A DNA stretch of 41,543 nucleotides from a virus. Of the stretch, positions 1 to 41,543 are shown piece by piece (the first letter of the stretch is position 1; the number at the start of each line of letters is the position of its first letter). The DNA lies in the IMG/VR virus record IMGVR_UViG_3300045741_000032, positions 1 to 41,543 of that record; one strand, given 5' to 3'. The notes below the pieces were generated by a model. It made no database searches. It worked only from the letters and a program-made list of their open reading frames with translations, and was not told the origin of the DNA. The translations under genes were made by a program, and so were the position numbers.

Positions 1-127
1 GTATTCTCCATATCCCAAGCGGTTCAGGACGCACCTAGCCTTAGCCAGGTGCCTTAACGATTACATCCCAGTGCGGACGAGGATCGACCCGCCAGCCGTT
101 CGTGGGGAGGGCGCTAGCTTCGCCACC
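1..127. repeat. Terminal direct repeat, left copy (contig circularity)
   Basis: Bases 1-127 are identical to bases 41417-41543. The length of exactly 127 matches the largest k-mer used by common metagenome assemblers. The simplest reading is therefore an assembly overlap of a circular or circularly permuted molecule, not a biological terminal repeat. Headful-packaging P22-like phages normally give circular maps, which fits. Confidence 0.93.
31..52. promoter_or_regulatory. Hairpin just upstream of the leftward gene's ribosome binding site
   Basis: GCACCT (31-36) pairs with AGGTGC (47-52) around a 10-base loop that itself contains AGCC-TT-AGCC. In the leftward transcript it ends about 20 bases before the GGAG of the gene starting at 41415. 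It could influence that gene's translation, or act as an antisense target. There is no U-run after it, so it is not an intrinsic terminator. It is duplicated at 41447-41468 by the contig overlap. Confidence 0.4.
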
Positions 128-225
128 CTCTTGCGCGGTATCGCACCCACTGATGCCACAGTTCCGCTTCTCACGGGTGCCGCTGTCGTCTTGCATTTAC
201 CCAGCATCCCGCCAGTCCCGGAAAA

Positions 226-303
226 GCAAAAGCCCCTAAAGTCCAGTGCTCTCCGTGGCTGCAACACGGTGCCTTTCGGCCAGAGCACGGGCTTTAGGGG
301 CCT
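226..303 (-). ncRNA. Structured three-way-junction RNA, candidate C4/CI-type antisense immunity RNA
   Basis: Seen: a long outer helix pairs 232-241 with 292-301 (10 bp, perfect), continues 242-244 with 289-291 (one G-U pair), skips bulge A245, then pairs 246-252 with 282-288 (7 bp, perfect). Inside are two hairpins: 253-257 with 265-269 (CCGTG/CACGG, 7-base loop), and 271-273 with 278-280, whose loop reads GAAA on the minus strand, i.e. GCC-GAAA-GGC. On the minus strand the helix is followed by TTTTGCTTTT, so the 3' end may also work as a terminator or processing site. Known: phage P1 C4 and satellite P4 CI are RNAs of about 70-80 nt in the leader of the operon they control, and they act by antisense pairing. 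Inferred: this is a C4-like RNA. The assignment rests on architecture and position, not on a database match. A plain attenuator is the main alternative. Confidence 0.6.
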
Positions 304-317
304 GTGATCATTGTCAA

Positions 318-328
318 TGTTGCAGCCA
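318..328 (-). promoter_or_regulatory. 11-base antisense partner of the C4-like RNA apical loop
   Basis: TGTTGCAGCCA at 318-328 is the exact reverse complement of TGGCTGCAACA at 256-266, which forms the apical loop and half of the stem of one hairpin in the structured RNA. Both lie in the same predicted leftward transcript, so the 5' leader can pair with the loop and open the hairpin. In P4 the CI RNA pairs through one segment with complementary segments of the leader, and this arrangement is formally alike. I found no equally good second partner downstream. Confidence 0.55.
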
Positions 329-343
329 ATGACAGAAGTCATT
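328..343. promoter_or_regulatory. Inverted repeat over the -10/start of the leftward promoter (candidate operator)
   Basis: AATGAC-AGAA-GTCATT is a perfect 6-bp dyad at 328-343. It overlaps the proposed -10 (341-346) and transcription start (about 334), where a bound repressor would block the polymerase. The protein that would bind is unknown; the Cro-like protein and the winged-helix-like protein are candidates. Confidence 0.4.
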
Positions 344-368
344 CTACACGCTCACTTGGCGCTGTCAA
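341..368 (-). promoter_or_regulatory. Leftward sigma70-type promoter for the leader RNA and main leftward operon
   Basis: On the minus strand a perfect -35 TTGACA (363-368) is followed by a 16-base spacer and -10 TAGAAT (341-346, five of six consensus bases). Transcription would start near 334, about 30 bases before the structured RNA, and run through the circular junction into the replication, packaging, structural and lysis genes. The promoter lies partly within the last codons of the upstream gene (stop at 352-354). Confidence 0.6.
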
Positions 369-603
369 GCGCCGCAATCGTTGCAAATGCAGAACCAATG
401 GCATCACATAGCGCGGGCCATTCTTCGGGGTTGATGGATATGCCCTTGCGCTCCCCCATCTGCTCAAGCACTACAAATGCCCCGGCGCCTTCGTCCGATA
501 TGCTGATCTTCGTGGCGTATTCGCTGTAAATAGCTTCCCCCTCAGGAAACACGATTACGGATTCAATGATGGTCCGATATTTCATGATGGTCCGATATTT
601 CAT
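352..603 (-). CDS. Small acidic hypothetical protein with duplicated N-terminal hexapeptide
   Basis: 83 aa, not recognised. The start at 603 is supported by AAGGAGG seven bases upstream and an ATGA overlap with the stop of the 887 gene. The protein opens with MKYRTI twice, from an 18-base tandem duplication, and the second ATG (585) is also a usable start. The rest is an acidic, mixed alpha/beta-looking small domain without Cys or membrane segments. It is the last gene of the cassette that begins at 3588, and its 3' end overlaps the promoter of the next transcription unit. Function unknown. Confidence 0.75.
   Translation of the reverse strand: MKYRTIMKYRTIIESVIVFPEGEAIYSEYATKISISDEGAGAFVVLEQMGERKGISINPEEWPALCDAIGSAFATIAALDSAK
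358..373. promoter_or_regulatory. Inverted repeat centred on the -35 box (candidate operator)
   Basis: GGCGCT-GTCA-AGCGCC (358-373) is a perfect 6-bp dyad whose centre overlaps the -35 hexamer (363-368) of the leftward promoter. It also encodes codons at the 3' end of the upstream gene. Its half-sites differ from those at 328-343, so two regulators may be involved. Chance occurrence is possible for a dyad this short. Confidence 0.3.
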
Positions 604-604
604 G
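566..604. repeat. 18-base tandem duplication at a gene start
   Basis: An 18-base unit (566-583) is repeated immediately (584-601), with three more matching bases. It adds six codons (MKYRTI) and a second ATG to the gene starting at 603. Perfect identity suggests a recent slippage event, or an assembly or sequencing duplication. Confidence 0.9.
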
Positions 605-887
605 CTTCCTCCTTGGGCAGCACCCTGTACTCCCACAACCCAGCGGCGACGTACCTGCGCTCTACCGTGTGTGAACCGAACCTCTCTTTGCGCAGATCAC
701 GCAGCCGAGCACTGACTGACGCCTCCGGGGACTGGGCAGCAATGGCTATGGCTGTCAGCCTGCGCCAGCGACCGTCCAGCATGACAGACCAGACCCGGCC
801 TAGTTCGTGGCCTAGGCGGGCTGAGTCGCGGCAATGGTCGTAGGTCGAGCCGTCGAACCAGGGGTCGGCGATCAGTTCAAGCTGCAT
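600..887 (-). CDS. Winged-helix-like DNA-binding protein (putative)
   Basis: 95 aa from ATG 887; AAAGGAG nine bases upstream supports this start over longer ones. Residues of about 40-95 look like a helix-turn-helix followed by a two-strand wing: a helix (RRLTAIAIAA), a turn, a recognition-like helix (ASVSARLRDLRK), then an aromatic hairpin ending in LWEYRVLP. Small proteins of this type are common in proteobacterial phage early regions and usually lack a known role. It overlaps the MazG-like gene upstream and couples by ATGA to the gene at 603. It could be a regulator acting on the promoter at 341-368, but that is only inferred from position. Confidence 0.65.
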   Translation of the reverse strand: MQLELIADPWFDGSTYDHCRDSARLGHELGRVWSVMLDGRWRRLTAIAIAAQSPEASVSARLRDLRKERFGSHTVERRYVAAGLWEYRVLPKEEA

Positions 888-1143
888 CGAATCCGCTCCT
901 TTGCCAGAATGGGCCCTCGGTCTCACAGGCTTCGGCCAAACGGATCAGAACCGCCGCCAAGTCAAGGGCTTCGGCATAGACCGCGCCTAGTTTGTTCGAT
1001 CGGACCGCTTCGATCAGCTCGTGCCACTCCTCAAGCGCTACGCCCATAGATTCGTGCGTGCTGGTGGGTGGGCCGTACTTGGCTTTGGCGGCTAGGATTC
1101 GCTGATGTAGCGCGCCCTCTGTGTCAAAGTGGTTTGTCAGCAT
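877..1143 (-). CDS. MazG-like all-alpha NTP pyrophosphohydrolase-type protein (putative)
   Basis: 88 aa from ATG 1143, with GAGGAGGGG just upstream; the ATG overlaps the end of the preceding gene. Residues of about 37-75 give a helix with EEWHELIEA, then an EALDLAAVLIRLAE helix. That spacing of paired acids, ExxxE in one helix and ExxD in the next, is the metal-binding pattern of MazG/dUTPase-like all-alpha pyrophosphatases. Such enzymes hydrolyse NTPs to NMPs. In phages they can shape nucleotide pools or alarmone levels. The family assignment rests on this motif alone, so it is moderate. Confidence 0.55.
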   Translation of the reverse strand: MLTNHFDTEGALHQRILAAKAKYGPPTSTHESMGVALEEWHELIEAVRSNKLGAVYAEALDLAAVLIRLAEACETEGPFWQRSGFDAA

Positions 1144-2375
1144 GTCCCCTCCTCTACCTCTTCGCTGAAAATGCCCCACGCCTTACGCCTGCGCTTCATT
1201 AGGGCTTCGTACTTTGCATAGGCCGCCGTCTTCGTGGGGCTAAACCCAATGTACTTGCACCAATAATCATTCTTCAAAAGAGTCTTGCAAACACGACGCC
1301 AGCTAGGAACCTTGCCTGCATTTTCCAATTTGATCGGTACTTCATCGCCGTCAGGAAGACCGTCGGGGTAGCCTCTGCTTTTGTACCATTGAATGTAATA
1401 GGCGATTTTGTGCTTGTAGTGTTCGCGTGTCTTTGGCGGGGTGCTGTCAAGAATCGATAACGCAAACGACTTCCAAGTATGGCCTGGTGGCAACTGGATT
1501 GTGTGATTGCCCATCATCGACCCGCGCGTGTTGGCGTACAGTTTTCCGGTGTTAGCGCCATTCGCTCGAAGGACCAGTTTCGCCCATACGGCGGGCTCGA
1601 TCACTTGGTAAAGCCACATCCCTTTGCGTGACTCCTCGCCAAATGGCTCGCATATCCGCATCTGATGAAGCGTCATCCCGGCTTGATGCATGAAGTCATA
1701 GAGTTTGTTGTATGGCTTCTCCGTCTTGCCGTGATAGGTCCAAATGTCCTCGGTCACCCAGTCATAGATCGGATATATGTTCCATAGGTCATCGACGACA
1801 TTCGTTGTGAACATGCGACCTTCAAACGTCGGCTTGTCTCTTGCCAATGTGCGAAAACGATTCAGGCTTTCTTGAGCGCGAATGCCGACGAAACATGCCG
1901 TTCGCTCGCCGTTCGCAAACCACTTCCCAAATGCCGGGACGAACTCCTCGAACATGATGCCGTCATACCAGAACGGGAAACGCGATCCATCCGTGATGCT
2001 CAATGGATCAGGATCGCGCACCCACAGATTGCGCTTCTTGGCATCCCACGACTGCCATTCCGGCTCGTGAGCAGAACAGGCATTCCATGTCTTGATAGGA
2101 ACAGCGCACCAGTAAGGCTCAATGCAGTCAGCATAGTCTGTGAACACTTGCCGAGCAAAGTTGATGGTATGCGTGAATTGAGCCTCCCAATCAAGAAAGA
2201 ATAGCCCGACTTTCCGGCCACGCCTGCGCGCCTCAGACAACACCAAGTGAGCCATAACGCCGGAGTCTTTGCCGGCGCTGAAACTGCAATAGATTCGCGG
2301 GAAGTTGTCAAACGTCCATTCAATACGCTCCTGCGCCGCCGTCAATACATCGATGCCGAGCGACCATTTAGGCAT
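1137..2375 (-). CDS. PP-loop ATPase / PAPS reductase-like protein, IbrA-like (DUF3440 type)
   Basis: 412 aa from ATG 2375, with GGGAG eight bases upstream; a longer frame exists, but this start has the ribosome site and the usual short overlap with the gene before. Residues 31-38 (SFSAGKDS) are the PP-loop of adenine-nucleotide alpha hydrolases, the fold of PAPS reductase, DndC and tRNA thiolation enzymes. The long C-terminal part is rich in W, Y and K, as in the IbrA/DUF3440 group. Known: ibrA and ibrB are adjacent in E. coli and prophages, and a ParB/Srx-fold protein commonly accompanies this ATPase; the biochemical role is unsettled. Here the ParB-like partner is two genes upstream, with one unknown gene between. 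No Fe-S Cys cluster stands out. Confidence 0.85.
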   Translation of the reverse strand: MPKWSLGIDVLTAAQERIEWTFDNFPRIYCSFSAGKDSGVMAHLVLSEARRRGRKVGLFFLDWEAQFTHTINFARQVFTDYADCIEPYWCAVPIKTWNACSAHEPEWQSWDAKKRNLWVRDPDPLSITDGSRFPFWYDGIMFEEFVPAFGKWFANGERTACFVGIRAQESLNRFRTLARDKPTFEGRMFTTNVVDDLWNIYPIYDWVTEDIWTYHGKTEKPYNKLYDFMHQAGMTLHQMRICEPFGEESRKGMWLYQVIEPAVWAKLVLRANGANTGKLYANTRGSMMGNHTIQLPPGHTWKSFALSILDSTPPKTREHYKHKIAYYIQWYKSRGYPDGLPDGDEVPIKLENAGKVPSWRRVCKTLLKNDYWCKYIGFSPTKTAAYAKYEALMKRRRKAWGIFSEEVEEGTC

Positions 2376-2748
2376 AGGTGCGCTCCCAATATTCGATTGC
2401 CAAGCGCGCTTGTTCGTTCGCCGCATCTTGCTGGGTCTGCGTCAGATGACCCCATGCCTCGCGCACGATATCTTCTGGACATTGAATAGCCATCGCTACG
2501 GCGGCGTGACCTATCCAGGGCTTACGGTTCGTTTCCATCTTGGTCAAGTGATGCTCACATGAATACTTCCATGCGTCTGCCACCTTGAACATCCAGCTTC
2601 CATAGAGCATGTGATCGCCCGTAAATGCGATTGCTCTTTGCAGCCAATCGCTTTTGTCTTTCACATTGCCCCACATGTTGAAGTTAACTTCTTCCCACTT
2701 CCAAAATGGGTGATGGAGCTCGAAAAGATCACTCGTCGTCAGCAACAT
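2368..2748 (-). CDS. Unknown protein between the IbrB-like and IbrA-like genes
   Basis: 126 aa from ATG 2748, with GGAAGG five bases upstream; a TTG at 2769 is possible but less likely. The protein is Trp-rich and helical in appearance, with WLQRAIAF, MFKVADAWKYSCEHHLT and a C-terminal helix ending ARLAIEYWERTYA. I do not recognise a catalytic motif. It overlaps the end of the ParB-like gene by about 20 bases and the start of the PP-loop gene by 8, so the three are made from one transcript by coupled translation. It is a candidate third subunit or substrate-recognition partner of that pair. Confidence 0.8.
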   Translation of the reverse strand: MLLTTSDLFELHHPFWKWEEVNFNMWGNVKDKSDWLQRAIAFTGDHMLYGSWMFKVADAWKYSCEHHLTKMETNRKPWIGHAAVAMAIQCPEDIVREAWGHLTQTQQDAANEQARLAIEYWERTYA

Positions 2749-3448
2749 TGACGCCTTCCACTTCTTCAAACGAGGTTGCTTGCCATGCTTCCGAGAAAGA
2801 TCGGTCCGCGAAAAGTCCAGCTAGGCCAGTGACCTGTGTCAGCCGCAGAACCTCGTCGGCGTCCATCCCTAGTTCCGTAGCGATCTTGGCGTCGGACCAA
2901 AATCGCCGCTTCAACTCGACAACAATGTCGGCCATCGATGAGACTTTGTGCTCACCCCGGGCGCGGTTATGGCGGATCGTCGCAGCCATGCGGTCTGACT
3001 TGTCGCGCCTGTCGGCGTTGATGTTCACCACGGGCAGATAGCCGTGAATACGCTCACGCACGTCCGTACATTCCTTGCCTACGCGATGCCTGTGGAAGCC
3101 GTCAATCACTTCATTGATCTCCGCGCCGCTGTCCCTCATGGCGACAATGGGCTGCGTGTACCCATCGGCTTCAATCGATAGGCGCAATAACTCCATCTCT
3201 GGAGGAGCTACGCTATTCGGGTTGTAGTCGTTAGCATAGACACTTGTGTTCGGCACCCAGCGGACGAAGTCCACAGGCTCTCGCCTGAATGGGCTTACCT
3301 CGTGCAACATGGCGCGAATCGCATTCAATGCCTCGACTCGCTCTTCTAGCGGGACAACTGCCAACCCTGCAATGATCGGCGCTACGTCGCGGACGATATC
3401 TTCGGCGCGCACCACTTCAAAAAGATTAAGCGTCATTTCCTGAACCAT
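2729..3448 (-). CDS. ParB/Srx-fold nuclease-like protein, IbrB-like
   Basis: 239 aa. Residues of about 74-105 match the ParB N-terminal strand-helix block (DYNPN...PEMELLRLSI...TQPIV). Residues 112-124 carry the nucleotide-binding loop NEVIDGFHRHRVG, equivalent to the GxHR motif of ParB/sulfiredoxin. Residues of about 166-210 form a helical HTH-like region. It is a phage or mobile-element ParB-like protein of the IbrB kind, probably not a partition protein, since no ParA or parS-like repeats are visible. It overlaps the Cro-like gene by 16 bases. Partnered with a PP-loop ATPase, it may act in nucleotide or DNA modification; this is inference from gene pairing. Confidence 0.85.
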   Translation of the reverse strand: MVQEMTLNLFEVVRAEDIVRDVAPIIAGLAVVPLEERVEALNAIRAMLHEVSPFRREPVDFVRWVPNTSVYANDYNPNSVAPPEMELLRLSIEADGYTQPIVAMRDSGAEINEVIDGFHRHRVGKECTDVRERIHGYLPVVNINADRRDKSDRMAATIRHNRARGEHKVSSMADIVVELKRRFWSDAKIATELGMDADEVLRLTQVTGLAGLFADRSFSEAWQATSFEEVEGVNVADDE

Positions 3449-3588
3449 CTCGGCTTGATCTCCCGTAGCCTATAGACCTGTAGGCGCGGCATCTGTCGCC
3501 ACTTGCTCACGGCCTGCCTAGATATACCCAAGAGCCGGGCCAACGCGCTAATGCTGCCTGCTCGGGCGACTGCTTCTTGCTTGTCCAT
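3433..3588 (-). CDS. Cro-like helix-turn-helix regulator
   Basis: 51 aa from ATG 3588. Residues of about 14-30 (SALARLLGISRQAVSKW) are a clear HTH, and overall length and arrangement match small Cro repressors of lambdoid phages. An in-frame GTG at 3618 has no ribosome site. The ATG lies 7 bases after a good -10 box, so a leaderless mRNA is likely. It faces the rightward promoter at 3644-3672, the usual position for Cro. No CI partner gene is present, so it probably represses early transcription on its own and may autoregulate through the dyad at 3610-3619. Confidence 0.85.
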   Translation of the reverse strand: MDKQEAVARAGSISALARLLGISRQAVSKWRQMPRLQVYRLREIKPRWFRK

Positions 3589-3594
3589 ATTGGC

Positions 3595-3623
3595 ATGATA
3601 GGGCAGGATCGTGAACACGTCAA
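3595..3623 (-). promoter_or_regulatory. Leftward promoter giving a leaderless cro mRNA
   Basis: On the minus strand, TTGACG (3618-3623) is followed by a 17-base spacer and TATCAT (3595-3600). The A of ATG 3588 is the seventh base after the -10, where transcription normally starts, so the mRNA would begin at the start codon. No Shine-Dalgarno is seen before 3588, which agrees. An alternative start slightly upstream is TTGTCA (3645-3650), 17 bases, TATGTT (3622-3627). Confidence 0.55.
3610..3619. promoter_or_regulatory. Dyad CGTG-AA-CACG between -35 and -10 of the cro promoter
   Basis: A perfect short palindrome (half-sites CGTG/CACG, 2-base centre) occupies the spacer of the leftward promoter, 25 bases from the rightward -35. 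It is a plausible operator for the Cro-like protein. I found no second clear copy in the divergent region, so the call is tentative. Confidence 0.35.
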
Positions 3624-3643
3624 CATAAATTGCGCAACGGGGG

Positions 3644-3672
3644 TTGACAACGATTCTGACCTAGCCTACAGT
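3644..3672 (+). promoter_or_regulatory. Rightward early promoter
   Basis: TTGACA (3644-3649) is a perfect -35, followed by a 17-base spacer and TACAGT (3667-3672). Transcription would start near 3679, 35 bases before the ATG at 3714. It lies back to back with the cro promoter, forming a lambdoid-style divergent control region. Confidence 0.65.
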
Positions 3673-3713
3673 TCAGTCACGCCAATGAGGCGTACACACT
3701 GGAACCGACGCAA

Positions 3714-3959
3714 ATGACACACTCTGAACTGATACGCGCCGCCCACGACCTGGCCTGTGCCGATGCGCACCGGCTGGCAAACCGGATTACTTCCTACGAT
3801 GCGACCCTGCTCGAGGAGGAAACAGTCACCATCCTGAACGCAGTCCTTGAGCTGCTGGTGATGCGGGCAAACTTCCCGAGCAAGGAATGGGTCGCCGCTG
3901 TCCTGTACGACGCGCTGGCTGAAATGAAGCCGGCCATTGAATCGCGGGAGGTCGCATGA
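3714..3959 (+). CDS. Hypothetical early protein
   Basis: 81 aa, mostly helical by composition, with no Cys and no membrane segment. It is the first gene after the rightward promoter. Only a weak GGAA lies about 10 bases upstream of the ATG. It couples to the next gene by an ATGA overlap. Not recognised. Promoter-proximal position suggests a regulator or host-takeover protein, but no motif supports either. Confidence 0.75.
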   Translation: MTHSELIRAAHDLACADAHRLANRITSYDATLLEEETVTILNAVLELLVMRANFPSKEWVAAVLYDALAEMKPAIESREVA

Positions 3960-4204
3960 AAGACGACGGCGGTCCGGCGTTTCCACTGCATACGCCAAGG
4001 ACGCATGAACACGCGAGCGAAACTGGATATCTTGGAACTGATTTCACAATGGGCATGACCCTGCGCGACTACTTCGCGGCCAAGGCGATGCAGTCAATGT
4101 TAGGTATGGGCTATGCAGAAGTCACCGACATGACGGGGACACACAGAATGAGCGAGGCTGCGTACATCATTGCTGACGCCATGCTGAAAGCGAGGGAAGA
4201 ATGA
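3956..4204 (+). CDS. Small conserved phage protein with DGGPAFP / GMTLRDYFAAKAMQ motifs
   Basis: 82 aa. It opens with KDDGGPAFP and has GMTLRDYFAAKAMQ near residues 33-46, a signature of a small protein found in many proteobacterial phage and prophage early regions. Its function is unknown to me. It starts within an ATGA overlap and ends in an ATGA overlap with the next gene. Confidence 0.8.
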   Translation: MKDDGGPAFPLHTPRTHEHASETGYLGTDFTMGMTLRDYFAAKAMQSMLGMGYAEVTDMTGTHRMSEAAYIIADAMLKAREE

Positions 4205-4500
4205 GCGCCTGCACCGTCTTCTACGACGACGAGGAATGGACCGTGGACTATGACTACAGCCCCGGTCGTCCCGGTGTCCACACCCTACGCAATGGCGATC
4301 CGGGCTACCCGGATGAGCCGCCCGAACTGTGGATCAACGTCGTGCGCAATAGCGTCTATGCGATTGATTTTCAGAAGCTACCCCAGCACGACCAAGACGA
4401 CATCGAGCAGCAAGTGATCGACCACGAATACGACAAGTCCCGCGCCGAAGAAGTGACGATGTACGAAGCGTGGGCGCAAAACAGGGGGATTGACCCGTGA
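4201..4500 (+). CDS. Acidic hypothetical protein
   Basis: 99 aa, strongly acidic and aromatic, with an N-terminal DDEEWTVDYDY stretch. No recognised domain. Acidic early phage proteins sometimes mimic DNA, but nothing here proves that. It overlaps its neighbours by ATGA and GTGA. Confidence 0.75.
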   Translation: MSACTVFYDDEEWTVDYDYSPGRPGVHTLRNGDPGYPDEPPELWINVVRNSVYAIDFQKLPQHDQDDIEQQVIDHEYDKSRAEEVTMYEAWAQNRGIDP

Positions 4501-4658
4501 GCATCATCTTCCATGATTCCGAGATCGACGCCGAGCCAGCCGACCCTAAAAAGGTCGATTGGTACGGCTGGCTGGCTGACCGGTTCATCCTGGTGCTGGC
4601 TGGATGGTTCTGCGCCTTTATCTTGTGGAGCTGCATCTTATGGAGCCGCATATCGTGA
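4497..4658 (+). CDS. Small single-pass membrane protein
   Basis: 53 aa from GTG 4497, which overlaps the previous stop as GTGA. After an acidic N-terminus, residues of about 29-50 form one hydrophobic, Trp-rich segment (FILVLAGWFCAFILW and onward) ending in WSRIS. It is predicted to sit in the inner membrane with a short C-terminal tail. Function unknown; superinfection exclusion is one possibility for a small early membrane protein, by analogy only. Confidence 0.65.
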   Translation: MSIIFHDSEIDAEPADPKKVDWYGWLADRFILVLAGWFCAFILWSCILWSRIS

Positions 4659-4900
4659 ACTGCAAACCCGGTGACCTGGCGATTGTGATCCACACCACGC
4701 CGACCTTCCGCGAGTTCCTCGGTCACGTCGTTCGCGTCAAGGACTTAGCCATGACCAAACGTGGAAACATGGCTTGGCAGACCGACCCCCAGTTCGTCAA
4801 GGACGGTACGGTCGTGCTCGCCAATGACGAGTGCCTGCGCCCGATCAAGTGGAGTGGTGAGCGCGACGAGATGCTGCGCATTGCGAAGGTGAAAGCATGA
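4655..4900 (+). CDS. Hypothetical protein, SH3-like beta barrel by composition
   Basis: 81 aa from GTG 4655 (GTGA overlap with the previous gene). An in-frame ATG at 4640 with GGAG nine bases upstream is an alternative start giving 86 aa. The KPGDLAIVIH...GHVVRVKDL...W..DP pattern is typical of small barrel proteins common in proteobacterial phages. No enzyme motif. Confidence 0.7.
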   Translation: MNCKPGDLAIVIHTTPTFREFLGHVVRVKDLAMTKRGNMAWQTDPQFVKDGTVVLANDECLRPIKWSGERDEMLRIAKVKA

Positions 4901-5184
4901 CCGAGATCACGCATGAGTTCAAGGTTGGATCGCTTTGGGAAGAGGGGCCTTGGGAGTTGATCGAGAACTATGATGCGAGTGAATACGGAGGCCCTCCATG
5001 CCCCCATTGTTTCAATATCCGCAAGGTGACTCACAAACGACACGACGGTTCGACCTACGAAGAAGGACGTTATACCTGTCCCGCCGTCATCGTGTTGTCT
5101 AACGAGTGTGGACATAACTCAACAGGACTGTGCCTAGATTGTCTGCTCGATGCGGTCAGATCAATAGGAATAAGGTCGATATGA
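4897..5184 (+). CDS. Cys-rich zinc-ribbon-like small protein
   Basis: 95 aa, ATGA-coupled to the gene before. It carries CPHC near residue 35, then C61, C71, and CLDC near residues 79-82, suggesting one or two zinc sites. There is no full known finger consensus. It may bind nucleic acid or protein. Confidence 0.7.
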   Translation: MTEITHEFKVGSLWEEGPWELIENYDASEYGGPPCPHCFNIRKVTHKRHDGSTYEEGRYTCPAVIVLSNECGHNSTGLCLDCLLDAVRSIGIRSI

Positions 5185-5315
5185 ACACCACCACCCGCCG
5201 CTTCCCGCGCACGATGGCTGAGGCGTTCCCTAGCCAGCATCCTGGATCGATCTATCTCGACATGAGCCTGCGCGCGATCTTCTGGCGCTGGGTGAGGAGG
5301 TTTTGTGGAGCGTAA
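5181..5315 (+). CDS. Small hypothetical protein (RRFPRTMAEAFP type)
   Basis: 44 aa from ATG 5181, overlapping the previous stop as ATGA. It begins MNTTTRRFPRTMAEAFP, a motif I associate with small proteins of proteobacterial phages. The C-terminus is basic and aromatic (FWRWVRRF), possibly a membrane-surface helix. Function unknown. Confidence 0.65.
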   Translation: MNTTTRRFPRTMAEAFPSQHPGSIYLDMSLRAIFWRWVRRFCGA

Positions 5316-5580
5316 GCACCAGAAGCCCGAGGTGACCCCATTGGCCGAAGACAACTCGTGCATCGCTGCCAGCTACGTCGAGGGCTGGCAGGCCAAGCTA
5401 GCAAAGGGCACGCTCGAAGTCGAATCGCACGTCCTAGTGACGCCGTGGGGAGAGTACGAAAGGCAGTTTGTGCGGTGCGCCACTAAGTTAGGCGAGGTCT
5501 TGGCAGCTACCGTGACAGGAACGATCTATGACGCCGCTACGGGACTGAGCATGACCTCGCCACTGAGGATCAAGACGTGA
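5305..5580 (+). CDS. Hypothetical early protein
   Basis: 91 aa from GTG 5305, with GAGGAGG four bases upstream, a strong ribosome site lying inside the preceding gene. Beta-rich by composition; no known motif. It ends in a GTGA overlap with the next frame. Confidence 0.75.
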   Translation: MERKHQKPEVTPLAEDNSCIAASYVEGWQAKLAKGTLEVESHVLVTPWGEYERQFVRCATKLGEVLAATVTGTIYDAATGLSMTSPLRIKT

Positions 5581-6071
5581 ACCAGATCGCAGGAAATCTA
5601 GGTCCAGACTGGACCGCACAGTTTCAACAGGCACAGGAAGCGGGCCTCCAATCGCATCCACACAACCGGAGCAGGAACATGAAGATCGGTCAAATGATGT
5701 CATCGAAATACGTGAAGAAGGACGACGTGGACCCAGCATTGCTGGTGACGTTCGCCAAGTTCAGCCACGAGAACGTGGCCCAGGAGAACCAGCCCGAGGA
5801 GTTGAAGTGGGTCGCCTACTTCGAAGAGATGGATAAGGGCTTGGTCTTGAACAGCACCAACCTTCAACTGGCCGCCCAGGCCCTCGGCTCGGACGATACG
5901 GACGACTGGATCGGGCACCAGGTCGTGCTCTATAACGATCCGAACGTGAGTTTCGGGGGCAAGCTGACCGGGGGGGTACGGATCAGGGCTCCCAAGAAGA
6001 CCAAGCCAGCACCTAAGTCTGTCAAGCCGACCGTGCCGCTGGAAGAGATGAATGACGACGTACCGTTCTGA
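5577..6071 (+). CDS. SSB-like protein with an acidic DDVPF C-terminal tip
   Basis: 164 aa from GTG 5577 (GTGA overlap, which avoids a gap in an otherwise gapless operon). An internal ATG at 5679 with GGAGCAGGAAC before it gives 130 aa beginning MKIGQMMSSKYV, and may be the main or a second start. The core is beta-rich, with KWVAYFEE, LVLNSTN, WIGHQVVLY and GGVRIRAP. A basic, Pro-rich linker (KKTKPAPKSVKPT) leads to an acidic end reading EEMNDDVPF. That layout, OB-like core, flexible linker and acidic PF tip, is the one used by bacterial SSB to recruit replication and repair proteins. It probably coats phage ssDNA together with the NinB and HNH proteins downstream. The OB fold itself is inferred. 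Confidence 0.75.
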   Translation: MNQIAGNLGPDWTAQFQQAQEAGLQSHPHNRSRNMKIGQMMSSKYVKKDDVDPALLVTFAKFSHENVAQENQPEELKWVAYFEEMDKGLVLNSTNLQLAAQALGSDDTDDWIGHQVVLYNDPNVSFGGKLTGGVRIRAPKKTKPAPKSVKPTVPLEEMNDDVPF

Positions 6072-6292
6072 TGAAACCCCTACCAGACTTCAGTGACCTT
6101 GAGTTGATGGCCGCCCGTGGACGGAGGTCCATCCTCATGCAAGCCAGAAACGAGACCATTGAAGCCTTGCGCGACGCCTACACGGAACTGCAAGGGTCCG
6201 ACATAGGCTCGATGGCCGATGTCTGCGTGAAGATGCGGTCTTTGCTGGATATGCTGGGCGATATAGGTGCTCGCTGGGCGGAGTACAAGTGA
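6071..6292 (+). CDS. Helical hypothetical protein
   Basis: 73 aa, TGATG overlap with the gene before. Mostly helical by composition, no conserved motif seen. It lies between the SSB-like protein and NinB, so a role in recombination or replication is possible but unsupported. Confidence 0.7.
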   Translation: MKPLPDFSDLELMAARGRRSILMQARNETIEALRDAYTELQGSDIGSMADVCVKMRSLLDMLGDIGARWAEYK

Positions 6293-6681
6293 GGTACTAC
6301 GCTTTCCTGCGTGGGGTCGAGGACGGCCACAAAGCCATCCTGAAAGCCTGGGCGACGGTCAAACCCTGGCTTTCGGATGGACGCGAGTTTGAGCTGGTCA
6401 TCTCACTAGCTACCCGCTCGAGCGAACAGAATGCCAAGCTCCACGCCGAACTGTCCGAGATCGCGCACAGTGTCGAGTGGGCCGGAAAGAGACGAGACGT
6501 GGAGACATGGAAGCGTCTGCTGACCGCTGCTTGGCTGAGGGCCAAGGGCGAGCCTATCGAGATGCTGCCAAGTCTGGATGGGCATGGAGTTGATATTGTG
6601 TTCAGGCGCACTTCACAACTGACCAAGAGCGAATGTGCCGACCTGATCGAGTATGTGATGGCGTGGAAAGCTACCCAGTGA
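6289..6681 (+). CDS. ninB: NinB-type recombination mediator (lambda Orf family)
   Basis: 130 aa from GTG 6289 (GTGA overlap). Family hallmarks are visible: RSSEQNAKLHAELSEIA near residues 43-59, a central W-rich helix (ETWKRLLTAAWLRAKGE), and RTSQLTKSECADLIEYV near the end. Known: lambda Orf/NinB binds SSB-coated ssDNA and helps load recombinases, supporting recombination-dependent replication. Its place three genes from the SSB-like protein suits that role. No phage recombinase is seen, so it presumably works with host RecA or RecFOR functions. Confidence 0.88.
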   Translation: MRYYAFLRGVEDGHKAILKAWATVKPWLSDGREFELVISLATRSSEQNAKLHAELSEIAHSVEWAGKRRDVETWKRLLTAAWLRAKGEPIEMLPSLDGHGVDIVFRRTSQLTKSECADLIEYVMAWKATQ

Positions 6682-6941
6682 ACCAGTCCTACACCAAAGC
6701 CGAGCGCGCCCACCTTGAGCGGGTCAAGTCTTTGCCGTGCTCAGTCTGTGACCTGCCCGGACCGAGCGAGGCTCACCACTGCGAGCAGTCTCAGGCTTGG
6801 ACCTGTGTTGCCCTATGCGAGTCCTGCCATCGCGGTCCGATAAACGGTTGGCACGGCCAGCGCAGAGCATGGAAACTGCGCAAACTCGATGAGTTGGGCG
6901 CCCTCAATATCACGATCAAACGATTGATGGAGCAAACATGA
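6678..6941 (+). CDS. HNH-like zinc protein, Ref/DUF968-type putative nuclease
   Basis: 87 aa from GTG 6678 (GTGA overlap with ninB). It contains CSVC (about residues 20-23), then HH, then CESCHRG (about residues 50-56) and a later H. This Cys/His arrangement resembles the zinc-binding HNH region of phage recombination nucleases such as the P1 Ref and DUF968 groups. Pairing with NinB supports a DNA-processing role. The exact family and activity are not certain. Confidence 0.7.
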   Translation: MNQSYTKAERAHLERVKSLPCSVCDLPGPSEAHHCEQSQAWTCVALCESCHRGPINGWHGQRRAWKLRKLDELGALNITIKRLMEQT

Positions 6942-7156
6942 CACCAAAGCTGCCGGAGCCCGGAGTATTGATTCGCGGATATGGCCCCGCCTACGGAACT
7001 GCTGATGGCGACGGTGGGGCGTTCACCGCCGATCAAATGCTCTCCTTCCACGACCAAGGCTACCGAGAAGGGCTGGAGCGGGCGGCGCAGATTGCCGGCG
7101 AATTCCACGCATGGTTCAAGGGGCTGGCCGCAGCAATCAGGAAGGAGATTCCATGA
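6938..7156 (+). CDS. Hypothetical phage protein
   Basis: 72 aa, ATGA-coupled on both sides. The N-terminal Gly-rich stretch (YGPAYGTADGDGG) is followed by a helix containing FHDQGYREGLERAAQIA. Small proteins with this organisation occur in many proteobacterial phages; function unknown. Confidence 0.7.
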   Translation: MTPKLPEPGVLIRGYGPAYGTADGDGGAFTADQMLSFHDQGYREGLERAAQIAGEFHAWFKGLAAAIRKEIP

Positions 7157-7380
7157 ACGTCGATCAGATCATGGTTCTGGCGAAATCAGAAGCCGCGTTG
7201 CGAGAGGAAGTCGCACGCCTGCGCGCCGAGAACGAGGCGCTGCGAGAGGATGCGGAGCGGTATCGGTGGCTTGCAAAAGAGCATGGCTGGTGGTTGCTGA
7301 AACATTTTGCTGCCGTGCGGCCATACGTTGACGCCAGCGAAGTGATTGACGAATCAATAGACGCAGCGAGGAAGACATGA
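7153..7380 (+). CDS. Small coiled-coil protein with RYRWL motif
   Basis: 75 aa from ATG 7153. GGAGATTCC precedes the start, and the ATG overlaps the stop of the gene before. Residues of about 11-38 form a heptad-rich coiled coil (REEVARLRAENEALREDAERYRWL), followed by a short conserved-looking tail. Such ERYRWL proteins are common in phage early operons, with no known role. Confidence 0.75.
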   Translation: MNVDQIMVLAKSEAALREEVARLRAENEALREDAERYRWLAKEHGWWLLKHFAAVRPYVDASEVIDESIDAARKT

Positions 7381-8105
7381 CCGAGCGCATTTTGACAGAC
7401 GCCAATGGTAGAAAACACATCACCACCGAACCCGAACCTTCGTTGACGGAACTAAATCGCCTGGAAAGCCTATTGGCGAGTCATGCCGATACGGTGGCAT
7501 CTGCACATAGAAACTCAGGAATGCCTGACCCGAAAATTGACGCGAACGACTTTCGAGAAGCGATCTGGCAACTGTCTTACAAAATCAATGAGCTGCGGTT
7601 CGCACTCGCAGCGCAGCCCAGTGAGCCAAAGACGTACACCGAAGGACATTGCGCCAACAAGAAACAGCCAGGAGGTTGCCAACTGCACAACCTGCAATGT
7701 GGTTATCCAGACTGTGATCGCCGACCGGTGAAAGTAGCGCTGCCCAGTGAGCCGGCGGCGTCGAAGCCCGTCTCTGACGAAAGCCCGACATTCATGGGAG
7801 AGCCCGTGCTACCACGATGGAAGCCTTTGAGCAGAGATAAGTCACGACTGGCGTTGTTTCAGTCGATGCACGACCGCAAGTACGGGAACCCCGGCGACGA
7901 CAAGCTGATGCTTGAATGGCTGTGGGAACACGGATATGCATTGTGCGAGAAAGCCTACGCCGCCGCACCCCCGGTGCGCACGCTGACGGATATGGACTTC
8001 ATCAAACTGTGGGGGCATCGCTCTGATGGCCCGGAGAATCACGAGATCATCAGCTTTGGCCGCGCCATCGAAGCGGCGATCAGGAGCAAGACAGATGCTT
8101 CCTGA
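7377..8105 (+). CDS. Modular hypothetical protein with internal Cys cluster
   Basis: 242 aa, last gene of the rightward operon. Residues 1-85 are helical. Residues of about 95-115 contain CANKKQPGGCQLHNLQCGYPDC, a possible zinc site. PSEP occurs twice, in linkers (AAQPSEPK and ALPSEPAA). The C-terminal part (about 145-240) is another helical domain. It looks assembled from interchangeable modules, as small phage early proteins often are. Its 3' end overlaps the end of the opposing leftward gene (8080) by 26 bases, and no terminator is visible. Confidence 0.75.
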   Translation: MTERILTDANGRKHITTEPEPSLTELNRLESLLASHADTVASAHRNSGMPDPKIDANDFREAIWQLSYKINELRFALAAQPSEPKTYTEGHCANKKQPGGCQLHNLQCGYPDCDRRPVKVALPSEPAASKPVSDESPTFMGEPVLPRWKPLSRDKSRLALFQSMHDRKYGNPGDDKLMLEWLWEHGYALCEKAYAAAPPVRTLTDMDFIKLWGHRSDGPENHEIISFGRAIEAAIRSKTDAS

Positions 8106-8421
8106 CGACCTTTTTCTTGACCCGCTTGATAGCGACCGCTCTAGGTGGACTCGGGCACACTGCCGGCTGGTTGCTGACAGTCTGAGCCTTTGCACGGTCT
8201 ACACTATCCACACTATGCACGAGCCCGCGAGATGGCCCCCGCTCAGTCGGCCCCACCCCGTGACCAGGGCCTGTCGATGGGCTTGGTCCTGGGCTGCCGT
8301 GATTCCCGAGGTGGCCGTGATCGGCATGGCCGTCGTGGCCTTTACCGTGGTCACCGTGGCCCATGCCGTGGCCGCCCGCATAGGCGGGAAGCGCAAGGGC
8401 GAAGAGTAGGGCGAGCTTCAA
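8080..8421 (-). CDS. Exported His/Gly-rich protein
   Basis: 113 aa from TTG 8421, overlapping the previous stop as TTGA. Residues 1-15 are a Sec signal peptide (KLALLFALALPAYA, cleavage after AYA). Then comes a His-rich tract with about a dozen His in 30 residues (GHGMGHGDHGKGHDGHADHGH) and a Pro/Gly linker. The tail is basic and Val-rich (IKRVKKKVVRKHLSCS). His-rich exported proteins bind transition metals such as zinc or nickel. Why a phage would place one after its lysis genes is unclear. It is the last gene of the long leftward operon. Confidence 0.65.
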   Translation of the reverse strand: MKLALLFALALPAYAGGHGMGHGDHGKGHDGHADHGHLGNHGSPGPSPSTGPGHGVGPTERGPSRGLVHSVDSVDRAKAQTVSNQPAVCPSPPRAVAIKRVKKKVVRKHLSCS

Positions 8422-8705
8422 GCTGCCGGCGTATTCGCCTGGACCGCCGCAGCCAGAGCCGCAGTCTGCCCAGCGATATCAGCCGACAGCGCAGTCAACG
8501 CAGCCGGATCTCCAGAAGCGATAGCGGCGTCGAGCTGGGCCTTGAGCCCGTTGAGCAGGGTAATCGCGCTGGCGATGACGGTATTCTCAGCGGCAACAGC
8601 AGCTTGAAGATCAGTAAGTGCGGACATGATTTTCCTTTGGTTGTCGAGGATTTCGTACAGGATTGTACGGTTGGCGGGTAACAGGAACAGATCGAGGATA
8701 TTCAC
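8418..8705 (-). CDS. Small coiled-coil protein after the spanin genes
   Basis: 95 aa from GTG 8705 (GTGA overlap with Rz). An internal ATG at 8627 with AAAGGAAAATC upstream gives 69 aa beginning MSALTDLQAAVAAENTVI, and may be the real start. The shorter form is an Ala/Leu heptad protein likely to trimerise. Similar short helical proteins occur beside phage tail and lysis genes. Function unknown. Confidence 0.65.
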   Translation of the reverse strand: MNILDLFLLPANRTILYEILDNQRKIMSALTDLQAAVAAENTVIASAITLLNGLKAQLDAAIASGDPAALTALSADIAGQTAALAAAVQANTPAA

Positions 8706-9175
8706 GGAGCCGTCAGTTTGTTGTAACTGGCTTCACAGGCTGCCCCGGCGATGCCTCTTTGGTCGCTGATGGCAGCATAGCGTCGAGCAAGGCTTGTAAC
8801 TTGCTCGAACACGTCGGCAAGCATTCCACTGGGACTACTGGCTGCTGCGCTTGGGGCGGAAGCGGCGGCGGACGCACCACAACTAAGGAGGAGCTGTGCG
8901 TACCGCACCCTGAGCCGATCAGCAGCGCTACGGGCAGAATCAGCATCAGCCTGCGCATGGTCCCTCGCTTGCTGGGCTAGGCGAGCTATTTCCGCTTGCG
9001 CTGCGACTTGGCGTGCAGCTTCGGCACTCGCGGCGCTGGCGACGGCGGCACGCTCGGCGTCCCATCGCTGCTGGACGGTAGCGGCTCCGATGTTGCGCTC
9101 GTACTTGACGAACGCGGCGAGCCCGAGGCCCAGCGCCAGAACGAGCCCCACCAGTGCGATAAGTCTGGCTTCCAC
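8702..9175 (-). CDS. Rz: Rz-like inner-membrane spanin subunit
   Basis: 157 aa from GTG 9175. Residues of about 5-23 are an N-terminal membrane anchor (IALVGLVLALGLGLAAFV), followed by a long Ala/Gln/Arg coiled coil (about 35-95), a low-complexity Ala/Ser linker and a C-terminal domain. This is the layout of i-spanins that bridge the periplasm to an outer-membrane lipoprotein and fuse the membranes at lysis. The nested lipoprotein gene (8713-8958) inside it confirms the call. Confidence 0.85.
   Translation of the reverse strand: MEARLIALVGLVLALGLGLAAFVKYERNIGAATVQQRWDAERAAVASAASAEAARQVAAQAEIARLAQQARDHAQADADSARSAADRLRVRYAQLLLSCGASAAASAPSAAASSPSGMLADVFEQVTSLARRYAAISDQRGIAGAACEASYNKLTAP
8713..8958 (-). 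CDS. Rz1: Rz1-like outer-membrane lipoprotein spanin nested in Rz
   Basis: 81 aa, entirely inside the Rz gene in another frame. GAGGGACC precedes ATG 8958. A signal peptide (RRLMLILPVALLIGSG) ends at Cys18 in a slightly atypical lipobox, GSGC. The mature part is short and Pro-rich (RPPPLPPQAQQP), the hallmark of o-spanins. Together with Rz it would complete disruption of the outer membrane. Confidence 0.82.
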   Translation of the reverse strand: MRRLMLILPVALLIGSGCGTHSSSLVVVRPPPLPPQAQQPVVPVECLPTCSSKLQALLDAMLPSATKEASPGQPVKPVTTN

Positions 9176-9176
9176 A

Positions 9177-9419
9177 TCACTGCAAGGCCGCTGCCTGCGC
9201 CTTCAACGCTTCGACCGATGCTTTCCTAACCGCCGCTTGCTGGGCGGCTTGGCTGGTGAGCGAGGCGTCAAGGTCGAGGTGCGCAAGTTCGTTGAGCGCC
9301 TTCGTGGCCGTCTGAATAAGACGAGTCTCCAGTGTCGTCCGAAACCTGGCATACCAGTTACCGATCAACGCCCCCACGGCTAGAGCGATCAGGACAGCGA
9401 TAACGGCAAATTCAGTCAT
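9177..9419 (-). CDS. Small membrane-anchored coiled-coil lysis-cassette protein
   Basis: 80 aa from ATG 9419, with AGGAGAAACA just upstream. One N-terminal membrane segment (about residues 5-22, VIAVLIALAVGALIGNW) is followed by a helical, Ala-rich domain. Placed between endolysin and Rz, it may be a second holin/antiholin or a spanin accessory. One transmembrane helix with a soluble tail also fits a pinholin-type regulator. Not resolvable from sequence. Confidence 0.7.
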   Translation of the reverse strand: MTEFAVIAVLIALAVGALIGNWYARFRTTLETRLIQTATKALNELAHLDLDASLTSQAAQQAAVRKASVEALKAQAAALQ

Positions 9420-9427
9420 TGTTTCTC

Positions 9428-9853
9428 CTATGGATAGAAACAGCGGCGCCCGGATTTCGGGGGCACGGATTGGACATGGCACCAGCCCTTTGTAGCTGCT
9501 GGGTGTTCCATCCACAACCCGATAGCCGCCAAGGTTCCCTGACCCTTCTCGCTCAGGAGCCAGTCATCCAAAAGCCCATCCGGGTCGTATAGGTCGATGG
9601 CTTGTCCGGTCATGTGCTTGCTGTTGGGTGCTGCGTTGGGCACGTTGCAATTGTAAGACGGAGGCCGCCAGCCGGATGTAAGCAATGAGTCTGTCTTGGG
9701 ATTGGTCGGGATGACTACGCCGAACAGAGCCGACGTGTCGAGCAGCTGCTGGGCTAGGGCGATCATCCTCTTGGCGTTGGTTTCAATGGCCGGCGTCATC
9801 TCGGTGGGGCAGGTAGCGTCCCGTCCCATCCAGTAGTCGGCCAAGGTAATCAA
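9428..9853 (-). CDS. Endolysin, M15-type D,D/L,D-peptidase
   Basis: 141 aa from TTG 9853, which overlaps the stop of the holin candidate as TTGA and has GGAAAGGG upstream; longer frames upstream lack a ribosome site. Zinc-peptidase motifs of the M15 (VanY/endolysin) family are present: SKHMTGQAID with H80 and D87, and GWCHVQ with H126. E116, ten residues before that His, is the probable general base. It would cleave the peptide cross-links of peptidoglycan. There is no signal peptide, so it needs a holin for release. Confidence 0.88.
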   Translation of the reverse strand: MITLADYWMGRDATCPTEMTPAIETNAKRMIALAQQLLDTSALFGVVIPTNPKTDSLLTSGWRPPSYNCNVPNAAPNSKHMTGQAIDLYDPDGLLDDWLLSEKGQGTLAAIGLWMEHPAATKGWCHVQSVPPKSGRRCFYP

Positions 9854-10203
9854 GGTTTCCCTTTCCAGGCCTCGATAGCCTGAAGCAGCACAAGAGACCC
9901 GCTCCACGTCACGGCATATAGTCCCATCTCCTCGATGGTCACCTTGTCATTCACGGTGCGTGCGAACACGGTCCAGGTGTGCGTCATCAGGCAGATGAAA
10001 GCCGCCAGACGCCCCCAGGACAATTTGCTGTTGTCGGCCCGTAGAAACTCTGACCAGTCGAAGTCATCCCGAGCCTGCGCCTTGTAGAAAACGACGATGA
10101 ACAAGCCGCCCATAAACATCAGCGACAACAGCGGGATCAGTCGTTCAAACGCAAAAGCGTTGAACAGGGATGCCGCTGCTGCGAGATAGTCAGGGCCGTG
10201 CAT
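9850..10203 (-). CDS. Holin candidate, three membrane segments
   Basis: 117 aa. Hydrophobic segments at about 21-41 (LIPLLSLMFMGGLFIVVFY), 64-82 and 94-112 suit a three-pass inner-membrane protein. It is immediately upstream of the endolysin and coupled to it by TTGA, the standard holin-endolysin arrangement. The loop between the first two segments is charged. The 10516 gene product is the other possible holin or antiholin. Confidence 0.7.
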   Translation of the reverse strand: MHGPDYLAAAASLFNAFAFERLIPLLSLMFMGGLFIVVFYKAQARDDFDWSEFLRADNSKLSWGRLAAFICLMTHTWTVFARTVNDKVTIEEMGLYAVTWSGSLVLLQAIEAWKGKP

Positions 10204-10516
10204 GTGGGTTTCCGGTTCCGTTCAACAGATTGTTACGCTCGATGATCCGATCCAGTTTCCCTTCGATCTTATCGAGACGGTCGCTCATGTCGTGCATATT
10301 GGTTAGATCACGAGCATCTTGACGGTCATCACGTTTGACCTGTTCAGAGATTTGATACTCTATAAGACCCAAACGCTGATCTTGCTTCTGCACATAGATG
10401 ACCGCAGACAGAAGCAGCATCACCGTCGTAACGATATGCCCTAGCTGGATTTCACGCGAGAAATGCCAGCCGTTTCGCTTGGGAGGTTCAGTATCCATGA
10501 AGTCAGTTTCGGGCAT
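10190..10516 (-). CDS. Single-pass membrane protein with cytoplasmic/periplasmic coiled coil
   Basis: 108 aa from ATG 10516, with GGTGGAG about 8 bases upstream. One membrane segment (about residues 26-44, LGHIVTTVMLLLSAVIYVQ) is followed by a coiled coil (DLTNMHDMSDRLDKIEGKLDRIIERNN). Proteins of this shape often sit beside holins in proteobacterial phages and may be antiholins. It overlaps the holin candidate by 14 bases. Confidence 0.72.
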   Translation of the reverse strand: MPETDFMDTEPPKRNGWHFSREIQLGHIVTTVMLLLSAVIYVQKQDQRLGLIEYQISEQVKRDDRQDARDLTNMHDMSDRLDKIEGKLDRIIERNNLLNGTGNPHARP

Positions 10517-10551
10517 TTTCTGTCTCCACCGCTACTGTAAAACGTGACGTA

Positions 10552-12456
10552 TTAGTAGCTCGGATACCACTTGCCGGTGGTCGAGTCATAGGTCATTATT
10601 AGCGTCTTCAACGCGACCGCCGTGCTCGCCAATGCGATGTTGCCGGTCGTGTCCGTCACCCAAGTAGCCCCCGCGCTTGGGATGATCTTGATCTCACCCC
10701 CGCCTGCCGTAGAGATCGCAGACGGCACCGTAATGGTCTTGACCGTCGTGGCGCCGCTCACAAAACAAACCGGCGTCGTCGGGGCAATGGTGTTTGAACT
10801 GCTGATCGTGGGCGCCGGTGAACCGTTCCCATGCAGACCAGACACCAGACTCTGGCAGCGAACTTGATTGCTGACGCTCAGGTTGTAGAACGCAGGCCAA
10901 TAGGCTGACAGGCTGTTGCTATGCGGATAACCACCGCTGAACGTAGATCCTCCATCCGTTGACTTGCGGATGAAGTAACTGATTTTGTACGTCGAGGTCG
11001 CATCTGGTGCTGTCCACGATCCCGTTACCGTAATCGTGTTGCTGGTGTTGCTTTGGATTCTCTGGGGGACGTTGGACGATCCCGTGCCCCCCGTGATCTT
11101 GATGTAGGCGCCGGTCCACTGATCGACGGTCCAGTTCTTCGCGGTATCGATGAGAGTCCCTGGGCCGCCAACCGATCCGCCAGTGGCGGTCCCAGACTCA
11201 TCGGGATTCGTCAAGTCTCCAATCTTCGAAGTTACCCATGAGTCAGCAGAAAATACCGTGGTCGGCCCGAGGTAGTAATCCGAGACATAGGTAGGATTGA
11301 CGTAGATTGGCGTCCTGAGTTGCCGATTCAGTGGAACCGACAGGATCAGACTGCCGACGTTCAAACCCCGCTCTCCGGCAATCGTGATGGCTGTATCAGC
11401 GCCCGGAGCTTCACCCTCCATGAACTGGACACTATCCGCCTGCGCCTGTTGAAGACCAATGGTTGTGTATCCAAGAGGGGTGAAATTGGCGAACTTCGTA
11501 CCACTACCCGCCGCCGCAGAAACAAGTCCCGCCCCGCTACAGAACAGGGTGTAGATCGTCCCGCACGTCACGACGTTGCCGTCAATGTCGTAAGCCGTAA
11601 ATCCTGAGTTGGCGCAGTTGGCAACCATCACATTGTCGATGTTGCCGTAGGTGCCGAACTCTGTTGTCCTGCGACCTAGCCGGATGCCCCGTGTCAGGTT
11701 CACATTGTTGTTGCAGTCGATGTAGAGGTTTTGCAGTTCGATCTTTGCCGCGCTGCCGTCGTCCTCCATTACATAGAGTGCCGTGCTTCCAGGGGCGACT
11801 TTGAACCGAGTGCCTTCGAGCGACTTGCCCTTGAGCTTGACACCGTGCGCCAGTTCGAGAATGCGCGTCCCACTGCCGGATATAAGATACGTTCCATCCG
11901 GGATTTCCAGTTCTACCGAAAAACCGCCGAACGCATTGAACGCAGTTTGCAAAGCCCCCGTGACGTCGATACTTGCAGTTCTAGATTGAACATCATTGAT
12001 CTGTGCGGCGTTGAACCAATTGAATACGCTAACCAATTGATTGAGCTTGTAGCCGACCGTGCCAAATGAATAAGCATTGTTTACCGCATATCCCACAACC
12101 CCCGCGCCAGACGTATTGTTTGCGTTAGAAGCAACTAGCGCCTCATAAGCAAGCAATTCAACCATTCCAATAGGCGCGACAATGTTGTCGTAAGTACCGA
12201 TCAGATTATTCAGACTATCGGTAAGCGTGAACTTGTAAGCCGTCCCCTGCGTCAACCAGATTTCATTCGCCAGTCTTCCCGTCGCATCAAGGATGATCGG
12301 ATTGGCGTTAGGTGTTCCTCCGGTACTGTCCGTGTAAGTTGCTGTTGGAGTGCTCGTTCCAGCAGCATAAGTGTTGATTTTTCCCCCAGCCAAGGGGAGT
12401 CCCGTTGACGTGAAGCCTTGCCAGCCGTTGAAGATAGGACTAAGGTTGACGGCCAT
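10552..12456 (-). CDS. Tailspike with P22-like anchor and beta-helix receptor-binding region
   Basis: 634 aa. Residues 1-105 form an anchor repeat (FNGWQGFTSTGLPLAGGKINTYAAGTSTPTATY, then LTQGTAYKFTLTDSLNNLIGTYDNI) as in P22-type virion-binding heads. Residues of about 165-400 suggest a right-handed parallel beta-helix (turns such as IELQNLYIDCNNNVNLTRGIRLG). The C-terminal part is beta-rich and probably trimeric. It should bind, and possibly cleave, surface polysaccharide. Catalytic acids cannot be assigned by eye. The ATG overlaps the stop of the neighbouring spike gene (TGATG). Confidence 0.82.
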   Translation of the reverse strand: MAVNLSPIFNGWQGFTSTGLPLAGGKINTYAAGTSTPTATYTDSTGGTPNANPIILDATGRLANEIWLTQGTAYKFTLTDSLNNLIGTYDNIVAPIGMVELLAYEALVASNANNTSGAGVVGYAVNNAYSFGTVGYKLNQLVSVFNWFNAAQINDVQSRTASIDVTGALQTAFNAFGGFSVELEIPDGTYLISGSGTRILELAHGVKLKGKSLEGTRFKVAPGSTALYVMEDDGSAAKIELQNLYIDCNNNVNLTRGIRLGRRTTEFGTYGNIDNVMVANCANSGFTAYDIDGNVVTCGTIYTLFCSGAGLVSAAAGSGTKFANFTPLGYTTIGLQQAQADSVQFMEGEAPGADTAITIAGERGLNVGSLILSVPLNRQLRTPIYVNPTYVSDYYLGPTTVFSADSWVTSKIGDLTNPDESGTATGGSVGGPGTLIDTAKNWTVDQWTGAYIKITGGTGSSNVPQRIQSNTSNTITVTGSWTAPDATSTYKISYFIRKSTDGGSTFSGGYPHSNSLSAYWPAFYNLSVSNQVRCQSLVSGLHGNGSPAPTISSSNTIAPTTPVCFVSGATTVKTITVPSAISTAGGGEIKIIPSAGATWVTDTTGNIALASTAVALKTLIMTYDSTTGKWYPSY

Positions 12457-13373
12457 CAGATGATCCGATAGGTGAACTGATAGGCGAACTCAAGAGCGGC
12501 AGCGTCAGGAGCACGCCATAGCCAGGTTGCCCGCTTATTGGTAGTGTCCGCAGTGATCGAGGCCGCGAACGGGCTCGACGTACCTAGATAACAAACAGCA
12601 GTTCCTGCACACGCCTCCCACGCATTGGTAAAGTTGGAGGCAATCGGTAGGCTCATCCCCAGTTGAGTGAGAGCAGGCCCAGCAGTCGGGGTGATATAGA
12701 CCACCCCCGAAACCGTGACGATTGGCCCGACGCGCATGTATTGCGCCACGTTCGCCGTACTTGATGTGATGTTGGTTGTGTTGGTCAGTGTCGGCGTATA
12801 GGTCGATCCAATGACGTTACCGGCAGGATTAGCTCCATAGGTCTGCGCCCCGCTCCATGTCCACGCACCACTAACTGTGGGCGGATTCAGCGCCGTGATG
12901 ACTCCGGCGTTGATAAACAAAATGTCCGCGTTCGAGTCCCCCGCCGTGACGTTCCCTGTGGCCTGGAAGTCCTTGACCACGGTCTTGCCCGCAGCATCTA
13001 CCGTGAGCGCCCCTGAACCGACGTTCAAGGTATTCGCCGGCCCCCCGAGGACCGTGTTACCTGCTGCGGTCAGATTGTTGAAGTCCCCAATCCCGCTGAT
13101 GTTGTCGTAGGTGGCGAGGATATTGGACAGGCTATCTGTCAGGACGAGCTTGTAAGACGTCCCCTGCGTGAGCCAGATTTCGGAGGGTGGTCTGCCGTCC
13201 GAGCCTAGAACGATGGGGTTATTGTTGGCGACGTTGCCTAGATAGGTCGTATACGTCGCTGCCGGAGTGCTCGACCCCGCCACGTAGGTATTGAGCAATC
13301 CGCCGGCCAAAGGCTGCCCGGTCGCGGAAAAGAATTGCGCTCCGTTGCCGATTGGGGATAGAGTTACTGGCAT
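12456..13373 (-). CDS. Second tailspike/fibre with the same anchor domain
   Basis: 305 aa. Residues 1-100 are clearly paralogous to the N-terminus of the next gene (GNGAQFFSATGQPLAGGLLNTYVAGSSTPAATY; LTQGTSYKLVLTDSLSNILATYDNI). The remainder is shorter and different: a Gly/Asn/Thr-rich shaft, then a C-terminal beta domain ending FAYQFTYRII. It may be a branch point or alternative receptor binder sharing the same tail socket, or an adaptor onto which the longer spike docks. Confidence 0.78.
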   Translation of the reverse strand: MPVTLSPIGNGAQFFSATGQPLAGGLLNTYVAGSSTPAATYTTYLGNVANNNPIVLGSDGRPPSEIWLTQGTSYKLVLTDSLSNILATYDNISGIGDFNNLTAAGNTVLGGPANTLNVGSGALTVDAAGKTVVKDFQATGNVTAGDSNADILFINAGVITALNPPTVSGAWTWSGAQTYGANPAGNVIGSTYTPTLTNTTNITSSTANVAQYMRVGPIVTVSGVVYITPTAGPALTQLGMSLPIASNFTNAWEACAGTAVCYLGTSSPFAASITADTTNKRATWLWRAPDAAALEFAYQFTYRII

Positions 13374-13382
13374 GGAAGCCTA

Positions 13383-13451
13383 TCAATGGTTCATTATCTG
13401 CGACGCAGTATTTGCAGTAATCGTAGCCAGGAGCGAAGACTTAGGCTTCAT
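13383..13451 (-). CDS. 22-codon ORF coupling ejection protein to tailspike (tentative)
   Basis: ATG 13451 overlaps the stop of the large ejection-protein gene as ATGA, and the frame encodes 22 residues (MKPKSSLLATITANTASQIM...). It ends 9 bases before the next start. No ribosome site is visible. It could simply be chance within a 75-base gap, or a short relay that keeps ribosomes on the mRNA. Confidence 0.25.
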   Translation of the reverse strand: MKPKSSLLATITANTASQIMNH

Positions 13452-15814
13452 TGTTGGGGCCTGTTACGCTCATTTCCTGCGCCCAAGGCTCCAGCCTTCG
13501 CGCCGAACTGCTCTATATTTGGAAGCGGAATCTGCCGAGCGGCTTTGCCTACCGATGGCGACACGGCTTGATTGACGAGATTCGCCGCTCTTGAACTTTG
13601 CAGGCTTTGCTGCGCCGCACCAGCAGCAGCAGAAAACCCAGGGACCATCTTGGCGCCGCTCAAGACCGCATTCAACGGGCCTCCTTGGACGGTCCCTCGC
13701 ACTAGATTAGCTGCTGCGCCTGCGGTGTTGGAGTAATTCACCGCTGCTGCTGCTGGGGCGTATTTGGCGTCTTCCGCCACTTCTGCTAACTGACGAAGCG
13801 TGCCGAACTTATCTGGACCCAGCACGGTTTTCATGCGCGCCGCCATGTTGGGATCGTTCACGAAGTTTCTTAGCGTCGCTTGACCCAACACAGCGTTGTC
13901 TGCGCTCAAAGCCGGGGCTGCTTTGTTCTTGATGTGCGCCATGACAGAATCCTGCAAAGGACCCACTGCATCTGGATTGGTCTTTTGCAGCATCCCCATC
14001 ATGTTAACGATCTCGGATTGATTGCCTTGAAGGACATATTTCTGGATGAACTTGTCCGGCTCGACGCCACTGACCGCCGCTCGAAGCGCAGGGGTCTGAT
14101 CCAGCGTTGCAAACCGAGCCGCCGCCGCTTGTCTCGCCTGCCGCGCCAAGTTTGCCGCTTCGGCGCCCTCAACGCTCCCACCGGCCCCGTTGACAATGGC
14201 ATTCTGTACCGATTGCCTTAGTTCATTGAGCGCACTAGCCTGTGCTTTCATGGAGGGGTCGTAATTCTTGTTGATGACCTTGATGAGATTCTCAGCGTCG
14301 TCAATGGAAAATGTCTTTTGCTGGGTGCCTTTAAGAAGACCTAGACCTTCAAACTTCCCACGAATAGCACCGGGGATCACTTCGCCATAGTCACCCAGCA
14401 CCTTGGCGTAGTCTTGGGCTAGACCCTGTAGTGGAACGTCAAGCGTCTTTCCGGTCGAGTCCTTGAACGCTTTGTAGGCTCGGCCTACGCCACGTTGCGC
14501 GGCTGCGTCCGCTTGTTGCAGCGTCTGGAGAATAGGAGGCGCTGCGGTCACGATATCCTGTCCTTGTCTGGCTCCCAACGCATCGAGGTTTGCCACCAAG
14601 GCCTTGTTCTGCGCCGCCAGGGTATTGGTGATCGGTTCTCCAACCCCAGCGATCCCGCGAAGGTTCTGTTCCATCGCAAACTGCATCGGGTCGCGTGTGA
14701 TCTGCCCGTTGAGCATGGGTACGGGAACGGGAAGTGTCTGGGCCCTCACAAGCCTGGTGGTCGCTTGTGAGTCCACTGGCTTACCGGACTCGACCGATTG
14801 CTGAACGATCTTCTTCAGCCCATCGTAAAGATCGGGGCTGACCTTTTGAGCATCCGTTCCCGCCTCTGCCATTGCTCTGGATACGATAGCGTCAGCATCA
14901 TTGGCAGTCAGTTTAGTGACCATGCTCTTGACACCCGAGATCGCGGAATTGAGCGCGCTCGAGATGCCATAACCCAGAACACCACCGACCGCTCCACCAC
15001 CAGCGCCGACAATGGCCTGCTTGACTTTCTGCAAGACAAACGGCTCTCCAGGGTCAATCACTGGGCTGGTCAATGCGTTAAGGACTGATCCCTGCACTGC
15101 GCCCGTACCAGCGGCCCCCAACAAACCCGCAGACGGAGCAGCACCGGACATGGGGACCGCCCTGCTCAATGGGGTCATCGCCACGGCTGCGGTTAGACCG
15201 CCCGCCTGGCCGGCTATGTTCGCTACTGGGTGCGCCTGCTCATAGGGCGCGTTCTGCGCCTCGAGGTTCCTTGCTCCGGTGCTGGCATCGTTGTAAAGCC
15301 AGTCACCAGCCTGTTGGATCGTCGGGCTGCCGGTCAATTTTCCGGCTTGTTGAATGCCGTACCCAGCTACTTGCTGGATCGCCAGCGCAGCTTGCCCAAA
15401 GGCTTTACCCGCTCCAGCCCCTACCGCCGCCCACGCCCCCGTAGGTTCTGACGTAAATCTTGCTGTATCTGTCCTCGCATACGCTGATGCGGGCATGGTT
15501 CCTCTCCCGCCACCAGCGCCCGTATCAAGCAGTTTTGATGGGGCAGAGTCGGCCTCGAATTGCGGGTCGATCTTAGATACTGTCTGCGGAGCGGACATAT
15601 CAGGGATCGCCGCACGTTGACTTGGCGGGACTGCTGCAATATCCGCTTGCGCTACCCGCTCGCTGTCGGGCATGGTCATCGCCTCTTTCATCCTCGCTTG
15701 GGCCTCGGCCAAGGAAGGATGTGCCGCTCCAGCCGCCGCCGCCGCCGCTCCGCTCGGGTAGGTCTTTTTCGGCGGCGCGAGCCCTGCATCGGCGGCGAAC
15801 TGGGGGTCGATCAT
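13448..15814 (-). CDS. Large DNA ejection protein (P22 gp16 position)
   Basis: 788 aa. Ala/Gln/Gly-rich with long helical stretches. An N-terminal disordered part (about 1-130) repeats the pattern IDPQFAAD...APPKKTYPSG; Gly-rich hydrophobic patches at about 195-285 may insert in membranes. This is the third of three consecutive proteins in the positions of P22 gp7, gp20 and gp16, which leave the capsid before the DNA and form a channel across the cell envelope. Call based on order, size and composition. No lytic transglycosylase motif seen. Confidence 0.75.
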   Translation of the reverse strand: MIDPQFAADAGLAPPKKTYPSGAAAAAAGAAHPSLAEAQARMKEAMTMPDSERVAQADIAAVPPSQRAAIPDMSAPQTVSKIDPQFEADSAPSKLLDTGAGGGRGTMPASAYARTDTARFTSEPTGAWAAVGAGAGKAFGQAALAIQQVAGYGIQQAGKLTGSPTIQQAGDWLYNDASTGARNLEAQNAPYEQAHPVANIAGQAGGLTAAVAMTPLSRAVPMSGAAPSAGLLGAAGTGAVQGSVLNALTSPVIDPGEPFVLQKVKQAIVGAGGGAVGGVLGYGISSALNSAISGVKSMVTKLTANDADAIVSRAMAEAGTDAQKVSPDLYDGLKKIVQQSVESGKPVDSQATTRLVRAQTLPVPVPMLNGQITRDPMQFAMEQNLRGIAGVGEPITNTLAAQNKALVANLDALGARQGQDIVTAAPPILQTLQQADAAAQRGVGRAYKAFKDSTGKTLDVPLQGLAQDYAKVLGDYGEVIPGAIRGKFEGLGLLKGTQQKTFSIDDAENLIKVINKNYDPSMKAQASALNELRQSVQNAIVNGAGGSVEGAEAANLARQARQAAAARFATLDQTPALRAAVSGVEPDKFIQKYVLQGNQSEIVNMMGMLQKTNPDAVGPLQDSVMAHIKNKAAPALSADNAVLGQATLRNFVNDPNMAARMKTVLGPDKFGTLRQLAEVAEDAKYAPAAAAVNYSNTAGAAANLVRGTVQGGPLNAVLSGAKMVPGFSAAAGAAQQSLQSSRAANLVNQAVSPSVGKAARQIPLPNIEQFGAKAGALGAGNERNRPQQ

Positions 15815-17172
15815 TGCACCATGCCCATTGCTTTAAGGGCCGTGTAGTTTTCGCCGAGCTTCTGCCTGTCTTGCGGCGTCAGACTCTGAAGGAATGTCTT
15901 AGCTTCAGGGGTTCCTTTGATGCGCTCATATTGGATCGCTCGCGGATCAGCGATGGCTTCCAGCTGCTGACGACTCTGTTGATATGCCGTTGGATCACCT
16001 GTTCCTCCGTTCGCATACCGGAGCGGCATGAGTTTGTTCCTGATCCGCATGTTCATCTCGATCTGGGAAGCAACTTGCTGCGCCGCTTCTTTGATCGCGC
16101 CCTCGGGCATGTGCGTATTCGGTCGAGCAGCCATTAGCAGGGTCTGCTTCGCGTCTGTGGAGGCTGGCGTGGTCGTACCCAATTGGGCGATCTGCTTTTC
16201 CAAGAGCGCGTAGTTTTCCTGGTAACTCTTGCTGGCCGCGTCCTTGAACCCCAGCGCATTGAGCAGGCCGATCATGTAGTTCTGTTTTTCGGCTTCCGTG
16301 CCGACCGCCGCTGCTTTAGCCAGAGCCTGAATGTTCCCTGTCAGGCCTTGCTGCAAAGCACTACCTGTCGCTTGGTCCTGTAGCCCCTCGAAGTGCTTGC
16401 TCATGCCCTCCACAGTGCCTTGAATGGCCGCTTGTTGAGGAGCGGTCAAGCTCGTTGCAATTTTCCCGCCCGTTGGGGTTTGTGCTCCAGGCTTGATGTT
16501 GATTACCTGTTGTTCTGTCGGAGTCGTTACTGTCAATGGCGTAGGCGTCAGCATTCCTTGCTGCGTCGGTGGCGTTTGAACCATGCGCCCCGCACGATCC
16601 AAAGCAGCATCAATCTCGGGCTGCGTCTTGGCATTGCCGAGAATATGCCTGTCCATGAAACTGACAGCGGGGCCAAGCGTCGGATATTGCTGCATTAGAC
16701 CCTGCATGGAGCCTGCGATTTTCTCCGGCGATTGCCCCCGCAATGAATACAACATGCTGGACACTTGGGTACGTCCTTGTTCATCCAGCGAGTTCACCGC
16801 TTGCTTCGCCAATGCCGCTTGTTGTTGGGTGGCAAACATTTGCTTGACGACTTCGCTCCCCGTCGTCGGCGCTACTTTCATCACGTCGGGCAGCAACTTG
16901 TTCCAGTCGATATTGCCTTGCGGGTCTTGATAGTCCGTAATCTTGCTCAGGACACCCTGAACTCCCTGCTTTTCCTGCAAATTGATCGCGCCCGTAGCAG
17001 CGGTTTGCTGTGCGATTTGGCTCTGAGCTTGTGTGCCAGCGATCCGCGCAGGAAGCGTTTCATTGCTCTCGATCAACTGATTCTTGAGAAGCCCGAGATT
17101 GCCCCACTGGTTGATGGAACCAGCAATGTCAATGGGCTTTGCAGATAAGGGGATGCTTGGATCAAGCGGCAT
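15811..17172 (-). CDS. DNA ejection protein (P22 gp20 position)
   Basis: 453 aa, Gln/Ala-rich and largely helical (QMFATQQQAALAKQAVNSL), with a disordered central part rich in Pro and Thr at about 195-240. Start by TAAATG junction with the gene before; ATGA overlap with the gene after. It matches internal virion proteins of P22-like phages by composition and place. Probably packaged in the head and injected. Confidence 0.75.
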   Translation of the reverse strand: MPLDPSIPLSAKPIDIAGSINQWGNLGLLKNQLIESNETLPARIAGTQAQSQIAQQTAATGAINLQEKQGVQGVLSKITDYQDPQGNIDWNKLLPDVMKVAPTTGSEVVKQMFATQQQAALAKQAVNSLDEQGRTQVSSMLYSLRGQSPEKIAGSMQGLMQQYPTLGPAVSFMDRHILGNAKTQPEIDAALDRAGRMVQTPPTQQGMLTPTPLTVTTPTEQQVINIKPGAQTPTGGKIATSLTAPQQAAIQGTVEGMSKHFEGLQDQATGSALQQGLTGNIQALAKAAAVGTEAEKQNYMIGLLNALGFKDAASKSYQENYALLEKQIAQLGTTTPASTDAKQTLLMAARPNTHMPEGAIKEAAQQVASQIEMNMRIRNKLMPLRYANGGTGDPTAYQQSRQQLEAIADPRAIQYERIKGTPEAKTFLQSLTPQDRQKLGENYTALKAMGMVQ

Positions 17173-17898
17173 TTATGGGCCTCCGTATCCGTAATCACCC
17201 GGGTTCATCGGGGGCTGGGTAACCCCGCCCCCTAGATACCCTCCGGCGCCCTTGCCTTGGTTCGCAAGCCAGTTCATGCCTGCAAACTGCCCCAGCCCTC
17301 CCGTAATCGCGTTGGCCGTCCCAACCTGCCCAGCGGCTTGTGCATTGCCGATGCCGGTCAGCGTGTTCCCGATGTTCTGCCCGACACCCGCCGAGATGTT
17401 GCCTTGACCAACGGCTGCGTTCGATCCGAGCGAGGCAATGCCGTATAGGCTGTTGAAGATATTGCCACGCTGCTGCTGGAAGTTGCTGAATGCGTTTTGA
17501 TAGGCATTCCCGGCGTAGTTCTGCGCATACTGAATCCCGCTTTGCTGGGAGTTGCCGCCCAAGCCTCCGGCGGCACCAGACCTTTCCGCCGCGAGCTGAC
17601 CTTGGCGCAGCATGAAGTCATAATTCGGGGCCAGTCCTGCTTGTAAATCCTGTGGCCCGAACTGATGAGTCATATAGCCCTGCATCTCGGGCGACCCAAG
17701 GGCGCTGATTGCGTTTTGGCCCCCAGTGACAAACGGCGCAATGTTCTTCTGCGTCGTGTCGAACATCGACTTTTGAGCATTGATGCTCGCTTGCCCTGCC
17801 TGGGCCTGGGTATCCGCCGCAGAACTCGCTGCGTTCGCCCCGAGCAGGGACGATCCCAGGGTTGCCCCCGCCATGATCGTTAGAGGGTCCATTCCCAT
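17173..17898 (-). CDS. DNA ejection protein (P22 gp7 position)
   Basis: 241 aa. N-terminal MDPLTIMAGATLGSSLLG and AADTQAQAGQ are typical of podophage DNA-transfer proteins, followed by repeated Gln/Asn/Gly segments and a Gly/Pro-rich tail (PPMNPGDYGYGGP). Smallest of the three injected proteins. Translation starts one base after the previous stop (TAAATG). Confidence 0.78.
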   Translation of the reverse strand: MGMDPLTIMAGATLGSSLLGANAASSAADTQAQAGQASINAQKSMFDTTQKNIAPFVTGGQNAISALGSPEMQGYMTHQFGPQDLQAGLAPNYDFMLRQGQLAAERSGAAGGLGGNSQQSGIQYAQNYAGNAYQNAFSNFQQQRGNIFNSLYGIASLGSNAAVGQGNISAGVGQNIGNTLTGIGNAQAAGQVGTANAITGGLGQFAGMNWLANQGKGAGGYLGGGVTQPPMNPGDYGYGGP

Positions 17899-18189
17899 TT
17901 AGGGCCTCACATAAACATGCCTGACGCCACCGTCAAGTGCGGGTTGTTCCGAGTGCATCCTGAATCCACCGGCTTTCAGGAACTTGATATGCTTCTTGTC
18001 CAGATGAGGTTCATTGATGGCGAATAGCGGGCCGCCATGTTCTTTGAACTTGTCGTCAAACTCAGCCTTCAAACGTCGAGCGATGGCCGGCGACCAGTTC
18101 CTTACCTGGGCGTGGACCCACGTCACTCCGAACGCATCCTGAAAACTCACTGAGTATTCCTTGTTATCGATGACGAGGACACCGAACAT
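17899..18189 (-). CDS. P22 gp14-like head-assembly protein, GNAT-like
   Basis: 96 aa from ATG 18189, preceded by GGAGGGCATA; an ATG at 18201 is the alternative. It resembles an acetyltransferase-fold protein cut to its second half (LFAINEPHLDKKHIKFLKAGGF...VYVRP). It occupies the place of P22 gp14, for which a GNAT-like fold has been suggested. The family usually lacks demonstrated enzyme activity. Confidence is moderate, from position plus fold-like pattern. Confidence 0.6.
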   Translation of the reverse strand: MFGVLVIDNKEYSVSFQDAFGVTWVHAQVRNWSPAIARRLKAEFDDKFKEHGGPLFAINEPHLDKKHIKFLKAGGFRMHSEQPALDGGVRHVYVRP

Positions 18190-18216
18190 TATGCCCTCCA
18201 TATACCATATTTTGGC

Positions 18217-18780
18217 TTACGACATGATCCCATTCGCCACCAAAGCGGCCCGGATGTTGTTGAGCAAGGCAACGATCCCATCAGCCTGTGCCGAGGTGGT
18301 GTAACCATAGGGGGCGACATTGGTCGATCCAGTATTGGCTACCGCCCCGCCCGAGGCATAGGCCGTTTGTGCTGCTTTGGTATTGCACCCAAATGCCCCG
18401 ACGACCGTGAACGACCCCGGCGCCCCGGTAATGGGGATATTGGCTCCCGTAGTCACCAGCCCTTTGCCGTTCACTGTGTAACTGGCGACCTGGGTGCCGT
18501 TACCGAACGACCCCGGACTGGCGTTGACTGTTGCTAGAGTGGTCGCGGTGGTCCCTCCGGGGCTGGTTACATCGCCGGTCAGGATAGGATTGAGCGAGCT
18601 TGCAATAGCCCCCCCGGTACTTCCCGTGCCGCCGCTCGAGGTACTTACAGGAACGTTGGTGGTCAGGGCCTGGAACTGGGGCGAGATTAACCATAGCTGC
18701 CAGGTCGGCGTGATGTACCCCTGGTCATCGACAAATGGCCCCACAGGAAGGCGTATCGCAGGAGCGTTATTGATGCTCAC
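18217..18780 (-). CDS. Short virion fibre in the tail-needle position
   Basis: 187 aa from GTG 18780 (GTGA overlap with gp10). The N-terminus (NAPAIRLPVGPFVDDQGYITPTWQLWL) is a virion-docking type. The middle has the GDVTSPGGTTATTLATVN / TQVASYTVNGKGLVTTG motif seen in many phage fibres; the C-terminus has a helix that could trimerise. In P22 the tail needle gp26 is encoded at this point, but this protein lacks a long coiled coil, so it may be a different plug or fibre. Confidence 0.65.
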   Translation of the reverse strand: MSINNAPAIRLPVGPFVDDQGYITPTWQLWLISPQFQALTTNVPVSTSSGGTGSTGGAIASSLNPILTGDVTSPGGTTATTLATVNASPGSFGNGTQVASYTVNGKGLVTTGANIPITGAPGSFTVVGAFGCNTKAAQTAYASGGAVANTGSTNVAPYGYTTSAQADGIVALLNNIRAALVANGIMS

Positions 18781-20273
18781 GTAGCGCCCGCTTCGGCCTC
18801 GAGATCAGCAGAAACAATGACTGCTTTGATCGGGTCAGTGACCGAGACCTCGAAGATGCGGTCCCGCGCCAAGCCCAAACGTCGCCAGATCACCCGATTC
18901 TGGTATTGACCGATCAACCCGATGCTTTTCCAGACCTCGTTGGACCAAGTTGAGCCGCCGTCATTCGACCAACGAAGCATCGCTTGTGGGTTCGATCCTT
19001 GGCCGACCGATAAGCCTACCCCTGGCTGGAATTGAATCTGGAAGGTCGAGAAGTATTCCCGTTTGAAATCAGTCACCAGATGTGGGCATCTTCTCAAGCG
19101 CCGGATGGTCTGGCCGTCGTCTGTGTAAACGGTATTGGAGATCGTGTAAATCTTGCCGTTTACAAAGTCTCCAGCGATCCATTGGCCTTGGAACATGCAC
19201 ATGCAATTGACTCTGGATCGGTGCCATTGGCCGTAATTGTCAACCGATAGCCACTTGTGCCAGAGCTTGGTCGATAGGTCATAGACCCACGTCTTATCCT
19301 GCGTGGGGAACGTCAAGACGTAGAACTCGTGACCCTGCATCTGGTAAGTAAACCCCACCGCATCGTCGATGCGACCATTGAGAATGTCATTGGTGACCGC
19401 ATGGGTGCTGATCTGGGTGAAGTTGAACCCATCGGCCATCAGCACTAAACCTTGGCCCCGCTCGTCCTGAGCCAGAAACGCGAAACTATCCCCGAGCGTG
19501 TAAATGGATTTAGGAGCCGCGCATCCGTGCTGCGTAGACGTACCGGGAATGATCGTAAATGGGAACGGAGAAGCGTTAGAATTGATCCACGCTTCGCTTG
19601 TTTTACTTCCCAATAGGTAGACAAGCCGGTTATTGACGATCAACGTTGCAATCGGGTCTGCGGCGGAGGTCTTTTCGCCATAGCCGAATGGCAAAATTGC
19701 CGCTGTCGGTGTCGTCAGACCCGTAGGATCGCCACCAGCCACGCCCGTCTGGTACTGCCAGGTACAGGTCCATTGCCTAGTGCCTGGGTTGTTGTAGACA
19801 ATATAGCCGTCAACTTCGTCCGCGATTGTGCCCCCACTAAAGTACCCATCCGTAGGGGGTAGTTGAAGGAACGTGCTCGTATCCCAGTTGTAGTAATACC
19901 TGTTCGCACCGTCGCACCAATAACTACCCGCTCCGTTATCGGTGATGTGAACCGCCCCCGTGCTCGAGGACATCGTGCCGACCAGAGTGGCCGCCCAGGC
20001 ACCGGTGATCGTGTAGACATTGGAACCCACGATGGCGAGTAGTTTGGTCTCGTCCGGGCTAGGCCTTAGTCCTCGGACTTCTCCTACCTGGGTGGTAACT
20101 TTCGCTGTCAGCCCCGGAGTGGGATACATCGTGTAGCGGCCCCGCTCTCCTCTGGGGTTATCTTGGCTGGCGATCTTGTTTGGGTCGATCTCGATGTACC
20201 AGTTAATCAGCTCCTGGTCGTCCTGATAGATCGACGGCGCGGTGTAGGAGGGACCAACGAATCCAAAGTCCAT
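18777..20273 (-). CDS. P22 gp10-like tail hub / packaged-DNA stabilisation protein
   Basis: 498 aa from ATG 20273 (a GTG one codon upstream is also possible; TGATG junction). It starts DFGFVGPSYTAPSIYQDDQELINWYIE and continues with a beta-propeller-like series of strands (LRPSPDETKLLAIVGSNVYTI, DGYIVYNNPG and so on), as in gp10 family proteins. Known: gp10 binds below the gp4 ring, helps close the filled head and carries the spikes. Length matches the family (about 470 aa in P22). Confidence 0.88.
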   Translation of the reverse strand: MDFGFVGPSYTAPSIYQDDQELINWYIEIDPNKIASQDNPRGERGRYTMYPTPGLTAKVTTQVGEVRGLRPSPDETKLLAIVGSNVYTITGAWAATLVGTMSSSTGAVHITDNGAGSYWCDGANRYYYNWDTSTFLQLPPTDGYFSGGTIADEVDGYIVYNNPGTRQWTCTWQYQTGVAGGDPTGLTTPTAAILPFGYGEKTSAADPIATLIVNNRLVYLLGSKTSEAWINSNASPFPFTIIPGTSTQHGCAAPKSIYTLGDSFAFLAQDERGQGLVLMADGFNFTQISTHAVTNDILNGRIDDAVGFTYQMQGHEFYVLTFPTQDKTWVYDLSTKLWHKWLSVDNYGQWHRSRVNCMCMFQGQWIAGDFVNGKIYTISNTVYTDDGQTIRRLRRCPHLVTDFKREYFSTFQIQFQPGVGLSVGQGSNPQAMLRWSNDGGSTWSNEVWKSIGLIGQYQNRVIWRRLGLARDRIFEVSVTDPIKAVIVSADLEAEAGAT

Positions 20274-20620
20274 CACATCACCTGGCAGGTCGCTTCTTTG
20301 ATCTTCTCGATGGCGATCTTGGCCGCCAGTCGGATGTTTTGCTGTAGCTGGGTATGGTCGAGGGCGTAGGAATTAGGGAAAAGCGTCCTTATCCACACCC
20401 AGGCGGACTTTCCTTCATCCCCCGCTTCCCGCCACATCATGGCGGGGTCTTTGAGTTCCTCGCAGATCCCGATCAGAAGGTCCTCGAGATCGCAGATCAC
20501 TTTGATCTCGGTCGCATTGACCGTGATCCTGATATCCGGGTTGTCCCAATGCCTGGAAATGACGACCTTTTCCCGCGTCACCGGGACCGCGAATTTGTCA
20601 AGTTGGTCAAAACCGCTCAT
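20273..20620 (-). CDS. Hypothetical protein upstream of gp10
   Basis: 115 aa, ATGA-coupled from the gene before. Acidic, with an N-terminal beta region (EKVVISRHWDNPDIRITV) and C-terminal helix (IRLAAKIAIEKIKEATCQVM). Not recognised. Its place next to the hub gene suggests a tail or head-completion role. Confidence 0.72.
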   Translation of the reverse strand: MSGFDQLDKFAVPVTREKVVISRHWDNPDIRITVNATEIKVICDLEDLLIGICEELKDPAMMWREAGDEGKSAWVWIRTLFPNSYALDHTQLQQNIRLAAKIAIEKIKEATCQVM

Positions 20621-20790
20621 GGTTTCCAGAGCATGAAGACGACCAATAGACTGAGGCAGCGTCCGATGACGTTATTTGCGGTCTCCCAGACCCCGGCCCG
20701 GATCGTGTTACCCATAGTAGGGCCAACCACTGTAGCTTCCCCTTCGGTCTGAAACCCAGTAGTTTGGAATGCGCTATGTTGAAAGCTCAT
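20617..20790 (-). CDS. 57-aa protein with C-terminal hydrophobic helix
   Basis: ATG 20790 overlaps the methyltransferase stop (ATGA), and its stop overlaps the next start (ATGA). The N-terminus repeats a short aromatic motif (SFQHSAFQTTGFQTEG). The C-terminus (about 41-56, VIGRCLSLLVVFMLW) is hydrophobic enough for one membrane segment. Not recognised. Perfect coupling on both sides supports a real gene. Confidence 0.65.
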   Translation of the reverse strand: MSFQHSAFQTTGFQTEGEATVVGPTMGNTIRAGVWETANNVIGRCLSLLVVFMLWKP

Positions 20791-21353
20791 TTTCTAGCCG
20801 TCAGCGTCACGATCAGGTCTCTCCAAGCGTTCGTGTAATGGTTCATCCCGAACTGCTTGTACTCCCCGTTCCGCATTTCCAGTGCCTGATCCCAGGAACC
20901 GGCAATTACGTGGTCGAAGTGGCAGGTATAAGGAGCATGTGGAGCGTTGGCAGCACGCCAGTCCTTGTGCAGATATAACGGATACCACTGGCTCATGGGA
21001 GGCCATTGATGGGTTGGATCTCCGTAGGCGCATGAGTGGCTCCAGTTCGGGGTGACGATCATCGCGGTCGCGCCATTCTTCATCACCCTCCACAACTCGT
21101 TGAAGAACGCGATCCGCTCCGAGCCTGTCAGGTGTTCCACAAAGTGACTGGATCGCACCTCGTCCACTGAGTCATCCGCGTAGGGGATGCCTTGTCGGAC
21201 GTCATGGACATGCTTCTGACCGAAGTCGATGGCGTCGATACCAATCCATCCCTCGGGGGTCGTTTTGCCGCACCCTATGTCGAGACGGACAACCTCGGGG
21301 ACCACCTCCCCTTGGGGCGCTTCTACTTTGCGGAGGATCGAGCCTTTAGCCAT
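20787..21353 (-). CDS. SAM-dependent methyltransferase (class I, type-11-like)
   Basis: 188 aa. Residues of about 22-32 (VRLDIGCGKTT) form motif I. IGIDAIDF follows at the strand-2 acid; ADDSVDEVRSSHFVEHL is the usual motif around the end of strand 4, then a WRVMKNGATAMIVTPN strand. These identify a small class I methyltransferase, probably acting on a sugar or small molecule, though a protein target is possible. It directly follows a glycosyltransferase-like gene inside the tail module, suggesting joint modification of a glycan on the cell surface or on virion fibres. Confidence 0.82.
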   Translation of the reverse strand: MAKGSILRKVEAPQGEVVPEVVRLDIGCGKTTPEGWIGIDAIDFGQKHVHDVRQGIPYADDSVDEVRSSHFVEHLTGSERIAFFNELWRVMKNGATAMIVTPNWSHSCAYGDPTHQWPPMSQWYPLYLHKDWRAANAPHAPYTCHFDHVIAGSWDQALEMRNGEYKQFGMNHYTNAWRDLIVTLTARK

Positions 21354-21356
21354 GTT

Positions 21357-22082
21357 TCACCACGTCATGTCCGGTTGTCCAAACTTACCCTCCAGGTCGT
21401 AATGTCCGACCATAACGGAGCAGTCCACGGCACATCGGTAGCCGTGCTTACGAGCATCGGACCAGAAGTAGAGGTCTTGTGTAGAAACCCCGTTTTCGGT
21501 CTGTGTCTTGAACCAAGGCTTTCTGAGATCAGGGTCGCGGAACATATCGAGCCTCCAGAGGTTGAACCCCATCCCTGTGCCACAGCACTCAACCAGTTCA
21601 CCGGGAATGGGAGGTTGTGGTCTGAAGTTGGTTGTTGCGTCTCGTGGATCGCCCCAAATCTGAGCGTGTCCACCCTCACCCTTGAGCCAGTAAAGGCCGC
21701 CGATGCAGTCATACTCGGGATGGTTCTCCATTCTTTCCAATAACTTGACAAGGCCGTCGGGTGGAACGATATTGTCATGCTCGATGGTCAGGATGTATTT
21801 GAACTTCGACAGATCCGGGTGTGCAAGGATGTTTTCGATGGCCGTTGAGTATGCCTCTCCGACCTCCATCCCGACACAGAACATCCTGTAAAGCTGGTTG
21901 TTCGGAGGTGCGTATAGGTTCATCCAACTGGCGACAGCCTTGGTTGGTACAGACCCAGCTGCTGGGATCAGCACGATGGTATCGAGCTTCTTCCACGCCG
22001 CCGTCTTCTTGACGCGACTGATCGACGCTTCCAAGTCAGCGTTGTGCTTCCCGAAGTCGGGAGCGACGATTTGAGGCTTCAT
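21357..22082 (-). CDS. Glycosyltransferase-like protein (GT-A fold)
   Basis: 241 aa from ATG 22082, ATGA-coupled to the gene before; longer frames upstream run inside that gene. After a helical N-terminus, TIVLIPAAGSVPTKAVASW opens a Rossmann-like domain. YILTIEHDNIVPPDGLVKLLERM contains EHDN at the place of the metal-binding DXD motif. IGGLYWLKGEG and VECCGTGMGFNLWRLDMF resemble acceptor-side motifs of family 2-like enzymes. Acceptor unknown. Confidence 0.72.
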   Translation of the reverse strand: MKPQIVAPDFGKHNADLEASISRVKKTAAWKKLDTIVLIPAAGSVPTKAVASWMNLYAPPNNQLYRMFCVGMEVGEAYSTAIENILAHPDLSKFKYILTIEHDNIVPPDGLVKLLERMENHPEYDCIGGLYWLKGEGGHAQIWGDPRDATTNFRPQPPIPGELVECCGTGMGFNLWRLDMFRDPDLRKPWFKTQTENGVSTQDLYFWSDARKHGYRCAVDCSVMVGHYDLEGKFGQPDMTW

Positions 22083-22765
22083 GCTTTCACCCATGCAATC
22101 GCATTCGATACGCCACCTGTTCCTTTGATGGCGATACCACCAGCCCACCAAGTATCGGATGAAGATATCGTCCACGTCGGATCGAACGATCCCGAAGATC
22201 CTGGAGCTTGTTTCACCACGCTCAGTGTCTGTATGACGTTAAATTCGTCAATTTCGACAACTTGAATCCATGCCCCAGCCGGAGTAATTGTTTCAGTCGT
22301 CCCAAGACGGGTCATACATCCCAATATCAGATCGGTAGAGTCCGTCGTGTTGGGCAGGTTGGTATCGACACAATTCGTAGAAGTACCTGTCGTTCCTGTT
22401 GAAATCACGTCGATGTAACTAGCGTTTTGTCCGCTGACGTTGACGCAGCACACCGTCTCAAAAATGCCAGATCCGGCACTTCTGTTCACAGAAAGTGCGG
22501 TAGGAGCCGATGAGTACGTCACCGTGTAGATCAAACAACCGACAGCGTTATTTGTAGCTCCCAGCATATCGAGTCTAGGGGTGATGACGACACCCGATCC
22601 ACCCGTAGCCGTGCAACTCCACGTTCCACTCCCCGTACCAGAGAACATCCCCGCCATGACAATGACAACGCCCCCCGCTGTCGGAGCATTGGTCAACGTG
22701 ACCGTGACCCCGGCTACTCCGGAGCCCTGATTAGAGTTGAACGAGTCTACGGTTGGAGCGGTCAT
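22079..22765 (-). CDS. Beta-sandwich-like virion or surface protein
   Basis: 228 aa, Ser/Thr/Gly-rich and beta in composition (APTVDSFNSNQGSGVAGVTVTL; DTWWAGGIAIKGT). No signal peptide. Five Cys are unusual for a cytoplasmic virion protein. Looks like proteins described as phage structural or host-derived surface adhesins; not recognised at family level. Starts 4 bases after the previous stop. Confidence 0.65.
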   Translation of the reverse strand: MTAPTVDSFNSNQGSGVAGVTVTLTNAPTAGGVVIVMAGMFSGTGSGTWSCTATGGSGVVITPRLDMLGATNNAVGCLIYTVTYSSAPTALSVNRSAGSGIFETVCCVNVSGQNASYIDVISTGTTGTSTNCVDTNLPNTTDSTDLILGCMTRLGTTETITPAGAWIQVVEIDEFNVIQTLSVVKQAPGSSGSFDPTWTISSSDTWWAGGIAIKGTGGVSNAIAWVKA

Positions 22766-22768
22766 TTC

Positions 22769-24109
22769 TTAAGCCACTGTTCGAGTTGCTCCGCGAGCCA
22801 CTTTCCAAGCATGTACAACAGAGGAAGCCCAACCGCTGAGAGTATCGCGTATGCCACTGGCAAGCCCTCCTAACATGACCCCCGCACCGAGCAGGAATCC
22901 AATGAAGCTGATGATCCTGAAATTCTGTGGCGCGCTCGGTAGACTTCCGCCAGATGCAAATTGAATAGCCCCGGCATCGCAGGGCGAAGACCTTAACTTC
23001 CCATCGTGGTCCGTGGCGATGCAGTCTGCTCCTGTGCCGCCGTTGCCAATTGCTGCCGACCCTGCACCGATGTGGAAACCGTCTCCGGTAAACACCATGG
23101 CTGCGGTACTCGTCAAGGTGTCTGTTCCGCTACATGCAAGACCACCCGTGCCATACCAGACGTTGTGAATCCACGATGTTCCTGGATCGCACATCCCAAA
23201 AGCTCGAGGGCCAACATTACCCGTCCATACTATGTTGCTTTGTCCGGAGCACTGACCATCTGCCGAGGCGGGACCGATCATCATGGTCATCTTGAATGTG
23301 TTGTATCGAAACGTCCTGTCAGAACAGACATCAGAATTCTGGAAATTGTAGTTGAAAACAAAGAATGCTGGCCCGAGGTCGGCGCCGAAAAAGTTATTCT
23401 CAAATAAAAGGTTTCTAGGTTTGGACCCTTGGAAATTGCTGAAGAAAATCTGCGATGTGGTGGAGAAGTTGTTGGTGAACGTACTGTTCCTGATCGTCAC
23501 GCCGTTGATATTCCCGTCGATGCGGATAACCTCGAAGTGCTGCCCAGTGCTTGGCCCAGTCGGATTCTGTATGTGATCGAACAGCACCCCATCGAACAAC
23601 AACGACCCGGCCCCAGTGTTGATCTGGAGCCCGTGGTCACAATTCGCGCCGCATGTGAAATTGGTGAACGAGCCGCCAATCCAACTGATGTTAGTTCCTC
23701 CCCAATCCATCTGCGCGCCGCTGAAATTGCAACTCCTGCACGTAATGTTGTTTCCTGACGAGTTGTTCCACGCTCCGCTCGAGGCCGTGATGTTCTGGAT
23801 CTCGTACCAAGCGCCGTTAGATGTCAAGGTTCCAATGTTGGTCGTTGACTCAGCGATGATGGTGCATCCGGGAGCCGTCTTGACTGCGGTGATGGACTGC
23901 GCCCCATAAGTCCCTGCTTTCATGCGAATCGTGTCACCTGGAGTACACGCTGCGAGCGCTGCCTGCATGCTTGCACATGCCGCAGGATCGCTGTACGTCG
24001 TGGCGGGGCTCTGCCGTGTGCAGGTTCCTCCCGTGGTGTCGATCCACAGATTAGCCGTCTGCGCCGATACGGAACCAGCGAACAAGAGGAGCGCCAGAAA
24101 CAGTCTCAT
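22769..24109 (-). CDS. Exported right-handed beta-helix protein with C-terminal membrane anchor
   Basis: 446 aa, ATGA-coupled. Residues 1-16 are a Sec signal peptide (MRLFLALLLFAGSVSA). Residues of about 40-380 show parallel beta-helix turns (VTIRNSTFTNNF, LLFENNFFG, TFRYNTFKM) with many Cys that could form disulfides. Residues 397-420 (FRIISFIGFLLGAGVMLGGL) form a membrane helix, and a basic amphipathic tail follows. Such a protein should be secreted and stay attached to the inner membrane, not packed in the virion. No pectate lyase catalytic set can be assigned. Its presence inside the structural operon is unusual. Confidence 0.75.
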   Translation of the reverse strand: MRLFLALLLFAGSVSAQTANLWIDTTGGTCTRQSPATTYSDPAACASMQAALAACTPGDTIRMKAGTYGAQSITAVKTAPGCTIIAESTTNIGTLTSNGAWYEIQNITASSGAWNNSSGNNITCRSCNFSGAQMDWGGTNISWIGGSFTNFTCGANCDHGLQINTGAGSLLFDGVLFDHIQNPTGPSTGQHFEVIRIDGNINGVTIRNSTFTNNFSTTSQIFFSNFQGSKPRNLLFENNFFGADLGPAFFVFNYNFQNSDVCSDRTFRYNTFKMTMMIGPASADGQCSGQSNIVWTGNVGPRAFGMCDPGTSWIHNVWYGTGGLACSGTDTLTSTAAMVFTGDGFHIGAGSAAIGNGGTGADCIATDHDGKLRSSPCDAGAIQFASGGSLPSAPQNFRIISFIGFLLGAGVMLGGLASGIRDTLSGWASSVVHAWKVARGATRTVA

Positions 24110-24366
24110 ACCGGCCCTACCTCAGTGGAAAAACCGCTCTCGCCATTCGCATTCACTGCGGTCAGGGCGTAGTAATTATTCTGGCCGCCGGGATTGGCTA
24201 CCGTATATGTCGTGACGTTTCCCACATTGACGGGAGCCCCATAAGACCCCGACGATTTACCTGAATAAAACTTGTAGCTCGTCACATTATCACCAGCGGC
24301 ATTCGCATTCCAGGCAAACGTGAATGACGGCTTATTATTCGATAACCACGGAATAAGATAAGCCAT
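24106..24366 (-). CDS. Small fibronectin type III-like domain protein
   Basis: 86 aa from ATG 24366, with GGAGTGGATTG upstream. A single Fn3-like domain: FTFAWNANAAGDNVTSYKFY, TTYTVANP and NYYALTAVNANGESGFSTEVGPV show the strand C'-to-G pattern. No signal peptide. Lies between two exported proteins; may join them as an accessory domain or decorate the capsid, as Ig/Fn3-type domains do in many phages. Confidence 0.7.
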   Translation of the reverse strand: MAYLIPWLSNNKPSFTFAWNANAAGDNVTSYKFYSGKSSGSYGAPVNVGNVTTYTVANPGGQNNYYALTAVNANGESGFSTEVGPV

Positions 24367-24378
24367 CAATCCACTCCG

Positions 24379-24738
24379 TCATTGAACCTTCAGCGTCGAT
24401 GGTGCCGACGGTGCGAGCGCCGGAAACGTCTTGCACGCTTCAGACGAAAGCGCGCTCTCCTGTCCTGCAAGGGTTGCAGAAACCTGATAGCAGACCGTCG
24501 AGCCAGAAGCTAGACCAGTCGCGTCAGTGTAGGTCGTAGAAGTAGGCGAGGCAATCACCGTTTTCGTGGCGCCGGACAGTCCTCGGTAGACCTTGTACGC
24601 CAAGCCGCTTGCCGGGAGTGGCGTACCGTCCACGTAGGTAGTGGGAGCAGTCCATGTCAGAACGGCTTGGTTCGCCGCCTGTGCATAACTCGTAGAGGCT
24701 AGGCACGCTAGTGCCAGGATGAGAAGGTTGCGTTTCAC
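24379..24738 (-). CDS. Exported fibronectin type III domain protein
   Basis: 119 aa from GTG 24738, with AAAGGGAAAAACAAC upstream. Residues 1-20 are a clear signal peptide (KRNLLILALACLASTSYAQA). The rest is one Fn3 domain (AVLTWTAPTTYVDGTPL, AYKVYRGLSGA, CYQVSATLAGQESALSSEA), with two Cys likely to pair in the periplasm, and a short Pro-rich tail. Small secreted Fn3 proteins of this kind are often periplasmic or surface-adhesive; a virion part would not need a signal peptide. Confidence 0.75.
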   Translation of the reverse strand: MKRNLLILALACLASTSYAQAANQAVLTWTAPTTYVDGTPLPASGLAYKVYRGLSGATKTVIASPTSTTYTDATGLASGSTVCYQVSATLAGQESALSSEACKTFPALAPSAPSTLKVQ

Positions 24739-24793
24739 GTTGTTTTTCCCTTTCGGTTTGCTCGAGCAGGAGGACGTCGAGCCAGTCCGTCAT
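24524..24793 (-). CDS. Alternative-frame ORF overlapping the exported Fn3 gene (tentative)
   Basis: 89 codons. ATG 24793 overlaps the stop of the fibre gene by ATGA, the coupling rule of this genome, and the first 18 codons lie outside any other gene. The remaining two thirds run in another frame of the Fn3 gene and look like a shadow (mixed His/Arg/Cys, no domain). A short translated leader that delivers ribosomes to GTG 24738 is the more likely meaning, or chance. Confidence 0.25.
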   Translation of the reverse strand: MTDWLDVLLLEQTEREKQRETQPSHPGTSVPSLYELCTGGEPSRSDMDCSHYLRGRYATPGKRLGVQGLPRTVRRHENGDCLAYFYDLH

Positions 24794-27114
24794 GCGTTCC
24801 TGAATACAACAGCGATTTGTCCTCGTTCCGCTGCCGTCCCAGTCTGATTGACTTGATTAAGCGAGTAGACACCCGACAGACCCGTAGAGGCTGCCGAGTA
24901 CATACCACCACCGAATTGCAGGTTCTGACTCGTTGCCGTCGCGGCTCCGAACTCGGCGTAGTTGTTTGCCGAGAAAGCCATTTTCTGCCCATACATGGAG
25001 ACGGTCTGTCCTAGTGCCGTCGTGGCCGTTCCGATGCTCGTATTGGCCGTGATGATGTTGAACCCGACGAAATACTCTCCGGGCGTCATCACGATGTTGG
25101 CTGGGATGCTGATCGGTCGCATTCCAGCTGCCTGAAGCTGGGTGTTTCCTGCCGAGTTGCTCGCGTAGGTATAGGTCGTCTGGGTCGATCCGCTGCTCGC
25201 CGAGGAAAGCGTCGATCCGTTACGGGTGAAGATCGCCCCGTAGATGCTCATGGCGATCCCGGCTGTATTGGCATTGGCTGCGCTATCCGCCGACCAATAG
25301 ACAAGACCGTCCATACGTGTTGCGCTGACAGGCCAATCGATGGGGATATATCCGAAGGACACCGATCCGTTGCCGTGTGCCCCTACCGTATCCATCCCGA
25401 TCATGCCTTGGGGATGGATGTATCGTGTTCTGTTAGATGCGCTGATCGAGATCGTGCTACCCGCAGAACTGACGGACAGACCACCTGCACCCACCAGGCT
25501 AGAAGTAGCGGGTACGGTCAGGCTGAAATTCAAGCCATTGCTATTCAGGGTCATCGACGCGGAGATATTCGCTCCGCCGGTAGTGGTTCCTGTACCTGCA
25601 AGGTCATGTGTAACACGCAAAGAGCCTAGGTTATTGCTGAAACTGATGCCGTTGCTGTTCTGGAAGACAAGCGTGGAGAAATTGCTCTGTGCCACACCCG
25701 CACTAAACGCCATCGGAGCCTGCACTGTGAGTGCGTTATGGCTTGCTGTTAGCGTGCCGTCGTTAGATAGACCGAAGGTGATGCCATTGGCGTTGGCAAA
25801 GTAAACCGTCCCGCTGTTGCGAGAGTTGGTACCTGCGGAGATCGCCGCCCCTCCAGCGCCACCACCGACGACTGTAGCCGTCAGTGTTGATCCAAACAGG
25901 CCGAAGGAAATACCTCCGCCGTCATTGAATACCAGCGATCCAAGATTGTTGGACGTCGTTCCTGCGCTGACGTTGATCGGGTTATTGGCGACCGTATTAC
26001 CCGAGATCAACACCGATCCGTTGTTCACGCCGACAGAGATATTGCCGGCCCCGTTGAACTGTAAACCTCCTAAATTTAGCGTCCCCGTACTAGCCTGGGT
26101 CGTATTGCCTTGGGCGCTGGCGGTGACTGTTCCTACCCCCAGGCTGATCGTCGATCCGTTACTGGTTGCCGACAATGCTCCCGTCACGGCAAGACTGGTC
26201 AGCGTGGGGGCGCTGATCTGTACGGTTCCATTGGATACCCCTACCGTCATCCCTCCGTTGCCCTGGAAGCTCATTAGCCTGGCATCGACGGTCCCCGAGG
26301 TTGCATTGGTCGTATTTCCGACCGCGAACATCCCCATCGTCTGGTTGCTTTGCGCCACCGTCGCGGTTGCGGTAATCGTGCTTCCATTCATCCCGAACGA
26401 GACATTGTTCGAGTTGCTGAACACGACCGTCCCGGCGTTCTGGCTCGATCCTTGGCCGGAGACTGCGACACCGGCCCCAAGATTAGGCGCCGACACCGTT
26501 ATTGCATTGCCAACCTGGCTTAATGTGATGTTGTTGCCGCCTGCAAGTGTCAAGACACCCGAAGAGACTTGCGCCAATGTGCCAGTTGTATTACCAGCCA
26601 GAGTGAAGTTGAATCGACTCTGCGTTTGGACGCTTTGCGTAGGAACCGTATAACTGGCAGTGATCGTATTATTGTTGTTGCCAAAACTGATGCCGTTGGA
26701 GTTTGCAAGAACCATCGTCCCCGATGTTCCCGTTGCCACTCCAGCGCCGAATCCCGCAATACCAGCATTCGGACCAGGCTGAACGGAGACCGTCATCGTC
26801 CCCTGATTCAGCCCAAAGGTCACACCGTTCGCATTGGCAAAAGAGACATTGCCGCTCGATTGCGTGCCGCCCTGGGCGATAACAGCAATACCTGTCCCCG
26901 TAGCGTTATTGACCGAACCTGTTAGGACTCCGTTACTTAGACCGAAACTGATCCCGTTTCCATTGGCGAACGAAACCGTGCCCCCCGACTGAATGCTGCC
27001 TTGTGCCGATACCACAACCCCTTGCAACGCTTCCTGCTCGAGTTGCGTCAGGTTGGAGTCCATCTCGCTCCAGGTGAGCGGGGACCCTTTCCCTTGTCTG
27101 GTGGTAACTGGCAT
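24790..27114 (-). CDS. Long repeat-containing tail/head fibre
   Basis: 774 aa. The N-terminus (PVTTRQGKGSPLTWSEMDSNLTQLEQ) is a standard docking sequence of phage fibres. Residues of about 30-560 hold roughly ten copies of a 40-60 residue beta unit with core SGTVxFANxNGISFGLxxGTLTAS. The C-terminal 210 residues form a distinct head (PIDWPVSATRMDGLVYWS, MTPGEYFVGFNI), probably a receptor-binding trimer. Paralogous in repeats and domain order to the 1089-aa gene upstream. AAGGACAATC precedes the ATG. Confidence 0.8.
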   Translation of the reverse strand: MPVTTRQGKGSPLTWSEMDSNLTQLEQEALQGVVVSAQGSIQSGGTVSFANGNGISFGLSNGVLTGSVNNATGTGIAVIAQGGTQSSGNVSFANANGVTFGLNQGTMTVSVQPGPNAGIAGFGAGVATGTSGTMVLANSNGISFGNNNNTITASYTVPTQSVQTQSRFNFTLAGNTTGTLAQVSSGVLTLAGGNNITLSQVGNAITVSAPNLGAGVAVSGQGSSQNAGTVVFSNSNNVSFGMNGSTITATATVAQSNQTMGMFAVGNTTNATSGTVDARLMSFQGNGGMTVGVSNGTVQISAPTLTSLAVTGALSATSNGSTISLGVGTVTASAQGNTTQASTGTLNLGGLQFNGAGNISVGVNNGSVLISGNTVANNPINVSAGTTSNNLGSLVFNDGGGISFGLFGSTLTATVVGGGAGGAAISAGTNSRNSGTVYFANANGITFGLSNDGTLTASHNALTVQAPMAFSAGVAQSNFSTLVFQNSNGISFSNNLGSLRVTHDLAGTGTTTGGANISASMTLNSNGLNFSLTVPATSSLVGAGGLSVSSAGSTISISASNRTRYIHPQGMIGMDTVGAHGNGSVSFGYIPIDWPVSATRMDGLVYWSADSAANANTAGIAMSIYGAIFTRNGSTLSSASSGSTQTTYTYASNSAGNTQLQAAGMRPISIPANIVMTPGEYFVGFNIITANTSIGTATTALGQTVSMYGQKMAFSANNYAEFGAATATSQNLQFGGGMYSAASTGLSGVYSLNQVNQTGTAAERGQIAVVFRNA

Positions 27115-27122
27115 GATTGTCC

Positions 27123-30100
27123 TTAGGTGCTCATCAGCGTGAACAGGGGCATGATGTTGATTGTATTAGCCACCCCGCTTAAATGGATACTGCTCGGGAG
27201 GACCGTTCCTGAGAAGTTGGCCGAGTTGGTCGAGGTCATCACGCCGAATCCAGAGTGATAGTACGTGTCTGTCGTGATGTTCCCTGAAATCACACCGAGC
27301 GGCGCCACCGAGTTGATGACTCCCATGACGTTACCCACCATGTGCATCTGTACGCCGACCGAGAACTGTGTGGTGGATGATCTGTTGTGCACGCCCAGCC
27401 AATACAGCCCCGGCTGAAGCGTCATCTGACCGCCCATCTGCATATCGACCATCCGTAGACCCACAGTGCCCATCAGGGACTGCGCCTGAGCCGTTGTCGT
27501 CGCAGTCGTCGTGTTGTAGCCATATCCCGAGGTGCTCGTCGCGGTGGCGTAGCTGAACGTGGCATTCGTGCTGCTCAGAGTGGCGGCGAATGACATCGAA
27601 TTTGAGCTAATCAGGGAGAGGGTCTGAGCGTTGTTGCTGTAGACGCCCCATCGTTGAGTCGCCGAGAAACCACCCGTCGCGTTGGTTGCTGAGGTCAGCA
27701 CGGACATGCTGCTCAGGAACCGCACCTGATTGAAAATGACCGGATCTTCGACGCTGAACGGAAACACCCATGCTGAACCGGTACTTACAAAACCCGTGCC
27801 GAATGTCTGGCTTGATGTGCTGGCTGGGTAATATGGAACGTAAGTCGAGTTGGCGGCCTTATAGACGCTGATCGTGGATCCATTGCTGCTGATGCTAAGC
27901 CCGCTCGCTCCGACAAGGCTGGATGTGGCTGGCGCCGAGACTTGGATCGTACCGTTACTAAAGCCCATCGTCATCGCGCCGCCACCACTGAACGACAGCA
28001 CGTCCAGGTTCATTGCGGTGCTGCTGTTCTGCGTGGTCTGCGCACCAAGGGCGAATAAAGAGCCTCTTAGCTCGGTCAGCGCGATCTGACCTCCGGTATT
28101 AGTCCAGCTCGCATAGGCGTTATCGCTAAAACTCAGCGTCTGGAAAGCACTCGATCCACCCGCCGCAGAAAATGCCTGATTGCTCTGGCTGGTCAGGGCG
28201 TTATGCGATCCGACCACCGTATGCGAACCCGCCCCCGTAGACAGGGATAGGGTGATCCCGTTCAGATTCGTGAATGCGAGCCGCCCAATGGTGCCGCTCG
28301 TAGCGTTGTCCGACACCGTGACCGCTGCGCCACCACCGCTCGGCACTGAAATGATGATGCTCGAGCCACCTGCCGAGGTGGACAGACCGACCGAAGCGAT
28401 GCCTAGCCCTTGGAACGTGAGCGACCGCGCATCGACGGTCATCCCCGAGGTGTTGCTGGTCGTGTTCCCAGTGATCGCCATCGATAGCGTCTGGTTGGTC
28501 TGAGCCGGGTTTCCGCTGAACTGGATGTACTGGCTCGCCCCGTTGACCGAACGGCTAATCGTGATGTTCCCGGCATTACTAAAATAAATGGTGCCGCTGG
28601 TATAGGTCGTATCCGAGGCGACCGCACCACCTAGTCCTGCACCCGCAGCGTTTCCGGTCAATGCAAGGTTCACCCCCGCACTGTTGATCGTCATCGCCCC
28701 GGTGATGTTGTTCCCGGCAAAGGTTGTCCCTGTTCCCGCTAGGCCCGTGCCATTGAACTTGATGCCCGCGGTGTCGAGCGTGATCGACGCCAGTCCGGTC
28801 ACCGATGTTCCGGTGCCGGCATTGATAGGAACGCTCATCCAGATGGTGTTAGGCCCACCGCCGGCTGTACTTTGGCTGGCCGTGATACCACCGGACCCGG
28901 CGAATACCCAGTCAATTCCCGTGCTGACGCCGGTATTTCCAAGCGTGTTCCCGGTATTACTGACACCTAGTGCCTTGATCGCGCTTTGGTTGGTCTGGGC
29001 ATAGGTCGTGATCCATGCCGGCACACCGAGACTCAAGCCTGCGGTGTCGTGAGTGCCGACAAGGACCGAGCCCGCAGTAGCCCCCGTAGTAAAGCCTGTC
29101 CGGGCGATGTTTCCACTAGCTTGTGTCTGGACAGTCTGGGCTGGGTTGGCGCTGATCTGCACATACTGGCTCGCGCCGTTCACACTGCTGTTCAGCGTGA
29201 CATTCGCTTGGGCGGAGAAAATGACCGTCCCGCTGCTGTAGGTGGTGTTCGAGACACCAATCCCGCTAATTGCGGTCTGCGCTCCACCCGCGTTAGCCCC
29301 GCTGATCGTGATGGCGTTTCCATCTTGGCTCAAGGTGACGTTATTTCCACCGGCCAGGGTCATCACGCCCGAGCTTATGAGGATGTAGCCTGCTCCACCG
29401 GATGTGCTGTTACTTGCCAGCGTGAGATTGAATCGGCTCTGTGTTTGTACCGACTGAACAGGCACCGACACCAAGATGCTTGATCCGGTATTCGTGGTGC
29501 TCATGCCGACAGAAGCCGCGCCGTAGCCCTGGAAGGACACGCTCCGAGCGTCGAACGTCATCCCAGACGTGTTGCCTACCGTGTTGCTGCTGACAATGGC
29601 CGATAGGGTCTGGTTGGTCTGCGCGACAGGCGCAGGCGCAGTGATCGACAAGTTCAATCCTGCCGTGTTGTGGGTCATCGAGATCCCCACGTTCGCACCT
29701 GCCGACCCTGACGATGTGCCGGCGAGCCCCGTACCGTTGAACTTCAGTCCAATGCTATCAAGTGTGATCGATGCCGCACCGGTAACGCTCGTTCCAGTAC
29801 CCGCAAACTTAGTCGTATTGGCGCTCGGGAAGGCATTGGACGTGATCGAGCTAGTGTTGCTGGTGTATTGGAGGTCGTGCGTGACCCGTACAGACCCAGC
29901 GTTATTACTGAAACTGAAGCCGTTTGAGTCTTGGAACTGGAGCGTCGAGAAGTTGCTGGAAGCAGCACCGGCTGAAAACGCAACCGGCTGCACAGTCTGT
30001 GCAAAGGTCGCTGTCGCGGTGATCGTTGATGCATTAACCCCGAAACTGACGTTATTGGAGTTGGCAAAGACGATAGAGCCCGTAGACCCGTTGATGCTGA

Positions 30101-30392
30101 CCATGTTCTGGGTCTGCACCGTTTGAGCCGGGGAGTTGAACCGAATGACGCTACCAGAACCTGTCAGGGTCATAGCGCCATCAGCAGATAGGACAATATT
30201 TGTCCCGCTGACGGTGCTGGCGTTGGCTGTATTGCCGGAGAGCGTGAAATACTGGTTGTGCGCCGAGTTCCAATCGCTCGGGCGCACCAGATTTGTAGCG
30301 GCCACAGTCTGGGTTGATCCCTGACTGTTGAAGATCGTCACCGTCCCGGTGAAGTCCCCAATGGTGTCCGTCTTGATGTGGGAGACGGCCAT
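27123..30392 (-). CDS. Giant repeat-containing fibre (1089 aa)
   Basis: Largest gene of the window. N-terminal 80 residues (HIKTDTIGDFTGTVTIFNSQGS) probably dock to the virion. About residues 80-850 contain many degenerate copies of the same Ser/Thr/Asn/Gly beta unit as the neighbouring fibre (IVFANSNNVSFGVNASTITATA; IYFSNAGNITISRSV), interrupted by spacers with AQTNQT or VQTQ. The C-terminal 230 residues form a head (QPGLYWLGVHNRSSTTQ) related in style to that of the other fibre. The TAATG junction links it to the gene before. Confidence 0.8.
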   Translation of the reverse strand: MAVSHIKTDTIGDFTGTVTIFNSQGSTQTVAATNLVRPSDWNSAHNQYFTLSGNTANASTVSGTNIVLSADGAMTLTGSGSVIRFNSPAQTVQTQNMVSINGSTGSIVFANSNNVSFGVNASTITATATFAQTVQPVAFSAGAASSNFSTLQFQDSNGFSFSNNAGSVRVTHDLQYTSNTSSITSNAFPSANTTKFAGTGTSVTGAASITLDSIGLKFNGTGLAGTSSGSAGANVGISMTHNTAGLNLSITAPAPVAQTNQTLSAIVSSNTVGNTSGMTFDARSVSFQGYGAASVGMSTTNTGSSILVSVPVQSVQTQSRFNLTLASNSTSGGAGYILISSGVMTLAGGNNVTLSQDGNAITISGANAGGAQTAISGIGVSNTTYSSGTVIFSAQANVTLNSSVNGASQYVQISANPAQTVQTQASGNIARTGFTTGATAGSVLVGTHDTAGLSLGVPAWITTYAQTNQSAIKALGVSNTGNTLGNTGVSTGIDWVFAGSGGITASQSTAGGGPNTIWMSVPINAGTGTSVTGLASITLDTAGIKFNGTGLAGTGTTFAGNNITGAMTINSAGVNLALTGNAAGAGLGGAVASDTTYTSGTIYFSNAGNITISRSVNGASQYIQFSGNPAQTNQTLSMAITGNTTSNTSGMTVDARSLTFQGLGIASVGLSTSAGGSSIIISVPSGGGAAVTVSDNATSGTIGRLAFTNLNGITLSLSTGAGSHTVVGSHNALTSQSNQAFSAAGGSSAFQTLSFSDNAYASWTNTGGQIALTELRGSLFALGAQTTQNSSTAMNLDVLSFSGGGAMTMGFSNGTIQVSAPATSSLVGASGLSISSNGSTISVYKAANSTYVPYYPASTSSQTFGTGFVSTGSAWVFPFSVEDPVIFNQVRFLSSMSVLTSATNATGGFSATQRWGVYSNNAQTLSLISSNSMSFAATLSSTNATFSYATATSTSGYGYNTTTATTTAQAQSLMGTVGLRMVDMQMGGQMTLQPGLYWLGVHNRSSTTQFSVGVQMHMVGNVMGVINSVAPLGVISGNITTDTYYHSGFGVMTSTNSANFSGTVLPSSIHLSGVANTINIMPLFTLMST

Positions 30393-30859
30393 TAGCTGAA
30401 CTCTTGGATCGCCAGCGTCGATGCCGACGCACAGATGGCGTTAATGGCCCCCGCATAGAACGTATATCGGTCCATCGTCCAAGAACCACCCGCCAACAAA
30501 GCAATACCGCTGTTAGCCACGGCGTCAACGCCTAGACCAAAGAACACCGTCACTGACCCTACGTTGGTGATGACCAGGCTGGTCCGGTTCGCGTTCGCTG
30601 CTACTGCTGTTCCTGATGCGTTGGTGACGCTGTAAGTCGCCGGGTTGTTGGGCGTGATCGTGGGATTTCCGGTAACGACCGAGAGATTCCCACCCGCGTC
30701 GGCTTTGGCAGTGACATATCCCAGACTCGAGGGCTGCCAGAGCATCGGGACAAAGAATGGCTCCGCCGTGGTGCCTTTGGTCTCGTAGTACCCAATGGCG
30801 GCGCCTGTCTTGGGGTTGATCGAGGTAATGGTCAATTGAACCCACCACTCAAGATCCAT
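30392..30859 (-). CDS. Hypothetical virion protein between gp4 and fibres
   Basis: 155 aa. Start at ATG 30859 overlaps the 3' end of the gp4-like gene by 28 bases; a TTG at 30835 is an alternative. The C-terminal half is a beta domain (RTSLVITNVGSVTVFFGLG...GIALLAGGSWTMDRY), a pattern of small virion proteins that contact fibres. Function inferred from neighbours only. Confidence 0.7.
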   Translation of the reverse strand: MDLEWWVQLTITSINPKTGAAIGYYETKGTTAEPFFVPMLWQPSSLGYVTAKADAGGNLSVVTGNPTITPNNPATYSVTNASGTAVAANANRTSLVITNVGSVTVFFGLGVDAVANSGIALLAGGSWTMDRYTFYAGAINAICASASTLAIQEFS

Positions 30860-31824
30860 CCCGCGTCATTGGGTCTTCCGCTCATGATGACGGGATCGAA
30901 CTTCGCCACCTGCTGGGGCTGCATGTTCATCTTCTTGATAATGCCGCGCCACTTCTTTGCCTGGGCTTCAATCATGCTGACCATCAACTGGTTGGCTTTC
31001 CCGAACTCAGGCATCAGAAGCTCTGCAAGCTGCCAGCGCATCCACATGGTGTAGCCCTGTGGCATCTGAATCGTATCCTGGAGCGTGTTGAACCTCTGCA
31101 GAACAGTGTCCGTATACAGGTGAACCTCTCCGCTCGATGGGTTGGGCCAGAACGTCAGGTTTCCGTATAACTCTGAGGGCTGGTAATAGACCGCCCGGGG
31201 CCAGGGTCCGTTGAGGTTCTTTAGCCCGATCAGCTTGTAGTCCTCTACCGAGAGGACTTGCATGGGGTAGTCGATATTCGCTACCCGAGTGAAGCCTGAA
31301 TTGATTCTCAGTGGACGGGCGTAATAGGCGTTGATCGTCGTTGATGCGGTAGTCTGGTACAGGTTGGAGATGTAGGTCCCTTGGGCATTGGTTCCCTGAC
31401 CTCCAGAACCCGTTTCAAACCCAATGATCGTTCCGCCCGTAGATAGGGTTTGTCCTAGCGTGATCGCCCCGCTGGTAAGGCTCGAGACTGTGACAATGTA
31501 GCCGTCCTGGGACCCCGTAAAAATCGCTCCCGTCGTTCCCCCGGGTCCTATGGTGTATTGATAGGTGTTCGGAACAATGGGGAAGACGATTTCCGAGGTG
31601 TAGTGGAGTAGATGCCGCTCGTTGCTCGAGGACTCCATCAGATCGTTGAGCATGTCGAAGCAGTCATTGGCGGTCATGGAATCCGGCTCTTCACCGGACG
31701 CCAAAGCACCAATGGTCCTCAAGGACCGCTTGACGATATCGTAGGGCGTGGTGACCCAGATCCCGATAGCGCCAGGATCGTAGGTGTAGCCCCCTACCCA
31801 GTAACCAGGGACGACATACGGCAC
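30832..31824 (-). CDS. P22 gp4-like head-to-tail adaptor with an inserted beta domain
   Basis: 330 aa. TPYDIVKRSLRTIGALASGEEPDSMTANDCFDMLNDLMESSSNE (residues of about 26-68, in two helices) is characteristic of the gp4 family that forms the ring under the portal. Family-like sequence resumes at about 167 (INAYYARPLRINSGFTRVANIDYP). Between, residues of about 96-160 are a Gly/Thr insert (VTSLTSGAITLGQTLSTGG-like) absent from P22 gp4, which is about half this length. The muramidase activity reported for P22 gp4 cannot be judged here. Confidence 0.85.
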   Translation of the reverse strand: MPYVVPGYWVGGYTYDPGAIGIWVTTPYDIVKRSLRTIGALASGEEPDSMTANDCFDMLNDLMESSSNERHLLHYTSEIVFPIVPNTYQYTIGPGGTTGAIFTGSQDGYIVTVSSLTSGAITLGQTLSTGGTIIGFETGSGGQGTNAQGTYISNLYQTTASTTINAYYARPLRINSGFTRVANIDYPMQVLSVEDYKLIGLKNLNGPWPRAVYYQPSELYGNLTFWPNPSSGEVHLYTDTVLQRFNTLQDTIQMPQGYTMWMRWQLAELLMPEFGKANQLMVSMIEAQAKKWRGIIKKMNMQPQQVAKFDPVIMSGRPNDAGWILSGGFN

Positions 31825-31825
31825 A

Positions 31826-32332
31826 TCAGTTCCCCATCATGATCTGCCAGGACGTGCCGTCACTGACCAGATAGGCCCACTTCCCACCCGTGGCAGCGAG
31901 AATCGCTGTTCCTGCTGAGCCACCAACAAGCGGCACGACATTACTGGTCGCACTCACAACCGTGAAGGCTGCAATGGTGCGAAGGACCAATTCACGGCCC
32001 TTGTTTGCCGAGGCTGTAGGTAGCGTGACCGTACATGTCTGGCTCGCGTTGTTGAAGATCAGCCACGTATCCGTCGCAAGCACGGAATAGGTATTGGCCG
32101 TGATCGCTGCCGCGATGCCTCGATCAACATAGGTGAAAGCAGCGATGCTCGGCGTGGTCTGGCCGATAGCCGTGCCATCAATGGTGCCGCCAGTCGTCGC
32201 GGTAGTGCCGTTCAGGACGAGCGGGACATTGTTTGGCCCGTAGGCTTGTAGCAGATTACCGCTGTTATCGAACGACCCTAGAACGGGCTGAAGGTTCGTT
32301 GCGGTCTGGATATTGGGGCCTGGGTTGGACAT
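31826..32332 (-). CDS. Small beta-rich virion protein
   Basis: 168 aa. The C-terminal part (LATDTWLIFNNASQTCTVTLPTASANKGRELVLR...WAYLVSDGTSWQIM) matches the general pattern of short fibre or decoration domains that end tail proteins. AGGAAAGCC precedes the ATG; TGATG junction with the next gene. Exact role unknown. Confidence 0.72.
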   Translation of the reverse strand: MSNPGPNIQTATNLQPVLGSFDNSGNLLQAYGPNNVPLVLNGTTATTGGTIDGTAIGQTTPSIAAFTYVDRGIAAAITANTYSVLATDTWLIFNNASQTCTVTLPTASANKGRELVLRTIAAFTVVSATSNVVPLVGGSAGTAILAATGGKWAYLVSDGTSWQIMMGN

Positions 32333-32353
32333 TGGCTTTCCTAAGCCCCAGGC

Positions 32354-32716
32354 TTACAAGACAGCGAGAGGCGTGAAGTAAATGATGGACGGGCCAGCCG
32401 CCGATGCGATAGCAGAGATGCAGAAACCGTTGGCAGGAACCGCAACGACTCTGGGTTGCGTCATGTTCGCTGGGAGCATGAAACTGTTGGGAACCGTAGG
32501 CGTTCCGCCGACAGGGAACACCAGCGTGGGCGTGGCAGCCGTGGAGGCCCACGGCGCCAGCACCACACAGACCTGAGTAGACCCCGAGTTGTAGAACTCC
32601 GCAAACTGCGCGTTGTCGCCTTGCACTGGAGCCACAGCAATGGCCGTGGCCTGGGTATTGGCCACTGACAGCGCATAGGTGGGGCCTACGGGCTTGACCG
32701 CGAAGGTCTGGCTCAT
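32354..32716 (-). CDS. Small virion protein (decoration-like)
   Basis: 120 aa, ATGA-coupled. Ala/Val/Pro-rich beta protein (SQTFAVKPVGPTYALSVANTQATAIAV). One of four small beta proteins between coat and gp4, a region where other phages encode head-decoration and stabilisation proteins. No family recognised. Confidence 0.7.
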   Translation of the reverse strand: MSQTFAVKPVGPTYALSVANTQATAIAVAPVQGDNAQFAEFYNSGSTQVCVVLAPWASTAATPTLVFPVGGTPTVPNSFMLPANMTQPRVVAVPANGFCISAIASAAGPSIIYFTPLAVL

Positions 32717-33135
32717 GCCGGCTCTAGCGTGATCTGCACCAGCCCCACGGCGTTGGTCTGCGTCCCGGTAAAGAGCAGTCCGATACCATCCCCAGGCGCC
32801 AGCGTGAGGGCGCTTTGGGTCGTGGTCAGGGTGATGATCTGGTTCGTGTCCACCGCGACCGTGCCGCTGGTCAGGTCAAATGCCCCGCCAGCCAGCGAGT
32901 CAGCCGCATGGAGCAGCGTGCCAGAGCCTACAGCGGTGCCCGAAGGCACCTTGTAGAAACTGATCCGACACGCTCCGGCAGAGACTACGCGGATACGGCC
33001 TCGGATATCGACCACTTGCATCGGGAACGTCGCAATGAACACGGTCTGCGTGACCGTGGTCGCCACATAGGGTACGGAAACAACCTCTCCGACCCAAGTG
33101 GCGTTGGTAGCCCCTAGGATTCTTCCGGTGCCCAT
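32713..33135 (-). CDS. Small virion protein (decoration-like)
   Basis: 140 aa, preceded by AAGGAGCC. Beta-rich (VDIRGRIRVVSAGACRISFYKVPSG; LAPGDGIGLLFTGTQTNAVGLVQITLEP). It resembles in composition the neighbouring 141-aa protein. Likely a capsid-surface protein; unproved. Confidence 0.7.
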   Translation of the reverse strand: MGTGRILGATNATWVGEVVSVPYVATTVTQTVFIATFPMQVVDIRGRIRVVSAGACRISFYKVPSGTAVGSGTLLHAADSLAGGAFDLTSGTVAVDTNQIITLTTTQSALTLAPGDGIGLLFTGTQTNAVGLVQITLEPA

Positions 33136-33144
33136 AGTGGCTCC

Positions 33145-33570
33145 TTAGCTCAGGTCGTAACCGTAGAGGTACACGTCCACCAAACCACCCGCGACAGCGG
33201 TATCGACGTTCACATACAGAGTGCCAACGTTGCTGATCGCCGTTGCCGCGTTGGTGGCTGCGGTGATCTTGACGTAAGCCGCCGTGCTTTGCGAGGTCAT
33301 CGCTGCGGTGGTCAGGACCGTCGTCCCCGTTTTGCTGGGCCCGGTGTAGATGCCCCGCGTCGCCGTGGAGATGTCCACCACCGTGCCCGAGCTGTTCGCG
33401 GTCACGATATTGGCTGGACACATCAGCCCGGTCCCCGTCAGCATGTTCATCGGGGTATCACCGATCACGCCGACGTTCACTGCCTTGGCATAGGCGAGGA
33501 GCCTATACGCGTTCTGCGGGGCAATGACGTAGTTGGGGGTAACGGTAGAAGCTGCGCCTGGATTTGCCAT
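33145..33570 (-). CDS. Small protein next to coat, decoration candidate
   Basis: 141 aa with AAGGAGGCATC before its ATG, a strong site implying high expression. Ala/Thr/Val-rich beta composition (VNVGVIGDTPMNMLTG; LYVNVDTAVAGGLVDVYLYGYDL). Immediately after the coat gene, as decoration proteins often are. Not recognised at family level. Confidence 0.72.
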   Translation of the reverse strand: MANPGAASTVTPNYVIAPQNAYRLLAYAKAVNVGVIGDTPMNMLTGTGLMCPANIVTANSSGTVVDISTATRGIYTGPSKTGTTVLTTAAMTSQSTAAYVKITAATNAATAISNVGTLYVNVDTAVAGGLVDVYLYGYDLS

Positions 33571-33579
33571 GATGCCTCC

Positions 33580-34848
33580 TTAAGCAGCGACGCGGCAGGC
33601 CAGCTCGGGATAGAGCGGGGCCCAGCCATACAGCACATCGAGACGGGTCGGGATGCTGTCGTTGTTGATGGTGTACTGTCGGACCACCCGGATGCTGAGT
33701 CCGACCTCCTTATCCGAGGCTCGCCCGGCGAAATGGACGCCCTCTGGGAGCTCCAGATCGGCCATCGCCACCGTGAAGGCGTTGCGGTGCATCAGGATGT
33801 TCTGCGGAGAGACCACCGCCGTCGCCGTGGTCGCAGCCACCGAGAAGGGGGTGACCACCGCCGAAGCGTTGGTAGAACCCACTGACACGTTCTGGAACTG
33901 ACCGCCCTTGATGACCGCCGGAGAGCAGATCACCGAGTACGTACCGCCGTTCGCGCCCGTCACAGCTTGGGTGACCACGAAGTTACGGAGGCGGTTCGAT
34001 CCATACGCCTGGCGGTTCTGCGGGTTGACCGCATACACACCTGCGATGGTGAACGTGTCACCGACACCCCAGTTGATGGTCTGGGTCGGATCCTTGAACG
34101 TCAGGGTCGAGGTGCTCGCCCAGCCGGTGTTGATACCGAATGCCGCTGCCGTGGTGTCGATGGTGATCGTGCCGACCGTCGTGGCCCAGGAGGTGAACGT
34201 GTGAGAAACCACGTTCTGGTCCATGCGCCAGTTCATGCCACCGGAGTCCCGACCCATCAGGCCTTTGCGGTATTGCTCGCTGATCGCCCCATCCGGGACA
34301 AACAGACCCTTCAAGCTGTCCACGATGGTCGCGGAGGTGAACGGCTCCACGACGACCGCGCGCCGGCCATCCCGTGGGGCCCCTTCTGCATCCAGATAAG
34401 CACCAGCGGTCAGGTAGGTGATTAGACCCGTGGGAGGCGTCCCCGCAACACCGACGATGTTCGCCGTATTGTTCTTCGCCATCACCAGGCCGTCGCGGTC
34501 CACCCGGTTCGCAATCGCTGCGATGGCAGGCTTCAGCACTCGGTCGCTGAACATATCCAGCGAAAGGGCCAGGTCCTGCGTGGTGAACTGGGTATCGACG
34601 TGGAACTGGGTCGTGAGCGTGACGGGGACCGAACTCTCGTAAAAGTCCTCGACGTTCAGCGCCGGACCCGAGGTCCCGACGAAACGGCCAGGGCGGCGGA
34701 CGTTGACCGTGTTACCGATCTTCGCACCGACCACTGCGAACTGGTCGTCATATTCACGATCGACCTCGCGCGTGAACGTGAGTTCGTTTTCCAAGACCAT
34801 CAACGCTTCGTTGGTGATCTTGCTGATAGTCAGAAGCGTGTTAGACAC
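33580..34848 (-). CDS. Major coat protein, P22 gp5-like
   Basis: 422 aa from GTG 34848, preceded by AAAGGAG; upstream in-frame starts lack a site. The N-terminus (SNTLLTISKITNEALMVLENELTFTREVDREYDDQF) and NTVNVRRPGRFVGTSG match the HK97-fold coat family of P22 and its relatives. The length is close to P22 coat (430 aa). Forms the icosahedral shell on the scaffold. Confidence 0.9.
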   Translation of the reverse strand: MSNTLLTISKITNEALMVLENELTFTREVDREYDDQFAVVGAKIGNTVNVRRPGRFVGTSGPALNVEDFYESSVPVTLTTQFHVDTQFTTQDLALSLDMFSDRVLKPAIAAIANRVDRDGLVMAKNNTANIVGVAGTPPTGLITYLTAGAYLDAEGAPRDGRRAVVVEPFTSATIVDSLKGLFVPDGAISEQYRKGLMGRDSGGMNWRMDQNVVSHTFTSWATTVGTITIDTTAAAFGINTGWASTSTLTFKDPTQTINWGVGDTFTIAGVYAVNPQNRQAYGSNRLRNFVVTQAVTGANGGTYSVICSPAVIKGGQFQNVSVGSTNASAVVTPFSVAATTATAVVSPQNILMHRNAFTVAMADLELPEGVHFAGRASDKEVGLSIRVVRQYTINNDSIPTRLDVLYGWAPLYPELACRVAA

Positions 34849-34981
34849 GGCCTCTCCTTTCGTTAGAAACAATTCGGCTTGCGCCGTCCTGCCTCGCTAA
34901 CGCGGAGGTTTTGCGGTGTCCCGAGATGACGCTTCGGTGGGCGAATGAGCCATTAACCCGGCTCAGGGTTGATATTACACC
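34849..34981 (-). promoter_or_regulatory. Spacer before the coat gene with a hairpin
   Basis: This 133-base gap is the longest inside the virion module. It holds a perfect 6-bp hairpin, TGAGCC (34946-34951) with GGCTCA (34960-34965), and the coat ribosome site AAAGGAG. There is no U-run, so no terminator. The hairpin could protect a processed coat mRNA from decay or adjust the scaffold-to-coat ratio; a coat promoter is possible (TGTAATAT just after the scaffold stop) but lacks a good -35. Confidence 0.4.
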
Positions 34982-35902
34982 CTATCTGCCGAGTTTTCCA
35001 GCTTTTCTTAGTGCTTTCCAGTCTGCATAACTACCCGTGAACTCACCCGAGGCGTCGAGTTTGTCGTCCGCAGCCACCGATGAGGCCCGAATAGGCGTGA
35101 TCGGCTCTGGAGGGCGAGTTCTAGGCTTTTCAGCCTTGGTTTCTGGCTTGGTTTCAGCCTTCGGCTCTGTCTTTTCCAGTTTCGCCTCGAGCCTGCCAAG
35201 GTATTTCAGAGCCCGCTGGGGGCTCATCTCGTTCAATTCTGCCACCTCGTCCCGATGGGAGGCTAGGTGATACAGAATCCGTGCGCTCTGATCGCTATCG
35301 AGGATAGTGTCGCGGATCAGGTCATTCACGGACAGGTCCGAAGCACTACTCAGCACGTCGTGATAGTCCGGGATCTCATCGGAAATAGCCTTCACACGCT
35401 CGGCATGGGCGCGTATGGTCTCTTTGAGAGCCCGTTCCCGGTCATTCTTGGCCTGTTCCCTCTTTTCGGTGGTGATGGTCTCACGGGCTTTCCACTCGGC
35501 CAGGTCTTCCCAATACTTCTGGTTGTCGGTGTAGTCCGCAGGGTTGGGTTTAGGGCCGATTTCAGGGTCGATCTTCTGAGGTTTCCCCTTTTCCTCGTAT
35601 TCCTTGATCTTGGCCTCGAGTTCACGGGCTTTAGCTTCTGCGGCTTGTCGGGCTTCCTCGGCTTGCCGTTTCTCAGCACCTAGTTTCTTGAAGCGATCAT
35701 TGATATCCGGTCGCTTGGGCTTCTTTTCTTCTTCTTCCTCGACCAGTTCCGCTTGAACAGGCTCTTTTGCGTCCTCGGGCGGTTCTTCCTTGGGCTCCGG
35801 CTTGGGGTCAGGCGTGACCAATCCTAGCCGCTTGGCCATGAACTCGGCCCGGTTTTCCCCGGTGACGACGTTAGATGCGACTCGTTCTGCGGTCTCGCTC
35901 AT
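34982..35902 (-). CDS. Scaffolding protein
   Basis: 306 aa, very charged. Residues of about 30-70 are Glu/Lys/Pro-rich, 70-130 and 150-190 are helical coiled coils (EKRQAEEARQAAEAKARELEAKI), and the C-terminus is basic, with a helix (YADWKALRKAGKLGR) like the coat-binding end of P22 gp8. Its place between portal and coat is the P22 order. It should guide coat assembly and leave before DNA packaging. Confidence 0.85.
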   Translation of the reverse strand: MSETAERVASNVVTGENRAEFMAKRLGLVTPDPKPEPKEEPPEDAKEPVQAELVEEEEEKKPKRPDINDRFKKLGAEKRQAEEARQAAEAKARELEAKIKEYEEKGKPQKIDPEIGPKPNPADYTDNQKYWEDLAEWKARETITTEKREQAKNDRERALKETIRAHAERVKAISDEIPDYHDVLSSASDLSVNDLIRDTILDSDQSARILYHLASHRDEVAELNEMSPQRALKYLGRLEAKLEKTEPKAETKPETKAEKPRTRPPEPITPIRASSVAADDKLDASGEFTGSYADWKALRKAGKLGR

Positions 35903-38049
35903 ATGGCTCTCTCGGTGGTTTCTTCGCTGGCCTGGTCGGCGTTTTCAGCATCAATCTTCGCTAGGGCTAGTGCAAAGGCGCCCTTGATCTGCTCGATCAG
36001 GATCGCGTTGCGGTTCTTCATGCCCTGCACTTCCTTGTCGGTCTGGGTCTTGAGCACCGTGTCATGCGCCGTGGTGTGAGTCTTCAGCTCGGCATCACGT
36101 AGCTCGGTCTCGGCCCGGCGCTCCACATCGTGAGCGCGGACAGTAACGTCCATCAACTTGCGCTTGGTCTCTCCCTCTTGTCTCAATTGCTCCACGTCCT
36201 GACGGCTCTTGATGAGCATTCCAGCCTGCTGTAGCTGCTGCTGTAGTTGCTGGATTTGCCCAGCTTGGGCCTTGAGTTTCATCTGAATCTCAGGAGGAAT
36301 CTCGGCGGCGTCCATGTCTATCTGGGCCAGCGGGTTAGCTGCTGCGAGTCTGTCCGCGATCACATCCGCACCCGGGAAGTCCATGTTGCGGAACACCAAG
36401 TCCCCCGCGACTTTCATCAGCTCCTCGTTCTTGCCCAAGAGCGGGAGCATCGCAGTCACGGCTTCTTGCCGTTTGGTGGAGTAACCCGGACCTGTATCCA
36501 TGACCACGGCATATTCGCCTACGGTCACGTCGTTGATGACTTCTTCGATAGGTCCCGGCGTATTTTGACCTGGGGAGGGGTTCTGTTGGTTAATCGCCAG
36601 AACCTTGGCTGAACCGTCGTCACCCAGTATGCGAACAATACGTCCTGGCTCATTGTAGTAATGCGGGATAAGATCTAGAAGGACCCGTCCCACTTGCGCC
36701 ATCGACCTGGTGAGATTGTCGTAGTAGTTGAAGGTAGAGTTATTGGATTGCTGCCGCTCGGCGTTGAGCGCCTTACCGCTTTGATTACCTCCGATCCTAA
36801 CTGCTGGATCAACAATTCCAAGGACGGCGGATAGGTCTTCGCCGATGGTTTGCGCAGCGACCATGACCCCAGACGGCGGTGGTTCAGGTTGCAACCTCTG
36901 AGGAGGCGTCGGTACAGGCTGTCCATCGCTGTCAGTCTGCTTGTAGCGGAGATACGGGAACGCCGAGATGTTTGCATTGGCCCATTCCTTTTCGTGTCCT
37001 TCATCTTGACCCTCGGCCATCACCCATTTGGCCTTGGGCGCCAGGGCGACGGATTCGGTCATCGCGGTACGCCAGAAGTTGTACATTCGGGCCGGGTCGC
37101 GGGCGTTTCTGACCAGCCCCGATCTGTGTCTCTTGCCGTCCACGAAGATGGTCTTACCGTAGACCGGGATGATGGGCAGATACTTCCCGGGCAGGATCTT
37201 GTGCTCGAGGATCTCCAGCGCAGTAAGTTTCCACCAGTGCAGCTCTTTCTGCATCGAGGTGCGCTTACCAACAACCACTAGCCCGGGCGGGATGGTTTCA
37301 CCTTCGTAGGCAGTCGTCCCGTCCGACAACTGGAGCAGGGTCCGCTTCTTCCGCTCTATCCGGTAATACTCCGCGATCCTGATCTCTTCCTTGTTCAGCC
37401 ACGTCCTGTAGGAGTCGCCGGTCCCGTGCTGGTTGAAGTTTGCCCCCGTGTCCGCTCCTGGGTACATTCTCTTGAATGCGTGCTTGCTCATCATGTCCGT
37501 GATGAGGCACTCCTCGGCGTCGCTTCCGTCCGGCCATTGGCTGTTCGGGTCCAGATACACCGAAAACGGATTCTCGATAGGGCATAGGTACAGGTCCTGC
37601 TCGAAGCTGTCATCCCGGCAATAGTCCGCCAAGACTCTGATATAGCCCTCGCCACACGTCGCTGCTAGGCCGAATGCCGTGTCATAGGCCAGATCACCGC
37701 CGCCCCGGTTGTTCTCGATGTGGCGGATCAAGCCTTGGATGACGTCCGCGACCTTCTTGGTCGTCCCCGCCCCGACAGGATCGACCTTGATGCGGGGTCT
37801 TTGTTGTCTCTGCTCGTTCTCGACGCTGGTGATGTAGGCGTCGGTCTTGTTGATCGTGAGACAAGGACGCTGCTCCAGTTTGCGGCTATTCTGGACCTCG
37901 GCGGGCCATTGTTGTCCGTTCCTGAAGCGAATGTCTTCCAATGCTTCACGACGGTTATCGCTGCTGGCTTCTTCGCACAGACGCAGAAACTGCACCGCGC
38001 GGTCGATGACCCCTCGGCCTTCAGTGACCAATTCTTCTAGGACATCCAT
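35899..38049 (-). CDS. Portal protein, P22-like
   Basis: 716 aa. FRNGQQWP...RPCLTINKTDAYITSVENEQRQQRPRIKV (about 43-85) is the family opening. Downstream, LVVVGKRTSMQKELHWWKLT and NVAL/PKAKWVMAEGQ-like segments follow the P22_portal pattern. The C-terminal 130 residues are Gln-rich and coiled coil (QIQQLQQQLQQAG), the barrel region. Forms the dodecameric packaging ring. Overlaps TerL by 13 bases and couples to the scaffold by ATGA. Confidence 0.9.
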   Translation of the reverse strand: MDVLEELVTEGRGVIDRAVQFLRLCEEASSDNRREALEDIRFRNGQQWPAEVQNSRKLEQRPCLTINKTDAYITSVENEQRQQRPRIKVDPVGAGTTKKVADVIQGLIRHIENNRGGGDLAYDTAFGLAATCGEGYIRVLADYCRDDSFEQDLYLCPIENPFSVYLDPNSQWPDGSDAEECLITDMMSKHAFKRMYPGADTGANFNQHGTGDSYRTWLNKEEIRIAEYYRIERKKRTLLQLSDGTTAYEGETIPPGLVVVGKRTSMQKELHWWKLTALEILEHKILPGKYLPIIPVYGKTIFVDGKRHRSGLVRNARDPARMYNFWRTAMTESVALAPKAKWVMAEGQDEGHEKEWANANISAFPYLRYKQTDSDGQPVPTPPQRLQPEPPPSGVMVAAQTIGEDLSAVLGIVDPAVRIGGNQSGKALNAERQQSNNSTFNYYDNLTRSMAQVGRVLLDLIPHYYNEPGRIVRILGDDGSAKVLAINQQNPSPGQNTPGPIEEVINDVTVGEYAVVMDTGPGYSTKRQEAVTAMLPLLGKNEELMKVAGDLVFRNMDFPGADVIADRLAAANPLAQIDMDAAEIPPEIQMKLKAQAGQIQQLQQQLQQAGMLIKSRQDVEQLRQEGETKRKLMDVTVRAHDVERRAETELRDAELKTHTTAHDTVLKTQTDKEVQGMKNRNAILIEQIKGAFALALAKIDAENADQASEETTERAI

Positions 38050-39377
38050 GCTGCGGCGCTCGCCAGCCTCTCAATAGGTTGGGGCTTGGTCTGTTTTCTC
38101 GGGTTGACCATGCCGGGGAACAATTCGGTTAACCCCCAGATGAGCGCATCGGCTCGGTTAGGGCTTCCATGCCCGGTATAGCCTAGCGTGCTGAACCCGG
38201 CCAGTTCATCTTCAAGCTCGCGGAAGTAGCCTACGTGCCTGATCTTGCCCTGCTCGTATAAGGACGAGAATGGCTCGGCCCTCACGACTTTCCCTCGGGA
38301 CGCTGTAACTGCCTTGAACGGAGTCCTTTGCCGGGCTGCCTGGATGACCGTCTGGACCATCGCTCCGCCGAAGTTGGTTTCAGCCACGATAACATCTGCT
38401 CGGTGTCGGTCAAACGCGGTGGTGGCGATATTGCCCCAGGTGTTGGGACCTGCTTTGACGGTGCAGTCCTCGAGGACGTAGCAGTTGCCGTCTGTGCCAA
38501 GTCCGACGACCAGGATGCCAATTGCGTCATTGTCCACGTTATCGGTGTCACCGGACCCGCTAGGATCGACGGCCACCACGATGCGCTGCCATTCGGGTAG
38601 ATCACCGTCCAAGTGCCTCCAGCGTTCGATGTGCTCCTCGGGGAATAGAGCGTTCGGGGTTGCGTCTGCGAACTCACCACGCAGGAACCGCTTCTGAAGC
38701 CTGGCTGACAAGCCCTTCAGGGTCTGGTCGATGTAGTCCGCCGGCAGGTTGTCCAGATTATCCGTGGGGTTCATCTGCATGGCCTTGTAGCGACCATTAG
38801 CAGGCAAGGGCAGGTTCGTCTCTGGGTCTACGCCCTGGATGAAAAGCCTGTACGTCCAATGGGCTTTACTGGGTGGGTTGCAGTCGTAGTACATCTTCCG
38901 GGCCAGCTGCTTGGGTTCCCTATCCTCGATCTGGGTCTGCGCCACCTGAGCTAGGCGGGTCACCACCAGCCCCACGCTCGGCCAAGGGATCTGAGAGCAT
39001 TCGTTCAAGAAGATCGTGGCGAATTCCAGGCCGAGGATCTTCTCCGTGCGCTCTTTGTCGTCTAATCCACCAAGCCAGATTTCCGATCCATTCTCTAGGC
39101 GGAAGTACCCAGGTCGCTCCTGCCACCTGGTCTCGATCTGGGGATAGCACAGTCTCAGCACCTTGGGCATGGTGTCCAGCGCCACGGACTGGACGACCGC
39201 GTTGTATCGAAACCGCAGGATGGCGTGTCTTGACCCCGGGGCCTTGATCGCTCTGGCCAAGATGGCCCGGCATAGCAGGAAGGTTTTCCCGGATCTGCTC
39301 CCGCCAAAGAGCATGATGTTCTCGGCCTGACTGCCAAGCAGGCGTTGTGCTTCTTCCTGCTTGGCGGTGAACTTCAC
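38037..39377 (-). CDS. terL: Terminase large subunit
   Basis: 446 aa from GTG 39377 (GTGA overlap with TerS). Walker A GGSRSGKT at 25-32, Walker B TIFLNE at 121-126, and coupling motif in YYDCNPP at about 163-169. The C-terminal RNase-H-fold nuclease begins with VAVDPSGSGD (268-277), with later acids in VDNDAIGI and DVIVAETNFGG. Both the ATPase motor and the headful nuclease appear intact. Confidence 0.95.
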   Translation of the reverse strand: MKFTAKQEEAQRLLGSQAENIMLFGGSRSGKTFLLCRAILARAIKAPGSRHAILRFRYNAVVQSVALDTMPKVLRLCYPQIETRWQERPGYFRLENGSEIWLGGLDDKERTEKILGLEFATIFLNECSQIPWPSVGLVVTRLAQVAQTQIEDREPKQLARKMYYDCNPPSKAHWTYRLFIQGVDPETNLPLPANGRYKAMQMNPTDNLDNLPADYIDQTLKGLSARLQKRFLRGEFADATPNALFPEEHIERWRHLDGDLPEWQRIVVAVDPSGSGDTDNVDNDAIGILVVGLGTDGNCYVLEDCTVKAGPNTWGNIATTAFDRHRADVIVAETNFGGAMVQTVIQAARQRTPFKAVTASRGKVVRAEPFSSLYEQGKIRHVGYFRELEDELAGFSTLGYTGHGSPNRADALIWGLTELFPGMVNPRKQTKPQPIERLASAAAWMS

Positions 39378-39682
39378 AGGTCCTCGTCGCTCGGTGTCAT
39401 GCCCACGACCTTAAAGGCTTTGCCATCGGCATTTGCCAGCTCGGTGCGGGCCAGCTTTGGGATGTGATATTCAACGACGTCCATGAAGCAGCGCCAAGCC
39501 ACTACGGGGCCGTGCTTCTCGTCCTGCGCGATCTCTTGGAGCCAGCCCTCCAACCTATGGGCGTTGCCATCCACCAGCTTGGCAATGGCCTCACGGGCCA
39601 GCGTAGTGGTCTTGTTGGGCACACCTGCTGGGCGACCCTTGCCTCTGTTACCCGCAGACTTGCCTAAATTGTGCTCGCTCAC
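39374..39682 (-). CDS. Terminase small subunit (putative)
   Basis: 102 aa from GTG 39682. A basic, Gly-rich N-terminus (SAGNRGKGRPAGVPNKTTTLAREAIAKL) resembles the DNA-binding end of small-subunit-like proteins found before terL, followed by helices. Assignment relies mostly on position directly upstream of TerL. Its start overlaps the stop of a 7-codon minigene. Confidence 0.7.
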   Translation of the reverse strand: MSEHNLGKSAGNRGKGRPAGVPNKTTTLAREAIAKLVDGNAHRLEGWLQEIAQDEKHGPVVAWRCFMDVVEYHIPKLARTELANADGKAFKVVGMTPSDEDL

Positions 39683-39702
39683 CAGTGTTTACCCTTGCTC
39701 AT
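39679..39702 (-). CDS. Seven-codon relay minigene before TerS (tentative)
   Basis: ATG 39702 overlaps the stop of the Pro/Lys-rich gene (ATGA). It encodes MSKGKHW, and its stop overlaps the TerS start (GTGA). Both overlaps match the coupling rule used elsewhere, so terminating ribosomes could be handed on through this tiny frame. The peptide may have no role of its own. Confidence 0.3.
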   Translation of the reverse strand: MSKGKHW

Positions 39703-39842
39703 CTTTTCCACTTCCATTCCCTTTGGTGCTGGGATGGCTGCTCTGGCTTCTTAGGCTCGGGCAGTTTAGCCTCCTCAGGAGGCTTGGGGTTTTCTTTCTT
39801 CGGCGGATAGTCCCATTTCGGGAAGTTGTCAAAGACGCTCAT
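39699..39842 (-). CDS. Pro/Lys/Glu-rich 47-aa protein
   Basis: ATG 39842 overlaps the GroES stop (ATGA). The product is disordered: MSVFDNFPKWDYPP, then KKENPKPPEEAKLPEPKKPEQPS and a basic aromatic end (REWKWKR). No known family. It may be a flexible adaptor for GroES or packaging proteins, by position only. Confidence 0.65.
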   Translation of the reverse strand: MSVFDNFPKWDYPPKKENPKPPEEAKLPEPKKPEQPSQHQREWKWKR

Positions 39843-40117
39843 TGAAGTACGCCGACAATATCCTTGTCCTGAATCACCAGGTATTGGTCGAGCTTGGCAT
39901 ATTCAAACTCGCCAATCAGCACCGTATCCCCGGGTTTAACCTGGTCGCGGTCCACATCCGCCCCGACCTCGATGACCGTGCACTTGATGCCAAGTTGAGC
40001 TTGGCTGTCGTGGATTCCCGTCCGCTTCAAGACGACCACGCCAGAGGATGTAACGTCGTCGCGCTGCTGCTCAGGCAGCACGAGCATACGGTCGCGCAGT
40101 GGCTTGACCAGTTTCAT
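39839..40117 (-). CDS. Phage-encoded GroES-like co-chaperonin
   Basis: 92 aa, ATGA-coupled on both sides. The whole length follows the GroES barrel: KLVKPLRDRMLVLPE (start), TSSGVVVLKRTG in the mobile-loop area (about 24-35), GIKCTVIEVGADVDRDQVKPGDTVLIGEFEYAKL, and a C-terminal IQDKDIVGVLQ. Known: phage co-chaperonins such as T4 Gp31 replace or assist host GroES so GroEL can fold the coat protein. The gene sits five genes before the coat gene in the same operon, consistent with that role. Confidence 0.9.
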   Translation of the reverse strand: MKLVKPLRDRMLVLPEQQRDDVTSSGVVVLKRTGIHDSQAQLGIKCTVIEVGADVDRDQVKPGDTVLIGEFEYAKLDQYLVIQDKDIVGVLQ

Positions 40118-40419
40118 GGCGCGGATGGTACACCGATCTGCTGGATAACGTCTAGTGCTTGTGTCTGGTCAGAAATAACCCATACTGGGCCCCCGTTCCA
40201 TTGCCCAGCCCATTCCCTTTGCTGAGGGGTCAATAATCTGGCTGATGGTGGTTTACGTCCATCCTTGATCTCGAATAGCAGAGTGCGCCCGCGATAGCCT
40301 ACCAATAGGTCCGGCACTCCGCCGCCAACGCTCGCCAGGGATGTAACTGTGCATCCCGCCTGGCGCAGCATATCGACTATCTCTTGCTGGTTGGCGTCCA
40401 CTCTTGGCCTTTTTCGCAT
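40114..40419 (-). CDS. VRR-NUC domain nuclease
   Basis: 101 aa. A single PD-(D/E)XK fold with E13, then GGGVPDLLVGY (D37), LLFEIKDG (E50, K52) and a Q-rich helix (TPQQREWAGQW). These are the conserved features of stand-alone phage VRR-NUC nucleases, which cut branched DNA and may resolve junctions before packaging. It lies between small early-type genes and GroES. Confidence 0.88.
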   Translation of the reverse strand: MRKRPRVDANQQEIVDMLRQAGCTVTSLASVGGGVPDLLVGYRGRTLLFEIKDGRKPPSARLLTPQQREWAGQWNGGPVWVISDQTQALDVIQQIGVPSAP

Positions 40420-40538
40420 AGCCTATGCCACCATACCCTGACCGTGGACCTTGCCGCGTGCGCCTCGAGCGAGGCCCGCTTGCAGCTTGACCCCGTAGCG
40501 ATCAAGATCAGGGCGCATAAGGTACGCTCATTGGGCAT
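40377..40538 (-). CDS. Small HTH-like protein
   Basis: 53 aa from ATG 40538, preceded by AGAGGGCAA. The middle forms a helix-turn-helix-like block (ALILIATGSSCKRASLEAHAARSTVRVWWHRLC). Overlaps the gene before by 31 bases and the VRR-NUC gene by 43. Possibly DNA-binding, perhaps a regulator of late genes. Longer frames to 40649 lack a ribosome site. Confidence 0.6.
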   Translation of the reverse strand: MPNERTLCALILIATGSSCKRASLEAHAARSTVRVWWHRLCEKGQEWTPTSKR

Positions 40539-40693
40539 TTGCCCTCTGGCCATAGAACCTTGGTAGCGTCTATAACCTGTGCGTTCTTGTGGTCCCGCCT
40601 CGCATTGTGGGTCGTGGGGATCGGCATGTTCACGGTCCAGCGTAGGCATGACTTACATTGTGCAGTGGCTCGCTCAGGAACACAACGGATCAT
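40508..40693 (-). CDS. Small CxxC protein
   Basis: 61 aa from ATG 40693 (ATGA overlap with the gene before). QCKSC near residues 13-17, plus two further Cys, suggest a small zinc site. Basic overall. Not recognised; similar short proteins fill phage replication regions. Confidence 0.6.
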   Translation of the reverse strand: MIRCVPERATAQCKSCLRWTVNMPIPTTHNARRDHKNAQVIDATKVLWPEGKCPMSVPYAP

Positions 40694-40923
40694 TTTTGCG
40701 GTAAATGACGCGCCCAATATACAGGGCAATCTTCGCCATCACTTCCCTTCATGTAAGAACGCGGCGGAGGCCAACTCCAGGAATAGTTATTTGTCATGCA
40801 ACTAGGAATCAATGGACGATCTGGATTCGGAGCATGGCAAGGATGAATTGAGTCCTTTCTCACCGTATGTCTACCAAGGCTATCAGGCGGGACTCCATAC
40901 CATTTGCATGTCTTGCAAGTCAT
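40690..40923 (-). CDS. Small Cys-rich, Trp-rich protein
   Basis: 77 aa, ATGA-coupled to the DnaT-like gene. It begins MTCKTCKWY, with Cys also at about 29, 42 and 66, enough for one zinc site. A Trp/Pro stretch (YSWSWPPPRSY) precedes GEDCPVYW. Such CxxCxWY proteins are common in phages and of unknown function. Confidence 0.68.
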   Translation of the reverse strand: MTCKTCKWYGVPPDSLGRHTVRKDSIHPCHAPNPDRPLIPSCMTNNYSWSWPPPRSYMKGSDGEDCPVYWARHLPQK

Positions 40924-41249
40924 CGCCTCATCGCCTCTATGCTGGCACGTAACTGTGCCTGATATATCGCCTCGCGGTCCTGTTCCAGCTTCTCAGCCGG
41001 AGGAGGGATCTCCGCCCCATCCCATCGCTGCTGGTGCAGATATACCAAAGGGGCTGGGATGTATGCCCCGCCTTCTTTGAGCCAATCCGCCGTAGTTTTG
41101 AGCCAGCGGATATGAGCGAGGATAGTTTCGCTCTGCGATTCATGGTGCCGGGTTATCCACACTTTCAGGCATTGCGACTTGGCCCCTTTCCTGCTGTATC
41201 TCTCCGAATTCCTGGGCCATTCTCTCCAGAATAACTCGAATCCTTCCAT
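40920..41249 (-). CDS. DnaT/replication-initiator C-terminal-like domain protein
   Basis: 109 aa. ELFWREWPRN near the N-terminus, then VWITRH, LAHIRWLKTTADWLKEGGAYIPAPLVYLHQQRWDG (about 45-78), is the pattern of the C-terminal domain of phage replication proteins and of DnaT, which bind ssDNA and load the host helicase. The usual N-terminal HTH part of phage initiators is missing, so it may be an accessory helicase loader. It is the only replication-type protein in the window besides the SSB-like one. Confidence 0.75.
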   Translation of the reverse strand: MEGFELFWREWPRNSERYSRKGAKSQCLKVWITRHHESQSETILAHIRWLKTTADWLKEGGAYIPAPLVYLHQQRWDGAEIPPPAEKLEQDREAIYQAQLRASIEAMRR

Positions 41250-41250
41250 A

Positions 41251-41415
41251 TTAGCGCCCCAAAACCTGTATTAACAAATCCTTGAATTTGTCTCTTAGTT
41301 CTTCCTCGCGCCTTAATCTGTTTTCTCTTTCTTCCCTTAGATATTTGACTTGTTCTTCTAGCTGCTTCTTCTCCCCTAGCAGCTTGTCGTACTCTACTTT
41401 CCAGTCCTTTGCCAT
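41251..41415 (-). CDS. 54-aa coiled-coil protein, first gene after the leader RNA
   Basis: ATG 41415 has GGAGAATACG immediately upstream, a strong site. The protein begins MAKDWKVEYDKLLGEKKQLE and is almost entirely a charged heptad coiled coil ending LLIQVLGR. It opens the operon controlled by the promoter and C4-like RNA, across the circular junction. The base after its stop begins the next ATG region (TAATATG). Role unknown; it may partner the DnaT-like protein. Confidence 0.75.
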   Translation of the reverse strand: MAKDWKVEYDKLLGEKKQLEEQVKYLREERENRLRREEELRDKFKDLLIQVLGR

Positions 41416-41416
41416 C

Positions 41417-41543
41417 GTATTCTCCATATCCCAAGCGGTTCAGGACGCACCTAGCCTTAGCCAGGTGCCTTAACGATTACATCCCAGTGCGGACGAGGAT
41501 CGACCCGCCAGCCGTTCGTGGGGAGGGCGCTAGCTTCGCCACC
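41417..41543. repeat. Terminal direct repeat, right copy
   Basis: Identical to 1-127. When the contig is closed, the ribosome site of the gene starting at 41415 and the hairpin at 31-52 appear once, directly joined to the leader. Confidence 0.93.

Follow-up and report, generated by a model that had tools for sequence, protein, structure and literature searches.

A candidate self-recognising transcriptional attenuator with a hypervariable segment pair in the leader of a phage replication and late operon

Genome setting and elements of the leader

The window is the whole stretch of DNA analysed, 41,543 nucleotides of the virus record IMGVR_UViG_3300045741_000032. Bases 1–127 are repeated at 41417–41543, and because of this terminal 127-base repeat we take the phage genome to be circular, with a length of 41,416 bp. 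The leader at its left end therefore joins an operon at its right end, and the junction is spanned by the related contigs L044 and L057, with the same neighbours. A preliminary description of this DNA had placed an RNA switch in the leader of the replication-structural operon, and the gene matches agree with that location. Past the junction the operon consists of a 58-aa ORF followed by genes for a replication-initiation-like protein, an endonuclease, a GroES-like protein, the terminase and a P22-type coat protein; given the position of the terminase gene, it extends to packaging and structural genes. The genes referred to here are as follows.

41251–41427, minus strand: first ORF of the operon, 58 aa (ORF list)
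40920–41249, minus strand: replication-initiation-like protein, the next operon gene (PHROG 9474, E 3e-8)
38037–39377, minus strand: terminase large subunit (Pfam PF03237 and PF17289)
3433–3618, minus strand: small Cro-like HTH protein (PHROG 409, E 1e-10)

The 58-aa ORF separates the leader from the replication gene and lies within an insertion of ~168 bp that L044 and L057 lack (blastn gap, rotated positions 21249–21416). The Cro-like HTH protein is encoded at a divergent junction, and the phage may therefore own a second, protein-based control region. At 1137–3448 on the minus strand a PAPS-reductase-like protein stands beside a ParB-like protein, an arrangement that recalls the IbrA/IbrB pair. 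The phage had been described as lacking an integrase, and our search of the window agrees. Among 27 records, namely the window and 26 others with related elements (some of them fragments), one contains a tyrosine integrase and none has an HTH_3 repressor over the cut-off, in a search confined to these two families. The leader itself is composed of the following elements, given in the order of transcription.

341–368, minus strand: sigma70-type promoter, TTGACA-16-TAGAAT (11 of 12 consensus matches)
312–334, minus strand: leader hairpin with segment A in its 7-nt loop GCUGCAA (predicted folds)
318–328, minus strand: segment A, 5'-UGGCUGCAACA-3', candidate antiterminator strand and target site (11-nt perfect complement of B)
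230–303, minus strand: three-way-junction, terminator-like hairpin (predicted folds; outer-stem covariation in the 93-contig relatives described below)
256–266, minus strand: segment B, 5'-UGUUGCAGCCA-3', including the loop UUGCAGC of hairpin 2 (changes compensating A in L044 and L057)
222–231, minus strand: U tract, UUUUGCUUUU (sequence, immediately 3' of the stem)
87–211, minus strand: Betaproteobacteria-1 RNA, Rfam RF02932, in the part of the leader reached by read-through (74.6 bits in cmscan, against a gathering score of 49.4)
10–86, minus strand: conserved extension past the Rfam model, an AAGGC..GGCUAAGGCUAGG.. hairpin (predicted fold; similar motif after the Rfam segment in other loci)

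A near-consensus promoter upstream of the RNA was part of the preliminary description, and the site at 341–368 is the only sigma70-like site that a consensus scan found in positions 1–1000 (0.4 expected). Transcription is predicted to start at ~334 on the minus strand, and the identical promoter sequence precedes the element in L044 and L057. The same scan of 1–1000 gave no promoter on the plus strand. A plus-strand reading of the structure was rejected: it folds too, like any inverted repeat, but has neither promoter nor U run.

The three-way junction reported earlier stands, and its strand is now explicit, as the GNRA loop (GAAA), the promoter and the U tract all belong to the minus strand. 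The outer helix has the single bulge ascribed to it but comprises 21 pairs (12+2+7) plus one mismatch, not 20 pairs. Within it we recover both inner hairpins, the tetraloop hairpin GCC-GAAA-GGC and a second one, CCGUG-UUGCAGC-CACGG, which contains B. The minus strand from 345 to 226 folds with -52.4 kcal/mol (z = -4.5), and as good a fold was obtained in none of 200 shuffles. We regard it as practically certain that this is a real base-paired leader element. Because UUUUGCUUUU directly adjoins the stem, the hairpin looks like an intrinsic terminator, and U runs are present at the matching place in relatives. Its sequence points to such a terminator more than to a 77-nt RNA processed by RNase P; the terminated RNA is predicted to be ~110 nt long. 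The hairpin at 230–303 was absent from the list of a simple terminator scan, probably because the stem-loop pattern of that scan does not cover a three-way junction.

The attenuator of the window, like that of many relatives, is followed by the Betaproteobacteria-1 RNA, whose conservation extends ~80 nt past the Rfam model. It is nonetheless a separate RNA: it is found without the attenuator after primase-like genes, and the attenuator is also found without RF02932. In particular, in prophages and isolate genomes (L004, L005, L047, L165 and L166) it lies directly 3' of a toprim/primase-like gene. It scores over the cut-off in 5 of 399 Burkholderiales genomes, and inspection of the sequence upstream in those five revealed no attenuator. 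One guess is that it is a processive antitermination element. We found no description of it in the open-licence literature, and the arrangement reported here, if our reading is true, would be the first context for this orphan RNA. Some of the relatives have, in its place behind this attenuator, other conserved RNAs that look structured, of at least three kinds (one in L095, L072 and L143, one in L099 and L091, and one in L100, L133, L079 and L089), and these gave no Rfam matches beyond chance-level ones. In L044 an inverted repeat insertion of ~125 bp, which starts with GTGGAGTCGGTTTTGTGGTGGTG and ends with CACCACCACAAAGCCGATTCC, lies between the terminator and the Betaproteobacteria-1 RNA; it is missing from the window and from L057.

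Covariation of segments A and B among related phages

An 11-base segment of the leader had been described as the perfect reverse complement of part of the second hairpin, and this holds exactly, with 328–318 on the minus strand matching 266–256. When the leader was shuffled with its dinucleotides preserved, runs of at least 11 nt arose in 28 of 100,000 trials, and the complement is therefore beyond chance. In the window the cores of A and B are the two 7-nt hairpin loops, GCUGCAA and UUGCAGC, which are exact complements of each other. When the phage genome was examined for other targets, one further match of 9 nt to A was found (14522, minus strand), and B has no additional target of 9 nt or more.

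Relatives were obtained from viral contigs that contain a conserved word of the downstream RNA, by inspecting the sequence upstream of it. A common order of promoter, A, long hairpin with B, U run and Betaproteobacteria-1 RNA recurs across unrelated backbones (L044, L057, L006, L008, L041, L028, L019, L034, L023 and L040). The relatives show strong compensatory evolution in exactly the two segments that the preliminary description had named. The window, L044 and L057 have very few differences over ~115 nt, and those in A and B compensate exactly: the pairs are GGCUGC/GCAGCC in the window, GGGUGC/GCACCC in L044 and GCCUGC/GCAGGC in L057. The leader hairpin loops are correspondingly GGUGCAA in L044 and CCUGCAA in L057, and the B loops UUGCACC and UUGCAGG. 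The weakest case of the mixed set is L019, with 6 nt. Pattern searches from two of the backbones gave 16 contigs of the L006 type and 93 contigs of the L023/L034 type (hereafter the 93-contig type). The L006 type folds into one hairpin plus an unpaired B and, in a near-identical frame, carries three pairs: GUGAGAG/CUCUCAC, GUGGAAG/CUUCCAC and GUGACUGAUA/UAUCAGUCAC.

The 93-contig type contains 67 distinct A/B regions with ~50 A/B pairs. The longest complement of A with its own B has a mean length of 8.4 nt, compared to 4.4 nt with the B of other phages, and no value as high was seen in 10,000 permutations. In an alignment of 22 distinct members, four pairs of the A:B helix underwent double-sided changes, with up to four pair types each; AU, UA, GC and CG all occur at the variable core positions. 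Counted over the entire structure, double-changed cells number 66, compared to a shuffled mean of 20.7 (0 of 500 shuffles), a signal that is lost in control slides; such counts are inflated by relatedness, whereas exact compensation between near-identical elements is independent of kinship. Exceptions are L105, in which the pair is broken, and L143, in which it has one mismatch.

A second, weaker covarying complement is present in the 93-contig type (for example in L133, L145 and L120), between the start of the leader and the sequence after the terminator. The leader segments GTCGGAA, ACTGGAA and GTTGGAA occur with TTCCGAC, TTCCAGT and TTCCAAC, respectively. Across the type the effect is weak (mean 5.4 versus 5.1 nt, 1/5,000), and the segment is possibly P4 seqC-like or part of a closing helix.

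The covariation bears on a rival account, in which the hairpin is nothing but the intrinsic terminator of the minus-strand operon upstream, which ends at 352, and the complement in the leader arose by chance. The hairpin does lie 3' of the stop codon of the gene at 352–636 and would end upstream transcription. But a promoter stands between that gene and the hairpin, and the complement is beyond chance and kept through compensatory change. Covariation thus contradicts a chance complement, and we find this account hardly credible.

Predicted folding, specificity and mode of action

In the transcript, A emerges some 50–60 nt ahead of B. When transcripts were shortened to the point at which B has just been made, A:B was part of the best predicted structure in all nine elements tested, and at the same stage it was in the best fold of all 67 elements of the 93-contig type. 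A leader-swap control is not discriminating at this earliest stage, as 51 of the 67 swapped elements also have at least six leader-head pairs. With the full terminator present, A:B remained best in 25 of 67 native elements versus 1 of 67 leader-swapped ones, and the outer stem formed 13.5 pairs in native and 21.1 in swapped elements. Since A:B is best until the 3' arm appears, and given the 25 versus 1 of 67, A:B is predicted to compete with the terminator in the manner of an antiterminator; the folding model is nested and cannot score an A:B pseudoknot, and A:B may form together with the terminator. The alternative pairing, which had been thought to open the RNA, is supported by compensatory evolution but, from the predicted folds, is better read as an antiterminator. 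On the strength of these models we consider it probable that the element is a leader attenuator in which A:B acts as the antiterminator.

The segment pair is hypervariable within a fixed frame. One invariant pair of terminator arms is shared by 29 elements with 15 A/B types, as counted by the longest exact run and including one broken and one mismatched pair, and six of the types recur on more than one backbone. In a subset of 23 elements the 26-nt head varies at four positions only, and these are the B core. To judge from the sequences, this is the pattern expected from selection against cross-talk. With ~50 versions of both segments, related phages look as if a phage-specific RNA password gated gene expression. 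Phages of one sample did not differ in type more often than by chance (39 pairs, 2 alike, 1.1 expected), a comparison of low power.

Compensatory changes alone do not separate pairing in cis from pairing in trans. In a cis-only attenuator, A and B would pair within one molecule, as an antiterminator or as a fold-stabilising kissing contact, and a protein, the speed of the polymerase or the Betaproteobacteria-1 RNA would decide on read-through, with no RNA acting in trans. Intramolecular pairing fits every compensatory change equally well, A:B is the best nascent fold, and no lysogen is required, which suits phages lacking an integrase. However, one would not expect a purely internal helix to outpace its neighbours in diversifying unless cross-talk is selected against, and here 15 types occur on one terminator whose head varies at four core positions only. 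We regard cis-only control as a serious alternative, if an unlikely one. It is mainly because the pair is hypervariable in a fixed frame that we prefer trans action to a purely internal helix, and we lean towards self-recognition in trans, a mode of action that the preliminary description had already raised.

Taking both parts together, we slightly favour an attenuator in the leader of the main replication and late operon whose own terminated RNA acts in trans. RNA polymerase would start at ~334 and transcribe A, the 5' arm of the terminator, B within the terminator head, the 3' arm and the U tract. If A paired with B of its own transcript (11 bp), the terminator would be delayed or blocked, and transcription would read through into the Betaproteobacteria-1 RNA and the operon. 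If A were occupied, the terminator would form and the ~110-nt RNA would be released. This RNA would display A and B in loops, and its B could occupy A on new transcripts of the same pair. A terminated RNA from an earlier round would take A before B is made and would thus favour termination. As the terminated RNA accumulates, read-through would decrease, which would constitute autogenous control. In principle, an incoming phage of the same type could also be silenced, and the element may have an immunity-like role.

No cultured phage with the attenuator was found by blastn in the collection searched; Acidovorax phage AP1 was the only cultured phage to match, in the Betaproteobacteria-1 part only. 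The pattern of the 93-contig type was present in none of the 399 Burkholderiales genomes. Classical prophage immunity is doubtful, because an integrase is missing in 26 of 27 records and the 93-contig pattern in all 399 of these genomes. Tentatively, and with more doubt than confidence, we suggest a large natural family in which the terminated RNA of each phage recognises leaders of its own pairing type only. There would be dozens of RNA-coded compatibility groups, mostly in integrase-less phages, and a resident or first-infecting phage would shut the main operon of newcomers of the same type. If true, this raises the question of why integrase-less phages need a self-recognising RNA.

The genes behind the element vary. 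In the window it precedes a replication-to-structural operon and in L028 the gene for a major head protein; in L008 it heads an operon that reaches the terminase and portal genes, and in L143 and L133 methyltransferase genes. This variation weighs against replication control of the plasmid kind (ColE1, IncFII, pT181), in which the pair would set replicon copy number or incompatibility and the Betaproteobacteria-1 RNA would be part of a primer or origin. Plasmid antisense RNAs have kissing loops, which the complementary 7-nt loops of the window resemble. A replication-initiation-like gene lies downstream, and the Betaproteobacteria-1 RNA of prophages is often right behind a toprim/primase-like gene. 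But replication genes are not the common target, as the differing downstream genes of L028, L008, L143 and L133 demonstrate, and we consider replication control improbable.

Comparison with known antisense and attenuator systems

The preliminary description had likened the element to the C4 and CI antisense RNAs. Membership of the C4 family is not supported by the Rfam model: RF01695 was unmatched in positions 1–700 even at E up to 10. Nor did any other Rfam family match the hairpin at 230–303. A true member would be processed and act by antisense, blocking translation or causing Rho-dependent termination at outside sites. The element's two hairpins on a closing stem (in the window type), its complementary target upstream on the same strand and a specificity segment of ~4–10 nt are all as in C4 and CI. 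Yet the hairpin has its own U tract and itself looks like a terminator, there is a single A/B pair where C4 has a' and b', one of them over a ribosome-binding site, the only target identified lies in the leader of the element itself and is no ribosome-binding site, and there are many more specificity types. We do not file the element under C4, because the model has no match and a second target segment is absent, and we hold true membership to be very improbable. What it shares with C4 is specificity: in P1 and P7 C4 a loop of 7–11 nt confers specificity, and a difference of 4 nt abolishes P1-P7 cross-reaction (PMC5320573).

With P4 CI the likeness is one of topology. The CI RNA comes from the phage's own leader, on the same strand as its target, with seqA upstream in the same transcript, and the outcome is premature termination ahead of the replication genes (PMC4825925). 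In the element described here the target segment is likewise upstream on the same transcript and complementary to a segment of the RNA, a likeness of topology for which no relation by sequence or model was found. The differences are that the hairpin itself has the U tract of an intrinsic terminator and that the window type has no clear seqC.

The antisense RNA of pT181 is transcribed from the opposite strand, whereas the candidate antisense here is the same-strand terminated product, and the target is a phage operon rather than plasmid repC. In both, an intrinsic terminator and a competing antiterminator pairing (here predicted) lie in the leader; in pT181 they are switched by antisense binding (PMC3753616). 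IsrK of Gifsy-1 has been called structurally homologous to P4 seqA (PMC4825925). IsrK (RF01394) resembles the element in that transcription from a prophage promoter either terminates to give a short RNA or continues into an operon, but RF01394 was unmatched in the window and gave one sub-threshold match of 13 bits, in L099.

The element would thus work like P1 C4/P4 CI and pT181, and we assign it to neither. To our knowledge, which extends to the open-licence literature, no system has been described that combines, as this one would, a same-strand self-antisense, an intrinsic terminator and dozens of pairing types. A 2013 study remarked on how few natural transcriptional attenuators there were and considered its own engineered orthogonal set, 7 x 7 in size, to be the largest on record (PMC3753616). 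If our reading is true, the phages described here would possess a control device whose specificity code is readable, with a terminator frame that stays fixed plus a 4–10-nt pair in ~50 types, and would supply many more natural attenuator candidates than that engineered set.
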